Assembly (NCBI RefSeq): GCF_018614955.1
Contig: NZ_JAGGNV010000015.1
Location: 62,001-126,000 of the forward strand
Length of the DNA: 64,000 bases
Source: Variovorax paradoxus
GTDB taxonomy: Bacteria; Pseudomonadota; Gammaproteobacteria; Burkholderiales; Burkholderiaceae_C
Direction of reading: 5' to 3'
Shown: in pieces, positions 1 to 64,000 of the stretch
How the letters are laid out: every line of letters starts with the position of its first letter
Position numbering within the stretch: position 1 is the first letter of the stretch
Notes under the pieces: model-generated
Databases searched by the model: none
What the model was told of the DNA's origin: nothing
Seen by the model: only the letters and a program-made list of their open reading frames with translations
Program-made: the position numbers and the translations under genes

Positions 1-217
1 TGGTCTCGGCGCTGTTGATCGGGAAGCCCGGCGTCCGGACCGCGCCTGCGGTCGGATCGTCGAGCGTGGCGATCATCTGGTTGGCGGCCACCTGCGGATG
101 CCGCTCGACATCGCCGTAGTCGGCGACGCGCGCACACAGGATGTCGGCGGCGTTGAGTTCGGCGAGCCAATGGTCGGTCGAGCGGGCGCGGAATGCCTCG
201 GCCAGGGCGGCACGCAT
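1..217 (-). pseudogene. CaiB/BaiF (class III) CoA-transferase, C-terminal fragment, cut by window edge
   Basis: Reading leftward from the ATG at 217, about 72 codons resemble the C-terminal third of class III acyl-CoA transferases: an Arg/Thr-rich helix followed by HWLAELNAADI, then a stretch matching the usual D-P-Q-V-x-A-N-x-M and P-T-A-G-x-V-R-x-P-G-x-P-I blocks. Full-length members have about 400 residues, so roughly 300 N-terminal residues should lie to the right. The frame stays open for a while upstream of 217, but it reads low-complexity sequence unlike the family, and the next gene begins only 215 bases away. I read this as a 5'-truncated remnant. A small stand-alone protein starting at 217 is possible. 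The last codons lie outside the window. Confidence 0.5.
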
Positions 218-431
218 CGCACCCCCGGTGGGCCACGCGCAGGGACTGCCAGCGGGGAAGCATCCGGCAGTGCAGGAAAAATCAGTTCGCCGGAATCGAC
301 GGCGCGCGACGCAAGCAGGCTGGGATCGGGGTCAGGGCTGGAGCTATGGTTGTCTTTTGCGCCCGCGCCGACAAACGACTTCTATGGCCTGATCGCTTGA
401 AAAAATCTCAACTGAACGGGGCGAACCGGCC

Positions 432-1508
432 TCAAGCCGGCTGCGCCAGCGGCACCACCCGCAGCCCGCGATGCACCTCCGATTCGCCGTGCTTCGCGAG
501 CAGCTGCATCAGGTGCTTGCGGATCAGCATGCCGGGCCGGTCGGACTCCATCGAGTACTCGACGCCGCGGCGCCGCGTGTCGACCAGCGCGTCGGGGTCG
601 GTCGATTCGAGGATGTCCTTGTCCTCGCGCGTGATCTGCGCGTCGAAGGCGATCAGCATCTGCGCCGCGCAATCGGCCTCGGTGTCGTTGCGGAACAGCC
701 ATTGGCACAGCTGCATGCGGCCATCGTCGATGGGCGTGAAGCAGTTGATGATGATGTGGCGGATGCCCGAGGGATATTCGATGTCGAGCCGGCGCGAAAA
801 GGGCAGGAAGTAGGCGTTGCGCATGTGGCGCGTGGTGATGGGGTCGGCGACGCCGCTGATGGCGTGGAACTTGGCCGGGTTGGACGCCTCGATCACGGTC
901 TCGGCATAAAAGCCGCTCTCGTTCTCGACCAGCTCGTACCTGCTCGGCTTCGGGCTCGCGGCTACGCCGAAGGTGGCGCGGTGCACGAAGCTGAAATGCG
1001 AGTTGTCGAAGGAGTTCTCGAGCGCGCGCATCGGGCTGGTCTGCCACTCCTCGTAGAACTGGAAGATGGTGCGGTAGGCGGGATCGCCGAACTCGGGAAT
1101 CTGCGGGATCTCCGCGATGGGGTCTTCCAGCGCGACCCAGGCATAGCCGTAGCGCGCCGTGCAGTGGTAGGCCGTGGTGCGGTACTCGGGCGAGATCTGG
1201 CGCTCGGCCTCGTACTGGGGGATGCGGATCACCTGGCCGCTGCGGTCGTAGGTCCAGCCGTGGTAGCCGCACTGAATGGCGCCCTGCGCGCAGGCCTTGC
1301 CTTCGGCGTCGACGCACCAGCCCTTGGAAAGTTTCGCCGTGCGGTGACAGCAGCGGTCGCGCAACGCGGCGGGCTGGCCTTCTGCATCGAGAAAAAGGAC
1401 GATGTTCTCGCCCATCAGCGTGAAGGGCCTGGGCCCCTGCTGCAGATCGGCCAGCGGCATGACGGCATGCCAGAACTTGCGGAAAACGGGTTGCTGCGTG
1501 ACGAGCAT
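432..1508 (-). CDS. Rieske non-heme iron oxygenase, vanillate O-demethylase/phenoxybenzoate dioxygenase-like alpha subunit
   Basis: A 358-residue oxygenase component expected to hydroxylate or demethylate an aromatic or related substrate with electrons from a separate reductase. The Rieske ligands are Cys53, His55, Cys80 and His83. The spacing between the two pairs is longer than the usual 15-17 residues because of an insert rich in Asp, Gly and Cys. The mononuclear iron site is the Asp168-x2-His171-x4-His176 block. The ATG at 1508 is preferred over one at 1541 because AGGAG sits about 8 bases upstream and the protein then begins with the typical hydrophobic W-H-A-V start. No reductase or ferredoxin gene is adjacent, so partner and substrate are unknown. 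Confidence 0.85.
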   Translation of the reverse strand: MLVTQQPVFRKFWHAVMPLADLQQGPRPFTLMGENIVLFLDAEGQPAALRDRCCHRTAKLSKGWCVDAEGKACAQGAIQCGYHGWTYDRSGQVIRIPQYEAERQISPEYRTTAYHCTARYGYAWVALEDPIAEIPQIPEFGDPAYRTIFQFYEEWQTSPMRALENSFDNSHFSFVHRATFGVAASPKPSRYELVENESGFYAETVIEASNPAKFHAISGVADPITTRHMRNAYFLPFSRRLDIEYPSGIRHIIINCFTPIDDGRMQLCQWLFRNDTEADCAAQMLIAFDAQITREDKDILESTDPDALVDTRRRGVEYSMESDRPGMLIRKHLMQLLAKHGESEVHRGLRVVPLAQPA

Positions 1509-1744
1509 GAAAAAACTCCTTCGGTTGCGTGGGGACGACAATGAAAGAGCAATTTCCTGCGCGGCTCCCGTCGAAACCAGGAACCGGGCTGAACGCTTCT
1601 ACTCTGCGCAGATCTCATTGCAAGTTGCGCGCCCGGATTGTCTCGCAGACACTGGCATGCGCCACGCATTTGTCATACCAAAGCGGTAAGCATTTCGCGG
1701 GTGCACGCACCGCCGAAGTGCACCGCACTTAATATCCTCCCAAC

Positions 1745-2257
1745 ATGAGCCCCCTTTCCCTTTCCAGCGAAATCGAACTCGACGAGCGCGACGGCCGCTA
1801 CCTGCGCAAGGCCATCGTCTGGTCGCATGCGGCGCGCCGCCGCGGCAACCGGCCCTTCGGCGCGGTGGTGGTGTCGGCCGCCGGCGAGGTGCTGGCCGAG
1901 GCCTACTGCAACACGGCCGAAACCGGCGACGTCACCGGCCATGCCGAAACCAACGCCGTGCGCGCGCTCAGTGAACGCGGGCTGTCGCGCGAAGAGCTGG
2001 CCGGCGCCACGCTCTATTCGTCCGCCGAGCCCTGCGTGATGTGCGCCGGCGCGATCTTCTGGTCCAACATCGGCCGCGTGGTGTTCGGCATCGACGCCGA
2101 GCGGCTGCGCGTGTTCCGCGGCGAACATGCCGACCAGCGCGATGCCGAACTGACTTGCCGCGACGTGTTCCGCGCCTCGCCGCATGCGATCGAATGCATC
2201 GGGCCGGCACTGGTCGACGAAGCGGCCGCGGCGCATGTGGGGGCGTGGAAGGACTGA
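1745..2257 (+). CDS. Nucleoside/nucleobase deaminase (CMP/dCMP deaminase fold, guanine deaminase-like)
   Basis: A 170-residue cytoplasmic zinc hydrolase of the cytidine deaminase superfamily. His66-Ala-Glu68 supplies one zinc ligand and the catalytic glutamate, and Pro96-Cys97-x2-Cys100 supplies the other two ligands. Length and the W-x-N-x-x-R-V-V-F-G block after the cysteines resemble short guanine deaminases and cytosine deaminase-like proteins. The tRNA adenosine deaminase TadA is less likely because the RNA-binding N-terminus differs. The 236 bases upstream, shared with the divergent Rieske gene, contain an A/T-rich TTAATAT stretch just before the start that could be a -10 element. The exact base substrate cannot be decided from sequence. 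Confidence 0.82.
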   Translation: MSPLSLSSEIELDERDGRYLRKAIVWSHAARRRGNRPFGAVVVSAAGEVLAEAYCNTAETGDVTGHAETNAVRALSERGLSREELAGATLYSSAEPCVMCAGAIFWSNIGRVVFGIDAERLRVFRGEHADQRDAELTCRDVFRASPHAIECIGPALVDEAAAAHVGAWKD

Positions 2258-2295
2258 GCGACCAGGGCATCATCGAACTCCTGTCCAATAGCGAC

Positions 2296-2514
2296 ATGGA
2301 AACCCTACAAGACGCAGAACACCGCCTGAACGAGCTGGAGATCAAGGCCAGTTTCACCGAAGACCTGCTGGACCAGTTGAACCTGACCCTCTACAGGCAA
2401 CAGCAGCAGATCGACAGCTTGATCCTTCAGGTCACGCAGCTTCGGCAGCAGAGTCCTGATTCCGGAGCCGGCGCGACGCGCAACCTGCGCGACGAGCTGC
2501 CGCCTCACTACTGA
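2296..2514 (+). CDS. slyX: SlyX family protein
   Basis: A 72-residue protein that is almost entirely one amphipathic coiled-coil helix, with heptad-like Leu/Ile spacing through LDQLNLTLYRQQQQIDSLIL. It ends in the short P-P-H-Y tail diagnostic of SlyX proteins. The biochemical role of SlyX is not established; in enterobacteria it lies next to the FKBP isomerase slyD. Here it sits between the deaminase (38 bases upstream) and a P-loop kinase (16 bases downstream), probably in the same transcript. I chose the ATG at 2296 because everything upstream in that frame overlaps the deaminase gene and looks like random GC-rich translation. Confidence 0.8.
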   Translation: METLQDAEHRLNELEIKASFTEDLLDQLNLTLYRQQQQIDSLILQVTQLRQQSPDSGAGATRNLRDELPPHY

Positions 2515-2530
2515 AAGCGACGGAGAACCG

Positions 2531-3052
2531 ATGCTTGTCGTATTCGCAGGCTTGCCGGGGGTCGGAAAGTCGACCGTCGCACGCGAGCTCGTGCGCCAGT
2601 GCCAAGCTGCCTACCTGCGGATCGATGCCATCGAGCAGGCCATCCGGAATTCGAAGGTACTGGCCGCGGACATCGGTCCGGCCGGCTACATGGCGGCTTA
2701 CGCGCTCGCGAGATCGAATCTCGAGCTCGGCCGCGTGGTGGTCGCCGACTGCGTCAACCCGCTGCCGGTCACGCGCGCGGCATGGAGATCGATAGCGCGC
2801 GACACGGCTGCGGCGCTGATCGAAATCGAAGTGATTTGCTCGGATGCGAACGAGCATCGGCGCCGCGTCGAGAACCGCATCGGCGACATCCACGGACTGG
2901 TCCTGCCGAAATGGCCCTCAGTGACCGGGCACGACTATGCGCCCTGGACGAGTGAACGCCTGGTCATCGATACGGCACTGCTGAGCCCTCAGAGCGCGGT
3001 GGACGCGGTGGTCGACGCGATGGATCGCGCCCGATCCGCATCCCTACACTAG
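2531..3052 (+). CDS. AAA/zeta-like P-loop kinase of unknown substrate
   Basis: A 173-residue protein starting directly on a beta strand and Walker A loop, G-L-P-G-V-G-K-S-T at residues 7-15. Mid-protein it has a V-V-V-A-D-C strand (likely Walker B position) and an R-R-R-V-E-x-R lid-like helix. The pattern is that of small ATP-dependent kinases of the chloramphenicol phosphotransferase/zeta-toxin/gluconate-kinase type, which phosphorylate small molecules. A GGAG-like site lies just upstream (CGGAGAACCG). It is followed after 13 bases by ureD. No antitoxin-like gene is beside it, so a toxin role is not supported. The substrate is unknown. Confidence 0.7.
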   Translation: MLVVFAGLPGVGKSTVARELVRQCQAAYLRIDAIEQAIRNSKVLAADIGPAGYMAAYALARSNLELGRVVVADCVNPLPVTRAAWRSIARDTAAALIEIEVICSDANEHRRRVENRIGDIHGLVLPKWPSVTGHDYAPWTSERLVIDTALLSPQSAVDAVVDAMDRARSASLH

Positions 3053-3065
3053 GGTCTGTTGACAT

Positions 3066-3896
3066 ATGCCATGGCACGCGCGACTAGACCTCGCCTACAA
3101 CCTAGAACATCAGCGCAGCGTCGCCCGCTTTCGCCATGAAGGCCCGCTGCGCATCCTGCAAAGCCTCTACCCCGAAGGCGACGCGGTCTGCCACAACGTG
3201 CTGGTGCATCCGCCCGGCGGGCTGGTGGGCGGCGACACGCTGGACATCGCGGTGCGCGCCGCGGCGGGCAGCCACGGGCTCATCACCACGCCGGGCGCCA
3301 CGCGCTTCTACCGCTCAGAGGGCGAACTCGCGCTGCAGCGCACCGAGCTCGCGCTCGAGGCCGGCGCGCGGCTCGAATGGCTGCCGCTCGAAGCGATCTG
3401 CTACAGCGGCTGCCGCGCCGAGAACCGGCTGACCCTGCGCGTCGCCGACGGCGCGGAGCTGATCGGCTGGGACGTGACGGCGCTGGGCCTGCCCGGCGCC
3501 GGCAAGCCTTTCGAGCTCGGCACGCTGCAACAGCACATCGAAGTGCCGGGCGTGTGGCTGGAGCGCGGCCGCATCGATGCGGCCGACACTCGCCTGCTGC
3601 AGAGCCCGATCGGCCTGGCGGGACACCGCTGCATCGCGTCGATCTTCTTCGTCGCGGGTTCACCGATCGCGCGTGCGCGGCGCGACGCGGCGCTCGAGGT
3701 CGCGCGCGCGCTGATCGATGCGCACGGCCTGCGCGAGAGCGCCGGCGCGACCAGCCCGCATGCCGAAATCATCGTCCTGCGCGCGCTCGCACCCGTGGTC
3801 GAACCGGCCATGCAGCTGCTGCGGCAGGTGTGGCAGGCATGGCGCGCCGAGCTCTGGCACATGACGGGCACGCCGCCGCGCATCTGGGCGATGTAG
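3066..3896 (+). CDS. ureD: Urease accessory protein UreD (UreH)
   Basis: A 276-residue cytoplasmic scaffold that, with UreF and UreG, loads nickel and carbonates the active-site lysine of urease. Family marks are the N-terminal G-P-L-R-I-L-Q-S-L-Y-P-E-G block, the P-P-G-G-L-V-G-G-D-T-L signature around residues 49-59, the T-T-P-G-A-T-R-F-Y-R block, and the W-L-P-L-E-A-I-C-Y motif. Length is normal. Unusually, no ureA, ureB, ureC, ureE, ureF or ureG follows: the next gene is an unrelated MFS transporter. The urea importer lies 11.6 kb away on the other strand. Either the urease structural genes lie outside the window or the locus has been rearranged. Confidence 0.9.
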   Translation: MPWHARLDLAYNLEHQRSVARFRHEGPLRILQSLYPEGDAVCHNVLVHPPGGLVGGDTLDIAVRAAAGSHGLITTPGATRFYRSEGELALQRTELALEAGARLEWLPLEAICYSGCRAENRLTLRVADGAELIGWDVTALGLPGAGKPFELGTLQQHIEVPGVWLERGRIDAADTRLLQSPIGLAGHRCIASIFFVAGSPIARARRDAALEVARALIDAHGLRESAGATSPHAEIIVLRALAPVVEPAMQLLRQVWQAWRAELWHMTGTPPRIWAM

Positions 3897-3946
3897 GGGC
3901 CTCGTCCGACGAGGCGGACCGGCGGGTCTGCCTAGACTGCCGGGCG

Positions 3947-5422
3947 ATGCAACAACAAAGCACGACCCCGGCCGGCAGCGACATCCCGGCCCGTCTCGAC
4001 CGCCTGCCCTGGTCGCGCTGGCACTGGCGCGTGGTGATCGCGCTCGGCGTGGCCTGGGTGCTCGACGGTCTCGAGGTCACGCTGGTGGGCTCGATCGGCG
4101 GCGTGCTCGAGCGGCCCGACACGCTGGGCTTGAGCGCCGCGCAGATCGGCTGGTCGGGCTCGCTCTACGTCGGCGGCGCGGTGATCGGCGCGCTGCTCTT
4201 CGGCCGGCTGACCGACCGGCTGGGCCGCAAGAAGCTGTTCCTCATCACGCTCGCGGTCTATGCGCTGGCCACGCTGGCGACCGCCTTCTCGCCCGACTTC
4301 GCCTTCTTCGCGCTGTGCCGCTTTCTCACCGGCCTGGGTATCGGCGGCGAGTACGCGGCCATCAACTCGGCCATCGACGAGCTGATTCCGGCGCGCGTGC
4401 GCGGGCGCGTGAACCTGGCCATCAATGGCAGCTTCTGGGTCGGCGCGGCGCTCGGCGCCGGGCTGAGCCTGTGGCTGCTCGATCCGCAGGTGCTGGGCCC
4501 TGTGTGGGGCTGGCGGGCCGGCTTCGGGCTCGGTGCACTGCTCGCAGTGGCGATCCTGCTGGTGCGGCGCAACGTGCCCGAGAGCCCGCGCTGGCTGATG
4601 GCGCATGGCCGGGCCGAAGAGGCCGAACTCATCGTTGCGGGCATCGAGGCCGAGATCGAGGCGCAGCAGGGTCCGCTGCCGCGCGCCGTGGGCCGGGTGC
4701 ACTTCGGCGGCCGCGCAAGCCCCGGCTGGCGCGAGGTCGCGCACGTGCTGCTCTCGCGCTACCCGCAGCGCAGCATGGTGGCGCTGGCGCTGATGATCTC
4801 GCAGGCCTTCTTCTACAACGCGATCTTCTTCACCTACGCGCTGGTGCTGACGCGCTTTCACGGCGTGGCCGAGGGCAAGGTGGCGCTCTACATCTTTCCG
4901 TTCGCGCTCGGCAACGTGCTGGGGCCGCTGCTCTTGGGCCCGCTGTTCGATCGCGTGGGCCGGCGCCGCATGATCGCGCTGACCTATGTGCTCTCGGGCG
5001 TGGGGCTGGCGCTGACCGGCTGGGCCTTCATGCAGGGCTGGCTCGATGCGCGCAGCCAGGCACTGTGCTGGTCGGCGGTGTTCTTTCTCGCATCGGCGGC
5101 GGCCAGCTCGGCCTACCTCACGGTGAGCGAGGTGTTCCCGCTCGAGATGCGCGCGATCGCGATCGCGATCTTCTATGCCGTGGGCACCGGGGCCGGCGGC
5201 TTCGTGGCGCCGGTGCTGTTCGGCGCCTTGATCGAAACCGGCAACCGCGGCGCCGTGGCCATCGGCTATGCGATCGGCGCGGCGCTCGTCATCGTGGCCG
5301 GGCTGCTCGCGCTGCGCTGGGCGGTGGATGCGGAGCGCAGGCCGCTCGAGGACGTGGCGCCGCCGCTCGGATTGCATACGGACGGCGACGCCGCCGCCAT
5401 CACTCGACAAGAGCGCGCTTGA
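3947..5422 (+). CDS. MFS transporter, sugar/aromatic acid:H+ symporter type
   Basis: A 491-residue inner-membrane secondary transporter with 12 predicted hydrophobic spans. The loop after span 2 carries the MFS motif G-R-L-T-D-R-L-G-R-K-K, repeated in the second half as F-D-R-V-G-R-R-R. The span-4 region G-I-G-G-E-Y-A-A and the P-E-S-P-R-W motif at the end of the first half place it with metabolite:H+ symporters (sugar porter and aromatic acid groups). The central cytoplasmic loop is Glu-rich. The gene starts 50 bases after ureD. Its 3' end overlaps the convergent GntR gene by 23 bases. It may import the substrate of the neighbouring catabolic genes, but nothing proves it. Confidence 0.85.
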   Translation: MQQQSTTPAGSDIPARLDRLPWSRWHWRVVIALGVAWVLDGLEVTLVGSIGGVLERPDTLGLSAAQIGWSGSLYVGGAVIGALLFGRLTDRLGRKKLFLITLAVYALATLATAFSPDFAFFALCRFLTGLGIGGEYAAINSAIDELIPARVRGRVNLAINGSFWVGAALGAGLSLWLLDPQVLGPVWGWRAGFGLGALLAVAILLVRRNVPESPRWLMAHGRAEEAELIVAGIEAEIEAQQGPLPRAVGRVHFGGRASPGWREVAHVLLSRYPQRSMVALALMISQAFFYNAIFFTYALVLTRFHGVAEGKVALYIFPFALGNVLGPLLLGPLFDRVGRRRMIALTYVLSGVGLALTGWAFMQGWLDARSQALCWSAVFFLASAAASSAYLTVSEVFPLEMRAIAIAIFYAVGTGAGGFVAPVLFGALIETGNRGAVAIGYAIGAALVIVAGLLALRWAVDAERRPLEDVAPPLGLHTDGDAAAITRQERA

Positions 5423-6107
5423 CGTCTTCCTGCAGGCTGCGCAGGTGTTCGCGCATCGCCGTCCTGGCCCGCTCCGGATCCCGGGCGCGCAGCGCGCGGA
5501 CGATCTCGCCGTGCTCGTCGTGGTTCTCGCGCTGCCGATGCAGCGGACTGTGCAGGCGGAACAGCCGCGCATTCACGCGCAGTTCCTCCACCAGCCGCGG
5601 GAACACCACGTTGCCGCTGGCGGTGGCGATCAGCAGATGGAAGCGGTCGTCGAAGTGCCAGTGCTCGGTTTCGTTGTGCTCGCCGCTGTCGAGCGCGCGG
5701 ATGTCCGCCTCGAGCGTGTCGATCTCCGCATCCGTGATCTTGCCGACGGCGAGCGCGATGGCCTCGCACTCGATCACCTCGCGCGCCCGCATGCAGTCGA
5801 AGTATTCCTTGGTGCCCAGCGCGCGCACGGCATAGGAGCGCGCGTCGCGCCGCACCAGCAGCCCCTCGCCGGCCAGGCGCACCAGCGCTTCGCGCATCGG
5901 CGTGCGCGAGATGCGCAGGTCTTCGGCCAGGCGCGCTTCCTGCAGCGGGCTGCCGGCCGAGATCTGGCGGTCGAGGATCAGCGTGCGCAACCGTTCGTAG
6001 GCCTGCTCGGCAAGGCTGGCGGAGCGCACCTCGAGCGGTGCGATCGTGATGGTGGCGGGTTGCGCCGGACTGGGGAGGCTTGGCATGCGAGAGGAGGCTG
6101 ATTCCAC
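5400..6107 (-). CDS. GntR family transcriptional regulator, FCD (FadR C-terminal domain) subfamily
   Basis: A 235-residue DNA-binding regulator. Residues about 30-95 form the GntR winged helix (A-Y-E-R-L-R-T-L-I-L, then the recognition helix R-I-S-R-T-P-M-R-E-A-L-V-R-L). Residues about 105-225 form the all-alpha FCD domain, with histidines and acidic residues of the usual metal/effector pocket (D-x-x-F-H and a late H-x-x-I-V). FCD regulators typically repress catabolic genes until bound by an organic acid or amino-acid derivative. It lies immediately downstream of the hydantoinase gene on the same strand. FCD regulators often bind palindromes containing GTATAC, and such a palindrome lies at 10209-10235. 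I infer this protein is its ligand. Confidence 0.88.
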   Translation of the reverse strand: MESASSRMPSLPSPAQPATITIAPLEVRSASLAEQAYERLRTLILDRQISAGSPLQEARLAEDLRISRTPMREALVRLAGEGLLVRRDARSYAVRALGTKEYFDCMRAREVIECEAIALAVGKITDAEIDTLEADIRALDSGEHNETEHWHFDDRFHLLIATASGNVVFPRLVEELRVNARLFRLHSPLHRQRENHDEHGEIVRALRARDPERARTAMREHLRSLQEDVKRALVE

Positions 6108-6157
6108 GAGGGGGCGGGGAAAAGCTTATCAGGCCGGCATTGCGAGGGCGGCAATCG

Positions 6158-7612
6158 TCACAGCCACTTGTCCAACGGGTTGCCGTCGTTCGGCGCGCGC
6201 GGCCGCAGGCAGGGCTGGAAGCGGCCCGAGCCGGCCTCGGCCGAGAACACACCGTCCTGCCAGACCACGCGCCCACGCGAGAGCGTGACGCCGGGCCAGG
6301 CACGCAGCTGCATGCCTTCGTAAGGCGTGTAGTCGGCCGCGTGATGGAGCATGTCGTTGGAGATCCGCTTCTCCTGCCCCGGGCCGAAGACGTCCCACAC
6401 CACGAAGTCGGCATCGCTGCCGACCGCGATCGTTCCCTTCGTCGGGTACAGGCCATAGAGGCGCGCCGGGTTGGTGGAGGTGAGCTCGACGAAGCGATGG
6501 ATGTCGATGCGGCCCGCGAGCACGCCTTCGCTCATCAGCAGCGGCAGGCGCGTCTCCACGCCCGGAATGCCGTTGGGGATGCGGTCGAAGGAAGGCTGAT
6601 CGCCGGCGACGCGCTTGCCGTCGGCGCCGTTGATGTTGAAGGGTGCGTGGTCGGACGAGAAGATGGTGAAGAGCCCGCTCGCGAGCCCGTTCCAGATGAA
6701 CTGCTGATTGGCCTTGTCGCGCGGCGGCGGACTGCAGATGCAGCGCGCGCCGTGCATCGGGTCGTCGGGATCGATGCCCAGATCCTCGGCGCTCAGGAAC
6801 AGGTACTGCGGGCAGGTTTCCGCGTGGATGGGCAGCCCGCGCCCGCGCGCCCAGTGGATCTGCTCGACCGCCTCGCGGCCCGACACATGCACGATCAGGA
6901 TCGGCGTGTCGACCAGCTCGGCCAGCGCGATGGCCCGGTGCGTGGCCTCGCGCTCCACGGCCATCGGCCGCGAGCTGCCGTGGTAGCGCGGGGCCGTGAG
7001 GCCGGCATCGAGCAGCTGCTCGGTGAGCCAGGCGATGCAGTCGCTGTTCTCGGCGTGGATCATGGTCATCGCGCCATGCCGGCGCGCGACCGCGAGCACC
7101 TCGATGAGCTGCCGGTCGTTCAGCTTCAGATCGTCGTAGGTCATGTAAATCTTGAAGGAGGTGTAGCCCTTCTCGATCAATGCCGGGAGTTCGCGCTGCG
7201 TCACGTCCTTGGTGGCGTCGGCGACGATCAGGTGGAAGGCGTAGTCGATCACCGCCTTGCCCTCGGCGCGCCGGTGGTAGTCGTCGACCGCTTCCTGGAT
7301 GCTGCGCCCCTTCTGCTGGGTGGCGAAGGGCAGCACGGTCGTGGTGCCGCCGCAGGCGGCGGAGCGCGTGCCGGTGAAGAAGTCGTCGGCGAAACGCGAG
7401 CCGTCGCTGGTCGGCTGGTCGAAATGGCAGTGGCCGTCGACGCCGCCGGGCGTGACCAGGCGGCCGGCCGCGTCGATCTCGCGCGCTGCAGCGGCATCGA
7501 GTCCCTGCGCGATGGCGTAGATGCGGCCGTCGCGCACGCCGATGTCGGCGCGGTAGCGGTCGCCGACGGTGGCGATGTCGGCATTGCGAAGGATCAGGTC
7601 GTAGCTGCTCAT
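6158..7612 (-). CDS. D-hydantoinase/dihydropyrimidinase family amidohydrolase
   Basis: A 484-residue metal-dependent cyclic amidohydrolase that opens hydantoins, dihydropyrimidines or related cyclic imides. The full binuclear site is present: His61-x-His63 after the G-G-V-D-G strand, the carboxylated lysine at Lys154 (S-F-K-I-Y-M-T-Y), His186, His242 and Asp321 (S-S-D-H-A-P-F). Length matches D-hydantoinases and phenylhydantoinases. The start at 7612 is preceded by GGAG. The gene is first downstream of an ABC permease (13 bases) and belongs to a minus-strand operon with a binding protein and a DHDPS-family lyase. No recognisable N-carbamoyl-amino-acid amidase is present, although an M20 hydrolase lies across the divergent promoter. 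The true substrate is unknown. Confidence 0.88.
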   Translation of the reverse strand: MSSYDLILRNADIATVGDRYRADIGVRDGRIYAIAQGLDAAAAREIDAAGRLVTPGGVDGHCHFDQPTSDGSRFADDFFTGTRSAACGGTTTVLPFATQQKGRSIQEAVDDYHRRAEGKAVIDYAFHLIVADATKDVTQRELPALIEKGYTSFKIYMTYDDLKLNDRQLIEVLAVARRHGAMTMIHAENSDCIAWLTEQLLDAGLTAPRYHGSSRPMAVEREATHRAIALAELVDTPILIVHVSGREAVEQIHWARGRGLPIHAETCPQYLFLSAEDLGIDPDDPMHGARCICSPPPRDKANQQFIWNGLASGLFTIFSSDHAPFNINGADGKRVAGDQPSFDRIPNGIPGVETRLPLLMSEGVLAGRIDIHRFVELTSTNPARLYGLYPTKGTIAVGSDADFVVWDVFGPGQEKRISNDMLHHAADYTPYEGMQLRAWPGVTLSRGRVVWQDGVFSAEAGSGRFQPCLRPRAPNDGNPLDKWL

Positions 7613-7625
7613 GGGAGGTCTCCGG

Positions 7626-8345
7626 CTAGCGCTGCTCGAGCACGACGTCGGCGGCCACGACCGGCGCGCTCGCGTTGCCGTAGGCCCGGCCGTAGTGGCG
7701 CTCGATGCGGCGCTGGACGAAGTCCCACGCGGTGGTCATCAGCAGATAGTAGATGGCGGCGACGAGGAAGAGCTCGAGCACCATGAACTTCTCCTGGATC
7801 AGCACCTGCGTGCGGCGCAGCAGCTCCTCCATCGAGATCACCGAGGTGATCGAAGTGGTCTTGAGCAGGCCGTTGATGCTGTTGCCCAGTGTCGGGATGA
7901 TGAGCCGCATCGCCTGCGGCATGACGATGTAGCGCATGGTCTGCGCGTTGCTGAAGCCGACGGCGCGCGCCGCGTTGGTCTGGCCCACCGGCACCGACTG
8001 GATGCCGCCGCGCACGATCTCCGCGAGGTAGGCCGCTTCATTGAGGATCAGGCCGAGCAGCGCCGACTCGATCACCGACAGCTTGAGCCCGAGCTGCGGC
8101 AGGCCGGTGTAGATGATGATCAGCTGCACCAGCAGCGGCGTGCCGCGGAACACCCAGATATAGAAGTGCGCCGGCCCGGTCAGCCAGCGCTGGCTCGACA
8201 GCCGGGCCAAGGCCAGCGCGCATCCGAGGACCAGCCCGCCGGCGATCGCCGCGAGCGTGAGCCACAGCGTGGTCACGGCGCCGCTCAGGATGTACGGATT
8301 GAACAGATAGTCGGCGAACCCCGACCAGTTCCAGCCTTGTCCCAT
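7626..8345 (-). CDS. Polar amino-acid type ABC transporter permease (HisM/GlnP family)
   Basis: A 239-residue inner-membrane permease with about five hydrophobic spans. The cytoplasmic EAA loop reads E-I-V-R-G-G-I-Q-S-V-P-V-G-Q-T-N-A-A-R-A-V-G, the contact surface for an ATPase. The early block F-R-G-T-P-L-L-V-Q is characteristic of importers for histidine, glutamine, opines and similar polar amines. It lies 36 bases after the binding-protein gene and 13 before the hydantoinase. Two features are odd: there is only one permease gene, so it must work as a homodimer or recruit another permease, and no ATP-binding subunit is encoded in this operon. Confidence 0.87.
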   Translation of the reverse strand: MGQGWNWSGFADYLFNPYILSGAVTTLWLTLAAIAGGLVLGCALALARLSSQRWLTGPAHFYIWVFRGTPLLVQLIIIYTGLPQLGLKLSVIESALLGLILNEAAYLAEIVRGGIQSVPVGQTNAARAVGFSNAQTMRYIVMPQAMRLIIPTLGNSINGLLKTTSITSVISMEELLRRTQVLIQEKFMVLELFLVAAIYYLLMTTAWDFVQRRIERHYGRAYGNASAPVVAADVVLEQR

Positions 8346-8381
8346 GGACTTTCCTTCGTGTACGGAGGGGCCGCAGCGCGC

Positions 8382-9224
8382 TCAGCTCGCGGGGCCCTTG
8401 ACGGTCACGGCGCCGTCGATCGCCTTCACGCCGTACTGGTCGAACAGCTTCTGGAAGCTGCCGTCGGCCTTCATGTCGTTGAGCACCTTGGCCATCGCGA
8501 CCGCAAGTTCCTTGTTGCGCGTGGCCAGCGCCACCGGGGTCGGGAACAGGCCGTTCAGCACGCGGTCGAAATCGCCGCGCTTCTGGTATTCGGCGCCGGT
8601 GGAGTCGATCGACAGCGCCACCTCGACCTGGCCCGCGCGCAGCGACTGGAAGGCCATCGCGAAGTTCTCGAAGGTGCGGATGGTCATGCCCTTCATGCCC
8701 TTGTCGGTGAGCTGCTTGTCGAGCTCGCGCGCCTTGCGCTCCTCGAAGCCACCGATCTCCACGCCGATGCTCTTGCCCGAGAGGTCGTCGGGCTTGCTGA
8801 TCTTGAGCGGGTTGCCCTTGGCCGTGCTGATGCTGATGGCCTGGTCTTCGTACTGCAGCATCTGCATCAGCTTGGCGCGCTCCTCGGTGTAGAAGATGCC
8901 GGTGTTGATCACGTCCCAGCGCCCGGCCTGCAGGCCCGGGATCATGGCCGAGAACTCGATGCGCACGTATTCGGGCGTGAGGCACAGGCGCTTGGCGATG
9001 GCCTCGCCGAGCTCCACGCGCATGCCCTTGAGCGCGCCGGACTGGTCGACAAACTGCATCGGCGGCAAGGTCGGGTTGACCGACATCACCAGCGTGCCCT
9101 TCTTGACCAGGGCCGAGTCGGGCACCGGCGACTTGCAGGCCTGGGCCTGGGCTTGAGCTTGAACCCCGTCCATGCTGAAGACGAACAGAGCCAATGCCGA
9201 TGCGAGAGCGGGAAGCAATTTCAT
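8382..9224 (-). CDS. ABC transporter periplasmic substrate-binding protein, family 3 (amino-acid type)
   Basis: A 280-residue secreted binding protein. Residues 1 to about 25 are a Sec signal peptide (M-K-L-L, hydrophobic stretch, V-Q-A-Q-A). The mature part has the family 3 pattern: G-T-L-V-M-S-V near the start, the P-P-M-Q-F strand, a G-M-R-V-E-L-G-E-A-I helix, and D-L-S-G-K-S-I-G-V-E at the second lobe. Such proteins bind polar amino acids, opines or related amines. AAGGA lies upstream of the ATG at 9224, and an overlapping upstream reading frame lacks a better start. It is co-transcribed with the permease at 7626 and lies 50 bases after the DHDPS-family gene, so its ligand is probably the pathway substrate. 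Confidence 0.87.
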   Translation of the reverse strand: MKLLPALASALALFVFSMDGVQAQAQAQACKSPVPDSALVKKGTLVMSVNPTLPPMQFVDQSGALKGMRVELGEAIAKRLCLTPEYVRIEFSAMIPGLQAGRWDVINTGIFYTEERAKLMQMLQYEDQAISISTAKGNPLKISKPDDLSGKSIGVEIGGFEERKARELDKQLTDKGMKGMTIRTFENFAMAFQSLRAGQVEVALSIDSTGAEYQKRGDFDRVLNGLFPTPVALATRNKELAVAMAKVLNDMKADGSFQKLFDQYGVKAIDGAVTVKGPAS

Positions 9225-9274
9225 GATGGATTCCTTCAGGAGATGGACGAGACGAGAAAGGGGAAAGGGGGCGC

Positions 9275-10171
9275 TCAGGCGCGGATCGAGTCGAGCAGGC
9301 CGAGCTGGTCGAGCGCGCGCCGAAGATCGACCGCGTCGGCCTCGGGCAGCGGCAGGCGCGGCGCGCGGGGCTTGCCGACCGGCAGGCCCATCATCGAGAG
9401 GCCGTCCTTGGAAGCGGCGACGTAGCGGTGGCCGCCGACCCAGCGCACGATCGGCAGCATCTTCTTGTAGAGCGCAAGCGCGGCAGGCATGTCGCGTTCG
9501 TCGGCGACCAGCTCGAAGAGGCGCGCCGACATCTTCGGGATCAGGTTGGAGCACACCGCGACCCAGCCCTGGGCGCCGAGCCAGAAGGATTCGTAGCCGA
9601 GGATGCCGGCGAACACCGTCATGCGGTCGCCGCAGAGCTCGATGATGTCGCGCACGCGCGTGACCTCGAGCGTCGACTCCTTGATGTACTTGCAGTTGTC
9701 GATGCGCGAGAGGCGCGCCACCAGCTCGGGCTTGAGGTCGACGTTGGCCGTGGCCGGGTTGTTGTAGACCATGATCGGGATGCCGATCGCCTCGCCCACC
9801 TTGCGGTAGTGCGCGAACAGCTCGTCGTCGGTGGGCGTGCTGTAGAAGGGCGGAATGATCATGACGCCGTCGGCGCCCATGGTCTCGGCCTCGCGGCTCA
9901 ACCGCACGCACTCGTCGGTCCACTCCGCGCCGGTGCCGATCAGCACGGGCACGCGTTTTGCTGTCGTGCTCACGCAGGTTTCGATCACCAACTGTCTTTC
10001 CTCGGCCGTCAGCGACAGGAATTCGCCGGTGCTTCCCAAGGGGATGAGCCCGTGGATGCCCTCCTCGATCTGCCAGTCGACCAGCTTCTTCAGTGCCGGC
10101 ACGTCCACGTGCTTGCCGTCGGCGGTCATGGGGGTGATGAGCACCGTGTAGGTGCCTCGGAACGCTGTCAT
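9275..10171 (-). CDS. DHDPS/N-acetylneuraminate lyase family Schiff-base lyase or deaminase
   Basis: A 298-residue class I aldolase-type TIM barrel. The G-S-T-G-E loop (Ser47, Thr48), Tyr136 in M-V-Y-N-N-P and the Schiff-base lysine Lys164 in K-Y-I-K-E-S are all present. It is unlikely to be the housekeeping DapA: it lies in a catabolic operon, and the R138-type carboxylate-binding residue region after Tyr136 differs. Family members in catabolic clusters include the pyrroline-4-hydroxy-2-carboxylate deaminase of D-hydroxyproline breakdown, which works after an HcnABC/LhpBEF-type oxidase like the one encoded across the promoter here. It is the first gene of the minus-strand operon and starts 37 bases from the GTATAC palindrome. 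Confidence 0.85.
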   Translation of the reverse strand: MTAFRGTYTVLITPMTADGKHVDVPALKKLVDWQIEEGIHGLIPLGSTGEFLSLTAEERQLVIETCVSTTAKRVPVLIGTGAEWTDECVRLSREAETMGADGVMIIPPFYSTPTDDELFAHYRKVGEAIGIPIMVYNNPATANVDLKPELVARLSRIDNCKYIKESTLEVTRVRDIIELCGDRMTVFAGILGYESFWLGAQGWVAVCSNLIPKMSARLFELVADERDMPAALALYKKMLPIVRWVGGHRYVAASKDGLSMMGLPVGKPRAPRLPLPEADAVDLRRALDQLGLLDSIRA

Positions 10172-10208
10172 TGCACGGTCCTCGGTGAAAAATCGAATGA
10201 CGAAGTAT

Positions 10209-10235
10209 ATGTATACGTGTAGTATACGTATACAT
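10209..10235. promoter_or_regulatory. 27-bp near-perfect palindromic operator built of GTATAC units
   Basis: The 27 bases are symmetrical about 10222, and 12 of 13 base pairs match. The arms read ATGTATACGT and ACGTATACAT. GTATAC occurs three times, at 10211-10216, 10222-10227 and 10228-10233. It lies in the 76-bp gap between the divergent DHDPS-family gene and the fused oxidoreductase gene, in locally A/T-rich DNA. FCD-type GntR regulators commonly bind GTATAC-centred sites, so the regulator at 5400-6107 is the likely binder. It could control both directions at once. Confidence 0.75.
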
Positions 10236-10247
10236 TGAATCGCGTCA

Positions 10248-13202
10248 ATGCGGTTTTTGCTTCGATCTGCAATGAGCGCCAGACTGATCCACCCTTCCAT
10301 CACTGCGAGCGGGCGCCCCGTGCGCTTCTGGTACGACGGCCGGCCCATCGACGGCCTGGAGGGCGAGACCATTGCCGCCGCCCTGGCCGCCGGCGGCATC
10401 CGGCAGCTGCGCCACACCCGCGGCGGCGAGAACCGGGGCCTGTACTGCGGCATGGGCGCCTGCTTCGATTGCCTGGTGACGGTGGATGGCCAAGCCAGCC
10501 AGCGCGCCTGCCTCACCAAGGTGGCCGAGGGCCAGCAGGTGCGCTCCGCCATGCCGGCAGGAACGCCGGCGGAGCCGCTGCGCCCGCTCGCGTCCGAAGC
10601 GGCCGCCGAGCCGGCAGGCCGGCAGGTCGACCTGCTGGTCGTCGGCGCCGGGCCGGCGGGCCTGTCGGCGGCGCTCGCGGCGCGGCGTGCCGGGGCCGAG
10701 GTGCTCGTGCTCGACGAGCGCCTGCAGCCGGGCGGGCAGTTCTACAAGCCGCTGGCGCCCTCCCACCAGGCGACCGCGCCATCCGATCGCCAGTTCGCGG
10801 ATGGCCTCGCGCTCGAACAGCAAGTGCGCGCTGCAGGCGTCACCGTGCAGCAAGGCGCACAGGTGTGGGCCGCGTTCTCGCCCCGGGAGGTCGGCGCGCT
10901 GATCGACGGGCACGCGACCGTCATCGGCTGCCGGCAGCTCGTGATCGCACCGGGCGCCTACGAGCGCCCGGTGCCCTTCCCCGGCTGGACGCTGCCCGGC
11001 GTGATGAGCACCGGCGCCGCCCAGACGCTGGCGCGGGCCTACCGCGTGGCGCCGGGCCAAAGGGTGGTGATCGCGGGCAATGGGCCGCTCAACCTGCAGC
11101 TGGCCGCGGAACTGCTGGCGGGCGGCGCCGAAGTCGTCGCGGTGCTCGAATCGGCCGCGCGCCCTTCACCGCGCCAGTGGCGGCAACTGTGGACGGCCGC
11201 GCGCACCGCACCCGATCTGCTGCGCGACGGCTGGCGCTACATGCGGCAGCTGCGCGCCCATCGCGTGCCATTGTTGTGGGGCCATGCGGTGGTCTCAGCC
11301 GAAGGCGAGGACGAACTGCGCGCCGTGCAGGCCGCAGCAATCGATGGGCAATCGGCGGCGCTGCGTTTCGAGGCCGACACGCTGTGCCTGGGCTACGGCT
11401 TCATTCCTTCCACCGAACTGGCGCGCATGCTGGGCTGCGAGCACCGCACGGTGGATCGCCATCTCGGCTACCTCGCCACGGTGACGCGCGAAGACGGCGC
11501 CACCAGCCTGCCCGGCGTGTTCGTCGTGGGCGACGGCGCCGACCTGGGCGGCTCGCGCGTCGCTCTGGCGCGCGGGACGCTGGCCGGCACGGCGGCGGCA
11601 CGCAACCTGAACCTGCCCGCGCCCGAGCCGCGCAAGGAGCTCGGCCAATTGCGGCAGGCCGAGCGCTTCCAGCAGGCGCTGTGGTCGCTCTACCAGGCGC
11701 CGCCGGTCTCGCTCGCAACGACGCCCGACGACACGCTGCTGTGCCGCTGCGAGGAGATCAGCTTCGGTTCGGTGCGCGAGCAGATCCGCGCCGGCCGCGA
11801 CACGCTGGCCGCGCTCAAGCGCAACACGCGCCTGGGCATGGGGCGGTGCCAGGGGCGCTACTGCGCGGTGACTGCGGCCAAGCTCGTGGGCGAGCTGACG
11901 GGACGAGCGCCCGAGGTCGAGCAGTACTTCGCGCCGCGCCCGCCGGCCAAGCCGGTGCCGGCCGGTGCGCTGGGCTTCGAGAAGCCCGAATGGGGCGGCC
12001 ATAAGCCGGCCATCACCCCCAACCTCGCCCGGCCCGTGGAGCACACGCCCTTCGCACCGCTGCACACCGAGGTGCTGGTGATCGGCGCCGGCGTGCTCGG
12101 ATCGTGCCTCGGCTACTACCTGTCGAAGGCCGGCCGGGAGGTCACGGTGGTGGAGCGCGACGACATCAACCTGCAGGCCTCCGGCGCCAACGCGGGCAGC
12201 CTCCACGTGCAGCTGCTGTCCTTCGACTTCGGCGCCAAGGCGCAGGAAGGCGGCGGCCCGGCCGCGGCCACGCTGCCGCTCGGGCCGATGTCGGTGCGCC
12301 TCTGGCAGCAGATCGAGGCCGATTGCGGCGAGGACCTCGAGATCAAGATCACCGGCGGCCTGATGGTGGCCGACAGCGTGGCCGGCATGCGCTTCATCGA
12401 GGCCAAGGCCGCGCTGGAGCGCAGCCACGGCATCGATGCGCAGGTGATCGACGGCGCCGAGCTGCGCCGGCTCTCGCCCGCCCTTTCGGAACAGCTGCTG
12501 GGTGCGGAGCTGTGCCCGATGGAAGGCAAGATCAATCCGCTGCGCGCGACCTATGCGGTGGCGACGCGCGCGCAGCAGCAAGGCGCGCGCATGCTGCGCG
12601 GCTGCGACGTGCAGGACATCGAGCGGCTGCCCGGCGACCAGGCCGGCTTCATCGTCCACACCTCGCGCGGCACCATTCACGCGGGCCGCATCGTCAACGC
12701 GAGCGGCGCCTGGTCGAGCACGGTCGGCGACATGCTGGGCGTGAAGATCCCCGTCAAGGGCGCGCCACTGCAGATGATCGTCACCGAGCCGGCACCGCCG
12801 CTGGTCGACCACCTGATCGCACATGCCGACCGGCACCTGAGCCTCAAGCAGGCGGCCAGCGGCGGACTCATCATCGGCGGCGGCTGGACGGCCGCCTTTC
12901 ACGAAGGCATGCGCCTGAACCGCGCCGAGCGCGCCAGCATCGAGGGCAGCCTGTGGGTGGCGCGCCGGGTGCTTGCCGCCGTGAGCGGCCTGCACATGGT
13001 GCGCTGCTGGGCCGGCATGAACGTCAACATCGACGGCGCGCCGATCCTCGGCGAGGTGCCCGGCGTGCCCGGCTTCTACAACGCCGTCAGCTCCAACGGC
13101 TACACGCTGGCGCCCGTCGTCGCGCAGCTCGTGACCGACCTGATCGTGCACGGCAGCACCGAGATCGACATCACCCCGTTTCGCATCGACCGTTTTCTCT
13201 GA
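10248..13202 (+). CDS. Fused HcnA-HcnB-HcnC-like (opine/D-hydroxyproline dehydrogenase type) FAD and iron-sulfur oxidoreductase
   Basis: A 984-residue protein that joins what are normally three subunits. Residues about 15-95 are an HcnA-like [2Fe-2S] domain with Cys67, Cys72, Cys75 and Cys88. Residues about 125-475 are an HcnB-like FAD/NAD oxidoreductase (G-A-G-P-A-G at 133-138, a second G-N-G-P nucleotide fold near 284, G-D-G-A near 425). Residues about 495-545 are a BFD-like iron-sulfur cysteine cluster (C-R-C, later C-x4-C). After a Pro-rich linker, residues about 605-980 are a glycine/D-amino-acid oxidase domain (G-A-G-V-L-G-S). Relatives oxidise opines, D-hydroxyproline or glycine at the membrane. 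The substrate is unknown here. An alternative ATG at 10272 is plausible; neither start has a clear ribosome site. Confidence 0.85.
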   Translation: MRFLLRSAMSARLIHPSITASGRPVRFWYDGRPIDGLEGETIAAALAAGGIRQLRHTRGGENRGLYCGMGACFDCLVTVDGQASQRACLTKVAEGQQVRSAMPAGTPAEPLRPLASEAAAEPAGRQVDLLVVGAGPAGLSAALAARRAGAEVLVLDERLQPGGQFYKPLAPSHQATAPSDRQFADGLALEQQVRAAGVTVQQGAQVWAAFSPREVGALIDGHATVIGCRQLVIAPGAYERPVPFPGWTLPGVMSTGAAQTLARAYRVAPGQRVVIAGNGPLNLQLAAELLAGGAEVVAVLESAARPSPRQWRQLWTAARTAPDLLRDGWRYMRQLRAHRVPLLWGHAVVSAEGEDELRAVQAAAIDGQSAALRFEADTLCLGYGFIPSTELARMLGCEHRTVDRHLGYLATVTREDGATSLPGVFVVGDGADLGGSRVALARGTLAGTAAARNLNLPAPEPRKELGQLRQAERFQQALWSLYQAPPVSLATTPDDTLLCRCEEISFGSVREQIRAGRDTLAALKRNTRLGMGRCQGRYCAVTAAKLVGELTGRAPEVEQYFAPRPPAKPVPAGALGFEKPEWGGHKPAITPNLARPVEHTPFAPLHTEVLVIGAGVLGSCLGYYLSKAGREVTVVERDDINLQASGANAGSLHVQLLSFDFGAKAQEGGGPAAATLPLGPMSVRLWQQIEADCGEDLEIKITGGLMVADSVAGMRFIEAKAALERSHGIDAQVIDGAELRRLSPALSEQLLGAELCPMEGKINPLRATYAVATRAQQQGARMLRGCDVQDIERLPGDQAGFIVHTSRGTIHAGRIVNASGAWSSTVGDMLGVKIPVKGAPLQMIVTEPAPPLVDHLIAHADRHLSLKQAASGGLIIGGGWTAAFHEGMRLNRAERASIEGSLWVARRVLAAVSGLHMVRCWAGMNVNIDGAPILGEVPGVPGFYNAVSSNGYTLAPVVAQLVTDLIVHGSTEIDITPFRIDRFL

Positions 13203-13211
13203 CCTCCCACC

Positions 13212-14459
13212 ATGACCGACTCTTCTTCCGCGCGCGACACGCTGCGCCAGTTCATCGACACGCATTTCGACGAGCAGGTGCGCACGCTCGCGCAACTGGT
13301 GCAATGCCCTTCCGACAATCCGCCCGGCGACTGCGCGCCGCATGCGGAGCTCACTGCCCGCCTGCTCGAGGGCATGGATTTCGAGGTCGAAAGGCATGCG
13401 GTGCCGGCCGAATTCGCGGCGGCGCACGGCATGCGCAGCGTCACCAACCTGATCGTGCGCGAACGCTTCGGCGACGGTCCCGTGGTGGCGCTCAACGCCC
13501 ATGGCGACGTCGTGCCGCCGGGCTCGGGCTGGAGCGTCGACCCATATGGCGGCGAAGTGCGGGACGGCTGGCTCTACGGCCGCGGTGCAGCGGTGTCGAA
13601 GTCCGATTTCACGACCTATGCCTTTGCCCTGCGCGCGCTGAAGCAGCTGCACGCATCCGGCATGCCGTTGGCCGGCACGGTCGAACTGCACTTCACCTAC
13701 GACGAGGAAACCGGCGGCATGACCGGACCGGGCTGGATTCATTCGCAGGGCCTGAGCCGGCCCGACTACGTGCTCTCCGCCGCCTTCTCGCACCACGTGG
13801 TGGTGGCCCACAACGGCTGCCTGCACCTGGAGGTGACGGTGCGCGGCAAGTCGGCCCATGCGGCGCGGCCCGACACCGGCCACGATGCGATCGAGGCCGC
13901 GGCCACGCTCCTGCCCGCGCTCTACCGCTACCGCGATGCGTTGACCGGCCGGCCTTCGCAGACGCCCGGCATCACGCATCCGACGATGGTGGTCGGCCTC
14001 ATCGACGGCGGCATCAACACCAACGTGGTCGCCGACAGGCTCCTCCTGCGGATCGACCGGCGCATCGTTCCGGAGGAAGTCCCAGAAGCCGCGGAGGCCG
14101 AACTGCGCGGCGTGATCGAGGACGCCTGCTGCGCGCTGCCGGGCATCTCGGTAGAGATCAGGCAGATCCTGCTGGCCCAGCCGTTCGCACCGGCGCCCGG
14201 CGCCCAGGCGCTGGCCGATCTCGTGTGCTGCGAGGCCAGCGCCGTGATGGGCAAGCCCGTGACGCCGATCGGCGTGCCGCTCTATACCGATGCGCGCCTC
14301 TACAGCGAGGCCGGCATCCCCACCGTGATGTACGGCGCCGGCCCGCAGACGCTGCTCGAAGCCAACGGCCACCGCGCCGACGAGCGCGTTCCGCTGGACG
14401 AACTGCACAAGGCGACGCTGGTGGTCGCCAACACCCTGCTGCGGCTGCTGGCCCCCTGA
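13212..14459 (+). CDS. M20 family metallohydrolase (ArgE/DapE/carboxypeptidase G2-like) with altered metal-bridge motif
   Basis: A 415-residue amidohydrolase expected to remove an acyl, aminoacyl or carbamoyl group from an amino acid. His97-x-Asp99 in the N-A-H-G-D-V-V-P-P block and the catalytic pair Glu165-Glu166 (D-E-E-T-G-G) are present, as is the dimerisation domain (G-K-S-A-H-A-A-R-P). In most family members the second motif is G-R-G-x-x-D-x-K, whose Asp bridges the two metals. Here it reads Gly123-Arg-Gly-Ala-Ala-Val128-Ser-Lys, so Val replaces that Asp, with an Asp three residues later. It starts 9 bases after the fused oxidoreductase gene and is surely co-transcribed with it. Confidence 0.85.
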   Translation: MTDSSSARDTLRQFIDTHFDEQVRTLAQLVQCPSDNPPGDCAPHAELTARLLEGMDFEVERHAVPAEFAAAHGMRSVTNLIVRERFGDGPVVALNAHGDVVPPGSGWSVDPYGGEVRDGWLYGRGAAVSKSDFTTYAFALRALKQLHASGMPLAGTVELHFTYDEETGGMTGPGWIHSQGLSRPDYVLSAAFSHHVVVAHNGCLHLEVTVRGKSAHAARPDTGHDAIEAAATLLPALYRYRDALTGRPSQTPGITHPTMVVGLIDGGINTNVVADRLLLRIDRRIVPEEVPEAAEAELRGVIEDACCALPGISVEIRQILLAQPFAPAPGAQALADLVCCEASAVMGKPVTPIGVPLYTDARLYSEAGIPTVMYGAGPQTLLEANGHRADERVPLDELHKATLVVANTLLRLLAP

Positions 14460-14462
14460 ACT

Positions 14463-15407
14463 TCAGTGCTGCGTGGTCGGCCGCCCAGCCTCCACCCAGG
14501 CTTCGAGCCCGCCGGCGAGCGGCCGCGCGCGCACGAAGCCGCGCGCCATCAAGGCCTGCGCGGCCAATGCGGCCGACACCTCGTTGGGACAGTTGCAGTA
14601 CAGGATGATCTCGCGTCCCCTGTCCTCGAAGGGCAGTTCCCCTCGCCGCTGCTGCAAGGCCTTCAGCGGGATCGGCAGCGCGCCCGGGATGCGTCGCGGA
14701 TCGACCTGCACGCCGGCCTCGCCGCGCACGTCGACCACGAGCGGCGGTGCCTCGCCTTCCATCAGGGCAAGCAGTTCGTCGATGGTGGCGCGCGGCATCC
14801 TGGTGATGCGGAGCATGGCGCGGCGGCGCCACCAGCGCAGCGCCAGCATGGCCGCCAGCACGACCACCAGCGCCGCGGTCGCGGCGCTGCCGGTATTGGC
14901 CAGCGCCTCCAGCACCGCCTCGATCTGCTCGCGGAACAGCCAGCCCAGGCCCAGGAACACGCCGGCCCACAGCAGCGCGGCCGCCGTCTCGAAGACCAGG
15001 AAGCGCGGCGTGGACATGCCCAGCGCACCGGCCATCGGCGGCGCCACCACCGAGACGCCGGGCACGAACTTGGCGGCCACCAGCGACAGGCCGCCCCAGC
15101 GGCCGATCAGCGTTTCACTGCGCCGCACGCAGGAGTCCGGCGAGATCGAGATCTTGCAGAGCAGGCGCATGAAGCGGTAGCCGTAGGTGCGGCCGGTGTA
15201 GAACCAGACGCCGTCGCCCAGCACGTTGGCGAGCACCGCGGCCAGCACCATGGTTGCGAGGAGGGCCGGCTCCGCTACGGCCGCCAATCCGCCCGCCACC
15301 ACCAGCACTGGCGCTGCCGGCACCGGCAGCCCGACGCGGGCCGCGAAGCTCACGAGGAACACCACGGCGATCGCGTGGTCGACCATCAGAGCAATCAATT
15401 CCTGCAT
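14463..15407 (-). CDS. DedA family membrane protein fused to a C-terminal rhodanese domain
   Basis: A 314-residue two-part protein. Residues 1 to about 165 are a DedA/VTT domain with several membrane spans and the characteristic G-D-x-x-W-F-Y-x-G-R-x-Y-G and F-x-P-G-x-S blocks; DedA proteins act in membrane lipid (undecaprenyl phosphate) flipping. A further span covers about 172-192. Residues about 205-310 form a single rhodanese domain in the cytoplasm, with Cys271 (I-I-L-Y-C) at the sulfur-accepting position and the V-D-V-R-G strand. The gene lies between the M20 gene (convergent) and urtE. The link between membrane and sulfur chemistry is not understood. Confidence 0.85.
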   Translation of the reverse strand: MQELIALMVDHAIAVVFLVSFAARVGLPVPAAPVLVVAGGLAAVAEPALLATMVLAAVLANVLGDGVWFYTGRTYGYRFMRLLCKISISPDSCVRRSETLIGRWGGLSLVAAKFVPGVSVVAPPMAGALGMSTPRFLVFETAAALLWAGVFLGLGWLFREQIEAVLEALANTGSAATAALVVVLAAMLALRWWRRRAMLRITRMPRATIDELLALMEGEAPPLVVDVRGEAGVQVDPRRIPGALPIPLKALQQRRGELPFEDRGREIILYCNCPNEVSAALAAQALMARGFVRARPLAGGLEAWVEAGRPTTQH

Positions 15408-15452
15408 GCCCGGAGCGTACCGCCATCGGGCGCGGCCGGCCTGCGGGCGCGC

Positions 15453-16145
15453 TCAGATCGCGACCAGCTGGCGCACGCCCTGCGCTTCCATGTCCTTGCC
15501 GAGACCGCGCGCGATCACCTCGCCGCGCTCCATCACGAGGTAGTCGTCGGCCAGTTCCTGCGCGAAGTCGTAGTACTGCTCGCACAGCACGATGGCCATG
15601 TCGCCGCGCTCGGCCAGCATGCGGATCACGCGGCCGATGTCCTTGATGATGCTGGGCTGGATGCCTTCGGTCGGCTCATCGAGGATCAGGAGCTTGGGGT
15701 TGGGCGCGAGCGCGCGGGCAATCGCGAGCTGCTGCTGCTGCCCGCCCGAGAGATCGCCGCCGCGGCGGTTGAGCATCTGCTTGAGCACCGGGAACACTTC
15801 GAAGAGTTCCGGCGGCACCGGCGTGCTGCCCGACTTGTAGGCCAGGCCCATGCGCAGATTCTCCTCGACCGTGAGCCGCGCGAAGATCTCGCGGCCCTGC
15901 GGCACGAAGCCCATGCCGGCGCGGGCGCGGTCGTAGGGCGTCTTCTTGTGGATCGGCACGCCGTCGAATTCGATGCTGCCGCTCTTGATCGGCACCAGGC
16001 CCATCAAGGACTTGAGCAGCGTGGTCTTGCCGACGCCGTTGCGGCCGAGCAGCACGGTGACCTTGCCGGCATGGGCCTCGAAGCTCACGTCGCGAAGGAT
16101 GTGGGAGCCGCCGTAGTACTGGTGGATGTTCTTGACTGAAAGCAT
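15453..16145 (-). CDS. urtE: Urea ABC transporter ATP-binding subunit UrtE
   Basis: A 230-residue ATPase of the branched-chain amino-acid (LivF) type. Walker A is G-R-N-G-V-G-K-T near residues 34-41. The signature L-S-G-G-Q-Q-Q-Q-L-A-I-A-R-A-L and Walker B L-L-I-L-D-E-P follow. The block T-E-G-I-Q-P-S-I-I distinguishes UrtE from LivF. It is the last gene of urtABCDE, 2 bases after urtD. It pairs with UrtD to power urea import, usually under nitrogen limitation. Confidence 0.93.
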   Translation of the reverse strand: MLSVKNIHQYYGGSHILRDVSFEAHAGKVTVLLGRNGVGKTTLLKSLMGLVPIKSGSIEFDGVPIHKKTPYDRARAGMGFVPQGREIFARLTVEENLRMGLAYKSGSTPVPPELFEVFPVLKQMLNRRGGDLSGGQQQQLAIARALAPNPKLLILDEPTEGIQPSIIKDIGRVIRMLAERGDMAIVLCEQYYDFAQELADDYLVMERGEVIARGLGKDMEAQGVRQLVAI

Positions 16146-16147
16146 GG

Positions 16148-17019
<872 letters not shown>

Positions 17020-17023
<4 letters not shown>

Positions 17024-18231
17024 GCGCGGGCTCCCTTGGTTTCCACCGCCAGCGGCGCAAGCGCAGAAGGCTCGACGCCCTGACCGGCGGCCATGGCGCG
17101 CTGCCCCTCGCGCCGGCCTTCGCTCGGCGCCTTCTCCCTGGACGCCCATTTCTTGATCAAGCCCACGATGCCGTTCGGCAGAAACAGCGTGACAGCAATG
17201 AAGAGGGCCCCGAGGAAGTAGAGCCAGTACTCGGGGTAGGCGACCGTGAGCCAGCTCTTGGCGCCGTTGACGATGAAGGCGCCGAGGATCGGGCCGATCA
17301 GCGTGGCGCGGCCGCCGACCGCGGCCCAGATCGCGATCTCGATCGAGTTGGCGGCGCTCATCTCGCCGGGATTGATGATGCCCACCTGCGGCACGTAGAG
17401 CGCGCCGGCCACGCCGCACATGACGGCCGAGATGACCCAGGTCGTGAGCTTGTAGGGCAGCGGGTTGTAGCCCGAGAACATCACGCGCGATTCGGCATCG
17501 CGAATCGCCTGCAGCACGCGGCCGAACTTGCTCGCGATCAGCCATCTGGCGAACAGGAAGAAGCCGAGCAGCGTGAGGCCGGTGAGCGCGAAGAGGGTCA
17601 TGCGCATCTCCTGCGTCGCGATCGGCACGCCGAGGATGCGCTTGAAGTCGGTAAAGCCGTTGTTGCCGCCGAAGCCGGTCTCGTTGCGGAAGAACAGCAG
17701 CATCGCCGCGAAGGTCATGGCCTGCGTGATGATCGAGAAGTACACGCCCTTGATGCGCGAGCGGAAGGCGAAGAACCCGAACACGAAGGCGATCAGGCCC
17801 GGCACCGCGACGATCAGCACCAGCGTGGCGACGAAGCTGTCGCTGAAGGTCCAGTGCCAGGGCAGCGTCTTCCAGTCGAGGAAGACCATGAAGTCCGGCA
17901 GGTCGCTCTTGTAGTTGCCGTCGCGGCCGATCTGGCGCATGAGGTACATGCCCATCATGTAGCCGCCCAATGCGAAGAAAAGGCCGTGGCCGAGAGACAG
18001 GATGCCGGTGTAGCCCCAGATCAGGTCCATGGCCAGCGCGCAGATGGCGTAGCACATGATCTTGCCGACGAGCGCCACCGCGTAGTCGCTCATGTGAAGC
18101 GGGCTGCCCGCGGGCACCAGCAGGTTGAGCACCGGCGCCAGCGCGCAGACGGCGATCAGCGCGACGAAGAAGGCGGTCCAGCCCTTGCCGCTCAGGAGCG
18201 GGCCCTTGGAAGGAAGTGCGACTCGGGTCAT
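17020..18231 (-). CDS. urtC: Urea ABC transporter permease UrtC
   Basis: A 403-residue LivM-type inner-membrane permease with about ten hydrophobic spans. The central block G-F-G-G-N-N-G-F-T-D-F and the V-G-G-R-A-T-L-I-G-P-I-L-G-A loop near the C-terminal third are UrtC marks. A basic, hydrophilic tail of about 40 residues ends the protein. It overlaps the upstream urtB gene by four bases and the downstream urtD gene by four, so urtB, urtC and urtD are translated as a coupled unit. Confidence 0.92.
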
Positions 18232-19811
18232 GCCTCGGCACTCCGACCTTTGACTGCGAAGATGCCCTGCGGCCGCTTCTGGATGAAGATGATGATGAAG
18301 ACCAGCACCGCGATCTTCGCGAGCACCGCGCCGGCCCAGCCCTCGATGAACTTGTTGAGCACGCCCAGCCCCATCGCCGCGTACACGGTGCCGGCAAGCT
18401 GGCCGACGCCGCCCATCACCACCACCATGAACGAATCGACGATGTAGCTCTGGCCGAGGTCGGGCCCCACGTTGCCGATCTGCGAGAGCGCGCAGCCCGC
18501 GAGCCCCGCGATGCCGGAGCCGAGCGCGAAGGCATAGGTGTCGATGCGTGCCGTGTTCACGCCCATGCAGGAGGCGATCGGCCGGTTCTGGGTGACGCCG
18601 CGCACGAAGAGGCCGAGGCGCGTGCGGCCGATGAGCCAGCCCATCGCCAAGAGCACCAGCCCCGCGAAGATGACGATGCAGATGCGGTTCCAGGGCAGCG
18701 TCACGTTGCTCAGCATCGTGAAGCCGCCGCTCATCCAGGCCGGGTTCTCGACGCCGACGTTCTGGGCGCCGAATAGCGAACGCACCAGCTGCTGCAGCAT
18801 CAGGCTGATGCCCCAGGTGGCGAGCAGGGTCTCGAGCGGGCGGCCGTAGAGGAAGCGGATCACGCCGCGCTCCAGCACGGCGCCGACCAGCGCCGAGGCC
18901 AGGAAGGCGACGGGAATCGCGGCCACCAGATACCAGCCGAAGGCGGCTTCGGGCATGTAGCGCTGGAAGATGCCCTGCATCACGTAGGTGGCGTAGGCGC
19001 CGATCATCATCAGCTCGCCGTGCGCCATGTTGATCACGCCCATCAGCCCGTAGGTGATGGCGAGGCCGAGCGCGGCCAGCAGCAGCACCGAGCCGAGGCT
19101 GATGCCGCTGAAGATCGCATTGATGCGGTCGCCCCAGACCAGCGCGCCGTCGATGCTGCGAATGGACGCATCGATGACAGCCTTGACCTCGGGGTCGGTC
19201 TCGTCGGCAAGCCGCTGGTTGAGCAGCAGCTTGGTGTCGGGATTGCGGCTCTCGCCGAGCGCCTTGGCCGCGGCGATGCGCTTGGCCTTGTCGGCGCTGC
19301 TCAGCATGCTGGCGGCGCGCACCAGTTCGAGCCGGGCCTTGATCCCTGCGTTGGTCTCGGCGGCCAGCGCCTTCTCGACCAATGGCAGGCGCGACTCGTC
19401 AGGCTCCTTGAAGAGCGCCTGCGCCGCCTCGGCGCGCACCGCTTCGTCCTTGCTCGTGAGCTTGAGCGCGGCCTGCGCGGCGTCGAGCGCGCCGCGCATC
19501 AGGTTGTTGTTGACCACGTCTTCGGCGTTCTCGGGCAGCTTCTGTTCGGCGCCGCTCACGGGGTCGTAGGCCTTGTCGTCCTTGATGACGAACACCTTGT
19601 CCTCGGTGTACTTGACCGCATCGTCGGTCATCGCTTGGATGAAGGCCGAAGTCTTCTCGTCGGCCGTGACGACGGCCTTGTTGAGCGCGGCGATGCGGTT
19701 TTCGGAATCGCCCGAAGCGATGGCCTTGGCTTCGTCGGCGGTCAGCGCGTGGGCGGCGCTTGTCAGCAGAAGCGCAGCAGCGAACGCGGATGAAAGAATG
19801 TTCCGGAGCAT
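18228..19811 (-). CDS. urtB: Urea ABC transporter permease UrtB with long periplasmic N-terminal domain
   Basis: A 527-residue permease. Residues 1-24 look like a signal peptide. Residues about 25-230 form a soluble, Ala/Lys/Glu-rich helical domain typical of UrtB but absent from LivH. The rest is a LivH-type membrane domain with the G-L-A-I-T-Y-G-L-M-G-V-I-N-M-A-H-G-E motif. I chose the ATG at 19811 because the sequence between it and an upstream ATG at 19862 lacks signal-peptide character and directly abuts the urtA-urtB hairpin. Neither start has a strong ribosome site. Confidence 0.9.
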   Translation of the reverse strand: MLRNILSSAFAAALLLTSAAHALTADEAKAIASGDSENRIAALNKAVVTADEKTSAFIQAMTDDAVKYTEDKVFVIKDDKAYDPVSGAEQKLPENAEDVVNNNLMRGALDAAQAALKLTSKDEAVRAEAAQALFKEPDESRLPLVEKALAAETNAGIKARLELVRAASMLSSADKAKRIAAAKALGESRNPDTKLLLNQRLADETDPEVKAVIDASIRSIDGALVWGDRINAIFSGISLGSVLLLAALGLAITYGLMGVINMAHGELMMIGAYATYVMQGIFQRYMPEAAFGWYLVAAIPVAFLASALVGAVLERGVIRFLYGRPLETLLATWGISLMLQQLVRSLFGAQNVGVENPAWMSGGFTMLSNVTLPWNRICIVIFAGLVLLAMGWLIGRTRLGLFVRGVTQNRPIASCMGVNTARIDTYAFALGSGIAGLAGCALSQIGNVGPDLGQSYIVDSFMVVVMGGVGQLAGTVYAAMGLGVLNKFIEGWAGAVLAKIAVLVFIIIFIQKRPQGIFAVKGRSAEA

Positions 19812-19863
19812 GGGAAGCCGGTGAGAAGAATCGAACAGGTGAAGGCGAACAACCTTCATCACG

Positions 19864-19889
19864 AAGCGGCGCGCCGTGGCGCGCCGCTT
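19864..19889 (-). promoter_or_regulatory. Strong GC hairpin between urtA and urtB (RNA stabiliser or attenuator)
   Basis: Two perfectly complementary 12-base arms (19864-19875 and 19878-19889, AAGCGGCGCGCC and its complement) flank a 2-base spacer, 11 bases after the urtA stop. No T-run follows on the minus strand, so it is not a classical terminator. Such hairpins after binding-protein genes usually protect the upstream mRNA or reduce read-through. Either would give more UrtA than UrtBCDE. Confidence 0.65.
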
Positions 19890-19900
19890 TCAGAGTCGAA

Positions 19901-21172
19901 CTACAGCGATTTGCCAGCCGGCTGATCCGGCTTCTTGTCGTTGCCTTCGATGTATGGGCTCCACGGCTTGGCCTTGACCGGACCCGGCGTCTTCCACACC
20001 ACGCCGAACTGGCCGTCGGCCTTGATCTCGCCGATGAACACGCTCTTGTGCAGGTGATGGTTCTTCTCGTCCATCTTCGAGACGATGCCCGAAGGCGCGG
20101 TGAAGGTCTGGCCCGCCATCGCCGCGATCACCTTGTCGGTGTCGGTGCTCTTGGCCTTCTCGACTGCCTGCTTCCACATGTGGATGCCGATGTAGGTGGC
20201 TTCCATCGGATCGTTGGTGAGCGGCTTGTCCTTGTGGCCGGCGATGTTCTTGGCCTTGGCGTAGTCGCTCCACTGCTTGATGAACGCCGTGTTGGTCGGG
20301 TTCTTGATCGACATGAAGTAGTTCCATGCGGCCAGGTGGCCCACCAGCGGCTTGGTGTCGACGCCGCGCAGTTCCTCTTCGCCGACCGAGAAGGCGACCA
20401 CCGGCACGTCCTTGGCCTTCAGGCCGGCATTGCCGAGCTCCTTGTAGAAGGGCACGTTGGAGTCGCCGTTGATGGTCGACACCACGGCCGTCTTGCCGCC
20501 GGAAGAAAACTTCTTGATGTCGGCCACGATGGTCTGGTAGTCGCTGTGGCCGAAGGGCGTGTACTTCTCGTCGATGTCCGAATCCTTCACGCCCTTGCTC
20601 TTGAGGTAGGCGCGCAGGATCTTGTTGGTGGTGCGCGGGTAGACGTAGTCGGTGCCCAGCAGCACCCAGCGCTTGGCGCCGCCGCCGTCCTTGCTCATCA
20701 GGTAGTCGACCGCCGGAATGGCCTGCTGGTTGGGCGCGGCGCCGGTATAGAACACGTTCTTGCTGAGCTCTTCACCCTCGTACTGCACGGGGTAGAACAG
20801 GAGGCCGTTCATTTCCTCGACCACCGGCAGCACCGACTTGCGCGACACCGAGGTCCAGCAGCCGAAGATCACCGAGACCTTGTCCTGGCCGAGCAGCTGC
20901 TTGGTCTTCTCGGCGAAGAGCGGCCAGTTGGAGGCCGGGTCGACCACCACGGGCTCGAGCTTCTTGCCGAGCACGCCGCCCTTGGCGTTGATCTCGTCGA
21001 TCGCCATGAGCACGGTGTCCTTGAGCACGGTTTCCGAGATCGCCATCGTGCCCGACAGCGAGTGCAGCACGCCGACCTTGATGGTGTCGGCCGCGAAGGC
21101 CGGCACGGCCGACAGGCTGGCAAGCGCCACGGCGGCGGTGAGCGCCTTGAGGGTGAAACGACGTTGTTGCAT
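19901..21172 (-). CDS. urtA: Urea ABC transporter substrate-binding protein UrtA
   Basis: A 423-residue periplasmic binding protein of the LivJ/AmiC fold. Residues 1-27 are a signal peptide ending A-F-A. The mature protein starts D-T-I-K-V-G-V-L-H-S-L-S-G-T-M-A-I-S-E, the classic UrtA N-terminus, and has the W-T-S-V-S-R-K-S-V-L-P block used in urea binding. AAGGAG lies 6 bases before the ATG at 21172. It is the first gene of the operon; the 88 bases upstream should hold the promoter, though I see no clear sigma-54 -24/-12 pair there. Confidence 0.93.
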   Translation of the reverse strand: MQQRRFTLKALTAAVALASLSAVPAFAADTIKVGVLHSLSGTMAISETVLKDTVLMAIDEINAKGGVLGKKLEPVVVDPASNWPLFAEKTKQLLGQDKVSVIFGCWTSVSRKSVLPVVEEMNGLLFYPVQYEGEELSKNVFYTGAAPNQQAIPAVDYLMSKDGGGAKRWVLLGTDYVYPRTTNKILRAYLKSKGVKDSDIDEKYTPFGHSDYQTIVADIKKFSSGGKTAVVSTINGDSNVPFYKELGNAGLKAKDVPVVAFSVGEEELRGVDTKPLVGHLAAWNYFMSIKNPTNTAFIKQWSDYAKAKNIAGHKDKPLTNDPMEATYIGIHMWKQAVEKAKSTDTDKVIAAMAGQTFTAPSGIVSKMDEKNHHLHKSVFIGEIKADGQFGVVWKTPGPVKAKPWSPYIEGNDKKPDQPAGKSL

Positions 21173-21260
21173 GAAGACTCCTTCTCCTGGTGGTTTGAAC
21201 GATGGAGGGAGTCTGCGGAATCGGTCACACAGCGGGAATACGCCGGGTGGCGTACAAGGC

Positions 21261-21706
21261 TCAGCCGCGCAGGAGGTTCGGATGATTTCTTTTCAGATGC
21301 TTCTTCAGCATCTCCAGCAAGCTCTTCGCCTGTCCCCTGCACTCCTCCGCCATGTCCGCAGTGACGACGTCGCCCGTGTAGTCGTTCGAGTTGCGCTTGC
21401 GGCGCAAGGCATCCAGGACGACCCACGCATCGTTGGCAATGCCCATCGTCAGCGGCAAGGACTGGATCAAGGTGGCGTGATGTCCTGGTTCACTGGTGGA
21501 CGGCCGGTAACCCGACGCGATCATGGCGGCCAATGCGCACTGCATACTGCTTTGTAGGCCGCATCGAACCGGTTTTCGTCACTGACCTGGGTCACGGCCG
21601 AATCGGCCAGGTTGCGCTCGATCGACGCCAGCAGCCGCTTGATCTCAAGTGCGGTGGCGACGTGCGCCTTGAGCCTTCCGATGCTCAACAAGTTCTGCAA
21701 AGTCAT
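21261..21706 (-). pseudogene. HEPN-domain protein gene (HepT-like), broken by a frameshift
   Basis: Two overlapping reading frames together encode one HEPN-like protein of about 148 residues. The first (start 21706) reads through a helix E-I-K-R-L-L-A-S-I-E-R-N-L-A-D-S to R-F-D-A-A-Y-K-A, then stops at 21521. The second (from 21545) supplies the expected continuation: M-Q-C-A-L-A-A-M-I-A-S-G-Y-R-P-S, G-H-H-A-T, and the R-R-K-R-N-S-N-D-Y block that holds the R-x4-Y-type catalytic region of HEPN RNases. One base appears to be missing around 21540-21555. No slippery heptamer is evident. The first codons overlap the 3' end of the MNT gene upstream. It could be real decay or a sequencing error. 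Confidence 0.75.
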
Positions 21707-22274
21707 TTTCTTCCCCCTTCAGCCATATCTTGGGGCCGGCGGCGACGTTGACCGCGAAGCCCTGCCCTTCCTTCAGCTTCCTTGCGAAATCCGCCACGCT
21801 CATGGGCGTGGGATTCACCTCTCGGCCCAAGGTCGCCTGGGCTTCGGTCAAGGCCAAGGCGACATCGGCGAATCCTGCGCTTCCCAGCACCATCACGTCG
21901 ACGTCGCTGCGTGGGCTCTCCGCGCCCGAGGCCATCGAGCCATAGACGAAGGCCAGCGACACCGATTCGCCAAGGGGGGACAGCGCATCACGCAGCACGT
22001 CGGCGACCCCGGCCGTCTTCCGAAGCAAGCCGGCGAGTTCATTGAACACCGGGCTTTGCGCGTTTGCCTGGTAGTGAACCTGGCGGCCGACCTCGCTGCG
22101 CCGCAACAGCCCGGCATCGCTCAGGCCGCGCAGTTCTCGATGCAGCGAGCCGGCCGACGCGCCCGTCAGGCGTGCCAGCTCTCGTACGTGCAGCGCCTTC
22201 TCCGGGTGCAGAAACAGGTCGGCCAACACGCGCGAACGTGTCTGACCCAGCAGATATTCGGCAATACCAGTCAT
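21645..22274 (-). CDS. Winged-helix plus minimal nucleotidyltransferase (MNT) protein, antitoxin-like
   Basis: A 209-residue fusion. Residues 1 to about 75 form an ArsR-like winged helix (H-V-R-E-L-A-R-L-T-G-A-S-A-G-S-L-H-R-E-L, then the wing G-L-L-R-R-S-E-V-G-R). Residues about 103-160 carry the polymerase-beta nucleotidyltransferase motif Gly112-Ser113 and Asp124-x-Asp126. Paired MNT proteins adenylylate and silence HEPN RNase toxins (HepT/MntA). The adjoining gene encodes a HEPN protein and overlaps this one by 62 bases. The winged helix suggests it also represses its own promoter, and a 40-bp palindrome covers its start codon. Confidence 0.85.
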   Translation of the reverse strand: MTGIAEYLLGQTRSRVLADLFLHPEKALHVRELARLTGASAGSLHRELRGLSDAGLLRRSEVGRQVHYQANAQSPVFNELAGLLRKTAGVADVLRDALSPLGESVSLAFVYGSMASGAESPRSDVDVMVLGSAGFADVALALTEAQATLGREVNPTPMSVADFARKLKEGQGFAVNVAAGPKIWLKGEENDFAELVEHRKAQGARRHRT

Positions 22275-22313
22275 GTTCTCAATTTTGCTTCAATTGTAGC
22301 AATTATGAGAACA
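22274..22313. promoter_or_regulatory. 40-bp near-perfect palindrome over the start of the wHTH-MNT gene, putative operator
   Basis: The sequence is symmetrical about 22293/22294, with 16 of 20 pairs complementary. The outer arms are TGTTCTCA and TGAGAACA, and the inner arms TTGCT and AGCAA flank a central CAATTG. It is A/T-rich in a GC-rich genome, begins at the A of the ATG of the MNT gene and extends upstream. This is what an autoregulatory site for the gene's own winged-helix domain would look like. Confidence 0.7.
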
Positions 22314-22324
22314 TCCTAAATCCG

Positions 22325-23176
22325 TCACGTGAAGAACGCCCTCGCATAGTTGATCGGCGCATGGTCCGCCAGGTCGCGCAGCAGCACGGCGCCGCGGCGC
22401 CAGGCATGGTCGATCACGTAGCGGGTGCGGCCCTGGGTGCGGTCGGCCTCGATGAAGCTGGCGTCGGGGTTGTGCAGGCACTCGCCGGCGCAGGTGATAT
22501 AGCTGGTGGCCCCCGCATGCGCATAGAGCGAAAAGGCGGGCGGCAGTTGGGTCACGAGATCGCAGCCGTCGACCAGGCGCACGATCTCGACCCCGGCGAG
22601 GGACGCGACGAACTCGGTGTTGCCCACGCGCGGCGAGCCCAGCGTGACCAGCAGGGTCGGCGGCAGAAGGGTCGCGATCAGCGTCGCGAGCGCGCCGCCG
22701 AGGCTGTGGCCGGCGAGGATCAAGGCGCTGCGGCCGGCAGCCTCGCCTTCCGCCCACTCGCGCACCGCGGGCCACAGGGCGCGCGCCGAACGCGCGAAGC
22801 CCGCGTGCACGCGGCCGCCGGCTTCGGGCCAGTCGACCTGGTGCGCCTGCAGGTTGGTCGCGTGATCGCGAATCTCGTCGGGCTGCGTGCCGCGGAATGC
22901 GACCAGCGCGCTGCCGTCGGCATGCAGGGCGGCAAAGGCGAAGCCGTGGGTCTCGGCATGCGCGATGAGCGTCGGCGCGCCGAAGCCGGCGTGGCGCAGC
23001 GCCTCGGTCAAACGCCGCCGCTCGGCCTCCGAAGTCTCGGCGCGGTAGTAGGCGAGCCGCGCGGCCTCGACAGCCCATTGCGTGGGCGTGTAGCTCCCGC
23101 CGGGCTCGAACAGCGTCTCGCGCCGCTCGGGCGAGTAGAGCGCGGTGCGACTGGGGTCGTAAGGAACGCCGGGCAT
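22325..23176 (-). CDS. Class 3 lipase family protein
   Basis: A 283-residue alpha/beta hydrolase. The nucleophile is Ser158 in G-H-S-L-G-G, preceded by the L-V-A-F-R-G-T strand typical of fungal-type class 3 lipases. The acid is probably Asp in V-D-G-C-D-L-V-T-Q-L-P-P and the base His in the C-terminal D-H-A-P-I-N-Y. No clear signal peptide is present, so it may act in the cytoplasm or be exported by an unknown route. It lies 4 bases after the esterase gene on the same strand, suggesting a two-gene lipid or polyester hydrolase operon. Confidence 0.82.
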   Translation of the reverse strand: MPGVPYDPSRTALYSPERRETLFEPGGSYTPTQWAVEAARLAYYRAETSEAERRRLTEALRHAGFGAPTLIAHAETHGFAFAALHADGSALVAFRGTQPDEIRDHATNLQAHQVDWPEAGGRVHAGFARSARALWPAVREWAEGEAAGRSALILAGHSLGGALATLIATLLPPTLLVTLGSPRVGNTEFVASLAGVEIVRLVDGCDLVTQLPPAFSLYAHAGATSYITCAGECLHNPDASFIEADRTQGRTRYVIDHAWRRGAVLLRDLADHAPINYARAFFT

Positions 23177-23180
23177 GGCG

Positions 23181-24227
23181 TCAGGCCGCCGCGACCGCCT
23201 TGAACTGCTTGGCCGCAAAGGCCCAGATCAGGCGCGTGGCGTTCGGCCCGGCGGCGTCGCTGAAGGGCAACCGCGGCGCCCCGCCGCTCCATGCATGGCC
23301 CAGGCCGGCCACCTCGCACAGCATCACGAAGGTGCGGCCGCTGCGCTTGAACTCGGTCACGCGCATCGCATGCCGCTTGCCGCGCTGCAGCGTGCGTTCG
23401 GCGCCCGGCTTGGCGCCGGTGGCCGTGGCCCAGACCTCCGCCGTGCTGCCCGCATTGCTGGCCGAGACCACGACGTCGGCATCGCCGTGCAGCACCAGCA
23501 GGGGCGGCAGCGTTGTGAAGGCGGCGGCAGCGCCCATGGCCTTGCCGACCGCGGTCGCGGGCATGGGCGGCACGTGGCGCCCGCGCATGGCGCCCAGCGC
23601 GGTGGCCGGCGATCGGGCGGCACCGGGCGCCACGCCGGAGTGCATGGCCAGCGCCTTGAAGCGCACCGGGTAGCGAGTGGCCAGCAGGGCGGCCATGCTG
23701 GCGCCGGCGGAGAGGCCGGCCACGGCGACGCGCTCGCGGTCCACCGGATAGAGCATGCAGGCCTGGTCGAGCGCGGCCATCAGGGTCGCGGCTTCGGCAT
23801 CGGCCTTGCCGGAGCGCCGGTCGTACCAGTTCCAGCAGCCCTGCGGATGGGCGAGCCGGTCCTGCTCGGGGTAGAGCACGAAGAAGCGCTCGCGTGCCGC
23901 GAGCAGGTTCATGCGCGTGCTGACCGCGAAGTCGCGCCCGGTCTGTCCGCAGCCATGCAGCATCACCAGCAGCGGCAAGCGTTCACCGCTCTGGAGATCG
24001 GGCGGCCGGTACAAGTGATAGCGGCGCGCACCGCCGGGGCCGATGGCCATGCCGGAAAGCCAGTCGCCGGGACCGCGCGGCGGCTTGAGCTGCTTGGCGG
24101 CGGCGCGCGTCACCTCTCCCGCGATGCGCGTGCCGCTGCGCAGCGTGGCATTGGTGAGCGCCTTCAGGCTGCGCTGGTAGGCGCGACTGAATGCCGAAGA
24201 GGCGAAGGTCGGGGGGCGACGGGCCAT
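23181..24227 (-). CDS. Poly(3-hydroxybutyrate) depolymerase/LpqC-type esterase
   Basis: A 348-residue alpha/beta hydrolase of the PHB-depolymerase catalytic family. The oxyanion-hole block is L-L-V-M-L-H-G-C-G-Q-T. The nucleophile is Ser173 in G-L-S-A-G-A-S. The likely acid lies in V-L-H-G-D-A-D, and the base in G-L-G-H-A-W-S-G-G. The W-N-W-Y-D motif after residue 131 is also typical. An N-terminal basic stretch rather than a signal peptide suggests an intracellular enzyme. I chose the ATG at 24227 over 24251 because the residues before it look unrelated. The substrate could be PHB oligomers or aromatic esters. Confidence 0.85.
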   Translation of the reverse strand: MARRPPTFASSAFSRAYQRSLKALTNATLRSGTRIAGEVTRAAAKQLKPPRGPGDWLSGMAIGPGGARRYHLYRPPDLQSGERLPLLVMLHGCGQTGRDFAVSTRMNLLAARERFFVLYPEQDRLAHPQGCWNWYDRRSGKADAEAATLMAALDQACMLYPVDRERVAVAGLSAGASMAALLATRYPVRFKALAMHSGVAPGAARSPATALGAMRGRHVPPMPATAVGKAMGAAAAFTTLPPLLVLHGDADVVVSASNAGSTAEVWATATGAKPGAERTLQRGKRHAMRVTEFKRSGRTFVMLCEVAGLGHAWSGGAPRLPFSDAAGPNATRLIWAFAAKQFKAVAAA

Positions 24228-24291
24228 GGTGCATGCATAGGCCGGATCCACCGGCCCAGCACACCTTAGCAGCTTCTGCGCCTAGCCTAGG

Positions 24292-25209
24292 CTAGTACAC
24301 CTCGGGCACGTACATCGACTCCGGCACCGGCTGGCGCAGGTAGTCGGCATTGCGCACCCGCGCCGGCAGTTCGACGGGCGGGTGCGGCACCTCGTGGTAG
24401 GGCAGCTGGTCCAGCAGGTGGTTGATGCAGTTCAGGCGCGCCTTCTTCTTGTCGACCGCCTGCACCATCCACCAGGGCGCCTCGGGGATGTGGGTGCGCT
24501 CGAGCATGGTTTCCTTGGCCTTGGTGTACTCCTCCCAGCGGCGGCGGGATTCCAGGTCCATCGGGCTCAGTTTCCACTGCTTGAGCGGGTCGTGGATGCG
24601 GCCCAGGAAGCGCATGTGCTGCTCTTCGTCGGTGATCGAGAACCAGTACTTGATGAGCTTGATGCCCGAACGCACCAGCATGCGCTCGAAGTCGGGCACG
24701 GTGCGGAAGAATTCCTCGTACTCGTCGTCGGTGCAGAAGCCCATCACCCGCTCGACGCCGGCGCGGTTGTACCAGCTGCGGTCGAACAGCACGATCTCGC
24801 CCGCGGCCGGCAGATGGGCCACATAGCGCTGGAAGTACCACTGCGTGCGCTCGCGGTCGTTGGGCGCCGGCAGCGCCGCCACGCGGGCCACGCGCGGGTT
24901 GAGCCGCTGCGTGATGCGCTTGATCACGCCGCCCTTGCCCGCCGCGTCGCGGCCCTCGAACAGGATCACGACCTTCTGCCGGCTGTGCTGCACCCAGTCC
25001 TGCAGCTTGACCAGTTCGCCCTGCAGGCGGAAGAGTTCCTTGAAATAGGCCTGGCGCGCGGCCTTGTCGGCGGTGCGGCCCGATTCGAGCTCCTCGAGGT
25101 TGCGATCCTCGATCTCGAGCTCGAACTCCTCGTCGTAGCTGTCGACGAGGTCGCGGGCAATGCGCCCCATCAGGTCGTTGTGGTCGCTGAGGGTGCTGGG
25201 CAGCGTCAT
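24292..25209 (-). CDS. ppk2: Polyphosphate kinase 2 (PPK2), single-domain
   Basis: A 305-residue kinase that transfers phosphate between polyphosphate and nucleotides. Walker A is Glu85-Gly86-Arg87-Asp88-Ala-Ala-Gly-Lys92-Gly. Walker B is L-F-D-R-S-W-Y-N-R around Asp143. The lid has R-R-R-W-E-E-Y. The C-terminal W-W-M-V-Q-A-V-D-K-K-K-A-R-L-N block marks class I PPK2, which usually favours diphosphate nucleotides. An acidic N-terminal region of about 50 residues precedes the domain. It is divergent from the CorA-type gene, from which it is separated by 97 bases. Confidence 0.9.
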   Translation of the reverse strand: MTLPSTLSDHNDLMGRIARDLVDSYDEEFELEIEDRNLEELESGRTADKAARQAYFKELFRLQGELVKLQDWVQHSRQKVVILFEGRDAAGKGGVIKRITQRLNPRVARVAALPAPNDRERTQWYFQRYVAHLPAAGEIVLFDRSWYNRAGVERVMGFCTDDEYEEFFRTVPDFERMLVRSGIKLIKYWFSITDEEQHMRFLGRIHDPLKQWKLSPMDLESRRRWEEYTKAKETMLERTHIPEAPWWMVQAVDKKKARLNCINHLLDQLPYHEVPHPPVELPARVRNADYLRQPVPESMYVPEVY

Positions 25210-25285
25210 GGTCGGCTCGAAACGGGGAAAACCCCATGCTGCCCCGCCTGCATGACGAACACGTGACAGAAAAGGCGCTTTCGGC

Positions 25286-25300
25286 GTGTCGTCACGACAC
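25286..25300. promoter_or_regulatory. 15-bp perfect palindrome upstream of the CorA-family gene
   Basis: The sequence GTGTCGT-C-ACGACAC is a perfect inverted repeat, ending 6 bases before the ATG at 25307 in the divergent ppk2/corA gap. It could be an operator for metal- or stress-responsive control, or the foot of a short RNA hairpin that masks translation initiation. No ribosome-binding site is visible for the downstream gene. Confidence 0.4.
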
Positions 25301-25306
25301 TGACAT

Positions 25307-26401
25307 ATGAGATGCACAGCATTGGAGGATTCGCCTGCCTTTCCGACCTTCGACGCTCTGAACCGCTCCGCCTTGCCCTCACCCCGGGATATCGCCGCCG
25401 CATCGTATGGCGGAGACGAAGCGGGCCTGATCTGCGGCTATCTCTTCGACGCAGCGGCCGAAGAGCCGGCGCGCGCCATCGATTCGGCCGCCGCGGCCGC
25501 CTGGCTGCAGCAGGCCGAGCAGCCGTCCGGCGCCTTCCTGTGGCTGCACTTCAACCTGAGCCACGCGCAGGCCGAGCGCTGGCTGCAGCGGCACGCGGAC
25601 CTGTCCGACACCTTCTTCGAGACGCTGAAGGACGGCCTGCACTCGACCCGCATCGAGCGCGCCGACGATTCGCTGATCGCCGTCATCAACGATGTGCATT
25701 TCGAATTCAGTTTCGAGCCCTCGGACATCTCCACGCTGTGGATCAGCGTCGGCCCGCGCCTGGTGGTGACGGCGCGCGCGAAGCCGCTGCGCTCGGTCGA
25801 TGCGCTGCGCACGGCGGTAAAGGCCGGCGATGCGCCGCGCTCCACCACCGAGCTGCTCGAACACCTGCTGCGCGCGCAGGCCGAGGTGCTGGTGAGCATC
25901 GTGCGCGGCGTGACGGCGCGCATCGACACGATCGAGGACGAACTCCTGGCCGGCCGCCTCGACCACAAGCGCGCCCGGCTCGGCGCGATGCGCCGCCTGC
26001 TGGTGCGGCTCCAGCGCCTGCTGGCCCCCGAGCCGGCGGCGCTGTTCCGGCTGCTGCAGCGCCCGCCCTCCTGGATGGCCGAGGCCGATGCCCAGGAACT
26101 GCGCGGCTCGACCGAGGAGTTCTCGGTGGTGCTGCGCGACATGGGGGCGCTGCAGGAGCGCATCAAGCTGCTGCAGGAAGAGATCGCAGCCAACGTCAAT
26201 GAGGACAACAACCGCAGCCTGTTCGTGCTGACGGTGGTGACCGTGCTGGCGCTGCCGATCAACATCCTGGCCGGCCTGTTCGGAATGAACGTGGGCGGCA
26301 TCCCGCTGGCCGAGGACAAGCACGGTTTCTGGGTGGTGGTGGCGATCGTGCTGAGCTTCACCGTGGTCGCGGCCTGGGTCGCATTGCGCAAGAAACGCTG
26401 A
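25307..26401 (+). CDS. CorA/ZntB family divalent cation transporter
   Basis: A 364-residue pentameric channel-type transporter. The long N-terminal domain contains the W-L-H-F-N-L-S-H block. A long coiled helix follows (about residues 185-300). Two C-terminal membrane spans have the G-M-N selectivity motif at 326-328 between them, then G-G-I-P. The sequence W-L-H-F-N-L and the lack of the classical CorA Y-G-M-N-F context point to the ZntB side, which moves zinc. No Shine-Dalgarno is evident and a palindrome sits just upstream, so start and control are uncertain. Confidence 0.87.
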   Translation: MRCTALEDSPAFPTFDALNRSALPSPRDIAAASYGGDEAGLICGYLFDAAAEEPARAIDSAAAAAWLQQAEQPSGAFLWLHFNLSHAQAERWLQRHADLSDTFFETLKDGLHSTRIERADDSLIAVINDVHFEFSFEPSDISTLWISVGPRLVVTARAKPLRSVDALRTAVKAGDAPRSTTELLEHLLRAQAEVLVSIVRGVTARIDTIEDELLAGRLDHKRARLGAMRRLLVRLQRLLAPEPAALFRLLQRPPSWMAEADAQELRGSTEEFSVVLRDMGALQERIKLLQEEIAANVNEDNNRSLFVLTVVTVLALPINILAGLFGMNVGGIPLAEDKHGFWVVVAIVLSFTVVAAWVALRKKR

Positions 26402-26427
26402 AAAGACGAAAAGAATAAGATCGTGGC

Positions 26428-27282
26428 GTGTCTTCCATCCTCAATGCAGACCTGCACTGCCACTCCGTGGTGTCCGACGGCACCCTGACCCCCGAAGAGC
26501 TGGCCGCCCGGGCCGCCGCCAACGGCGTCGAACTCTGGGCCCTGACCGACCATGACGAAATCGGCGGCCAGCACCGCGCAGCCGCGGCAGCCCGCGCGCA
26601 GGGCATGAAGTACCTCACCGGCACCGAGATCTCGGTCACTTTCGCCAACGAAACGGTGCACATCGTGGGCCTGGGCTTCGACCCCGACGACGCGGCGATG
26701 AGCGAGGGCCTCTACGACACGCGCGGCGGCCGCGGCAAACGCGCGATGGAGATGTCCGAAGGCCTGGCCAAGGTCGGCATCCATGGCGCCTACGAAGGTG
26801 CGCTCAAGTTCGTCGGCAATCCCGAGCTCATCTCGCGCACGCATTTCGCGCGCTTCCTGGTCGAGCAGGGCCATTGCCGCGACACCAACGAGGTGTTCCG
26901 CAAGTTCCTCACCGAAGGCAAGCCCGGCTACGTGCCGCACCGCTGGGCCACGCTGAAGGATGCCGTGCAATGGATCACCGGCGCGAAGGGCGTGGCCGTC
27001 ATCGCCCATCCCGGCCGCTACAAGTTCACGGCCAACGAGGAGTACGCCCTCTTCCTCGAATTCAAGGAGCACGGCGGCCGGGCGATCGAGGTCGTCACCG
27101 GCAGCCACTCGCCGGCCGAATACGTCGAATACGCCGACAAGGCGCTGGAGTTCGGCTTCGCCGCTTCGCGCGGCAGCGACTTCCACAGCCCCGACGAAAG
27201 TCATTGCGACCTGGGCAAACTTCCCTGGCTCCCCGGCAAACTGACGCCGGTGTGGGAGCTGCTGGAGCACCGCATCCAGTGA
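26428..27282 (+). CDS. PHP-domain 5'-3' exoribonuclease/phosphoesterase (RNase AM, YciV/TrpH family)
   Basis: A 284-residue metal-dependent phosphoesterase. The PHP metal ligands are visible as D-L-H-C-H-S (His10, His12), the T-D-H-D-E strand near 41-45, T-G-T-E-I-S, the I-A-H-P-G-R block and the C-terminal G-S-D-F-H-S. Characterised homologues trim RNA 5' ends or release AMP from 3',5'-bisphosphate nucleotides. Translation starts at a GTG at 26428. Its stop overlaps the GTG start of the next gene (GTGA). Confidence 0.85.
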   Translation: MSSILNADLHCHSVVSDGTLTPEELAARAAANGVELWALTDHDEIGGQHRAAAAARAQGMKYLTGTEISVTFANETVHIVGLGFDPDDAAMSEGLYDTRGGRGKRAMEMSEGLAKVGIHGAYEGALKFVGNPELISRTHFARFLVEQGHCRDTNEVFRKFLTEGKPGYVPHRWATLKDAVQWITGAKGVAVIAHPGRYKFTANEEYALFLEFKEHGGRAIEVVTGSHSPAEYVEYADKALEFGFAASRGSDFHSPDESHCDLGKLPWLPGKLTPVWELLEHRIQ

Positions 27283-28223
27283 GCGGGCCGTCCACGAGCG
27301 GCGGCCTGGCTGCCCGGAAGAGCACGCGCGACATCGCATCCGAGCGCATCCTCGCCGGCATCGGTCTCGTGATCCTGGCCGTCGCCTGCTTCGCGACGCT
27401 GGACACCGCCACCAAGCTTTCGACCGCCGGCGTGCCGATTCTGATGGGCGTGTGGTTCCGCTACGCCTTCCAGGCGGTGGCGACCACGGTCGTGCTGCTG
27501 CCCAGGTACGGCCCCGCGCTGCTGCGCACCCAGCACCCCAAGTACCAGCTGCTGCGCGGCGCCCTGCTGCTCGCGTCGAGCACGCTGGCCTTCCTCAGCC
27601 TGCGCTACATGCCGCTGGCCGAATTCACCTCGGTGGTGCTGATCGCGCCGCTGGTCATCACGCTCCTGGCCGCCACCACGCTCAAGGAACAGGTCTCGCC
27701 GCTGCGCTGGGCGCTGGTGGCGGGCGGCTTCGCCGGCACGCTGGTTATCCTGCGCCCGGGCGGCGAGGCCTTCAGCTGGGCCGTGCTGCTGCCGATCGGG
27801 CTGGTGCTCACCAATGCCTGGTTCCAGGTGCTGACCAGCAAGCTGGCGCAGACCGAGAACCCGCTCACGATGCACTTCTATACCGGCTGGGTCGGCACTC
27901 TGCTGGCCTCGCTCGCCCTGCCCTTCGCGTGGGCGGCACTGCCGGGCTGGCACTGGTGGGCCTTGCTGTGCCTGATGGGCTTCATGGGCACGGTTGGCCA
28001 TTTCATCCTGATCCTGGCCTACCAGCGCGCGCCCGCTTCCACGCTCACGCCCTACCTCTACGCACAGATCGCGTTTGCGATGCTGGGCGGCTGGCTCATG
28101 TTCTCGCAGGTGCCGGACCGGCTCTCGCTGATCGGCATCGCGACGATCGCGATCTGCGGCGCGGCCGGCGCCTGGCTCACGGTGCGCGAGCGCCGCGTGC
28201 CTATAGAGCCCGCGGAGTCTTGA
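27279..28223 (+). CDS. DMT superfamily EamA-type transporter
   Basis: A 314-residue inner-membrane protein with ten hydrophobic spans arranged as two EamA repeats. Repeat 1 covers about residues 20-150 and repeat 2 about 165-295. The repeats end with the typical L-A-E-F-T-S-V-V-L-I-A-P-L block and S-T-L-T-P-Y-L-Y-A-Q-I-A. Translation starts at a GTG that overlaps the upstream stop by four bases. Members export amino acids or metabolites; the substrate is not predictable. Confidence 0.8.
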   Translation: MSGPSTSGGLAARKSTRDIASERILAGIGLVILAVACFATLDTATKLSTAGVPILMGVWFRYAFQAVATTVVLLPRYGPALLRTQHPKYQLLRGALLLASSTLAFLSLRYMPLAEFTSVVLIAPLVITLLAATTLKEQVSPLRWALVAGGFAGTLVILRPGGEAFSWAVLLPIGLVLTNAWFQVLTSKLAQTENPLTMHFYTGWVGTLLASLALPFAWAALPGWHWWALLCLMGFMGTVGHFILILAYQRAPASTLTPYLYAQIAFAMLGGWLMFSQVPDRLSLIGIATIAICGAAGAWLTVRERRVPIEPAES

Positions 28224-28239
28224 ACCGGCAGAATGAAGC

Positions 28240-28875
28240 ATGGCCCAGTACTTCGAACTCCACCCCGACAACCCGCAGCAGCGCCTTCTCAAGCAGGCTG
28301 CAGCCCTGCTGGCGCGCGGCGAGATCGTCGCGGTGCCGACCGATTCGAGCTATGCGCTGGCCTGCCACCTGGACGACAAGGACGCGGTCGACCAGCTGCG
28401 CCGCATCCGCCAGGTCGACGAGAAGCACCACCTGACGCTGATCTGCCGCGACCTGAGCGAGCTCGCCGCCTATGCGCGGGTCGACAACAAGCAGTACCGG
28501 CTGCTCAAGGCGGCCACGCCAGGGCCCTACACCTTCCTGCTGGAAGCCACCAAGGAAGTGCCGCGGCGCGTCAGCCATCCGCAGCGCAAGACCATCGGCC
28601 TGCGCGTGCCCGACCACCGGGTGCTGGGCGAACTGCTCATGCTGCATGGCGAGCCGCTGCTGGCCACCACGCTGATCCCGCCCGGCGAGACCGAGGCGCT
28701 CAACGATGCGCAGCTGATCCGCGAACGCTTCGAGAAGCAGATCGGCGCCGTGATCGACGCCGGCGCCTGCCCTTCGGAGCCGACCACGGTGGTCGATCTC
28801 ACGCCCATGGGCACGGGCGGCGACCCGGTCCTGGTGCGGCAGGGCCGCGGCGCGCTTGCGGTGCTGGGTCTATAG
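28240..28875 (+). CDS. Sua5/YciO/YrdC family protein (YciO-like)
   Basis: A 211-residue protein with the YrdC fold. The early G-E-I-V-A-V-P-T-D-S-S-Y-A-L-A-C block contains the nucleotide/threonine-binding loop, followed by K-H-H-L-T-L-I-C-R-D-L and P-G-P-Y-T-F-L-L-E-A-T. YrdC/TsaC makes threonylcarbamoyl-AMP for tRNA t6A. The sequence, with its K-H-H-L and E-A-T-K-E-V-P variants, is nearer YciO, whose role is less clear. It starts 16 bases after the EamA gene and is probably co-transcribed with the genes upstream and downstream. Confidence 0.82.
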   Translation: MAQYFELHPDNPQQRLLKQAAALLARGEIVAVPTDSSYALACHLDDKDAVDQLRRIRQVDEKHHLTLICRDLSELAAYARVDNKQYRLLKAATPGPYTFLLEATKEVPRRVSHPQRKTIGLRVPDHRVLGELLMLHGEPLLATTLIPPGETEALNDAQLIRERFEKQIGAVIDAGACPSEPTTVVDLTPMGTGGDPVLVRQGRGALAVLGL

Positions 28876-28910
28876 CCGGGGCCCCGAGGCCGGTCTGAGA
28901 CAATTCGTCG

Positions 28911-29582
28911 GTGGATATTTCAAACCTGATTCAAACCGTGCTGATCTACGCACTGCCCGTGGTCTTCGCGATCACGGTGCACGAGGCGGCCCACGGCTAT
29001 GTGGCCCGCTACCTCGGCGACAACACGGCCTACGCGCTCGGGCGCGTGACGCTCAACCCGATCAAGCACATCGACCCCATCGGCACCATCCTGATGCCGC
29101 TTCTGCTGTACTTCGCGACCTCGGGCGCCTTCCTGTTCGGCTATGCCAAGCCGGTGCCGGTCAATTTCGGCCAGCTGCGCAATCCGAAGCGCGACATGAT
29201 CTGGGTGGCGCTGGCCGGGCCGGCCTCGAATTTCATCCAGGCCATCCTGTGGGCCCTGTTGCTGGTTGGCCTGGTCGCGGCCGGCGTCGATGAAACCTTT
29301 TTCATCAAGATGGCGCAAGGCGGCGTGCTGGTCAATCTCGTGATGTGGGCCTTCAACCTGTTCCCGCTGCCGCCGCTCGACGGCGGCCGGGTGCTGGCCG
29401 GCCTCCTGCCGCGCGGCGGCGCGCAGGACTTCCTCGCGCGCATCGAGCCTTACGGCTTCTTCATCGTGATGGCCCTGGTCATCGCCGGCATCGTCAGCAC
29501 CTGGTGGCTGCGCCCGCTGATGGGCTTCGGCTATCAGGCCATCAACCTGCTGATCTCGCCCCTCACGGCCCTGCTGCGCTGA
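28911..29582 (+). CDS. Site-2 protease-like M50 family membrane metalloprotease
   Basis: A 223-residue membrane protein with the zinc motif H-E-A-A-H near residues 24-28 in its first span. The second conserved block N-L-F-P-L-P-P-L-D-G-G-R-V-L carries the third ligand, Asp. The central block K-P-V-P-V-N and the G-P-A-S-N strand are typical of the short prokaryotic S2P group. The gene starts with GTG at 28911, 35 bases after the YciO-like gene and 10 before trpS. Substrates of this short group are mostly unknown. Confidence 0.85.
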   Translation: MDISNLIQTVLIYALPVVFAITVHEAAHGYVARYLGDNTAYALGRVTLNPIKHIDPIGTILMPLLLYFATSGAFLFGYAKPVPVNFGQLRNPKRDMIWVALAGPASNFIQAILWALLLVGLVAAGVDETFFIKMAQGGVLVNLVMWAFNLFPLPPLDGGRVLAGLLPRGGAQDFLARIEPYGFFIVMALVIAGIVSTWWLRPLMGFGYQAINLLISPLTALLR

Positions 29583-29592
29583 GCTTTCTTCC

Positions 29593-30918
29593 ATGGCAAC
29601 GTCTTCCACCGCTCCCGTCCGCTTCCTCACTGGCATCACCACCAGCGGCACGCCGCATCTGGGCAACTACGTCGGCTCGGTGCGTCATTCGGTGCGCTTC
29701 AGCCGCCAGGCCCATGTGCAGAGCTTCTACTTCCTGGCCGACTACCACGCGCTGATCAAGGTCGACGAGCCGGCGCGCATCCAGCGCTCGACCCTCGAGA
29801 TCGCCGCCACCTGGCTGGCCTGCGGACTCGATCCGGAGCGCGTCACCTTCTACCGCCAGTCCGACATCGTCGAGATCCCGGAGCTCACCTGGTTCCTGAC
29901 CTGCGTCACCGGCAAGGGCATGCTGAACCGCGCCCACGCCTACAAGGCGCAGATGGACAAGAACATCGCGCGCGGCGAGGACCCGGACGCCGACGTGAGC
30001 GCCGGCCTCTTCATGTACCCGGTGCTGATGGGCGCCGACATCCTGTTGTTCAACGCCCACAAGGTGCCGGTGGGCCGCGACCAGGTGCAGCACATCGAGA
30101 TGGCGCGCGACATGGCGCAGCGCTTCAACCACCTCTACGGCGAGCACTTCACGCTGCCCGAGGCCGAGATCGACGACGCCGTGGCGACGCTGCCGGGCCT
30201 CGACGGCCGCAAGATGAGCAAGAGCTACGACAACACGATCCCGCTCTTCACCCCGCGTGCACAGCTGCAGAAGCTCATCGCGGGCATCGTGACCGACTCG
30301 CGCGCACCCGGCGAGCCCAAGGACATCGAGGGCTCGGCGCTGTTCCAGATCTACCAGGCCTTCGCCGACAGCGAGGAAACCGAGGCGCTGCGCCGGGCCT
30401 ACGCCGACGGCATCGGCTGGGGCGACGCCAAGCAGATCCTGTTCGAGCGCATCGACCGCGAGGTCGCACCGATGCGCGAACACTACGATGCCCTGCTCAA
30501 TGACCCGGCGCAGATCGAGAAGATCCTGCTGGCCGGCGCCGACAAGGCGCGAGCGCTTTCCCGCCCCTTCATGGCCGAGCTGCGCCACGCCGTCGGCCTG
30601 CGCAATCTCGGGGCCCGGGGCCAGGGTACGGCCCGCAAGGCGGCCAAGGCCGCGCGGCCGAGCTTCAAGCAATACCGCGAAAAAGATGGGCTTTTTTATT
30701 TCAAGCTGCTCGACGCGACCGGCGTACAACTGATACAAAGTCTGGGTTTCGCGTCGCCGCAGGAGGCGGGCCGGGCCATCGCCATGCTGCGCGAGCAGCG
30801 CGGCGGCGGACTGGCCCTGATCGCCGCGCAGCTCGAACCCATCGACAATGCAGGCATGCGAACGGCAACGGAGGCCCTGGAAGCGCTTGCATCCGAGGCT
30901 GCAAACGAGAAGAACTAG
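29593..30918 (+). CDS. trpS: Tryptophanyl-tRNA synthetase
   Basis: A 441-residue class I aminoacyl-tRNA synthetase that charges tRNA-Trp. The HIGH-equivalent motif is T-P-H-L-G-N-Y near residue 20. The KMSKS motif is G-R-K-M-S-K-S around 206. Trp/ATP pocket blocks such as L-M-G-A-D-I-L-L-F and V-G-R-D-Q-V-Q-H are present. The protein is about 100 residues longer than E. coli TrpS, with a basic linker (A-R-K-A-A-K-A-A) leading to an extra C-terminal domain, as in other beta-proteobacteria. It may share a transcript with the protease and YciO genes upstream. Confidence 0.93.
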   Translation: MATSSTAPVRFLTGITTSGTPHLGNYVGSVRHSVRFSRQAHVQSFYFLADYHALIKVDEPARIQRSTLEIAATWLACGLDPERVTFYRQSDIVEIPELTWFLTCVTGKGMLNRAHAYKAQMDKNIARGEDPDADVSAGLFMYPVLMGADILLFNAHKVPVGRDQVQHIEMARDMAQRFNHLYGEHFTLPEAEIDDAVATLPGLDGRKMSKSYDNTIPLFTPRAQLQKLIAGIVTDSRAPGEPKDIEGSALFQIYQAFADSEETEALRRAYADGIGWGDAKQILFERIDREVAPMREHYDALLNDPAQIEKILLAGADKARALSRPFMAELRHAVGLRNLGARGQGTARKAAKAARPSFKQYREKDGLFYFKLLDATGVQLIQSLGFASPQEAGRAIAMLREQRGGGLALIAAQLEPIDNAGMRTATEALEALASEAANEKN

Positions 30919-30980
30919 GGAAGATTCCGCGCGTAACGACCGGCACCGCCGGCCAGCGCGCACACAGTGAGAAAAAAGTT

Positions 30981-31583
30981 ATGAGTATTTATGTCATCGA
31001 CGATCATCCCCTGATGCGCGACGCCATCGTGATGGTGTTGCGGCGCCTGCGACCGGCCGAGAACATCGTGGAGCTGGAACGGCTCGACAAGCTGGCCAGC
31101 GCCGTCAAACAGCACGGCGCGCCGGGCCTGTTCTGCCTCGACCTGAAACTGCCCGATGTGACAGGCGTTTCAGGCGTGATCGCGGTGAAGCAGATCTACC
31201 CCGACGTTCCGGTCGCGGTCTACTCGGCCTCGCCGGCAGCCGACATGGAAGAGGCCTGCATCGAGGCCGGCGCGGATACCTACATCGAGAAGTCGGCCAG
31301 TTCCGCAGAGCTCACGGCCGCGCTGCGCGGCCTCCTGATGGCCGACTCCGACGCCGAGGAGCCGGTGGCCGCCGCCAACAGCAAGCTCTCGAAGCGCCAG
31401 ACCCAACTGATCGCCATGCTCGACCAGGGCATGAGCAACCGCGACATCGCGACCGAGCTCGACATCAGCGAGCACACGGTGAAGGTGCACCTGTGGCGCC
31501 TGTTCCGCCGCCTCGGCGTGAAGAGCCGGACGCAGGCGCTGCACCACGCGCGCACCAACGGGCTGCTTTCGAGTAACAGTTAG
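30981..31583 (+). CDS. NarL/LuxR family response regulator
   Basis: A 200-residue two-component regulator. The receiver domain (about 1-120) has the acidic pair Asp7-Asp8, the phosphoacceptor Asp54 in C-L-D-L-K-L-P-D, a conserved S-A-S-P strand and the I-E-K-S lysine. The C-terminal LuxR helix-turn-helix (about 135-195) has L-S-K-R-Q-T-Q-L-I-A-M-L and the recognition helix S-E-H-T-V-K-V-H-L. A sensor kinase gene converges on it across a shared terminator, and I infer they are partners. The target genes are unknown. Confidence 0.9.
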   Translation: MSIYVIDDHPLMRDAIVMVLRRLRPAENIVELERLDKLASAVKQHGAPGLFCLDLKLPDVTGVSGVIAVKQIYPDVPVAVYSASPAADMEEACIEAGADTYIEKSASSAELTAALRGLLMADSDAEEPVAAANSKLSKRQTQLIAMLDQGMSNRDIATELDISEHTVKVHLWRLFRRLGVKSRTQALHHARTNGLLSSNS

Positions 31584-31684
31584 CTCACCCCCAGGCTTCG
31601 CGCACTTCGTGTCGCTACGCCAACCCCCTCACGGGGGGCAACACCAGCGGCCCGGCAAAGCCGGTTCCGCGGTGTTCCTGGAAC
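31584..31684. repeat. Dispersed intergenic repeat, Comamonadaceae type
   Basis: The stretch after the response regulator holds GCTTCGCGCACTTCGTGTCG, then CCCCCTCACGGGGGG as a hairpin, then GGCCCGGCAAAGCCGG as a second hairpin and CCGCGGTGTTC. I recognise this composition from memory as a recurrent element in Comamonadaceae intergenic regions. That recognition is unverified here, because only one copy is in this window. Confidence 0.45.
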
Positions 31685-31711
31685 AAAAAGGCCGCTGAAC
31701 GCGGCCTTTTT
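31685..31711. terminator. Bidirectional rho-independent terminator
   Basis: AAAAAGGCCGC and GCGGCCTTTTT form an 11-base perfect stem around the loop TGAAC. A T-run follows on either strand. It sits between the convergent response regulator and sensor kinase genes and can end both transcripts. Confidence 0.9.
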
Positions 31712-31712
31712 A

Positions 31713-33149
31713 TTAGCCCACGGCGCCCGAAATGCGCGTCTGGGCCTGCGATTCGTCGGCGTCGTGCAAGGCGACCCGGAATACGCTTCCCCTGCCCAGC
31801 CTGGAGCGCACGCTGACGGGATGCCCGAGCGCATGCGACAGCCGCGCCACGATGGCCAGGCCCAGGCCGAAGCCGTCGGAGGTGCCGGCATGGTCGGCCA
31901 CCTTGTAGAACTCCAGGAACACGTCGCGCAAGTGCTCGCGCGCGATGCCGATGCCGGTGTCCCACACCTCCACGCGCAGGCCGTCGCGCGTGTGCCGCGA
32001 GGCCAGCAGGACGCCGCCCTCGGCGGTGTACTTGATCGCGTTGGCCAGCAGGTTGCCGATCATGCGGCGCACGCGGATCGGGTCGGTCAGCACGGCGCCG
32101 GAACTCACATGCATGCGAAAGGTCAATCCCTTGGCCTCGGCCACCGGTCGGTACTGCAGCTCGAGGTCGTGCAGCAGCTGGGCGACGTCCACCCGCTCGA
32201 TGTGCAGCCGCACCTGGCCCGAATCGATGCGTGCGAGGTCGAACAGCGAATCGAAGAGCGCATTGACCGCGTGGGTGGCACGCACGATCTTGGGTGCGAT
32301 CTCGGCCACCAGTTCAGGCTCGTTGCGCAGCCAGTCGGCATAGAGCGAGAGCGCCAGCACGGGCTGGCGCATGTCGTGCGCGGCGCTCGCCAGAAAGCGG
32401 TTCTTCATCGCCACCGCCGACACCGCCGCCTGCCGCTGCTGCGTGAGCGAGTTGATCAGGATGTGGTTGTGGAACAGCAGCTCGAAGCTGTTGCGCGCCG
32501 TCTCGTGGATGCGCCGCCCCGCGCGCAGCAGCAGCCACCAGTGCAGGCCCGGCAGCAGCAGGAAGCCGTAGTGGAAGTGCGGCCGTTCGAACTTGAGCTC
32601 GATCACGCGGAAGACGATCGCCAGCAGCATCGTGACGAACAGCGTGTTGACGTAGCGCTTGAGCAGCGGCGGATGCAGCGCCAGTCCGTTGAGCGGAAAG
32701 GTCGCCACCCCGGCGACGATCAGCCAGCTCATGAACTGGTTCACCAGCGGCGTGCGCTCGAAGAAGATCAGGATCGACAGGCCCCAGGCGAAGGCGCTGG
32801 CGCTCCAGAGAAAGCGGTAGCGCTCGACGAAGTACTGCTGGGCGGCCGAGTCGCGGTCGGCGTAGTGCCGGCCGTAGAGCTGCTCGCCCCAGATGCGGCA
32901 AGCGGTGGCGCCGATGCCGATGGCGAGCCAGGCGAACAGCTGCCAGGGCGGCACGTGGCCCCAGCTCAGGCCGACCATGGCCGGCATCAGGGCCGCAGCC
33001 AGCAGGTACGAGCCGCGGGACGCCCGCATCAGGCTGCGGATCAGCTCGCCGCGCACCCACGGTTCGGCCTCGTCGGCGGATGCCGGTGCCGGAGTGAGGC
33101 TCGCAAAGGACGAGTTGCCCAAGCCTGCGAATGACGAATTACCCATCAT
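31713..33149 (-). CDS. Membrane sensor histidine kinase, hybrid-free
   Basis: A 478-residue kinase. Residues about 45-210 contain five or six hydrophobic spans forming an integral-membrane sensor. The dimerisation helix has the phosphorylated His258 in S-A-A-H-D-M-R-Q-P. The catalytic domain follows, with the N-box N-L-L-A-N-A-I-K-Y, the G1 box D-T-G-I-G-I and the G2 region G-L-G-L-A-I-V. The first 20 residues contain a near-exact tandem repeat (G-N-S-S-F-A). The ATG at 33149 is preceded by a purine-rich GGGAGAGG about 12 bases upstream. The stop codon lies at the shared terminator with the response regulator. Confidence 0.88.
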   Translation of the reverse strand: MMGNSSFAGLGNSSFASLTPAPASADEAEPWVRGELIRSLMRASRGSYLLAAALMPAMVGLSWGHVPPWQLFAWLAIGIGATACRIWGEQLYGRHYADRDSAAQQYFVERYRFLWSASAFAWGLSILIFFERTPLVNQFMSWLIVAGVATFPLNGLALHPPLLKRYVNTLFVTMLLAIVFRVIELKFERPHFHYGFLLLPGLHWWLLLRAGRRIHETARNSFELLFHNHILINSLTQQRQAAVSAVAMKNRFLASAAHDMRQPVLALSLYADWLRNEPELVAEIAPKIVRATHAVNALFDSLFDLARIDSGQVRLHIERVDVAQLLHDLELQYRPVAEAKGLTFRMHVSSGAVLTDPIRVRRMIGNLLANAIKYTAEGGVLLASRHTRDGLRVEVWDTGIGIAREHLRDVFLEFYKVADHAGTSDGFGLGLAIVARLSHALGHPVSVRSRLGRGSVFRVALHDADESQAQTRISGAVG

Positions 33150-33185
33150 GGCTTACTGCCCTCTCCCACTGTCAGTTCGGCCATT

Positions 33186-33206
33186 AAAAAGCCCCTCGCG
33201 AGGGGC
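33186..33206 (-). terminator. Rho-independent terminator for the gdhB-small protein operon
   Basis: A perfect 16-base palindrome (GCCCCTCG/CGAGGGGC, 33191-33206) is followed on the minus strand by five T. It lies 63 bases downstream of the 67-residue gene and upstream of the sensor kinase, so it should end transcription coming from glutamate dehydrogenase. Confidence 0.85.
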
Positions 33207-33269
33207 CCTGCATCCCGCCGCGCCTACGGCGGCGACGAGCGATCTTAACTGCGCACGAAGGAGGATCCG

Positions 33270-33473
33270 CTATTCGCCGCCGAAGTAGCGCATCGCCGTG
33301 CGCCCCAGCGGCGTGACCGCGTTGACGACCGCGGCCGCGCCGTCGTCCAACGGAATGTCCGCCTTGACGTAACCCGCGTCGCGCAGGATGCGCAGGTGCT
33401 CGATGTCCTCCTCGTGCGTGACCGTCATCGGCAATGCGCCGGCGATGATCCGCCTCAGCAGCTCGTACGCCAT
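33270..33473 (-). CDS. Small conserved-looking protein of unknown function (67 aa)
   Basis: I do not recognise this protein. It starts at 33473 after a strong AGGAGG site 6 bases upstream and begins M-A-Y-E-L-L-R-R-I-I-A-G-A-L. A regular helix-turn-helix-like pattern follows (H-E-E-D-I-E-H-L-R-I-L-R-D-A-G-Y-V) and then a beta-like end, V-N-A-V-T-P-L-G-R-T-A. This resembles the recognition and wing portion of a minimal winged helix, of the sort that reads D-A-G-Y-V-x-A. No membrane span or cysteine is present. It lies 114 bases after NAD-GDH on the same strand and before a terminator. Confidence 0.7.
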   Translation of the reverse strand: MAYELLRRIIAGALPMTVTHEEDIEHLRILRDAGYVKADIPLDDGAAAVVNAVTPLGRTAMRYFGGE

Positions 33474-33587
33474 CTCTCCTCCTTGCCCGTTGTGTTTCTC
33501 TTCTTCCGGAGATTGTGGCGTATGGCAAGGCATGAACAGCGCGGGCAGGATCGGGCCTTACCCTGAGCAGCAAGGCCCGAAGCGCGG

Positions 33588-36500
33588 CTATCCGAGCGCT
33601 CGCAATTCCCGCAGCGCCACCGCCAGCATCGCCGCGTCGGGCGCCGCCACGGCACGCAGTTCGCCCAGCAGCTGCGCTGCGCGCTCGAGCGTGCGGCCGT
33701 TGCTGGCCTGCCAGGCCTCGACCAGAGCCGCCGGCGACTCGCGCTCGCCGCCGCCGGCCAGCACCGCGCCGGTGATCGAGCGCTGCAGGCCCGACAGGTC
33801 GTCCTGCATCGCGCCCTTGGCCAAGGCCTGCCAGTGCTGGTCGCCCGGCAGCGCAGCGATCCGGTCGCGCAGCCAGGGCATGCCGAGCCGGTTGGCGAGA
33901 TCGAAGTAGATGGCCGCCACCAGTTCCACCGGCCAGCGCGCGCTGCCGGCGATCTCGGCGATGTCGAGCGTGGCATAGAGCGTGCCGAAGGTGACCACGC
34001 GCTCGGCCAGTTCGCGCGGCACGCCCTTGGCGACGTAGTGCGCCATCGCCGCATCGACGCGGCTGCGCTCTTCGGCATCGAGCAGCTGCGGCAGCCGCGC
34101 CGACAGCGCATCGACGTTGGGCTTGAAGTGCTCGATCGTCGCGGCCATGTCCTCGGTCAAGCGGCGCGAGCGCAGGAACCACATGGTGCCGCGCTCGAGC
34201 TGCCGGCTGGTGTCGATCAGCATGCTCGACTGCACCTCGTCGTCGACCTGGTTGTCCAGCGCCTGGATCGCCAGCCACAGCGGCACCATGCCGAAGATCT
34301 CGCGGCTCATCAGGTAGGCGCGCACGATCTCGAAGGCGCGTGCGCCGGTGGTCTCGGCCAGGCGATGCGCGAAGGTGCTGCCGACGCGGTTGATCGTGCT
34401 GTTGGTCACGTGCGTGGCGATGATCTCGCGCTTGAGCGGATGGCGCGGCATGTAGCCGGCGAACTTGGTCGCCAGCAGTGCCGGGAAGTAGCGCGCGAGC
34501 GCCGTCGCGACCCAGGGGTCGTCGGGCAGCGGCGAGGCCAGCAGCTCGTCGTAGAGCCAGATCTTGCTATAGGCGAGCAGCACCGCGCGCTCGGGGCTGG
34601 TCAGGCCCTGGCCTTGCGCGCGGCGCTCCGCCAGTTCCTCGTCGGAAGGCAGGTACTCGATCGCCCGGTTCAGGCGCCCGGCCTTCTCGAGGTACTGCAT
34701 GAAGCGCGTCTGCGCATCGAGCAGCTGCGGCGCGATGCGGCCGGTGACCGACAGCACCTGGGTCTGGAAGATGTTGTCGCGCAGCACCAGCGCGGCCACG
34801 TCGTCGGTCATCTCCGGCAGCAGCGTGTTGCGCTGCTTCTCGGTGAGCTCGCCCTCGGTGACCGGCAGGCCGAGCAGGATCTTGATGTTGACCTCGTGGT
34901 CGGAGGTGTCGACGCCGGCCGAGTTGTCGATCGCGTCGGTGTTGATGCGCCCGCCGGCGAGCGCGTACTCGATGCGCCCGAGCTGCGTGCAGCCGAGGTT
35001 GCCGCCCTCGGCGAAGACCTTGCAGCGCAGCTCGCGGCCGCTGACGCGCAGCGCGTCGTTGGCGCGGTCGCCGACCTGCGCGTGGCTCTCGCTCGCCGCC
35101 TTCACGTAGGTGCCGATGCCGCCGTTGTAGATCAGCGCCACCGGCGCCTTGAGGATCGCGTTGACGAGATCGGTGGGTGTGAGGGCATCGGCCTTGATGT
35201 CGAGCACCTGCTTCACCTCGCGCGTGATCGGGATCGACTTGGCGCTGCGCGCATGGATGCCGCCGCCTTCGGAGATCAGCTTGGCGTCGTAGTCGACCCA
35301 CGAGGAGCGCGGCAGCTTGAACAGGCGCTCGCGCTCGGTGAAGCTCTTGGCCGCGTCCGGATTCGGGTCGAGAAAGATGTGCCGGTGATCGAAAGCCGCC
35401 ACCAGCAGGATGTGCGGCGACAGCAGCATGCCGTTGCCGAACACGTCGCCCGACATGTCGCCGATGCCGGCGACGGTGAACTCGGTCGATTGGGTGTCGA
35501 TGCCCATCTCGCGGAAGTGCCGCTTCACAGACTCCCAGGCGCCGCGCGCGGTGATGCCCATGACCTTGTGGTCGTAGCCCACCGAGCCGCCGGAGGCGAA
35601 GGCGTCGCCGAGCCAGAAGCCGTATTCCTTGCTGATGCCGTTGGCGTAGTCGCTGAAGGTGGCCGTGCCCTTGTCGGCCGCGACCACGAGGTAGGGGTCG
35701 TCCTCGTCGTGCCGGCGCACCTGCGGGGGCGGCACGATCGCATCGCCGACCCGGTTGTCGGTGATGTCGAGCAGGCCGCGCAGGTAGTCCTGGTAGCAAG
35801 CCACGCCCTCGCGCATGAAGGCATCGCGATCGCTCGCAGCGGGCGCGCGCTTGAGCACGAAGCCGCCCTTGGAGCCCACCGGCACGATGACCGTGTTCTT
35901 GACCATCTGCGCCTTCACCAGGCCCAGCACTTCCGTGCGGAAATCTTCCGGCCGGTCGGACCAGCGCAGCCCGCCGCGCGCGACGCGGCCGCCGCGCAGG
36001 TGCACGCCCTCGAAGCGCGTCGAGTAGACGAAGATCTCGAACATCGGCTTCGGTGCCGGCAGGTCGGGCACCTTCGCCGAGTCGAACTTGAACGAGACGA
36101 AGCTGCGCCGCTTGCCTGCCGCGTCGCGGCGCCAGAAGTTGGTGCGCGTGGTGGCCAGGATCAGCGCCAGGTACTGGCGCAGCACGCGGTCTTCCGAGAG
36201 ATTGGCCACCTGCTCGAGCGCGGCCTCGATCTCGCGCACCTTGTCGTCGGCGTCGGCGGCCTGCGCCGGATCGAAGCGCAGCTTGAACAGCTCGACCAGC
36301 GCGCGCGCGATCGGCCCATTGCTCACCAGCGTACTTTCGATGAAGGATTGCGAGAGCGCGAAGCCGATCTGCCGCATGTACTTGGCATAGGCGCGCAGCA
36401 CCACGATCTCGTGCGCCGGCAGGCGCGCCGCGAGCACCAGGCGGTTGAAGTCGTCGTTCTCGACCTCGCCGCCCAGCACCGCGCCGAAGGCTTCCTCGAA

Positions 36501-38417
36501 CACCGGACGCAGCGCATCGACCTCGATGTCGGCATCGCCGATCGCGCTCTGCAACCCGAAGTCATGGATCCAGATCGGCGCCGCACCCTGCGGCGCGAGC
36601 CGGTGCGGATGCTCGTCGAGCACCTTCATGCCGAGGTGTTCGAGCATCGGCAGGCTGGCCGACAGGGTGAGCGGCTCGCCGCGGCGCAGCAGCTTGAATC
36701 GCAGCGTGCCGGGCGGCGCCTCGAGCGGCCGGTAGAGGTTCATGCCGAGCGGCTGCGCGTCGCTCAGCTGCGCCATCAGCTCGATGTCGTACACCGCGGC
36801 GCGCGCTGCGAACTCGTCGCGGTAGCCGGCCGGGAAGGCGCCGCCGAAGCGGCGCAGCAATTCGTTGCCGCGCGCCTCGCCGGCCGATTCGATCAAGGCC
36901 GACTTCAGGTCGTCGTCCCAGCGCCGCGCCGCGGCCACCAGCCGCTGCTCGACCTCGCGCACATCGAAGGGCGGGATGCTGCCGGGCTTGGTGCGCACGG
37001 TGATGTGGATGCGTGCCAGCACCGACTCCGACAGATGCACGTTGAACTCGGAGCCGATGCCGTTGAACTCGCGCATCAGGATGTCCTGCCACTTCTGCCG
37101 CAGCTCGGTGGTGTAGTTCTCGCGCGGCGCGTAGATCAGGCAGGAGAGAAAGCGCTCGAAGGGATCGCGCCGCACAAAGAGCCGGAAGCGCTGGCGCTCC
37201 CCCAGGTGCAGGATGCCGGTCGCGGTGTGCAGCAGCTCGTCGTCGCTGGTCTGGAACAGCTCGTCGCGCGGATAGGTCTCGAGGATGTTGATCAGTGCCT
37301 TGCCCGAGTGGCTGCCCGCGGCCAGGCCGGCGCGGTCGACCACGTTCGCGACCTTGCGCCGCAGAAGCGGAATCTCGGCCGGATTGGCGCTGTAGGCGGT
37401 GGAGGTGAACAGGCCCAGGAAGCGGTCTTCGCCGCACACCTGGCCCGCGTCGTCGAAGCGCTTGACGGCCACGTAGTCGAGGTGGCCGGGGCGATGCACG
37501 GTGGAGCGCGACGTGGACTTGGTCACCACCAGCAGATCGGGCCGGCGCGCATGGGCACGCACCTCGGGCGGCAGCGCGGCGAAGGCGGCATTGGCGCTCG
37601 GCGTCGGGCCGTCGCGCAGGATGCCCAGGCTCGAATCGGGCACGATCTTCAGCACGTCCTCGCCGTCGACCTTGTCCAGCTCATGGCTGCGGCAGCCGAG
37701 GAAGGTGAAGTGGTCGTCGGCCAGCCAGCGCAGGAAGGCCTGGCCCTCGGCCAGCTCCTGCGGCGGAATCGGCGGCGCGCGCTCGTCGAGGCCGCGGACG
37801 ATGTCGAGCACGCGCTGCTGCATCTTCTTCCAGTCGACCACGGCCAGACGCACGTCGCCGAGCACACGCGTCAGGTCGGCGGCCAGCGCTTCGAGCCGGG
37901 CCGGCTCGGGCACGCGGTCGACCTCGACATGGATGAAGGATTCGCGGCGGGCGTCGGACGACGCGCCGCCCTCGCCTGCCAGGCCCTGCAGGACGCCATC
38001 GTCGCCGCGACGCACGGCCACCAGCGGGTGGATGATCAGGTGCAGTGTGAGCCCGTTGCGGTTGACCTCCATCGTCACCGAATCGACGAGGAAGGGCATG
38101 TCGTCGTTGACGATCTCGATGATGGTGTGCGTGGACTGCCAGCCGTGCTCCGCGATCGTCGGATTGAAGACCCTGAGCTTCGCGCGCCCCGGCTCGCGCT
38201 TGCGCGCGAAGCTCCAATGCGAGAGCGCCGCGCCGTACAGGTCGGCCGCCTGGCGCTCGGCCAGGTCTTCCGGGTCGACCTGGCCGAAGTACTGGCGAGC
38301 GAAGGCGGCGAGTTCGTCCGCCGCCTCGGCCGCGACCTTGGCCCGAATCAGTTGCACCACTTCTTCGAGGCGCTCGTCCCTGCGTCCTGATTCGACTGTC
38401 TGGGTGGTCATCAGCAT
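33588..38417 (-). CDS. gdhB: NAD-specific glutamate dehydrogenase, large (180-kDa) type
   Basis: A 1609-residue enzyme that oxidises glutamate to 2-oxoglutarate and ammonium, mainly for catabolism. The long N-terminal half contains ACT-like regulatory segments (for example N-D-D-M-P-F-L-V-D-S-V near residue 105). The catalytic centre lies around residues 790-1110 with G-S-K-G-G-F-V-L-K and the NAD-binding G-I-G-D-M-S-G-D-V-F-G. A C-terminal helical region follows. Length is within the usual 1560-1650 range. GGAG lies 7 bases before the ATG at 38417. In this window it links nitrogen release from amino acids to the urea and amino-acid importers. Confidence 0.94.
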   Translation of the reverse strand: MLMTTQTVESGRRDERLEEVVQLIRAKVAAEAADELAAFARQYFGQVDPEDLAERQAADLYGAALSHWSFARKREPGRAKLRVFNPTIAEHGWQSTHTIIEIVNDDMPFLVDSVTMEVNRNGLTLHLIIHPLVAVRRGDDGVLQGLAGEGGASSDARRESFIHVEVDRVPEPARLEALAADLTRVLGDVRLAVVDWKKMQQRVLDIVRGLDERAPPIPPQELAEGQAFLRWLADDHFTFLGCRSHELDKVDGEDVLKIVPDSSLGILRDGPTPSANAAFAALPPEVRAHARRPDLLVVTKSTSRSTVHRPGHLDYVAVKRFDDAGQVCGEDRFLGLFTSTAYSANPAEIPLLRRKVANVVDRAGLAAGSHSGKALINILETYPRDELFQTSDDELLHTATGILHLGERQRFRLFVRRDPFERFLSCLIYAPRENYTTELRQKWQDILMREFNGIGSEFNVHLSESVLARIHITVRTKPGSIPPFDVREVEQRLVAAARRWDDDLKSALIESAGEARGNELLRRFGGAFPAGYRDEFAARAAVYDIELMAQLSDAQPLGMNLYRPLEAPPGTLRFKLLRRGEPLTLSASLPMLEHLGMKVLDEHPHRLAPQGAAPIWIHDFGLQSAIGDADIEVDALRPVFEEAFGAVLGGEVENDDFNRLVLAARLPAHEIVVLRAYAKYMRQIGFALSQSFIESTLVSNGPIARALVELFKLRFDPAQAADADDKVREIEAALEQVANLSEDRVLRQYLALILATTRTNFWRRDAAGKRRSFVSFKFDSAKVPDLPAPKPMFEIFVYSTRFEGVHLRGGRVARGGLRWSDRPEDFRTEVLGLVKAQMVKNTVIVPVGSKGGFVLKRAPAASDRDAFMREGVACYQDYLRGLLDITDNRVGDAIVPPPQVRRHDEDDPYLVVAADKGTATFSDYANGISKEYGFWLGDAFASGGSVGYDHKVMGITARGAWESVKRHFREMGIDTQSTEFTVAGIGDMSGDVFGNGMLLSPHILLVAAFDHRHIFLDPNPDAAKSFTERERLFKLPRSSWVDYDAKLISEGGGIHARSAKSIPITREVKQVLDIKADALTPTDLVNAILKAPVALIYNGGIGTYVKAASESHAQVGDRANDALRVSGRELRCKVFAEGGNLGCTQLGRIEYALAGGRINTDAIDNSAGVDTSDHEVNIKILLGLPVTEGELTEKQRNTLLPEMTDDVAALVLRDNIFQTQVLSVTGRIAPQLLDAQTRFMQYLEKAGRLNRAIEYLPSDEELAERRAQGQGLTSPERAVLLAYSKIWLYDELLASPLPDDPWVATALARYFPALLATKFAGYMPRHPLKREIIATHVTNSTINRVGSTFAHRLAETTGARAFEIVRAYLMSREIFGMVPLWLAIQALDNQVDDEVQSSMLIDTSRQLERGTMWFLRSRRLTEDMAATIEHFKPNVDALSARLPQLLDAEERSRVDAAMAHYVAKGVPRELAERVVTFGTLYATLDIAEIAGSARWPVELVAAIYFDLANRLGMPWLRDRIAALPGDQHWQALAKGAMQDDLSGLQRSITGAVLAGGGERESPAALVEAWQASNGRTLERAAQLLGELRAVAAPDAAMLAVALRELRALG

Positions 38418-38528
38418 GCTTGTCTCCGAGTTGGCGTCGTAAATCTACATCGCAATACGGTCAAAAGAATGACTTGCGCTGGCGCGGCCGGCGTCGGAGA
38501 CTGGAAAGCTCGAACGGAGGGCCACGCC

Positions 38529-39545
38529 ATGAGCACCGAACTTCAAGCCACTGTGGACGCGCTGGTCCAGAAGGGCAAGGGCATTCTTGCCGCCGACGAG
38601 AGCGGCCCGACGATCGCAAAGCGCTTCAAGGCGATCGGCGTCGAGTCGACGGAGGAGAACCGGCGCGCCTGGCGCAGCCTGATCCTGTCGGCGCCGGGGC
38701 TGGGCCAATTCATCAGCGGCGTCATCCTGTACGAGGAGACCCTAAGCCAGCGCAGCGGCGAAGGCGAAGCGCTGCCGCAGTTGGCCGCCCGCCAAGGGAT
38801 CGTGCCGGGCATCAAGGTCGATGCCGGCAAGATTCCTTTGGCGCTGGCACCGGGCGACGAGATCACGCAGGGCCTGGACGGGCTTGCGCAGCGCCTCGAT
38901 GGCTACAAGCAGCATGGCGCGCGCTTCGCCAAGTGGCGTGCGGTCTACAACGTTTCCGACGTGTTGCCGAGCCGGGCCGCGATCGAGGCCAACGCCGAAG
39001 CGCTCGCGCGCTACGCGGCGATCTGCCAGGCCGAGGACGTGGTGCCGATCGTCGAACCCGAAGTGCTGATCGACGGCGATCACACGCTGGCGCGCTGCGC
39101 CGAGGTCACGCAGGCCGTGCTGCAGGAGGTCTTCCGCGCGCTCTGCCGCCACCAGGTGGCGCTCGAGCACATGCTGCTGAAGCCGAGCATGGTGGTGCCG
39201 GGCAAGGCCCATGCGCAGCAGGCTGCGCCGGAGGTCGTGGCTGCCGAGACGCTTCGCGTGCTGCGGCGCGCGGTGCCGGCGGCGGTGCCGGGCATCAATT
39301 TCCTTTCCGGGGGCCAGTCGCCCGCCGAAGCGACGGCCAACCTGGATGCGATGAACCGCCTGGGCGCTCACCCATGGTCATTGAGCTTTTCGTACGGGCG
39401 CGCCCTGCAGGACACCGCGATGCAGGCCTGGCAAGGACAGCCGGCCAATGCGCGCCGGGCTCAGGATGCGCTGCTCAAGCGCGCGCGATTGAACGGTGCA
39501 GCATCCATGGGGACGTACAGCGCTTCGATGGAAAGCACCGACTAG
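38529..39545 (+). CDS. Fructose-bisphosphate aldolase, class I
   Basis: A 338-residue Schiff-base aldolase of glycolysis/gluconeogenesis. Class I marks are the G-K-G-I-L-A-A-D-E-S block near residue 17-26, A-K-W-R-A-V-Y, the I-V-E-P-E-V strand and the lysine of L-L-K-P-S-M-V (near residue 218), which forms the Schiff base. The C-terminus ends in Tyr-Ser-Ala-Ser-x-E-S-T-D rather than the animal-type Tyr. GGAGG lies 8 bases before the ATG at 38529. It converges with, and overlaps by four bases, the methyltransferase gene. Confidence 0.9.
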   Translation: MSTELQATVDALVQKGKGILAADESGPTIAKRFKAIGVESTEENRRAWRSLILSAPGLGQFISGVILYEETLSQRSGEGEALPQLAARQGIVPGIKVDAGKIPLALAPGDEITQGLDGLAQRLDGYKQHGARFAKWRAVYNVSDVLPSRAAIEANAEALARYAAICQAEDVVPIVEPEVLIDGDHTLARCAEVTQAVLQEVFRALCRHQVALEHMLLKPSMVVPGKAHAQQAAPEVVAAETLRVLRRAVPAAVPGINFLSGGQSPAEATANLDAMNRLGAHPWSLSFSYGRALQDTAMQAWQGQPANARRAQDALLKRARLNGAASMGTYSASMESTD

Positions 39546-40168
39546 GTCTTGCGCCACAAGCTTGCCAGCCAGGGCTGCTGCTCGCGCGGCAGGCCGGCGG
39601 GGCGGTAGTAGTGGGCAACCTCGGTGAATCCGGCGTCCGACATGTGACTACGCCACGCCTCCAGATCATGAAAGGCGCTGTAGCGCTCACCGCTCCAGCC
39701 TTCCTCGCCTTCACCGCGCGGATTCGAGCTGAACAGCACGCCCCGCGGCTTCAGCGTCGCGTGCAGTTCCCGCAGCACGCGCGGCAGTTCCTGCGTCGGG
39801 ACATGGAACAGCGCTGCATTCGCGAACACGCCGTCGAAGCGGCCTGGCGGCAGATCCAGCGCGAGGAAATTCTGCTGGAGCACCTCGCAGCCGCTGTAGG
39901 CGCGCGCCATCTCCGCCAGCCGCGCAGCCCCCTCCAGCCCGGTCGCGAGATGCCCGAGCCGCTTGAAGGCGAGCAGATCGCGCCCGGGCCCGCAGCCGAA
40001 GTCCAGGATCTCGAAGGGGGGCGGCGCCTCGATCGCCCCGAGCAGCGCCGCGATGTTCTGGCTCACGTCGTGATCGCGCGTGGCGGCCCAGAAATCCTCG
40101 GCCCGCCGGTCGTAGTGCGAGAGCGTCGACGCGGCGATCCGTTCGAGGTCTTCTGCCGAGAGGTTCAC
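39542..40168 (-). CDS. Class I SAM-dependent methyltransferase
   Basis: A 208-residue methyltransferase. The SAM-binding motif I is I-L-D-F-G-C-G-P-G-R-D, followed by the motif II-like G-x-E-G-A-A-R-L-A and the post-I strand V-L-Q-Q-N-F-L. The F-D-G-V-F-A-N-A-A-L-F-H-V block and L-K-P-R-G-V-L-F are typical of methyltransferase_11/25 proteins. I used the GTG at 40168, 26 bases after the CBS gene; no ATG starts the domain. The substrate is unknown. Confidence 0.8.
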   Translation of the reverse strand: MNLSAEDLERIAASTLSHYDRRAEDFWAATRDHDVSQNIAALLGAIEAPPPFEILDFGCGPGRDLLAFKRLGHLATGLEGAARLAEMARAYSGCEVLQQNFLALDLPPGRFDGVFANAALFHVPTQELPRVLRELHATLKPRGVLFSSNPRGEGEEGWSGERYSAFHDLEAWRSHMSDAGFTEVAHYYRPAGLPREQQPWLASLWRKT

Positions 40169-40194
40169 GGGATGGCAGGCAGCGCGGCCGGAGA

Positions 40195-40635
40195 TCAGGC
40201 ACGCTCCCCGGTGATGTAGTGCTGCAGCTGCTCGATGATGAACTTCTGCTCCGAGATGATGCCCTTGACCAGGTCGCCGATCGAGATCAGGCCGGCGAGC
40301 TTCCCCTCCTCGATGACCGGCAGGTGGCGCACGCGGCTCTGGGTCATCAGGGCCATGCACTCCTCGCTGGTCTGGTCGGGGCGCACGTAGATGACCGAGG
40401 TCATCATGATCTCGCGCAGCGGCGTGTCCTTGGACGAGCGCGCCATCAGCACGACCTTGCGCGCATAGTCGCGCTCGGTCAGCATGCCGACGATGCGGCC
40501 GTGCTCCAGGACCAGCAGCGCGCCGATGTTCTTCTGCGCCATCCGCTCGACGGCCTCGAATACCGACGCCGTGGATTCGATGGTGTGAACCGTCCGGTCG
40601 CCTTTTTCCTTGAGGATTTCTGCCACGGTCTTCAT
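40195..40635 (-). CDS. CBS-domain pair protein
   Basis: A 146-residue protein consisting of two CBS domains (about 5-62 and 72-130). The D-R-T-V-H-T-I and I-Y-V-R-P-D-Q-T beginnings are each followed by G-x-x-x-x-x-x-x-G-M-L-T-E-R-D or H-L-P-V-I-E-E-G-K-L-A-G-L-I-S-I-G-D. Such stand-alone pairs sense adenine nucleotides or similar ligands and bind partner enzymes. It is divergent from the SDR gene and precedes the methyltransferase gene. Confidence 0.88.
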   Translation of the reverse strand: MKTVAEILKEKGDRTVHTIESTASVFEAVERMAQKNIGALLVLEHGRIVGMLTERDYARKVVLMARSSKDTPLREIMMTSVIYVRPDQTSEECMALMTQSRVRHLPVIEEGKLAGLISIGDLVKGIISEQKFIIEQLQHYITGERA

Positions 40636-40706
40636 AGGTCATTTCTCCGCAGAAGGCATTGCGCCTTCAGACTACTCTAAGCTCGGAATCAATGCACGGA
40701 GGCTTC

Positions 40707-41498
40707 ATGGATCTTCAATTGACCGGCAAGCACGTACTCGTCACCGGCGGCAGCCGCGGCATCGGCCTGGCCTGCGCGCGCGAGTTTCTGCGCGAGGGCG
40801 CGAAGGTCAGCCTGGTCGGCCGCACCGCGGCCCGCCTGCAAGACGCCGTAACGCAGCTGCGGACGGAAGGGCATGACGCGGTCCGCGGCCACGGTGTGGA
40901 CCTCGGCGACGCGAGCGCTGCGCTGGCCATGCTCGACGCCGCGGAAGCCGAGCTCGGCCCGATCGACATCCTGGTCAATTCCGCCGGCGCCGCGCGCCGC
41001 ACGCCTTTCGGCGAACTGGAGCCGCAGGCCTGGCAGGACGCGATGCAGGCCAAGTTCTTCACCTATATCAATGTGATGGATCCGGTGATCAAGCGCATGG
41101 GCGAGCGCGGCGAAGGCGCGATCGTCAACGTCATCGGCATGGGCGGCAAGGTCGCCACGCCCACTCATCTCGCCGGCGGCGCCGCCAACGCCGCGCTGAT
41201 GCTGGCCACCGCCGGCCTCGCCACCGCCTACGGTCCGCACGGCGTGCGCGTGAACGCCGTCAACCCCTCGCTGACGCTGACCGACCGCATGGCGGAAGGC
41301 ATCGCCGCCGATGCGCGGCTGCGCAGCAAGAGCGAAGAGGAAGTGCTGCGCGACGCCCAGGCCCGCATGCCGCTGGGCCGCCTCGCGAAGCCGGAAGACA
41401 TCGCCAACGCCGTCGTCTTCCTCTGTTCGCCGCGCGCAGCGTACATCTCCGGCGCCATCGTTTCGATGGATGGCGCGGCGACGCCGATGGTGGTTTGA
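40707..41498 (+). CDS. SDR-family protein lacking the catalytic Tyr-Lys pair
   Basis: A 263-residue short-chain dehydrogenase fold. The nucleotide motif T-G-G-S-R-G-I-G (13-20) and N-S-A-G (91-94) are normal. The late N-P-S-L-T-L-T and the G-x-I-x-x-D-G-A block are also present. In classical SDRs the catalytic Tyr and Lys are spaced as Y-x3-K; here the aligned segment reads Gly157-Gly-Ala-Ala-Asn161, and the usual Ser before it appears to be Gly. The fold is therefore intact but the usual redox centre is missing. GGAGG ends 3 bases before the ATG at 40707, which is very close. A non-canonical enzyme or binding role is likely. Confidence 0.8.
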   Translation: MDLQLTGKHVLVTGGSRGIGLACAREFLREGAKVSLVGRTAARLQDAVTQLRTEGHDAVRGHGVDLGDASAALAMLDAAEAELGPIDILVNSAGAARRTPFGELEPQAWQDAMQAKFFTYINVMDPVIKRMGERGEGAIVNVIGMGGKVATPTHLAGGAANAALMLATAGLATAYGPHGVRVNAVNPSLTLTDRMAEGIAADARLRSKSEEEVLRDAQARMPLGRLAKPEDIANAVVFLCSPRAAYISGAIVSMDGAATPMVV

Positions 41499-41519
41499 AG
41501 AGAAAAAGAGCCGCGGCGG

Positions 41520-41726
41520 CTAGCGCAGCGCCTGGAAGGATCCAGCGTCCTTGTTCGCGGGCCGGGTCTCGATGAGCCAGTCGACCGGCTCGCCGGCCTT
41601 GCGCGTGTCTGCGAAATCAGCCATCGGCACCGCCGGCCATGTGGGGCTCCGGCTCATCAGACGGCGGTGTTCGAACATGGAGAGCAGGTACTTGACGCGT
41701 GCTGCGCCCAGATAGGGGAATCGCAT
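41520..41726 (-). CDS. Small protein of unknown function (68 aa)
   Basis: I do not recognise this protein. A good GGAG lies 6 bases before the ATG at 41726. The sequence is basic and aromatic-rich at the start (M-R-F-P-Y-L-G-A-A-R-V-K-Y-L-L-S-M-F-E-H-R-R) and has no signal peptide, cysteines or membrane span. A much longer frame from 41963 exists but overlaps the neighbouring membrane-protein gene. A W-L-I-E-T-R-P segment lies near the end. It could be a regulator partner, or not a gene at all. Confidence 0.5.
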   Translation of the reverse strand: MRFPYLGAARVKYLLSMFEHRRLMSRSPTWPAVPMADFADTRKAGEPVDWLIETRPANKDAGSFQALR

Positions 41727-41874
41727 GTGTATCTCCGTCCTGGCTTTCGACGCTTGCGTACACGACAACCCGATGAACGGGTTGCGGGACTGGGATCTCC
41801 CTGGCGAGGCGCAACGATAGCGGAAGCCGGCACGCACGCCAAGCCGCAAGATGTGACTTTTTGGAAGGCCGCCC

Positions 41875-42309
41875 TCATCTGCCACCGGAGAAGTGGCCGT
41901 GCAGGTGACCGACGGTACGGGAGGCCCTGCCGCCCGGCCAATTCGCAATGCGCGCCGCGGCAAGCCGGTCGATCCGGTCCTGCCGCTTCAGCGCCGACTC
42001 GATCGCTGCTCGCGTGCGCTCTCTTCGAACTTCGAGCCAAGCCAGCGGCGTCGCGATGACGAGGCCCGCGAAGGATGCGAGCGCCGCCACCAGCGCGGCA
42101 ACCATCACCAGCAGTTGCAGGTCATGCAGGTCGAAGGCGTTGGGATTCACGGTCCCTGCCGCAGCTGCGGCCGGCGCGGCGGCCGGCACAGGCGGTGGCG
42201 GGAAGGCGAGTTCCGCCCAGAACAAGCCAAGCGCCAGGATCGTCGCGAGCACGAACGTCCAGGCGAAAAAATGCTGGTACCTCTTGCGCACCACCACGGG
42301 TGAATCCAT
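41875..42309 (-). CDS. Small membrane protein of unknown function (144 aa)
   Basis: I do not recognise this protein. It has two hydrophobic spans, about residues 14-35 and 64-88, joined by a Pro/Ala-rich loop (P-P-P-P-V-P-A-A). After the second span comes a basic helix with Arg and Glu alternating (V-R-R-E-R-T-R-A-A-I-E-S-A-L-K-R-Q), likely in the cytoplasm. GGAG lies 6 bases before the ATG. It neighbours two other unknown small genes, and nothing in the sequence gives a function. Confidence 0.6.
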   Translation of the reverse strand: MDSPVVVRKRYQHFFAWTFVLATILALGLFWAELAFPPPPVPAAAPAAAAAGTVNPNAFDLHDLQLLVMVAALVAALASFAGLVIATPLAWLEVRRERTRAAIESALKRQDRIDRLAAARIANWPGGRASRTVGHLHGHFSGGR

Positions 42310-42737
42310 TGCGATCTCCGGGACTCGAGGCGGAAAGCTCGATGGTGCGAGTTGGGGAGGCGGATGCTGTCAGACAAAGTAAGCACCGGTCGCCGGACTG
42401 CGTCGACTCGAAATCGCGTCGCTGCATGTACTACAAAATGTGTACAACTTTGCAGCGCGGCGTGTTGGTTGCGTGAAAACGAGAGGAAGGTTCTCCACCG
42501 CCGCAGTGGACAAGACTGTGGAAAAGGATGTGCTCATCCCTCCAGACCGTGCCAGACGGGCATCGCCTTGCGGTGCCTGCAAAAGCGACACCTGGCCCTG
42601 GCCCTGGCCCTTCTCCCTCCCAACTCGGGGCCCCGCTGCAGCGGATCGGTCGAAAGCATGTGAAATCTTCACATTTTTTAACCACTTCTTGTATATTGAA
42701 ACGCCGCTGTACGCCAAAGCCATTAAGGAGCCACCCG
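42310..42737. other. 428-bp non-coding stretch, A/T-richer, with inverted repeats
   Basis: This gap separates the divergent membrane-protein gene and a 119-residue gene. At 42427-42446, TGTAC and GTACA face each other across 10 bases, flanked by GCTGCA (42421-42426) and TGCAGC (42451-42456). At 42591-42610 CCTGGC is repeated three times in tandem. Just before the plus-strand gene, TTTTTTAA and TTGTATATT resemble -35 and -10 elements. I see no tRNA or small-RNA terminator here. Confidence 0.4.
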
Positions 42738-43097
42738 ATGGACTCGGATTTTCATCTTCGCAAAGTACAGACGCTCAGCCCCAAGGCGGCAAAGATCGCA
42801 TTGCGGATACTGGACGCCGACCCGAGCATTCCCGTCGAATCGGTCCTGGCACTGCGTCCTGCCCTGGTTGAACGCTGCAGCGAGTCGCAGTCTTTCAGAA
42901 CTACCGACTGGATGACGATCGCTGCGATCGAGCGCCCCGCCATCCGTCGCTTCACCGAGCACTTCGAAAGCCGCGAGCAACGCCATGCTCGACTTTGGGT
43001 GACGAGTCTTCGCCAAGAGTCGCGCAAGGCCCCTCGTTCGTCGTTTGCCGACAGCGCCTACGGCTCGCAAGGCATCGGTCTTCCTACGAAGCCCTGA
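42738..43097 (+). CDS. Hypothetical basic protein (119 aa)
   Basis: I do not recognise this protein. AAGGAG ends 7 bases before the ATG at 42738, and a promoter-like A/T-rich sequence lies upstream. The protein is basic, helical and Arg/Ser-rich. It has Q-T-L-S-P-K-A-A-K-I-A-L-R-I-L, a repeated S-V-L-A-L-R-P block and an I-A-A-I-E-R-P-A-I-R-R-F helix, and no membrane span. Its base composition is less GC-rich than the flanking housekeeping genes. A regulator or phage-derived remnant is possible but unproved. Confidence 0.5.
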   Translation: MDSDFHLRKVQTLSPKAAKIALRILDADPSIPVESVLALRPALVERCSESQSFRTTDWMTIAAIERPAIRRFTEHFESREQRHARLWVTSLRQESRKAPRSSFADSAYGSQGIGLPTKP

Positions 43098-43127
43098 CAA
43101 CGAGCACCGGCCTCCTGCTCGGCGAGG

Positions 43128-43430
43128 TCATGCGCCGGTGCGTCCCCGACGTTCTCTCCGGTCGCCTGAAGAACGATCGTCGTGCATCCACGCGATCAGG
43201 GCGGCGGACAGTGCAGCGCCCCCGACAGCGGCGATCAGCACGGCTTGGGCTGGATGCTCAGCCACATGGTCGCGAGTCACGCTCAGCACGTGACAGGCTT
43301 GATCCGTCAGCCCTGCCGGCGGCCTCCGCGTGGAAGGCAGCGTCTTGGATATCACCTCCGCGTCGTCAACCACGGTGCTGACTTCGTCGGCCACCGACGG
43401 GGTGGGGTCATCGGAATTGTTCGGACTCAT
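43128..43430 (-). CDS. Tail-anchored small protein, YqjD/ElaB (DUF883)-like C-terminus
   Basis: A 100-residue protein. An acidic, Thr/Ser/Asp-rich region comes first (residues 1-45, with S-D-D-P-T-P-S-V-A-D-E-V), then a short helix, then the single hydrophobic span A-V-L-I-A-A-V-G-G-A-A-L-S-A-A-L-I-A-W near residues 67-86 and a basic tail. The H-P-A-Q-A-V at the start of the span resembles DUF883/YqjD proteins, which anchor ribosomes to the inner membrane in stationary phase. An AGAGG-like site precedes the ATG at 43430. The assignment is tentative. Confidence 0.5.
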   Translation of the reverse strand: MSPNNSDDPTPSVADEVSTVVDDAEVISKTLPSTRRPPAGLTDQACHVLSVTRDHVAEHPAQAVLIAAVGGAALSAALIAWMHDDRSSGDRRERRGRTGA

Positions 43431-43628
43431 CAATCGCCTCTCGCTTTGAATTGCGGACATGACCTGCCCTGCAAATGGGCAAGTGAGTGAATCGTTGCGG
43501 ATCGACTCAGGTCGCGTGTCAGCACTGAAGGGCGCGCGATGTAGGAGCAATCGACTGGTTTCAGGCTCGCGTCCACAAAATCGTGGCCTCTGCAGGCTCC
43601 ATGCGGTGGGATTGCAGTGGTACGGGCG

Positions 43629-43654
43629 AAAAAATAGCCCCTTGTTGGGGCTAT
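43629..43654 (-). terminator. Rho-independent terminator after tRNA-Ser
   Basis: Minus strand ATAGCCCC-AACAA-GGGGCTAT, an 8-base stem, is followed directly by a run of T. It lies 2 bases beyond the tRNA 3' end and should end the tRNA transcript. Confidence 0.88.
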
Positions 43655-43656
43655 CT

Positions 43657-43746
43657 TGGAGGAGAGGGAGGGATTCGAACCCTCGGTCCGTTCGCACGGA
43701 CGCCTGATTTCGAGTCAGGTACATTCGACCACTCTGCCACCTCTCC
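43657..43746 (-). tRNA. tRNA-Ser (anticodon CGA)
   Basis: A 90-base class II tRNA. The acceptor stem is GGAGAGG with CCTCTCC, and CCA is encoded after a T at the discriminator position. The anticodon stem CCTGA/TCAGG holds the loop CTCGAAA, giving anticodon CGA for the UCG codon. A long variable arm (GTCCGT with ACGGAC) and the T arm GAGGG/CCCTC with TTCGAAT are clear. It lies 45 bases after the seryl-tRNA synthetase gene on the same strand, followed by a terminator. Confidence 0.95.
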
Positions 43747-43791
43747 GGTGTCTGTCGAGCCCGCGATTCTAGCAGAGGCTTTGGGCGCTTT

Positions 43792-45132
<1,341 letters not shown>

Positions 45133-45183
45133 TTAGGCGGGGCGTAGGATCGCCTTCCCCCTTAACCCAAGGAGATCGAATCG

Positions 45184-45594
45184 ATGGAAGCCTATCTGTC
45201 CTTCAACGGAAACGCGGCCGAGGCGCTGGCCTTCTACGCCAAGAGCCTGGGCGGCAAGATCCTTTTCAGCATGACCTTCGGCGAGAGCCCGATGGGCGCC
45301 GAAACGCCGGCCGACCACAAGAACAAGATCATGCATGCCACCCTCGAAGCACGCGGCAAGCAGATCATGGCCTCGGACCTGCCGCCCGGCATGGCCTTCG
45401 ACGGCTACAAGGGCTTTTCGCTCTCGGTGCAGGCCAAGGATGTGAAGGAAGGCGAACAGCTCTTCAAGGTGCTGTCGGAAGGCGGGAAAGTCACCATGCC
45501 CTACGCCGCCACCTTCTGGTCCCCCGGCTTCGGCATGCTGGAAGACAAGTTCGGCGTGCCGTGGATGGTCAACGTCGACCAGCCGCCGGCCTGA
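45184..45594 (+). CDS. VOC family protein (PhnB/YjdN-like)
   Basis: A 136-residue glyoxalase-fold protein of the PhnB group: Y-L-S-F-N-G-N-A-A-E-A-L-A-F-Y at the start, the D-H-K-N-K-I-M-H-A-T block, and W-S-P-G-F-G-M-L-E-D-K-F-G-V-P-W at the end. PhnB-type proteins bind metal weakly and their reactions are mostly unknown. AAGGAG lies 10 bases before the ATG. It is divergent from serS and abuts, tail to tail, the dehydratase gene. Confidence 0.85.
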   Translation: MEAYLSFNGNAAEALAFYAKSLGGKILFSMTFGESPMGAETPADHKNKIMHATLEARGKQIMASDLPPGMAFDGYKGFSLSVQAKDVKEGEQLFKVLSEGGKVTMPYAATFWSPGFGMLEDKFGVPWMVNVDQPPA

Positions 45595-46560
45595 TCAGAC
45601 AACGGTTGCCGGGTCCACGTTCGCGCCGCAGACGATGAGGCAGAGCCTCTCGCCTTCGCGCGGCACATAGGCGCCGCTCTGCAGCGCGGCCAGCGGCAGG
45701 GCGGCCGCCGGCTCGACGGCCAGCTTGAGCTCCTTCCAGAGCCATAGCTGCGCCGCGCGGATCGCCTCGTCGGGCAGGAGCAGTGCATCGCGCACGTGGC
45801 GCTGCGTGATGTCCCAGGCGATCGCGCCGATGCGCCTTGCGCCGAGCGAATCGGCCGCGACGCCGCCCACCTCGACATCGACCGGCTCGCCCGCTTCGCG
45901 CGCCCGGAACAGCGTGGGCGCGCGCTCGGGCTCGAGCGCAACCACGCGGCTGCGCTGTTCGAACCATGCCGCGAGCCCGCCGATCAGCCCGCCGCCGCCG
46001 ACGCTGACCAGCACGGCGTCCGGCAGGCCGCCCTGCTGCTCGATCTCGCGGCCGAGCGTGCCGGCACCGGCCACCACCTCGGGCTGGTCGTAGGCATGGG
46101 TGAGCAGCGCACCGCTCTCGCGCTGCCGTTCGAGGCAGGCCGCCAGCGCGTCGCCGTAGACCTCGCCGCCCACCACCACCGTCGCGCCCAGCGCACGCAG
46201 GCGCGCGCGCTTGGCCTCGGGCGACACCGTGGGCAGAAACACTTCGCAATGCACGCCGAGCGCGTGCGCGGCCGCCGCGGTGGCGATGCCGGCATTGCCG
46301 CCCGAGGCCACGATCGCGCCGCTTTCGGGAATCTCGTTGGCCAGCAGCCGGTTCATCATGCCGCGCGCCTTGAAACTGCCGCTGGCTTGCAGGTGCTCGA
46401 GCTTGAGCCAGACCTCGACGCCCGGCACTTCCACACCCAAAGCCCGGCCCGACAGCTTCCACAGCGGCGTCTCGCGCAGGAAATGCGGCGCACCCTCGTG
46501 GAGGCGACGGGCGGCGGCCTCGATGTCGCGGCGCCAGTCGATGCTTGCGGCGCCGCTCAC
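45595..46560 (-). CDS. Threonine/serine dehydratase-like PLP enzyme
   Basis: A 321-residue fold-type II PLP enzyme. The Schiff-base lysine is Lys64 in S-G-S-F-K-A-R-G. The phosphate-binding loop is [10 protein letters not shown]. The A-S-G-G-N-A-G-I-A block binds the amino-acid carboxylate. It lacks the C-terminal ACT domain of IlvA, as in catabolic threonine dehydratases and serine racemase-type enzymes. It starts with GTG at 46560, overlapping the ispH stop by four bases. Confidence 0.86.
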
Positions 46561-47525
46561 GAGATATGGCCCGGTGCGGGAATGTCGTCGAGCTTCAGGC
46601 CCTTGGGCAGCGGGAACTTGAGCGTCTCTTCGATGCCGTCCATCTTGCGCACCGACACCGCCCCCAGCGCCTTGACGCGCTCGATCACCTCGCGCACCAG
46701 CACCTCGGGCGCCGAGGCGCCGGCCGTCAGGCCGACGCGGCTCTTGCCCTCGAACCATTCGGGCTTCAGTTCAGCAGCCGAATCGACCATGTAGCTCTCG
46801 GTGCCCAGCCGTTGCGCGAGCTCGCGCAGCCGGTTGCTGTTGGAGCTGGTCGGGCTGCCGACCACGATCACCAGGTCGACCTGCGGACTCAGCAGCTTCA
46901 CCGCATCCTGCCGGTTCTGAGTGGCGTAGCAGATGTCCTGCTGCTTGGGCTCGCGCACGTTCGGAAAGCGCGCGCGCACCGCGGCGGAGATCTCGGCCGC
47001 GTCGTCGACCGACAGCGTGGTCTGGGTGACGACGGCGAGCTTGGTCGTCTGCGCCGGCGACACGTGCGCCACATCTTCCACGTCCTCCACCAGGTGGATG
47101 CCGCTCGACAGCTGCCCCATCGTGCCTTCGACCTCGGGATGCCCCTTGTGGCCGATCATGATGAATTCGTAGCCTTCCTTCGCGAGCTTGGCGACCTCGA
47201 CGTGCACCTTGGTCACCAGCGGGCAGGTGGCATCGAAGACCTCGAAGCCGCGCTCGCGCGCCTCGGCCTGCACGGCCTTGCTGACGCCGTGCGCGCTGAA
47301 CACCAGCGTGGAGCCCGGCGGCACCTCGGCCAGGTCCTCGATGAAGATTGCGCCCTTGGCCTTGAGCTCGTTGACCACATAGGTGTTGTGCACGATCTCG
47401 TGGCGCACGTAGATCGGCGCGCCGAACTTGGCGAGCGCGCGCTCGACGATCTCGATCGCGCGGTCGACGCCGGCACAAAAGCCGCGCGGCTCGGCCAGGA
47501 TGACCTCTTGCACGCCGGTGCTCAC
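46557..47525 (-). CDS. ispH: 4-hydroxy-3-methylbut-2-enyl diphosphate reductase
   Basis: A 322-residue [4Fe-4S] enzyme of the MEP isoprenoid pathway. The three ligand cysteines lie in P-R-G-F-C-A-G-V near the N-terminus, D-A-T-C-P-L-V-T-K near residue 100, and after residue 190 in D-I-C-Y-A-T-Q-N. The H-E-I-V-H-N and T-S-S-N-S-N-R-L blocks bind the diphosphate. The start is a GTG at 47525 that overlaps the fkpB stop (GTGA). This fkpB-ispH gene order is widespread in proteobacteria. Confidence 0.94.
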
Positions 47526-47977
47526 AACACGCCGATCAGCTGCACCTCGAAGGTCACGGGCTGACCTGCGAGCGGATGGTTGAAGTCGAAGCGCACCGCG
47601 GTCTCGTTCGATTCGATCACCGCGCCGGCGTAGCTGCCGGTGCCGTCGGGCGTGGGGAACTGCACCACGTCGCCGACCGCGTACTGCTCGTCGGGGTCGC
47701 CCATCTGCGCGAGCAGCTTGCGCGCCACCCATTGCTGCATCTCGGGGTTGCGCTCACCGAAGGCATCGCCGGCCGGCAGCTCGAAGGTGGTGTGCATGCC
47801 TTCTTCCAGCCCCAGCAGCCGCTGCTCGACCGCGGGCGAGAGCTCGCCGGTGCCCAGCGACAGCGTGGCGGGCTTGTCGTTGAATGTGTTGATGATGTCG
47901 CCCGCCGGCCCGGCCAGCCGGTAGTGCAGCGTGAGAAAGGAGCCGGGCGTGACGACGCCGGTGGTTGTGGAGGACAA
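47522..47977 (-). CDS. fkpB: FKBP-type peptidyl-prolyl isomerase (FkpB/SlpA-like)
   Basis: A 151-residue SlyD-like FKBP. The N-terminal half gives [13 protein letters not shown], then an inserted-in-flap domain with G-D-A-F-G-E-R-N-P, and a C-terminal strand [14 protein letters not shown]. That last block (N-H-P-L-A-G) is the family signature. It has no signal peptide, so it acts on cytoplasmic proteins. It starts a coupled operon with ispH and the dehydratase. Confidence 0.9.
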
Positions 47978-48040
47978 GATGGGCGATCGCTATAGTCTGG
48001 ACCGGTATTTTAGGGAGGGGCCCTTGAGCCCGCATGAATC

Positions 48041-48718
48041 ATGTCTTTCAAGGATCTGCCGGCCGGGGCGCGCCAGCGCGAAAAGCTCATGGCGCAGGGC
48101 GCCGCAGCGCTCGGCGATGCCGAACTGCTGGCCCTGCTGCTGCGCACCGGCGTGGCGGGCAAGAACGTGCTGCAGCTGGCCCAGGAGCTGCTCGACGGCT
48201 TCGGCGGGCTGGCCGGCCTGCTCCATGCCGGGCTCGACGACCTCAAGCGCATCAAGGGCCTGGGCGGAACCGCCAAGCGCGCCGAGTTGACGGCCGTGCT
48301 CGAGCTGGCGCGCCGCGCGCTGGCCGAGCGCCTGAAGGAGCGCGCGGTGTTCGACTCGCCCGAGGCCGTCAAGCACTACCTGCAGCTGCACATCGCCGCA
48401 CGGCCGCACGAGGTGTTCGCCGCCCTCTTCCTCGATGCGCAGCACCGCCTGATCGCGCTGGAAGAACTTTTTCGGGGCACGCTGACACAGACCAGCGTGT
48501 ATCCGCGCGAAGTGGTCATGCGCGGGCTGCATCATCACGCAGCGGCCGTGGTGCTGGCGCACAACCATCCGAGCGGCTGCGCCGAGCCTTCGCGTGCCGA
48601 CGAGGCCATCACGCAAACGCTCAAGGCCGCGCTGGCGCTGGTCGACGTGCGGGTGCTGGACCACATGATCGTCACGCGTGGCCGGACCCTGTCGATGGCC
48701 GAGCGCGGCCTGGTCTGA
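48041..48718 (+). CDS. radC: RadC/JAB-domain protein
   Basis: A 225-residue protein of the RadC family. Residues about 1-100 form a helix-hairpin-helix-like N-terminal domain ([15 protein letters not shown]). Residues 105-225 are a JAB metalloprotease-like domain with H-N-H-P-S-G-x-A-E-P-S-x-A-D as the H-x-H-x10-D zinc site. Its role in DNA repair is questioned in the literature. It is divergent from fkpB. Confidence 0.92.
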
Positions 48719-48750
48719 GCGCGAGACGACGAAGCCTTATCCTGAGCTCC

Positions 48751-49407
48751 ATGCCGCTTCCACCCAAAGCCATCAAGAGCCTCGCCGACCTGAAAACGCT
48801 GCAGCACAAGCTGGCCGAACAGCGCGAGCGCGAAGCCGCCGCGGCCGCTGCGCGCGCGGCCGCCGAGAAGAAGCGCCTGGCCGAGCAGGACCTGTTCGCG
48901 CGCGCGATCGGCGCCACGCAGCCGCTGCGCCGCAAGGCCGCCGTGCCGCTGGCGCCCGAGCCGCCGGCGCCGATCCCGGTGCAGCATCAACTGGACGAGC
49001 AGCGCGTGCTGCGCGAATCGCTGTCCGACGAGTTCGACGTCACGACATTGCTCGACGCCGACGACGCGATGAGCTTCCGCCGCCCCGGCATCCGCACCGA
49101 TGTCACGCGCAAGCTGCGCGCGGGCGAATGGGCGATCCAGCGCCAGATCGACCTGCACGGCATGCGCAGCGACGAGGCGCGCGAGGCGCTCGGCGCCTTC
49201 ATCCGCGATGCCTACAAGCAGGGCCTGCGCTGCGTCCGCGTGGTGCACGGCAAGGGACTGGGCTCGCCGGGCCGGCAGCCGGTGCTCAAGGCCAAGGTGC
49301 AGCGCTGGCTGATCCAGAAGAATGAGACGCTGGCTTTCGTGCAGGCCAAGCCGGCGGAGGGCGGGGCCGGGGCGCTGCTGGTGCTGCTGGCGCCGGCGCG
49401 GCGCTAG
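48751..49407 (+). CDS. Smr domain protein
   Basis: A 218-residue protein. A long Glu/Ala/Arg-rich helical segment (about 10-55) comes first, then a linker. The Smr domain is C-terminal (about 130-218), with the D-L-H-G-M-R-S-D-E-A motif and the H-G-K-G-L-G-S loop. Smr domains nick or cleave nucleic acids, and some bacterial members act on ribosomes. It follows radC by 32 bases and may share its transcript. Confidence 0.88.
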   Translation: MPLPPKAIKSLADLKTLQHKLAEQREREAAAAAARAAAEKKRLAEQDLFARAIGATQPLRRKAAVPLAPEPPAPIPVQHQLDEQRVLRESLSDEFDVTTLLDADDAMSFRRPGIRTDVTRKLRAGEWAIQRQIDLHGMRSDEAREALGAFIRDAYKQGLRCVRVVHGKGLGSPGRQPVLKAKVQRWLIQKNETLAFVQAKPAEGGAGALLVLLAPARR

Positions 49408-49408
49408 C

Positions 49409-49828
49409 CTAGCTGCCCTTGTTTCGCATCCAGTCGGCGGTCTGGAAGAAGGAATCGCGCAGCCGGGCACGCAACGCCTCAGGCACGCCGGTCTCCCCCA
49501 TCGCCTGGTCCATGCAGGCCAGCCACTGGTCGCGTTCCTTGATGCCGATCGAATGGCCGCCGATGCTCTGCGGCAGGTGCCGCGCACGCAGCATCGGATG
49601 GCCGAAGCGATCGGTGTAGTGCTGCGGCCCACCGAGCCAGCCGCAGAGAAACCAGAACAGGCGCTGGCGCGCGTTGTCGAGCGTGGTGCCGTGCACGGCG
49701 CGCAGCTGCGCATAGGCCGGCTCCAGCTCCATCAGGTCGTAGAAGCGCTCGACCAGCGCGTGGACCTTGGCTTCGCCGCCGATCCATTCGAAGGGCGTGT
49801 CGAAGGGCGACTTGTCTTGAATCTGCAT
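49409..49828 (-). CDS. Truncated hemoglobin, group II-like
   Basis: A 139-residue heme protein. The G-W-L-G-G-P block in the E-F loop, F-G-H-P and R-x-R-H-L-P with the proximal His84 are typical of group II (TrHbO) globins, as is the Trp in the distal region (F-W-F-L-C-G-W). Such globins bind oxygen or nitric oxide with high affinity. It is short, with no signal peptide. The ATG at 49828 is chosen because longer frames run into the divergent transporter gene. It is convergent with the Smr gene. Confidence 0.85.
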   Translation of the reverse strand: MQIQDKSPFDTPFEWIGGEAKVHALVERFYDLMELEPAYAQLRAVHGTTLDNARQRLFWFLCGWLGGPQHYTDRFGHPMLRARHLPQSIGGHSIGIKERDQWLACMDQAMGETGVPEALRARLRDSFFQTADWMRNKGS

Positions 49829-49916
49829 GCCGGCAGTATGCATATGTGAAAGAGCTATTTCTCGGCACAGGCTTTTGTTGCTATGGTGCGGGCCGACTTC
49901 CACTGGAGATAACAAC

Positions 49917-50747
49917 ATGCGTTTCCGAATCGCCGCTTTCGCCATTGCCGCGGCCGCCCTGCTCCTGGGCAGCGCCGTCCACGCCGACCAACTCGCCGAC
50001 ATCAAGAAAAAAGGCCAGCTGGTCGTCGGCGTACTCGGCACCGACGAGCCCGCCACCTTCATCGATCCCAAGACGCGCGAGATCATCGGCTACGAGGTCG
50101 ATCTGGTGAACGCCATCGCCAAGAAGATCGGCGTCAAGCCGGTGCTGAAGCAGATCGCCGTCGCGGCGCGCATTCCCGAGTTGCAGCAGGGCCACGTCGA
50201 CCTGGTGGCCGCCGGTCTCACGCACAACAAGGAGCGCGAGGCGCAGATCGACTTCTCGCTGACCACCTTCGTCACCGGTCAGAAGGCCATCGTCAAGAAG
50301 GACAGCGGCATCACCGCGGTGCCGCAGCTCTCCGGCAAGAAGGTGCTGACCATCCGCGGCGGCACGCAGGAGCCCAACATCAAGAAGGCCGTGCCCGGCG
50401 CCGAGGTCGTGACCTTCGACACCAGCCAGCAGGCCTTCCAGGCGCTGCAGCAGGGCAAGGGTGTGGGCTATGTCGACGACGAGGCCGCGCTGCTCAACAG
50501 CTACGCCAAGCTCGGCCCGCAGAAGGCGCAGTACGTGGTGCTGCCGCAGAACCTCAGCACCGAGGCGCTGGCCATCGGCATCAGGAAGGGCGAGACCGGC
50601 CTCAAGACAGTGGTCGACGAGACGCTGCGCGAACTCGAGAAATCGGGCGAGGCCGAGAAGATCTTCTTCAAGTGGTACGGCCCGAAGACCAAGTCGGGCT
50701 TCGACAAGCGCAGCTTCAAGATCGAGACCGACAAGATCGACAGCTGA
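49917..50747 (+). CDS. Polar amino-acid ABC transporter substrate-binding protein
   Basis: A 276-residue secreted family 3 binding protein. Residues 1-24 are a signal peptide ending V-H-A. The mature protein has D-I-K-K-K-G-Q-L-V-V-G-V, a G-Y-E-V-D-L-V-N-A-I-A helix and G-K-K-V-L-T-I-R-G-G. GGAG lies 8 bases before the ATG at 49917. It belongs with the two permeases and the ATPase that follow; a repeat in the gap may decouple their expression. The likely ligand is a glutamine-, cystine- or histidine-like amino acid. Confidence 0.88.
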   Translation: MRFRIAAFAIAAAALLLGSAVHADQLADIKKKGQLVVGVLGTDEPATFIDPKTREIIGYEVDLVNAIAKKIGVKPVLKQIAVAARIPELQQGHVDLVAAGLTHNKEREAQIDFSLTTFVTGQKAIVKKDSGITAVPQLSGKKVLTIRGGTQEPNIKKAVPGAEVVTFDTSQQAFQALQQGKGVGYVDDEAALLNSYAKLGPQKAQYVVLPQNLSTEALAIGIRKGETGLKTVVDETLRELEKSGEAEKIFFKWYGPKTKSGFDKRSFKIETDKIDS

Positions 50748-50765
50748 GTCCTGATTCGGGCAGGG

Positions 50766-50837
50766 CTTCGACAGGCTCAGCCCGAACGGTGGCTACCGTT
50801 CGCCCTGAGCTTGGCCTGTCCTGAGCCTGTCGAAGGG
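50766..50837. repeat. Dispersed inverted repeat (CTTCGACAGGCTCAG type) between binding protein and permease
   Basis: The left arm CTTCGACAGGCTCAG continues into CCCGAACGG (50766-50789). The right half begins CCGTTCGCCCTGAGC (50796-50810), and after a 9-base insertion CCTGAGCCTGTCGAAGGG restarts the complement (50820-50837). Read through, one frame gives the well-known P-E-P-V-E-G peptide that signals this repeat in many proteobacterial genomes. It can form a strong hairpin in the mRNA after the binding-protein gene. Confidence 0.75.
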
Positions 50838-50888
50838 TCGAAGGGCTTTCAGGGCGTTGCGTACGATACGTCCGCAACACAACCGCCC

Positions 50889-51581
50889 ATGTTCTTCGAC
50901 TATTCGCTGCTTCTCACGGGGAAGTACCACGACATGCTGGTCGCGGGCTTCCTGCTGTCGCTGCAACTGCTCGCCGCCTCGCTGATGCTGGCGCTGCCCA
51001 TCGCGCTGATGGTGGCGCTGTTGCGCCTGGCGCCGGCCGCGCCGCTGCGCTGGCTGGGCTTCGCCTATGTCGAGTCGATACGCAACATCCCGCTGCTCGC
51101 GCACATGCTGTTCTGGTACTTCGGCGCGCCGGAGCTGCTGCCGGAAGACATCAAGCAGCGCCTCTACGCCGGCCGCATCGAGGCGATGAGCGCGGTGGTC
51201 GCGCTGGGCCTCTACACCGCGGCCTACATGGCCGAGGACATCCGCAGCGGCATCCGCGCGATCCCCGCGGTGCAGATGGAAGCCGGCCGGGCGCTCGGCT
51301 TCGGCTTTCTCGCGACCATGCGCCGCATCGTCCTGCCGCAGGCGCTGCGCGTCACGATCCCGCCGCTGATCTCGCAGACGCTCAATCTCTGGAAAGGCAC
51401 CAGCATCGCGACCGTGATCGGCGTGGCCGAGCTCATGTACCAGGCCGGCCAGGTCGAGAGCGCCACTTTCCGCAGCGCCGAATCCTTCGCCTTCGCTACC
51501 GCCGCCTACCTCACGGTGTCGATGATCATCACCGGCGCGGCCAGCTGGTACCAGCACCGCTTTCCGCCGAGGGCTGCATGA
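50889..51581 (+). CDS. Polar amino-acid ABC transporter permease 1
   Basis: A 230-residue permease with about five spans. The early E-S-I-R-N-I-P-L-L-A-H block and the loop A-E-D-I-R-S-G-I-R-A-I-P-A-V-Q-M-E-A-G-R-A-L-G are typical of HisMQ-type permeases. Its stop overlaps the next start by four bases (ATGA). A longer frame beginning within the upstream repeat is not supported. It pairs with the second permease to form the channel. Confidence 0.88.
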   Translation: MFFDYSLLLTGKYHDMLVAGFLLSLQLLAASLMLALPIALMVALLRLAPAAPLRWLGFAYVESIRNIPLLAHMLFWYFGAPELLPEDIKQRLYAGRIEAMSAVVALGLYTAAYMAEDIRSGIRAIPAVQMEAGRALGFGFLATMRRIVLPQALRVTIPPLISQTLNLWKGTSIATVIGVAELMYQAGQVESATFRSAESFAFATAAYLTVSMIITGAASWYQHRFPPRAA

Positions 51582-52306
51582 TCGAGCTGGTCCAGACCTA
51601 CTGGGTCTACTTCCTGATCGGCCAGTACCCCAACGGCCCGCTGGGCGGCCTCGCGCTGACCGTGCTGCTGGCCGCGCTGGGGCTGGTGCTGGCCCTGCCC
51701 TTCGGCCTGCTGCTGGGCCTGGCGCGCGTCGCCCCCTGGCGCTGGCTGCGCTGGCCCGTCACCACAGTGGCCTTCGTGGTGCGCGGCACGCCACTGCTCA
51801 TGGTCGTGTTCTGGGCCTATTTCTTCCTGCCGAGCGTGACCGGCGTCAAGACCGACCAGTTCAGCACCATGCTGATCGCGCTGGTGGTGTTCGACGGCAT
51901 CTACATCGGCGAGATCGTTCGTGCCGGCATCCTGGGCGTGCCGCGCGGGCAGGTCGAGAGCGCGCGATCGCTGGGCCTGGGCTATGGCCGCGCGATGCGC
52001 TTCGTGGTGCTGCCGCAGGCGCTGCGCAGCATGCTGCCCTCGCTCGTGAACCAGTTCGTCTCCACCATCAAGGAGACCTCGCTGGGCTACATCATCGGGC
52101 TGGCGGAGGTGTCCTTCATCGCCTCGCAGATCAACACCCAGGTCTTCACCAAGCCGGTGCAGGTCTACCTGATCCTCGGCTTCACCTACTTCGTCATGTG
52201 CTTCGGCCTCTCGCGCTTCGCCTACTGGCTGGAGGCGCGCAGCCCCCGCCCGGCCGTTCCGAAGGGGGCTCCAACCGCAGCGCGTAGCGCGGAGGTTGCC
52301 TTATGA
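51578..52306 (+). CDS. Polar amino-acid ABC transporter permease 2
   Basis: A 242-residue permease, also with about five spans. [10 protein letters not shown] and [23 protein letters not shown] are the conserved blocks. The last 20 codons lie within a hairpin (AGCCCCC at 52241, GGGGGCT at 52264) and a repeat-like tail, so the hydrophilic C-terminus ([12 protein letters not shown]) is probably recent sequence. Its start is coupled to permease 1. Confidence 0.87.
52241..52306. repeat. Hairpin and repeat-like tail inside the end of permease 2
   Basis: AGCCCCC (52241-52247) and GGGGGCT (52264-52270) can pair around 16 bases. The following GCAGCGCGTAGCGCGGAGGTTGCC has an imperfect inverted structure (GCGCGTAGCGCG). 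Composition is like intergenic repeats of Comamonadaceae, apparently captured as the last codons of the permease. Confidence 0.4.
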
Positions 52307-52346
52307 GCCGGCGCACGCTCGTGCGTTCCGCACCGAAAGCCCCCGC

Positions 52347-53090
52347 ATGATCCAGTTCGACAACGTCAACAAGTGGTACGGCGACTACCAGGCGCTGGTG
52401 GAGGTGAACGAAACCATCGCCCGCGGCGAGGTCGTGGTGGTCTGCGGGCCTTCGGGCTCGGGCAAGTCCACGCTGATCCGCACCATCAACCGGCTCGAGC
52501 CGATCCAGTCGGGCCGCATCACGGTCGACGGCCGCGACATCCACGCGCGCGGCATCGACCTCAATGACTTCCGCTCGCACATCGGCTTCGTGTTCCAGCA
52601 GTTCAACCTGTTCCCGCACCTCACGGTGCTCGGCAACTGCACGCTGGCGCCGGTTCAGCTGCGCGGACTTTCGCGCGCGGCGGCCACCGAGCGTGCGATG
52701 GCGCTGCTCGATCGCGTCGGCCTGGCGCACAAGGCCAGCGCCTTTCCTTCGGAGCTCTCGGGCGGCCAACAGCAGCGCGTGGCGATCGCCCGCGCGCTGG
52801 CCATGCAGCCGCCGCTGATGCTGTTCGACGAGCCCACCAGCGCGCTCGACCCCGAAATGGTCGGCGAGGTGCTGTTGGTGATGCGCGACCTCACGCGCGA
52901 AGGCATGACCATGGTGGTCGTGACGCACGAGATGGGCTTCGCGCGCGACGTGGCCGACCGCGTGCTCTTCATGGATGCCGGCCGCGTGCTCGAGCGCGCC
53001 ACGCCCGACGACTTCTTCAACCGGCCGCAACACCCGCGCGCCCAGCAGTTCCTTGCCGACATCCGCACGCCCTTCGCGCATGCCGTTTGA
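52347..53090 (+). CDS. Polar amino-acid ABC transporter ATP-binding protein
   Basis: A 247-residue GlnQ/HisP-type ATPase. Walker A is G-P-S-G-S-G-K-S-T around residues 33-41, the Q-loop is [10 protein letters not shown], the signature is [15 protein letters not shown], and Walker B is [12 protein letters not shown]. It completes the transporter with the binding protein and two permeases. It might also serve the ATPase-less importer at 7626-9224. It lies 40 bases after permease 2. Confidence 0.92.
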
Positions 53091-53106
53091 TACCCTGGAC
53101 ACCGTC

Positions 53107-54102
53107 ATGACTTCGCTGCCCCTGATCGACATCGCGCCGCTGGCCGCATCGACGCGCGAGCGCAGCGCGGTCGCCGCACAGATCGGCGAGGCCTGCCGCG
53201 CGCACGGCTTCTTCTACGTCACCAGCCACGGCATCGACCCGGCGCTGACGCAGCGCCTCGAAGACCTGAGCCGGGCCTTCTTCGCGCTGGACGAAGCGAC
53301 CAAGATGCAATGGCGCATGGAGCTCGGCGGACGCGCCTGGCGCGGCTATTTCCCGGTCGCGGGAGAACTCACCTCGGGCCGGCCCGATTGGAAGGAAGGG
53401 CTCTACCTCGGCACCGAACTGCCGGACGACGACCCGCTGGTGCTGGCGCGCACGCCGGTGCACGGGCGCAACCTGTTTCCCGATCTGCCCGGCTTCAAGA
53501 CCGCGATCCTCGACTACATGCAGGCTGCTACGCGCCTCGGCCACACGCTGATGGAAGGCATCGCGTTGAGCCTGGGCCTCGACGCCTCCTACTTCGCCGA
53601 GCGCTACACGGCCGACCCGCTGATCCTGTTTCGCATCTTCAACTACCCGACGCAGCCGGTGCCTGCGAACCTCGACGTGCAATGGGGCGTGGGCGAGCAC
53701 ACCGACTACGGCCTGCTCACCATCCTGCGGCAGGACGACATCGGCGGCCTGCAGGTGCGCACGGGCCAGGGCTGGATCGATGCCACGCCGGTGCCCGATG
53801 CCTTCGTCATCAACATCGGCGACATGCTCGACCGCATGACCGGCGGCCTCTACCGCTCGACGCCGCACCGCGTGGTGCGCAACACCTCGGGCCGCGACCG
53901 GCTCTCGTTCCCGCTCTTCTTCGATCCCAACTTCCACGCGCGCGTGCGGCCGATCGAAAACCTGCCGAAGCCCGCCGTGGTCGACGACAGCGCCACGCGC
54001 TGGGACCGCGCCAACGTGCATGCCTTCAACGGCATCTATGGCGACTACCTGCTCGACAAGGTGTCGAAGGTGTTTCCGCAACTGCGCAGCGCGGTGCTGT
54101 AG
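53107..54102 (+). CDS. Isopenicillin N synthase-like 2-oxoglutarate/Fe(II)-type oxygenase
   Basis: A 331-residue jelly-roll oxygenase. The N-terminal D-I-A-P-L and A-C-R-A-H-G-F-F-Y-V-T-S-H-G blocks are diagnostic of the family. The iron ligands are the His and Asp of G-E-H-T-D-Y-G and the His of S-T-P-H-R-V. The R-L-S-F-P-L-F-F-D-P strand supplies the co-substrate carboxylate contact. An in-frame ATG at 53080 would add 9 residues and overlap the ATPase gene by 11 bases. It lies 16 bases after the ATPase gene, suggesting it oxidises the imported compound. The substrate is unknown. Confidence 0.87.
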   Translation: MTSLPLIDIAPLAASTRERSAVAAQIGEACRAHGFFYVTSHGIDPALTQRLEDLSRAFFALDEATKMQWRMELGGRAWRGYFPVAGELTSGRPDWKEGLYLGTELPDDDPLVLARTPVHGRNLFPDLPGFKTAILDYMQAATRLGHTLMEGIALSLGLDASYFAERYTADPLILFRIFNYPTQPVPANLDVQWGVGEHTDYGLLTILRQDDIGGLQVRTGQGWIDATPVPDAFVINIGDMLDRMTGGLYRSTPHRVVRNTSGRDRLSFPLFFDPNFHARVRPIENLPKPAVVDDSATRWDRANVHAFNGIYGDYLLDKVSKVFPQLRSAVL

Positions 54103-54124
54103 ACGCGCCGCGGCAATCCGGCCC

Positions 54125-55312
54125 TCAGATCTTCGCCAGCGCCTGCTGCAGGTCGCTGCGCAGATCGTCCAGGTCTTCCACGCCCACCGACAGCCGCACC
54201 AGCCCATCGCCGATGCCCAGCCGCGCGCGCGTCTCGGCCGGGATGGTGGCGTGGGTCATGATGGCCGGGTGCTCGATCAGGCTTTCGACGCCGCCCAGGC
54301 TCTCGGCCAGCGAGAAGACCTGCACCGCCTCGAGAAAGCGCCGCGTGCCGGCCAGGTCGGTTCGCAGGTCGATCGAGATCATGCCGCCGAAGCCCTCCAT
54401 CTGGCGCCGGGCCAGCTCGTGCTGCGGATGCGAAGGCAGGCCCGGGTAGTGCACCCGCGCGACCTGCGGCTGCCGTTCGAGCCACTGCGCCAGCACCAGC
54501 GCGCTGCTGCAATGCCGCTCCATGCGCAGCGCCAGCGTCTTCACGCCGCGCAGCGTGAGGAAGCTGTCGAAGGGGCCCGCGATCGCACCCACCGAGTTCT
54601 GCAGGAAGCCCAGGCGCTCGCGCAGCGCCTCGTGCCGCGCTTCCCGGCCGACGATGGCGACGCCGCCGATCACGTCCGAATGGCCGTTCAGGTACTTGGT
54701 GGTCGAGTGCACCACGACGTCGAAGCCCGCCTCCAGCGGACGCTGCACCCACGGACTCGCGAAGGTGTTGTCGGCCACGCTCAGGATGTCGCGTTCGCGG
54801 CAGATCTCGGCGATGGCGCGCAGGTCGGCCAGGCGCAGCAGAGGATTGGTCGGCGTCTCGACCCAGACCATGCGCGTGTCCGGCTGCAGCGCGGCGACAA
54901 GCCGGGCGGGATCGGTGAGGTCGACGAAGCTGAAGCGATGCCCCGCGCTGCGCGCACGCACGCGCTCGAACAGGCGGAAGGTGCCGCCATAGACGTCGTC
55001 GCCAGAGACGATGTGCGAATTGGCGTCCAGCAGCTCGAGCGTGGTCGAGATCGCGGCCAGGCCGGAGGCGAAGGCGAAGGCCGCCGAGCCGCCTTCGAGG
55101 TCGGCGATGCAGCGCTCCAGCGACCAGCGCGTGGGGTTGTGCGAGCGGCCGTAATCCAGCCCCTTGTGCACGCCGGGGCTCTGCTGCACATAGGTCGAGG
55201 TCGCGTAGATGGGCGTCATGATCGCGCCGGTCGACGGGTCGGGCGACTGGCCGGCATGGATCACGCGGGTGGCGAAACCCCTCTTCGGGGTGTTGGATGG
55301 GTCCTGGCTCAT
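54125..55312 (-). CDS. Cystathionine gamma-lyase/gamma-synthase family PLP enzyme
   Basis: A 395-residue Cys/Met metabolism PLP enzyme. The Schiff-base lysine is Lys206 in H-S-T-T-K-Y-L-N-G-H-S-D. The S-G-D-D-V-Y-G-G-T and V-E-T-P-T-N-P blocks and the late S-L-G-G-V-E-S-L-I-E-H-P-A are family marks. Pairing with cystathionine beta-synthase, which overlaps it by four bases, argues for gamma-lyase, the second step of reverse transsulfuration (cystathionine to cysteine). Gamma-synthase or homoserine sulfhydrylase activity cannot be excluded from sequence alone. Confidence 0.88.
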   Translation of the reverse strand: MSQDPSNTPKRGFATRVIHAGQSPDPSTGAIMTPIYATSTYVQQSPGVHKGLDYGRSHNPTRWSLERCIADLEGGSAAFAFASGLAAISTTLELLDANSHIVSGDDVYGGTFRLFERVRARSAGHRFSFVDLTDPARLVAALQPDTRMVWVETPTNPLLRLADLRAIAEICRERDILSVADNTFASPWVQRPLEAGFDVVVHSTTKYLNGHSDVIGGVAIVGREARHEALRERLGFLQNSVGAIAGPFDSFLTLRGVKTLALRMERHCSSALVLAQWLERQPQVARVHYPGLPSHPQHELARRQMEGFGGMISIDLRTDLAGTRRFLEAVQVFSLAESLGGVESLIEHPAIMTHATIPAETRARLGIGDGLVRLSVGVEDLDDLRSDLQQALAKI

Positions 55313-56682
55313 TTCAAGCTTCTCCGCAGGTGATTCAGCAGATCGACACGCGTGATGAGGCCGTGGAATCCGGACTCGTCCGCGATCATGGCCACCAGGC
55401 CGCGGTCGAGCACGGCCTCGAGCTCGGCCAGGCTCGCACTGGACGGCAGGGTCTCGGGCACATCGGTCATCGCGCTCTGCACGTTCGAACGAAAGCGGCC
55501 GGCGTCCGCATGCACGGCCAGCAGCAGATCGGATTCGTCGATCACGCCGACCAGCTGCTCGCCTGCGAGCACCGGCAACTGCGACACGTCGGCCAGCCGC
55601 ATGCGCTGGAAGGCGGTGAGCAGTGTGTCCTCGGGGCCGACGCTGATCACGCTGCCGTCCTCGAAGCGGCGCGAGACCACGTCGCGCAGATCGCGATGGC
55701 GCTCGCGCACGAGCAGGCCCTGGTCGAGCATCCACTGGTCGTTGTAGACCTTCGAGAGATAGCGCGTGCCGGTGTCGCAGACGAAGGTCACGACGCGCAG
55801 CGCCTTGGTCTGCGCGCGGCAGAAGCGCAGCGCCGCGGCCAGCAGCGTGCCGGTGGAGGAGCCGCCAAGGATGCCCTCGGCCCGCAGCAGCTCGCGCGCG
55901 GTGCCGAAGCTTTCCTCGTCGCTGATCGAATAAGCATGCTTCACGCCGGAGAGATCGGCGATGCCCGGGATGAAGTCTTCGCCGATGCCTTCGACCGCCC
56001 ACGAGCCGGCCTCGCCCACCTTGCCGCTTCGCGTGTACTCCGCGACCACCGAGCCCGCCGGGTCGGCCAGCACGAAGAAGAGCTGCGGCTGCAGCGCGCG
56101 GAAGTAGCGCGTGAGCCCGGTGATGGTGCCGCCCGAGCCGACGCCGACCACGATCGCATCCACGTCGTGGCCGCATTGCTGCCAGATCTCGGGGCCGGTG
56201 CTGGACTGGTGCGCGAGCGGGTTGTCGGGATTGTTGAACTGGTCGGCGAAGAAGGCGCCGGGGATCTCCGCGGCAAGCCGCGCGGCATAGTCCTGGTAGT
56301 AGTCGGGATGGCCCTTGCCCACGTCCGAGCGCGTGGTGTGCACCTCGGCGCCGAGCGCCTTGAGGTGCAGCACCTTCTCGGTCGACATCTTGTCGGGCAC
56401 CACCAGCACCACGCGGTAGCCCTTGGCGCGCGCCACCAGCGCCAGGCCGAGGCCGGTGTTGCCGGCCGTCGCCTCGACCACCGTGCCGCCGGATTGCAAG
56501 CGCCCGTCGCGCTCGGCCGCATCGATCATCGCCAGGCCGACGCGGTCCTTGATGGAGCCGCCGGGATTCTGCGACTCGAGCTTGAGGAACAGCGTGCAGA
56601 GGCCGGTGTCCAGCCGCGTGACCTGCACCAGCGGCGTGTTGCCGATCAGGTCCAGCACCGCGGGTCGGGTTTCAGTCGTCAT
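55309..56682 (-). CDS. Cystathionine beta-synthase with C-terminal CBS domains
   Basis: A 457-residue enzyme that joins homocysteine and serine. The PLP lysine is Lys45 in G-G-S-I-K-D-R, with the phosphate loop V-G-S-G-G-T-I-T-G. The G-N-T-P-L-V and T-A-G-N-T-G blocks are normal. Residues about 330-455 are a CBS-domain pair (for example P-V-L-A-G-E-Q-L-V-G-V-I-D-E-S-D-L-L), which in animals binds SAM. Unlike the human enzyme there is no N-terminal heme-binding region. It overlaps the gamma-lyase gene and is transcribed first. Confidence 0.9.
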   Translation of the reverse strand: MTTETRPAVLDLIGNTPLVQVTRLDTGLCTLFLKLESQNPGGSIKDRVGLAMIDAAERDGRLQSGGTVVEATAGNTGLGLALVARAKGYRVVLVVPDKMSTEKVLHLKALGAEVHTTRSDVGKGHPDYYQDYAARLAAEIPGAFFADQFNNPDNPLAHQSSTGPEIWQQCGHDVDAIVVGVGSGGTITGLTRYFRALQPQLFFVLADPAGSVVAEYTRSGKVGEAGSWAVEGIGEDFIPGIADLSGVKHAYSISDEESFGTARELLRAEGILGGSSTGTLLAAALRFCRAQTKALRVVTFVCDTGTRYLSKVYNDQWMLDQGLLVRERHRDLRDVVSRRFEDGSVISVGPEDTLLTAFQRMRLADVSQLPVLAGEQLVGVIDESDLLLAVHADAGRFRSNVQSAMTDVPETLPSSASLAELEAVLDRGLVAMIADESGFHGLITRVDLLNHLRRSLK

Positions 56683-56726
56683 GTCGTCCACCTTGTGCAG
56701 TCGACATGATCGTAGTCGCCCCGCGC

Positions 56727-59243
56727 CTACTCCGCTGCCCGCCGCAGCGTGTCGACCACCGGCCGGCGCAGCACTTCGCGCAGACCCCACCAGCCGGCCG
56801 CGAGCGCGAGCACGGCGCCGGCCAGCGAGCCGGCGATCGGCACCAGCGGCGAAGCGGTCCAGGTGAAGTCGAACACATAGCGCGCCAGGCCCCAGCCGAT
56901 CAGCGAGGCGACGATGCTTGCCAGGAAGCCGGCCAGCAGGCCCACGCCCACGAGCTCGGCGCGCTGCACCTGGCGCAGCAGGCTGCCGCGCGCGCCGACG
57001 GCGCGCATCACGGCAAATTCGCGCGCGCGCTCCTCGCGCGTGGCGGTGACGGCCGCGAACAGCACCACGAGGCCGGCCGCGAGCGTGAAGCCGAACAGGA
57101 ACTCCACCGCGCGGATCACCTGGTCCAGCACGCGCTGCACCTGGCCGATGGTGGCGCTCATGTCGACGTTGGTCACGTTGGGGTAGCTGCGCACCAGCGC
57201 GTTGTCGAAGCCCTTCACGTCCGGCGCGCGGAACGCGCCCATGTAGGTGACGGGCACCTCGGGCAGCGCATCCACCGTGTACATGACGAAGAAGTTGGCA
57301 TGCAGCGAACCCCAGTCGACCTTGCGCAAGGAGGTGATGCGCGCATCGTTCTGCATGCCGCCGATGTCGAATCGCAGGCTGTCGCCGAGCTTCATCCCCA
57401 GGGTCTCGGCCAGCCCTTCCTCGACGCTCAGCTCGCCCGCGGCGCCGGGCTTCCACGCGCCGGCCGTTACGACGTTGTGCGCCGGCGCCTCGGCGCTGGT
57501 GCTGAGGTTGAACTCGCGGTCGACCAGCCGCTTCGCGCGGTCGTCCACGTAGTCGTCGGGCGAGACCGACTTGCCGTTGATGGCGACCAGGCGCCCGCGG
57601 ATCATGGGATACCAGTCGAACTTCCGCACGCCGTTGTCGCGCAGGGTCTTCTGGAAGCTCTCGCTCTGGTCGGGCATGACGTTGATCACGAAGCGGTTCG
57701 GCGCGTCGGGCGGCGTCGCCTTGCGCCAGCTCGCCACGAGATCGGTGCGCAGCAGCACCAGCAGGATCAGCGCCAGCAGGCCCACCGCCAGCGCGCTGAC
57801 CTGCACCACCGCATAGGCCGGCCGCGCCGAGATCTGGCGCGTGGCCAGCACCAGCCAGCGCGGCGCGGTCGATTCGTTGACGCTGCGGCGCAAGAGCAGC
57901 ACCGCGACCCAGCTCAGGAGCGCGAACACCGCCACCGCCGCCGCGAAGCCGCCGACCGCGATCAGCCCCAGCTTCAGGTCGCTGCTGGCCGCCACCAGCA
58001 GGGCGGCAAAGCCGGCCACGCCGAGCGCCAGCACCGCGATCGAGGCCGGCTTCAGGTTGCCGACGTCGCGCCGGATCACGCGCAGCGGCGGCACCTGTGC
58101 GAGCTGCAGCACCGGCGGCAGCCCGAAGGCGAACAGCAGCGTGAGTCCCATGCCCAGGCCGAAGGCGACGGGCCAGAAGGTGGCCGCGGGCAGCGCGGTC
58201 TCGACCAGGCCCGCGAGCAGCAGCACGAAGACATAGTGCACGCTGTAGCCGATGGCGACGCCGAGCATGCTGGCGAAGAGGCCGATGGCGGCGAACTCGA
58301 AGGCATAGGCCTGCGCGATGGTGCGCTGGCTCTGGCCCAGCACGCGCAGCATGGCGCAATCGTCGAGATGGCTGGCCGCGAAGCCGCGCGCAGCCAGCGC
58401 CACCGCCACGGCCGACAGGAGCGCCGCCAGCAGCGCCACCAGGTTCAGGAATTTCTCGGCGCGGTCCAGCGTCTGGCGCATCTCGGGGCGGCCGCTTTCG
58501 AAGGAGTCGAGGCGCAGGCCGCGCAGCTCGCCCTTCTTGATCGCCGCATCGGCCCAGTCGCTGAAGGTCTTGACGGCGCGGTCCTCGCCGGCCACGGCGA
58601 AGCGGTAGCTGACGCGGCTGGCCGGTTGCACGAGGCCGGTGCGCGGCACGTCGGCCTGGTTGAGCATCACGCGCGGCGCGAAGCTCATGAAGCCGGCGCC
58701 GCGGTCGGGCTCGAACGTGATCACGCGCGCGATGCGCAGGCCGGCGTCGCCCAGGAGCAGCGTGTCGCCCTCCTTGAGCGCCAGCGATTCGAGCAGCGAC
58801 GCATCGACCCAGGCTTCGCCCGGCGCCGGCACGTCCCGCGTCGGCCGGCCCGGCATGCCGGGCTCGGTGCTCACCTGCAGGCTGCCGCGCAGCGGATAGC
58901 CGTCCTCCACCGCCTTGAGCGCAACCAGCTTGCTGGCGCCGCCCTGCTCTTCGCTCGCGCGCGCCATGGTCGGAAAACCATAGGTGCTCGCGTCCTGCAG
59001 GCCGAGTGCGCGTGCGCGCTCGACGAAAGCCTTCGGCGTCGGGTTGTCGCTCGCCAGCACCGCGTCGCCGCCGAGCAGCTGGCGCGCATCGCGCTGCAGT
59101 CCGCCCTTGAGCCGGTCGGCGAAGAAACCGACCGCGGTGAGCGCAGCCACGGCGAGCAGCACGGCCACGATGAGGAGCCGCAGCTCGCCGGCGCGCAGGT
59201 CGCGCCAGAGGGTGCGCCAGCCTAGGCGAAGGGAAGCATTCAT
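56727..59243 (-). CDS. Large FtsX-family ABC permease (YbbP-like)
   Basis: An 838-residue membrane protein with the ten-span layout of the YbbP/MacB-related group. One span lies at about 21-40, a large extracytoplasmic domain follows (about 45-260), FtsX repeat 1 covers about 265-400, a second set of spans and large domain follow, and FtsX repeat 2 occupies the last 130 residues (A-V-T-A-T-R-E-E-R-A-R-E-F-A-V-M-R-A-V-G). Such permeases export lipids, lipoproteins or toxic fatty acids with a YbbA-type ATPase. No ATPase gene is adjacent in this window. It is 63 bases from the fdhD stop. Confidence 0.87.
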   Translation of the reverse strand: MNASLRLGWRTLWRDLRAGELRLLIVAVLLAVAALTAVGFFADRLKGGLQRDARQLLGGDAVLASDNPTPKAFVERARALGLQDASTYGFPTMARASEEQGGASKLVALKAVEDGYPLRGSLQVSTEPGMPGRPTRDVPAPGEAWVDASLLESLALKEGDTLLLGDAGLRIARVITFEPDRGAGFMSFAPRVMLNQADVPRTGLVQPASRVSYRFAVAGEDRAVKTFSDWADAAIKKGELRGLRLDSFESGRPEMRQTLDRAEKFLNLVALLAALLSAVAVALAARGFAASHLDDCAMLRVLGQSQRTIAQAYAFEFAAIGLFASMLGVAIGYSVHYVFVLLLAGLVETALPAATFWPVAFGLGMGLTLLFAFGLPPVLQLAQVPPLRVIRRDVGNLKPASIAVLALGVAGFAALLVAASSDLKLGLIAVGGFAAAVAVFALLSWVAVLLLRRSVNESTAPRWLVLATRQISARPAYAVVQVSALAVGLLALILLVLLRTDLVASWRKATPPDAPNRFVINVMPDQSESFQKTLRDNGVRKFDWYPMIRGRLVAINGKSVSPDDYVDDRAKRLVDREFNLSTSAEAPAHNVVTAGAWKPGAAGELSVEEGLAETLGMKLGDSLRFDIGGMQNDARITSLRKVDWGSLHANFFVMYTVDALPEVPVTYMGAFRAPDVKGFDNALVRSYPNVTNVDMSATIGQVQRVLDQVIRAVEFLFGFTLAAGLVVLFAAVTATREERAREFAVMRAVGARGSLLRQVQRAELVGVGLLAGFLASIVASLIGWGLARYVFDFTWTASPLVPIAGSLAGAVLALAAGWWGLREVLRRPVVDTLRRAAE

Positions 59244-59307
59244 GGGTTGGGGTCTCGACAGACCCTCGACGATAGCCGAGGCGGCACGCCCGGCCAAACC
59301 GAAGGGC

Positions 59308-60180
59308 TTAAGCTGGAGCGCGCGCGCCCGCGAGTTCAGGCTGAAGCGCCAGCCGCTCGGCCCCCGCATAGCAGACGAAGCGCTTGTTGGTCGCGCGGCC
59401 GATCGCGCAAAGGCCGACGCGCATCGCGACCTCGTGGCCCATCTGCGTGATGCCGCTGCGCGAGACCACGATGGCCACGCCCATCTGGGCCGACTTGATC
59501 ACCATCTCGCTGGTCAAACGGCCGGTGGTGTAGAACACGCGGCCGCCCGCGAGCCTTTCTGCGGGCTGCATCGCGATCCAGCCGGCGATGGTGTCGATCG
59601 CGTTGTGGCGGCCTACATCCTCGACGAAGCATTGCATGTGCGCTTCGTCGCTGTCGCCAATGCCCAGCGTGAACAGCGCGCAGCCATGCACCGAACCGGC
59701 CGACTTGTAGGTGCTCTCCTGGAGCCGGATCACGTTGACGAGCGCATAGAGCTGCGCCTGCCGCATGCGCGTGCCGGGCAGTTCCAGCTTGTCGATGCCT
59801 GCCATCAGCTCGCCGAACACGCTGCCCTGGCCGCAGCCGGTGGTCACCACCTTCTTGGCGGTGCGTTCCTCGATGCGGTCGATGCCGGCATGCGTCTTCA
59901 CAGCGGCCGCGCCCACCTCCCAATCGACGGTGATCGATTCGACATCGGCCGCCGACTCGATGAGCCGCTGGTTCAGCAGGTAGCCCAGCACCAGCAGCTC
60001 GGGCTGGGCGCCCAGCGTCATCAGCGTGACGAGTTCGCGGCGATCGACGTAGACCGTCAGGTCGCGCTCGGCCGGGATCGAGACGACTCCGCGTTCGCCG
60101 TGCTCGTCGACGACCTCCACTTCGCGCGTGAGCTCGGCGCGGGCCGAGGTCAGGCGCGGAAGCGGCAAGGCGTGCGTCAC
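59308..60180 (-). CDS. fdhD: Formate dehydrogenase accessory sulfurtransferase FdhD
   Basis: A 290-residue protein that carries sulfur from IscS to the molybdenum cofactor of formate dehydrogenase. The H-N-A-I-D-T-I-A-G, F-Y-T-T-G-R-L-T-S-E-M and S-R-S-G-I-T blocks are typical. In E. coli FdhD the loop is C-G-x-C; here Cys116 is kept in T-G-C-G-Q-G, but the second cysteine position is Gly119. It starts with a GTG at 60180 that overlaps the stop of the periplasmic-protein gene (GTGA), making it the last gene of the formate dehydrogenase operon. Confidence 0.92.
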   Translation of the reverse strand: MTHALPLPRLTSARAELTREVEVVDEHGERGVVSIPAERDLTVYVDRRELVTLMTLGAQPELLVLGYLLNQRLIESAADVESITVDWEVGAAAVKTHAGIDRIEERTAKKVVTTGCGQGSVFGELMAGIDKLELPGTRMRQAQLYALVNVIRLQESTYKSAGSVHGCALFTLGIGDSDEAHMQCFVEDVGRHNAIDTIAGWIAMQPAERLAGGRVFYTTGRLTSEMVIKSAQMGVAIVVSRSGITQMGHEVAMRVGLCAIGRATNKRFVCYAGAERLALQPELAGARAPA

Positions 60181-60584
60181 TGCTTGGGCGTGGGATTCAC
60201 GGCCGCTGCGGGCTGGTTGGTGCTCGGCGGCGAAGACGCGTTGCCGGCCGGCGAATGGGCGCCCGACGCCTCGATCGGCTTGTCCTGCGGCGGCGTGAAG
60301 GCGAAGGGGCCCGGATCGGCGCAGGCAGGCGCGGCCGGTGCCGGCGGCAGCTGCTTGCCGGCCGCTGCCGCACTCGCACGGTACTTGGCCGCCACCTTGT
60401 CCTGCGACTGGCAGAGCTGGTAGGCGTCGACCTTGCCGGTCCATGCGGTCTTGGCGGCAGTCTCCGCAGCCTTGAGCTTGGCCTCGGGCGTGGAAGGCGG
60501 CGCCGGCAGCTTGGCGAACGCGGTGGAGGCGGCGGCCAGGCCCAGGGCCAGGGCCAGGCCGCAAACGGTCAGCATCTTCTTCAT
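60177..60584 (-). CDS. Secreted Pro/Ala-rich small protein in the formate dehydrogenase operon (135 aa)
   Basis: I do not recognise the family. Residues 1-25 are a signal peptide (M-K-K-M-L, hydrophobic core, A-F-A-K). A Lys/Ala/Thr helix follows (E-A-K-L-K-A-A-E-T-A-A-K-T-A-W), then two cysteines (Q-L-C-Q-S and P-A-C-A-D) and a disordered Pro/Ser/Asn-rich end. AAGGA precedes the ATG. It overlaps both the fdhC stop and the fdhD start by four bases, so it is translationally tied to formate dehydrogenase. It may be a periplasmic assembly or stabilising factor. Confidence 0.7.
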   Translation of the reverse strand: MKKMLTVCGLALALGLAAASTAFAKLPAPPSTPEAKLKAAETAAKTAWTGKVDAYQLCQSQDKVAAKYRASAAAAGKQLPPAPAAPACADPGPFAFTPPQDKPIEASGAHSPAGNASSPPSTNQPAAAVNPTPKQ

Positions 60585-61798
60585 GAGGGGCTTCCTTCGA
60601 CCCGGACGGTCTTCGCGGGCGCGGCGGCCGAGGCCTCGGCGCTGCGCTGGACGGGAATCTTGCCGGCAGCGATGTCGTCGTACCAGAGCTCGTGATGTTC
60701 GCGGGCCCAGGTCTCGTCGACATAGCCGTGGCGCATGGCGCTGTAGGCGCCCTTCATGCCCAGCGTGCCGATGTAGATGTGGCCCATGATCATGGCCATC
60801 ATGAGCAGCGTGGCCACCGCGTGGACCATGTGCGCGATCTGCATCTCGCCGCGCGTGTAGAGGAAGCCCGGCAGCAGCTTGTCCAGGAACAGGCCCGAGC
60901 CGGCCACGATGCTGCCGAGCACGAGGATGCCGCCCCAGAACACCACCTTCTCGCCGGCGTTGAAGCGGTGCGAAGGCACTTCCTTGCCGCCGAACAAGCC
61001 GCCGAAGTGGGCCAGCCACTTGAGGTCCATCCTCGTCGGGAAGTTGTCGCGCACGAAGGTGATGAACATCAGGATCAGCGTGACGACGAACAGCGGGCCG
61101 ACGAAGTTGTGCACCGTCTTGAGCGCATAGGTCAGCCAGCCGAACAGGGCGGCGCCGATGATGGGCAGCAGGAAGAACTTGCCGAAGGCCATCACCAGGC
61201 CCGAGACGGTCAGCGTGACGAAGGCGATCGCATTCGACCAGTGGGTGGCGCGCTCGAAGGGCGTGAAGCGCTCGATCTTGCGGCCGGTTTCGGTGCCGTG
61301 CAGGCCGATTGCGCCGCGCGTGAAATAGAAGATCGCGATCGCCAGCAGCACCACGAAGAGCAGCGCCGCGCCGTAGGGAATGATCCAGTCGTTGCGCACC
61401 TGGCGCCAGGCTTCGCCGGCGTTGGTGTAGCGCGAGCCCGGATACTGCACGAAGGGCTGGATCAGGTTGCCGGCCTCGGGCGCCTGCGCACGCGGCAGGC
61501 TGCTGTAGCCCGTCACGCCCTCGCCCACCTGCCGCCACATCGGCGCGTTGTTGCCGGGCTGCACCTTCGCGCGCTCGGCGTTGCTTTGGTTCAGGTAGTT
61601 GGGGTCAGCGCTCGCCTCGGGCTTGACCTCGAAGATGTTCTGGCTTTTGATGCCGCCGGCCTGCTGCTGCGGAGTCGCAGCGGCGGCAGGCGGCTGGGCA
61701 ACCGCGCCACCGGCGGCCGGGTTCGGCGCCTGGGCCAGGGCCGGGCCGGCAACCAGCGCGGCCATGAGGACCAGGGCGTTCAGAAGAGCCTTGTTCAT
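60581..61798 (-). CDS. Formate dehydrogenase gamma subunit, cytochrome b556
   Basis: A 405-residue membrane subunit that passes electrons from formate to quinone. It begins with a signal-like segment and a Gln/Pro/Ala-rich region of about 130 residues. Four spans then hold heme-ligand histidines: W-x-x-E-R-A-T-H-W-S-N-A-I near the first, V-H-N-F-V-G-P, and A-H-M-V-H-A-V-A-T and M-G-H-I-Y-I-G near the end. The extra N-terminal part is longer than in E. coli FdnI (about 217 residues). A GGAAGGA site precedes the ATG. It overlaps the downstream secreted-protein gene by four bases. Confidence 0.9.
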   Translation of the reverse strand: MNKALLNALVLMAALVAGPALAQAPNPAAGGAVAQPPAAAATPQQQAGGIKSQNIFEVKPEASADPNYLNQSNAERAKVQPGNNAPMWRQVGEGVTGYSSLPRAQAPEAGNLIQPFVQYPGSRYTNAGEAWRQVRNDWIIPYGAALLFVVLLAIAIFYFTRGAIGLHGTETGRKIERFTPFERATHWSNAIAFVTLTVSGLVMAFGKFFLLPIIGAALFGWLTYALKTVHNFVGPLFVVTLILMFITFVRDNFPTRMDLKWLAHFGGLFGGKEVPSHRFNAGEKVVFWGGILVLGSIVAGSGLFLDKLLPGFLYTRGEMQIAHMVHAVATLLMMAMIMGHIYIGTLGMKGAYSAMRHGYVDETWAREHHELWYDDIAAGKIPVQRSAEASAAAPAKTVRVEGSPS

Positions 61799-61814
61799 GC
61801 AGCCTTCCTTCCGC

Positions 61815-62069
61815 TCAGTTGTCTCGGACGTAGTCGTTCTGGCCGTTCTGCGCGCGCGTCTTGAGCTGCTGCTGCCAGGCGTTCTTGTCGCCGACCTGCC
61901 AACCCGACGCGGTGAATGCCGTGCCCGCGTTCTGCTGCGTGCCGGTGCCGCTCCAGGGCGCGGCATCGAGCTTGACGCCCTGGGCGTTGGTCTGCGGCTT
62001 CTCGCCGCAGGCCGCCAGCAGCACCGCGGCCGAGCCGAGCGCCATCGTCAATGCCAGTGCGCGCCTCAT
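61815..62069 (-). CDS. Small lipoprotein in the formate dehydrogenase operon (84 aa)
   Basis: The N-terminus M-R-R-A-L-A-L-T-M-A-L-G-S-A-A-V-L-L-A-A-C is a lipoprotein signal with lipobox L-A-A-C, so Cys21 would be lipid-modified. The mature 64 residues are polar, Gln/Asn/Gly-rich and have W-S-G-T-G and W-Q-Q-Q-L-K-T-R. The gene starts within the beta-subunit stop (ATGA) and lies before fdhC. No known family comes to mind; a periplasmic assembly or docking role is possible. Confidence 0.7.
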   Translation of the reverse strand: MRRALALTMALGSAAVLLAACGEKPQTNAQGVKLDAAPWSGTGTQQNAGTAFTASGWQVGDKNAWQQQLKTRAQNGQNDYVRDN

Positions 62070-62686
62070 TTCGTGCCTCCGTTGGTCGGCGTGCCGGCCT
62101 GCTGCGAACCGTAGGCCGTGCCCCAGCCCCAGACTTCGGCGCCCTTGCCGCGATGCAGCACGCGGGTGCGGAAGATGTCGGCCACCACGTCGCCGTCGCC
62201 GGCGAGCAGCGCCTTGGTCGAGCACATCTCGGCGCAGGCCGGAAGCTTGCCTTCGGCCAGGCGATTGCGCCCGTACTTCTCGAACTCGGCCTGCGAGCCG
62301 TTGGCCTCGGGGCCGCCGGCGCAGAAGGTGCACTTGTCCATCTTGCCGCGCGCACCGAAGGTACCCTGCGAGGGGAACTGCGGCGCACCGAAGGGGCAGG
62401 CGTAGGAGCAGTAGCCGCAGCCGATGCAGACATCCTTGTCGTGCAGCACCACGCCTTCTTCGGTGCGGTAGAAGCATTGCACCGGGCACACCGCCATGCA
62501 GGGCGCGTCGGAGCAGTGCATGCAGGCCACCGAGATCGACTTCTCGCCCGGCACACCGTCGTTGAGCGTCACCACGCGGCGGCGGTTCACGCCCCAAGGC
62601 ACCTCGTTCTCGTTCTTGCAGGCCGTGACGCAGCCGTTGCACTCGATGCAGCGCTCGGAATCGCAGACAAATTTCATTCGTGCCAT
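62066..62686 (-). CDS. Formate dehydrogenase beta subunit, 4x[4Fe-4S]
   Basis: A 206-residue electron-transfer subunit. Cysteine clusters include C-I-E-C-N-G-C-V-T-A-C, C-M-H-C-S-D-A-P-C-M-A-V-C-P, C-I-G-C-G-Y-C-S-Y-A-C-P and C-T-F-C-A-G-G-P, enough for four cubane centres. It lacks the C-terminal membrane helix of E. coli FdnH (about 294 residues), as in short FdhB proteins. It starts 12 bases after the catalytic subunit and is followed, with a four-base overlap, by the lipoprotein gene. Confidence 0.93.
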   Translation of the reverse strand: MARMKFVCDSERCIECNGCVTACKNENEVPWGVNRRRVVTLNDGVPGEKSISVACMHCSDAPCMAVCPVQCFYRTEEGVVLHDKDVCIGCGYCSYACPFGAPQFPSQGTFGARGKMDKCTFCAGGPEANGSQAEFEKYGRNRLAEGKLPACAEMCSTKALLAGDGDVVADIFRTRVLHRGKGAEVWGWGTAYGSQQAGTPTNGGTK

Positions 62687-62698
62687 ATCGATTCCTCT

Positions 62699-64000
62699 TT
62701 ATGCTTTCTCGATGTTGCAGACCGTGGTCTTGGTCTCTTGCATCATGGTGACGCTGTCGTAGCCGTAGGTGGTCGAGGTGTTGATCGCCTCGCCGCGCAC
62801 CACCGGCGCCGCGCCCTTGGGGTAGTAGGCGAGCATGTCCGCCCCCTGCCAGTGGCCGGAGAAGTGGAAGGGCATGAACACGGTATCCGGCCCCACGCGC
62901 TCGGTGACCAGCGCCTGCACGTTGAGCTTGGCGCCGGTGGGCGTGTGCACCCAGGCGCGCTCGCCGTTGCGGATGTTCTTGGCAGCCGCCACCTTCGGGT
63001 TGATCTCGATGAACATCTCCTGCTGCAGCTCGGCGAGCCACGGATTGGAGCGGGTTTCCTCGCCGCCGCCCTCGTACTCGACCAGCCGGCCCGAGGTCAT
63101 GATGAAGGGGAACTTCTCGGCCACCTTGTCGGCGATGTTCTTCTGCTGCACGCTCTTGTAGAGCGTAGGCAGGCGCCAGAAGGCCATCTTGTCGTCGTGC
63201 GTCGGGTACTTGGCCATCAGGTCCGGCCGCGTGCCGTAGAGCGGCTCGCGGTGCTGCGGGATGGCGTCGGGGAAGTTCCACACCAGCGCGCGCGCCTTGG
63301 CGTTGCCGAAGGGATGGCAGCCATGGTTCTTCATGGTCACGCGGATGATGCCGCCCGAGCTGTCGGTCTTCCAGTTCTTGCCCTCGGCCTTGGCCTTCTC
63401 TTCCGCGGTGAGCTCGTCCCACCAGCCGAGCTTCTTGAGCAGCAGGTGGTCGAATTCCGGATAACCGGTGGTGATCTCGGCGCCCAGCGAATGCGAGCCG
63501 TCCTCGGCCAGGAGGTTCTTGCCGTTGCGCTCGACACCGAAGTTGGCGCGGAAGTTGCCACCGCCGTCCATTACGTGCCGCGTGGTGTCGTAGAGGTTCG
63601 CGCTGCCCGGATGCTTGAGCTCGGGGGTGCCATAGCAGGGCCAGGGCAGGCCGAAGTAATCGCCCGACAGGTCGTAGCCGTTGATCTTGTCCTTGCCCGA
63701 CTTGGCGCGCAGCGTGCGCACGTCGAAGGCGCCCATGTTGCGCATGTGGGCCTGCAGCCGCTCGGGGCTCTGGCCGGTGTAGCCGATGGTCCAGCAGGAC
63801 TTGTTGATCTCGCGCAGGATGTCGTCGGGCACGGGCTCGTCCATGCCCTTGACCTTCTGCATCTTGTAGTTCTTGCTGAGCTCCTTGCCGAAGCCGAGCC
63901 GGTCGGCGAACTGCTGCATGATCATGTGGTCGCTGCGGCTTTCCCACAGCGGCTCGATCACCTTCTCGCGCCATTGCAGCGAGCGGTTCGAGGCGGTGAC
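62699..64000 (-). CDS. Formate dehydrogenase catalytic (alpha) subunit, C-terminal part, truncated by window edge
   Basis: The last 433 residues of a molybdopterin oxidoreductase of the formate dehydrogenase family. W-R-E-K-V-I-E-P continues leftward from the edge with no stop, so the start lies beyond 64000. The C-terminal molybdopterin-binding block is visible: I-M-T-S-G-R-L-V-E-Y, M-F-I-E-I-N-P-K and V-F-M-P-F-H-F-S-G-H. The catalytic Cys or selenocysteine and the [4Fe-4S] cysteines are outside the window. The beta, lipoprotein, gamma, secreted-protein and fdhD genes follow in one operon. Confidence 0.92.
   Translation of the reverse strand, partial: VTASNRSLQWREKVIEPLWESRSDHMIMQQFADRLGFGKELSKNYKMQKVKGMDEPVPDDILREINKSCWTIGYTGQSPERLQAHMRNMGAFDVRTLRAKSGKDKINGYDLSGDYFGLPWPCYGTPELKHPGSANLYDTTRHVMDGGGNFRANFGVERNGKNLLAEDGSHSLGAEITTGYPEFDHLLLKKLGWWDELTAEEKAKAEGKNWKTDSSGGIIRVTMKNHGCHPFGNAKARALVWNFPDAIPQHREPLYGTRPDLMAKYPTHDDKMAFWRLPTLYKSVQQKNIADKVAEKFPFIMTSGRLVEYEGGGEETRSNPWLAELQQEMFIEINPKVAAAKNIRNGERAWVHTPTGAKLNVQALVTERVGPDTVFMPFHFSGHWQGADMLAYYPKGAAPVVRGEAINTSTTYGYDSVTMMQETKTTVCNIEKA

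Follow-up and report, generated by a model that had tools for sequence, protein, structure and literature searches.

The window analysed here, 64,000 nucleotides of the genome of the soil bacterium Variovorax paradoxus, carries a single open frame in which gamma-, alpha- and beta-like parts follow one another. On sequence grounds its product is a tripartite dehydrogenase of known type whose parts are fused into one chain, and it belongs to a family established in Alpha-, Beta- and Gammaproteobacteria. The gene lies in a conserved cassette, and we favour, with some reserve, the reading that this single-chain enzyme would be the oxidation step in the catabolism of a cyclic amide/ureide amino-acid derivative.

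Domain organisation and cofactor motifs of the fusion protein

The frame at 10248-13202 (+ strand) is open throughout its 984 codons. Translation probably starts at 10272 (Met9), 10248 being less likely, because the Variovorax homologues start there (MSARL...). Pfam places Fer2_4 at residues 23-100, Pyr_redox_2 at 128-435, Fer2_BFD at 498-547 / SO_alpha_A3 at 504-576 and DAO at 609-965, every call exceeding its curated cut-off, which bears out the unbroken frame and the order of four domains proposed in an earlier note on this DNA. The features are as follows:

10272..13202, + strand: probable gamma-alpha-beta fused flavin/[2Fe-2S] dehydrogenase (frame, Pfam, homologue starts, conserved residues)
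10314..10547, + strand: Fer2_4 [2Fe-2S] domain, gamma-like, with Cys67/72/75/88 (Pfam; conserved in 71/71)
10629..11552, + strand: Pyr_redox_2 FAD/NAD-type domain, alpha-like (Pfam; fold matches 1y56_A and 2gag_A)
11739..11975, + strand: BFD-like [2Fe-2S] / SO_alpha_A3 region with Cys499/501/534/539 and an RPPxKPV-like alpha tail at its end (Pfam; conserved residues; separate alphas)
11976..12059, + strand: linker from the alpha-like to the DAO part, consensus PAGALxFEKPEWGGH... (homologue consensus; low pLDDT)
12072..13142, + strand: DAO domain, beta-like, with FAD site and putative R919-x-W921 FMN motif (Pfam; conservation; PDB matches; PMC4575208, in excerpt)

Conservation was scored over 71 homologues. 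The gamma-type cysteines, which the earlier note had already pointed out, and the alpha-type Cys499/501/534/539 are invariant (71/71), as are both GxGxxG ADP-binding motifs (G133/G135/G138 and G613/G615/G618) and R919-x-W921; PMC4575208, as excerpted, proposes RxW as the motif for FMN in the opine, D-hydroxyproline and L-proline dehydrogenases. The cysteine clusters, ADP-binding motifs and RxW motif of the tripartite flavin/[2Fe-2S] amino-acid dehydrogenases are all found in the fusion, but the separate alpha, beta and gamma subunits of that family are replaced by one frame. In 71/71 homologues, residues 922-928 lack the arginine that glycine oxidase has in its GxRP motif, so that the mode of substrate binding may be unusual.

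The AlphaFold2 model of the fusion reached a pLDDT of 86.7 and a pTM of 0.86, and its predicted halves match 1y56_A/2gag_A and 1y56_B/1vrq_B; no sequence spanning the full architecture was found in the PDB. The linker is modelled with pLDDT values of 65 and 56 (model residues 571-590, that is 579-598 of the 984-codon frame), and the stretch holding the family-specific motif NAGSLHxQL is weakly modelled (pLDDT 52-62, model residues 631-660). The Pro-rich linker proposed earlier has to be redrawn: a linker does precede the DAO part, but the RPPxKPV-like stretch recurs at the C-terminal end of alpha subunits that are encoded separately, these being the only alphas compared. According to the homologue consensus, the true linker of the fusions follows this stretch and reads PAGALxFEKPEWGGHxRAxTPN, with FEKPEW present in 52/71 homologues.

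Distribution and origin of the fusion

The fusion occurs in a single frame in 17 of the 37 genomes of the genus Variovorax, and single-frame loci also come from Azospirillum, Ramlibacter, Belnapia, Halomonas and Rhizobium. Uninterrupted frames were counted at 70 of the loci numbered L028-L108, to which further genomes outside the genus are added. Several copies are plasmid-borne, their source being roots, nodules or grape. A joining of two adjacent genes at 10248-13202 by a sequencing or assembly error, which the earlier note had named as one outcome that would overturn its reading, is contradicted by all these counts and is extraordinarily improbable; we consider the fusion real and exclude an artefact because independent genomes carry the same frame uninterrupted.

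The suggestion that a three-part fusion defines a new dehydrogenase holds insofar as the chain is truly gamma-, alpha- and beta-like and its product is probably a dehydrogenase, but it is a widespread family and no one-off. No description of this three-part single-chain architecture was found in the open-licence literature, and P. pseudoalcaligenes papers that share keywords with this subject concern, in the excerpt of PMC8567248, a cyanide (cio/nit) cluster. The fusion may have arisen once or more than once: the alpha tree and the provisional beta tree alike show at least two changes of state, and a single clade of all fused alpha parts was not rejected (p-AU 0.43, or 0.31 without L134). Fusion may fix the stoichiometry of the parts and channel electrons between them.

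Likenesses to known enzymes and to two-gene relatives

The comparison did not show the beta-like part to be HcnC-like, as the earlier note had called it: among solved structures, the DAO part is closest to the L-proline dehydrogenase beta subunit, glycine oxidase and the sarcosine oxidase beta subunit. Its best sequence match is the L-proline dehydrogenase of the archaeon Pyrococcus horikoshii (1y56, PH1363 and its partner); both chains of this enzyme match the predicted halves of the fusion, but it is made of two chains, and the fold alignment gives 24% identity for the DAO part. Heterotetrameric sarcosine oxidase (2gag, 1vrq) shares folds with the fusion in the N-terminal half of its alpha subunit and in its beta subunit, whereas the Pfam list of the fusion holds no folate-binding-domain family. 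The fusion scored 150.8 bits against TIGR01372 (sarcosine oxidase alpha), far under the cut-off of 1164, with the best stretch limited to residues 125-576, and a sarcosine oxidase alpha identity was rejected. The misannotation under that name that had been anticipated did not appear either in the four plasmid homologues examined, which are named 'FAD-dependent oxidoreductase'.

The opine dehydrogenase OpnDH (OdhA/OdhB/OdhC; Watanabe 2015, PMC4575208), as excerpted, shares with the fusion a DAO-superfamily beta subunit with an FAD site, an alpha subunit with an FAD site and [2Fe-2S], a [2Fe-2S] gamma subunit and the RxW motif. It differs in being assembled from three subunits as alpha4beta4gamma4 instead of one chain, and in its gene order B-C-A compared with the domain order gamma-alpha-beta of the fusion. 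The same excerpt reports that the tripartite family exchanges subunits.

Five relatives (L103, L104, L131, L132 and L135) are encoded by two genes, a fused gamma-alpha and a separate beta, and the fusion is the fused end form of a series running from three genes through gamma-alpha plus beta to one chain. These relatives share the G-S-(L/I)-H-x-Q motif of the beta part with the fusions, but their C-terminal motif is mostly (F/V)P(W/Y)xGF(T/S)xGP or PGDAGYTLGP, whereas the fusions, L134 excepted, have SNG(Y/F)TL(A/G/S)P. A DHDPS-family neighbour is found in 4/5 of them, L103 being the one without it. Near four sets of separate subunits that were examined, one of which is on a Ti plasmid, neither DHDPS nor hydantoinase is annotated, and RidA is found in 3/4.

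A conserved gene cassette beside the fusion

The following genes surround the fusion in the window:

5400..6107, - strand: GntR/FCD transcriptional regulator (PF00392, PF07729)
6158..7612, - strand: D-hydantoinase / dihydropyrimidinase (PRK13404, TIGR02033, 4kqn alignment; 54/63 loci)
7626..8345, - strand: ABC permease, polar amino-acid type (profile matches; 57/63 loci)
8382..9278, - strand: family-3 solute-binding protein of an amino-acid type ABC importer (PF00497; 57/63 loci)
9275..10171, - strand: DHDPS-family Schiff-base lyase, divergent from the fusion (PF00701, 202 bits; 60/63 loci)
13212..14459, + strand: M20 (ArgE/DapE-like) deacylase (PF01546; window-like M20 in 31/63 loci)

These counts of neighbours were made over 63 loci (the 70 minus 8 with short flanks, plus the window), which are kin and not independent samples. 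This cassette, which the earlier note had missed, is the best clue to the function of the fusion. It recurs in Azospirillum, A. vitis and Aureimonas records, and Halomonas-type loci have a TRAP importer in place of the ABC genes; no amino-acid-type ATPase adjoins the importer in the window.

The hydantoinase scored 802.7 bits against PRK13404 (cut-off 647) and 534.2 against TIGR02033 (cut-off 393.25), and its metal and substrate residues, with the roles that we presume for them, align with those of 4kqn; curated cut-offs and conserved residues together place it among the D-hydantoinases/dihydropyrimidinases. Since the 7-Mb genome holds only two close hydantoinases and four weaker matches, a chance adjacency to the fusion is unlikely. 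The second one (C75) has an MFS transporter and KaiC/sensor-kinase-like genes in its vicinity and belongs to no clear pathway; several of its neighbours gave no match at E<=1e-30. No hydantoinase was found within reach in 9/63 loci and no DHDPS in 3/63, two loci (L083 and L097) giving neither. L071 and L129 carry a PTE-family hydrolase together with a diverged M20, and a search for hydantoinase found none there; the ring-opening step would therefore not be universal. These two loci also hold DUF3830, which never occurs together with the window-like M20 (0/63). The sole PDB match of DUF3830 at E<=1 is 3kop (E = 0.0051), and no mention of this family was found in the open-licence literature. The PDB neighbours of the DHDPS-family protein (best 60 of 147) are mostly DapA-like and those of the solute-binding protein (best 60 of 80) mostly amino-acid-binding, so the substrate of the fusion cannot be read from them.

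The known D-hydroxyproline pathway includes a DHDPS-family partner, the Pyr4H2C deaminase. A gene of the DHDPS family stands beside the fusion, an amino-acid-type importer adjoins, and the fusion shares an enzyme superfamily with the known D-HypDH (PMC4575208, in excerpt), as it would if it were the D-hydroxyproline dehydrogenase of that pathway. However, the hydroxyproline epimerase PF05544 was not found in the window genome (0/1), the control giving matches in 3/14 genomes, 1 of them above cut-off; the canonical pathway was rejected on this account, and no aldehyde dehydrogenase is among the identified cassette genes. The hydantoinase does not fit either, the hydroxyproline pathway not being known to have a role for it. 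We regard this function as quite improbable.

The partner hydrolases differ among lineages, as could be expected if the fusion oxidised N-alkyl glycines or opine-like secondary amines and its neighbours scavenged conjugates, with hydantoinase, M20, DUF3830 and others freeing the amine from varied precursors. The solved relatives closest to the beta fold and the plant-related sources of the plasmid-borne copies (roots, nodules or grape) are in agreement with this explanation, but the four separate-subunit sets, with RidA in three in place of any annotated DHDPS or hydantoinase, argue against it, and we consider it unlikely.

Proposed pathway

Building on the architecture, cofactor motifs, linkage and operator-like site (see below), all of which are read directly in the DNA, we infer the following reaction steps and their order for a cyclic amide/ureide amino-acid derivative as the putative substrate. 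The importer would take up the cyclic amide/ureide-type compound, the D-hydantoinase would open its ring, and an amide/acyl hydrolase would free an amino acid; this hydrolase would be M20 in the window and perhaps DUF3830 or another protein at other loci. The fusion would then oxidise the amino acid. In the DAO domain the amino-acid-like substrate would meet the FAD and its C-N bond be converted into an imine, the electrons passing by way of FMN at the alpha/beta interface (R-x-W), two [2Fe-2S] sites and a second flavin to a respiratory acceptor. The product would then be deaminated or cleaved by the DHDPS-family Schiff-base lyase. As a compact enzyme encoded by a single gene, the fusion could allow this electron path to be studied without reconstitution of a complex.

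More tentatively, we suggest that fusion, DHDPS-family lyase and D-hydantoinase could together break down a naturally occurring cyclic amide/ureide derivative of an amino acid by an undescribed pathway, in which DUF3830 would be an acyl/carbamoyl hydrolase replacing M20 in its step. If true, this pathway would show what a D-hydantoinase, one of a class of enzymes with industrial use, does physiologically. The cassette ties oxidase, D-hydantoinase and lyase together, which opens the natural substrate of the D-hydantoinase to knockout and growth screen.

An operator-like site in the divergent promoter

One further feature lies between the fusion and the lyase gene:

10211..10227, no strand assigned: operator-like site GTATAC-N5-GTATAC (one exact genome match; 17-bp form in 44/71)

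This is the only exact copy in the 7-Mb genome and it falls in the divergent promoter of the fusion. When one mismatch is allowed, the pattern occurs at 2 places in the genome and a reversed control pattern at 5; because the control is then commoner, the argument for the site is where it lies and that it is conserved, and not how rare it is. GTATAC is found within 160 bp upstream in 52/71 homologues, compared with 0.02 per 160 bp over the whole of the loci, and is missing in 19/71, the full 17-bp site being upstream in 44/71. The GntR/FCD regulator of the cassette, by a role that we infer, probably acts at this divergent promoter.

Architecture of the fused dehydrogenase

The single-chain, three-part frame proposed in the earlier note was recovered: 10248-13202 on the (+) strand is open across 984 codons, and its translation (residues numbered from 10248) carries five Pfam domains above the curated cut-offs:
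residues 23-100, Fer2_4
residues 128-435, Pyr_redox_2
residues 498-547, Fer2_BFD
residues 504-576, SO_alpha_A3
residues 609-965, DAO

Judging from the homologous sequences, 10272 is the likelier true start, because the Variovorax homologues begin at Met9 (MSARL...).

In the alignment of 71 fused proteins on which conservation was scored, the four cysteines of the Fer2 domain (Cys67/72/75/88) and the four of the BFD-like cluster (Cys499/501/534/539) are invariant in 71/71, as are R919-x-W921 and the glycines in each of the two GxGxxG motifs. R-x-W has been put forward as the motif that binds FMN in opine, D-hydroxyproline and L-proline dehydrogenases (PMC4575208). His653, Gln655, Arg862, His863, Lys867, Gln868, Asn950 and Thr953 are also invariant across the 71 rows, the Lys867-Gln868 pair being found in some separate-subunit relatives too; from the alignment, the family-specific invariants are candidate active-site residues. 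In glycine oxidase, the Arg of the GxRP motif binds the substrate; none of the 71 fused proteins has an Arg at 922-928, a region that mostly reads A-(G/A)-M-N-x-N-I-D.

An AlphaFold2 model built from 20 rows reached a pLDDT of 86.7 and a pTM of 0.86, with weak regions around the linker and at model residues 631-660 (pLDDT 52-62), where the NAGSLHxQL motif falls. Its best PDB matches were sarcosine oxidase alpha/beta, L-proline dehydrogenase alpha/beta and glycine oxidase. The sequence search of the PDB gave 59 matches, each spanning just one half of the fusion, and no solved chain covering the whole architecture was found among them.

Distribution and history of the fused form

The possibility that assembly had joined two genes was ruled out, the whole uninterrupted frame being present in 17 of 37 genus genomes, the window genome included. 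In a further one (G010) the protein lies in two pieces at contig ends; in the remaining 19 no full-length match was found at E<=1e-60, nor was a full-length fusion in 24 genomes from other families in the same scan. Among 398 genomes sampled across the phylum, four hold the full frame (G000, G032, G445, G110) and a fifth match (G395) spans the gamma-alpha part only. In the class of G445, 12/385 genomes match at E<=1e-80, three with full-length single frames (G445, G562, G714) and nine in which the match is split or partial or runs off a contig; in the family of G110 the fusion occurs in 4/151. A named-contig scan gave 72 loci, part of them cut by contig ends, from sources that include Variovorax, Polaromonas, Rhodoferax, Pseudacidovorax, Xenophilus, Ramlibacter MAGs, Azospirillum, Belnapia, Dankookia, Halomonas and Vreelandella, and the fusion is also on plasmids of Rhizobium, Agrobacterium vitis and Aureimonas. 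Genome G000 has dehydrogenase genes of alpha type and beta type at four more places (C95, C51, C115, C40; L002-L008), their beta parts differing.

Three states were seen: separate parts, gamma-alpha with a separate beta (L103, L104, L131, L132, L135), and all fused. In the alpha tree and a provisional beta tree, the two-gene and one-gene forms group together, apart from the separate-subunit rows. The fused state requires at least two changes on the tree, and monophyly of the fused alpha parts withstands the AU test (p-AU 0.43 for the full fused set, 0.31 when L134 is left out). The Pro-rich linker claimed earlier stands in part. Separate alpha subunits end in an RPPxKPV-like tail, and therefore this stretch of the fusion is alpha tail and not linker; the linker piece is the PAGALxFEKPEWGGHxRAxTPN-like consensus that follows it, FEKPEW occurring in 52/71 fused proteins.

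Gene cassette and operator-like site

The fusion is surrounded by the following features:
9275-10171, opposite strand, upstream: DHDPS-family lyase
opposite strand, upstream: family-3 solute-binding protein
opposite strand, upstream: ABC permease
opposite strand, upstream: D-hydantoinase/dihydropyrimidinase, above two curated cut-offs
opposite strand, upstream: GntR/FCD regulator
10211-10227, divergent promoter: GTATAC-N5-GTATAC
downstream: M20 deacylase

Linkage was scored (tblastn E<=1e-10, <=6.2 kb from the fusion) in the window and in 62 of 70 fused loci (L028-L108) with >=5.5 kb on each side, eight being dropped (n=63). DHDPS was near the fusion in 60/63 loci, hydantoinase in 54, solute-binding protein and permease in 57 each, and ABC ATPase-like genes in 46, a count that includes adjoining urea-transporter ATPases. 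A window-like M20 occurs in 31 and DUF3830 in 20, none of which has the window-like M20. Neither DHDPS nor hydantoinase was found in L083 and L097 within these limits. A chance neighbourhood of fusion and hydantoinase is improbable, since in its 7 Mb the window genome has just two close hydantoinases, plus four weaker matches; the 63 loci, however, are related to one another and not independent.

The same gene set, with an ATPase and DUF3830 in addition, is present in annotated records of Azospirillum, A. vitis and Aureimonas. In Halomonas-type loci the fusion is accompanied by a TRAP importer, EamA and hydantoinase, part of these loci also having an allophanate-hydrolase C-domain-like protein; L087 has an isochorismatase-family protein by the fusion, and L071 and L129 combine a PTE-family protein with an M20 and DUF3830, no hydantoinase being found at either locus. 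DUF3830 (PF12903), a domain of unknown function, lies beside fusion genes at L100:3551-3967, L101:14134-14544, L102:14100-14516 and L129:2937-3353 and is a candidate acyl/carbamoyl hydrolase.

The site at 10211-10227 is the sole exact match in the window genome, with one further place at one mismatch, and 0.01 matches were expected from shuffles of the window. The reversed pattern, used as control, has five genome places at <=1 mismatch, and therefore rarity alone is no argument for an operator-like site. Of the 71 homologues, 52 have GTATAC in the 160 bp before the fusion, compared with an overall rate of 0.02 per 160 bp, and 44 have the full 17-bp site; the 19/71 without GTATAC include Rhizobium, A. 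vitis, Aureimonas, Halomonas-type, Belnapia-type and Reyranella-type loci.

Proposed pathway

Beside the observed parts, motifs, gene linkage and operator-like site, we infer each step of a pathway in which a cyclic amide or ureide would be imported, its ring opened by the hydantoinase, and the product deacylated or decarbamoylated by M20 or its substitutes. The amino acid would then be oxidised at the FAD of the DAO domain, electrons passing through FMN and Fe-S centres, and the lyase would deal with the resulting imine or keto acid. The D-hydroxyproline pathway likewise partners a dehydrogenase with a DHDPS-family enzyme; the window genome, however, has no member of its epimerase family, and the identified cassette genes include no aldehyde dehydrogenase. 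The fusion is a fused form of an already known enzyme kind; the cassette pathway may be undescribed so far, and no earlier description of the architecture was found in the titles, abstracts and passages of open-licence literature.

Neighbouring observations

The cassette is flanked by a UreD urease accessory gene (3066-3896) and UrtC urea ABC transporter genes (17020-18231), and urt-like genes are near the fusion in L028, L030, L031, L033, L039, L050 and L059; either chance or a nitrogen-scavenging island could account for this. A Comamonadaceae plasmid (L148:8003-9891) has a pair of neighbouring DHDPS-family genes next to an amino-acid ABC ATPase; one of the pair shares 60% identity with the cassette lyase, and no fusion dehydrogenase is annotated within ~9 kb. 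Directly downstream of the cassette, on the opposite strand (14463-15407), a DedA/VTT membrane domain is fused to a rhodanese domain. A 92-base tRNA-Glu called by ARAGORN at 31986-32077 lies inside the minus-strand frame 31713-33149 and is possibly spurious.
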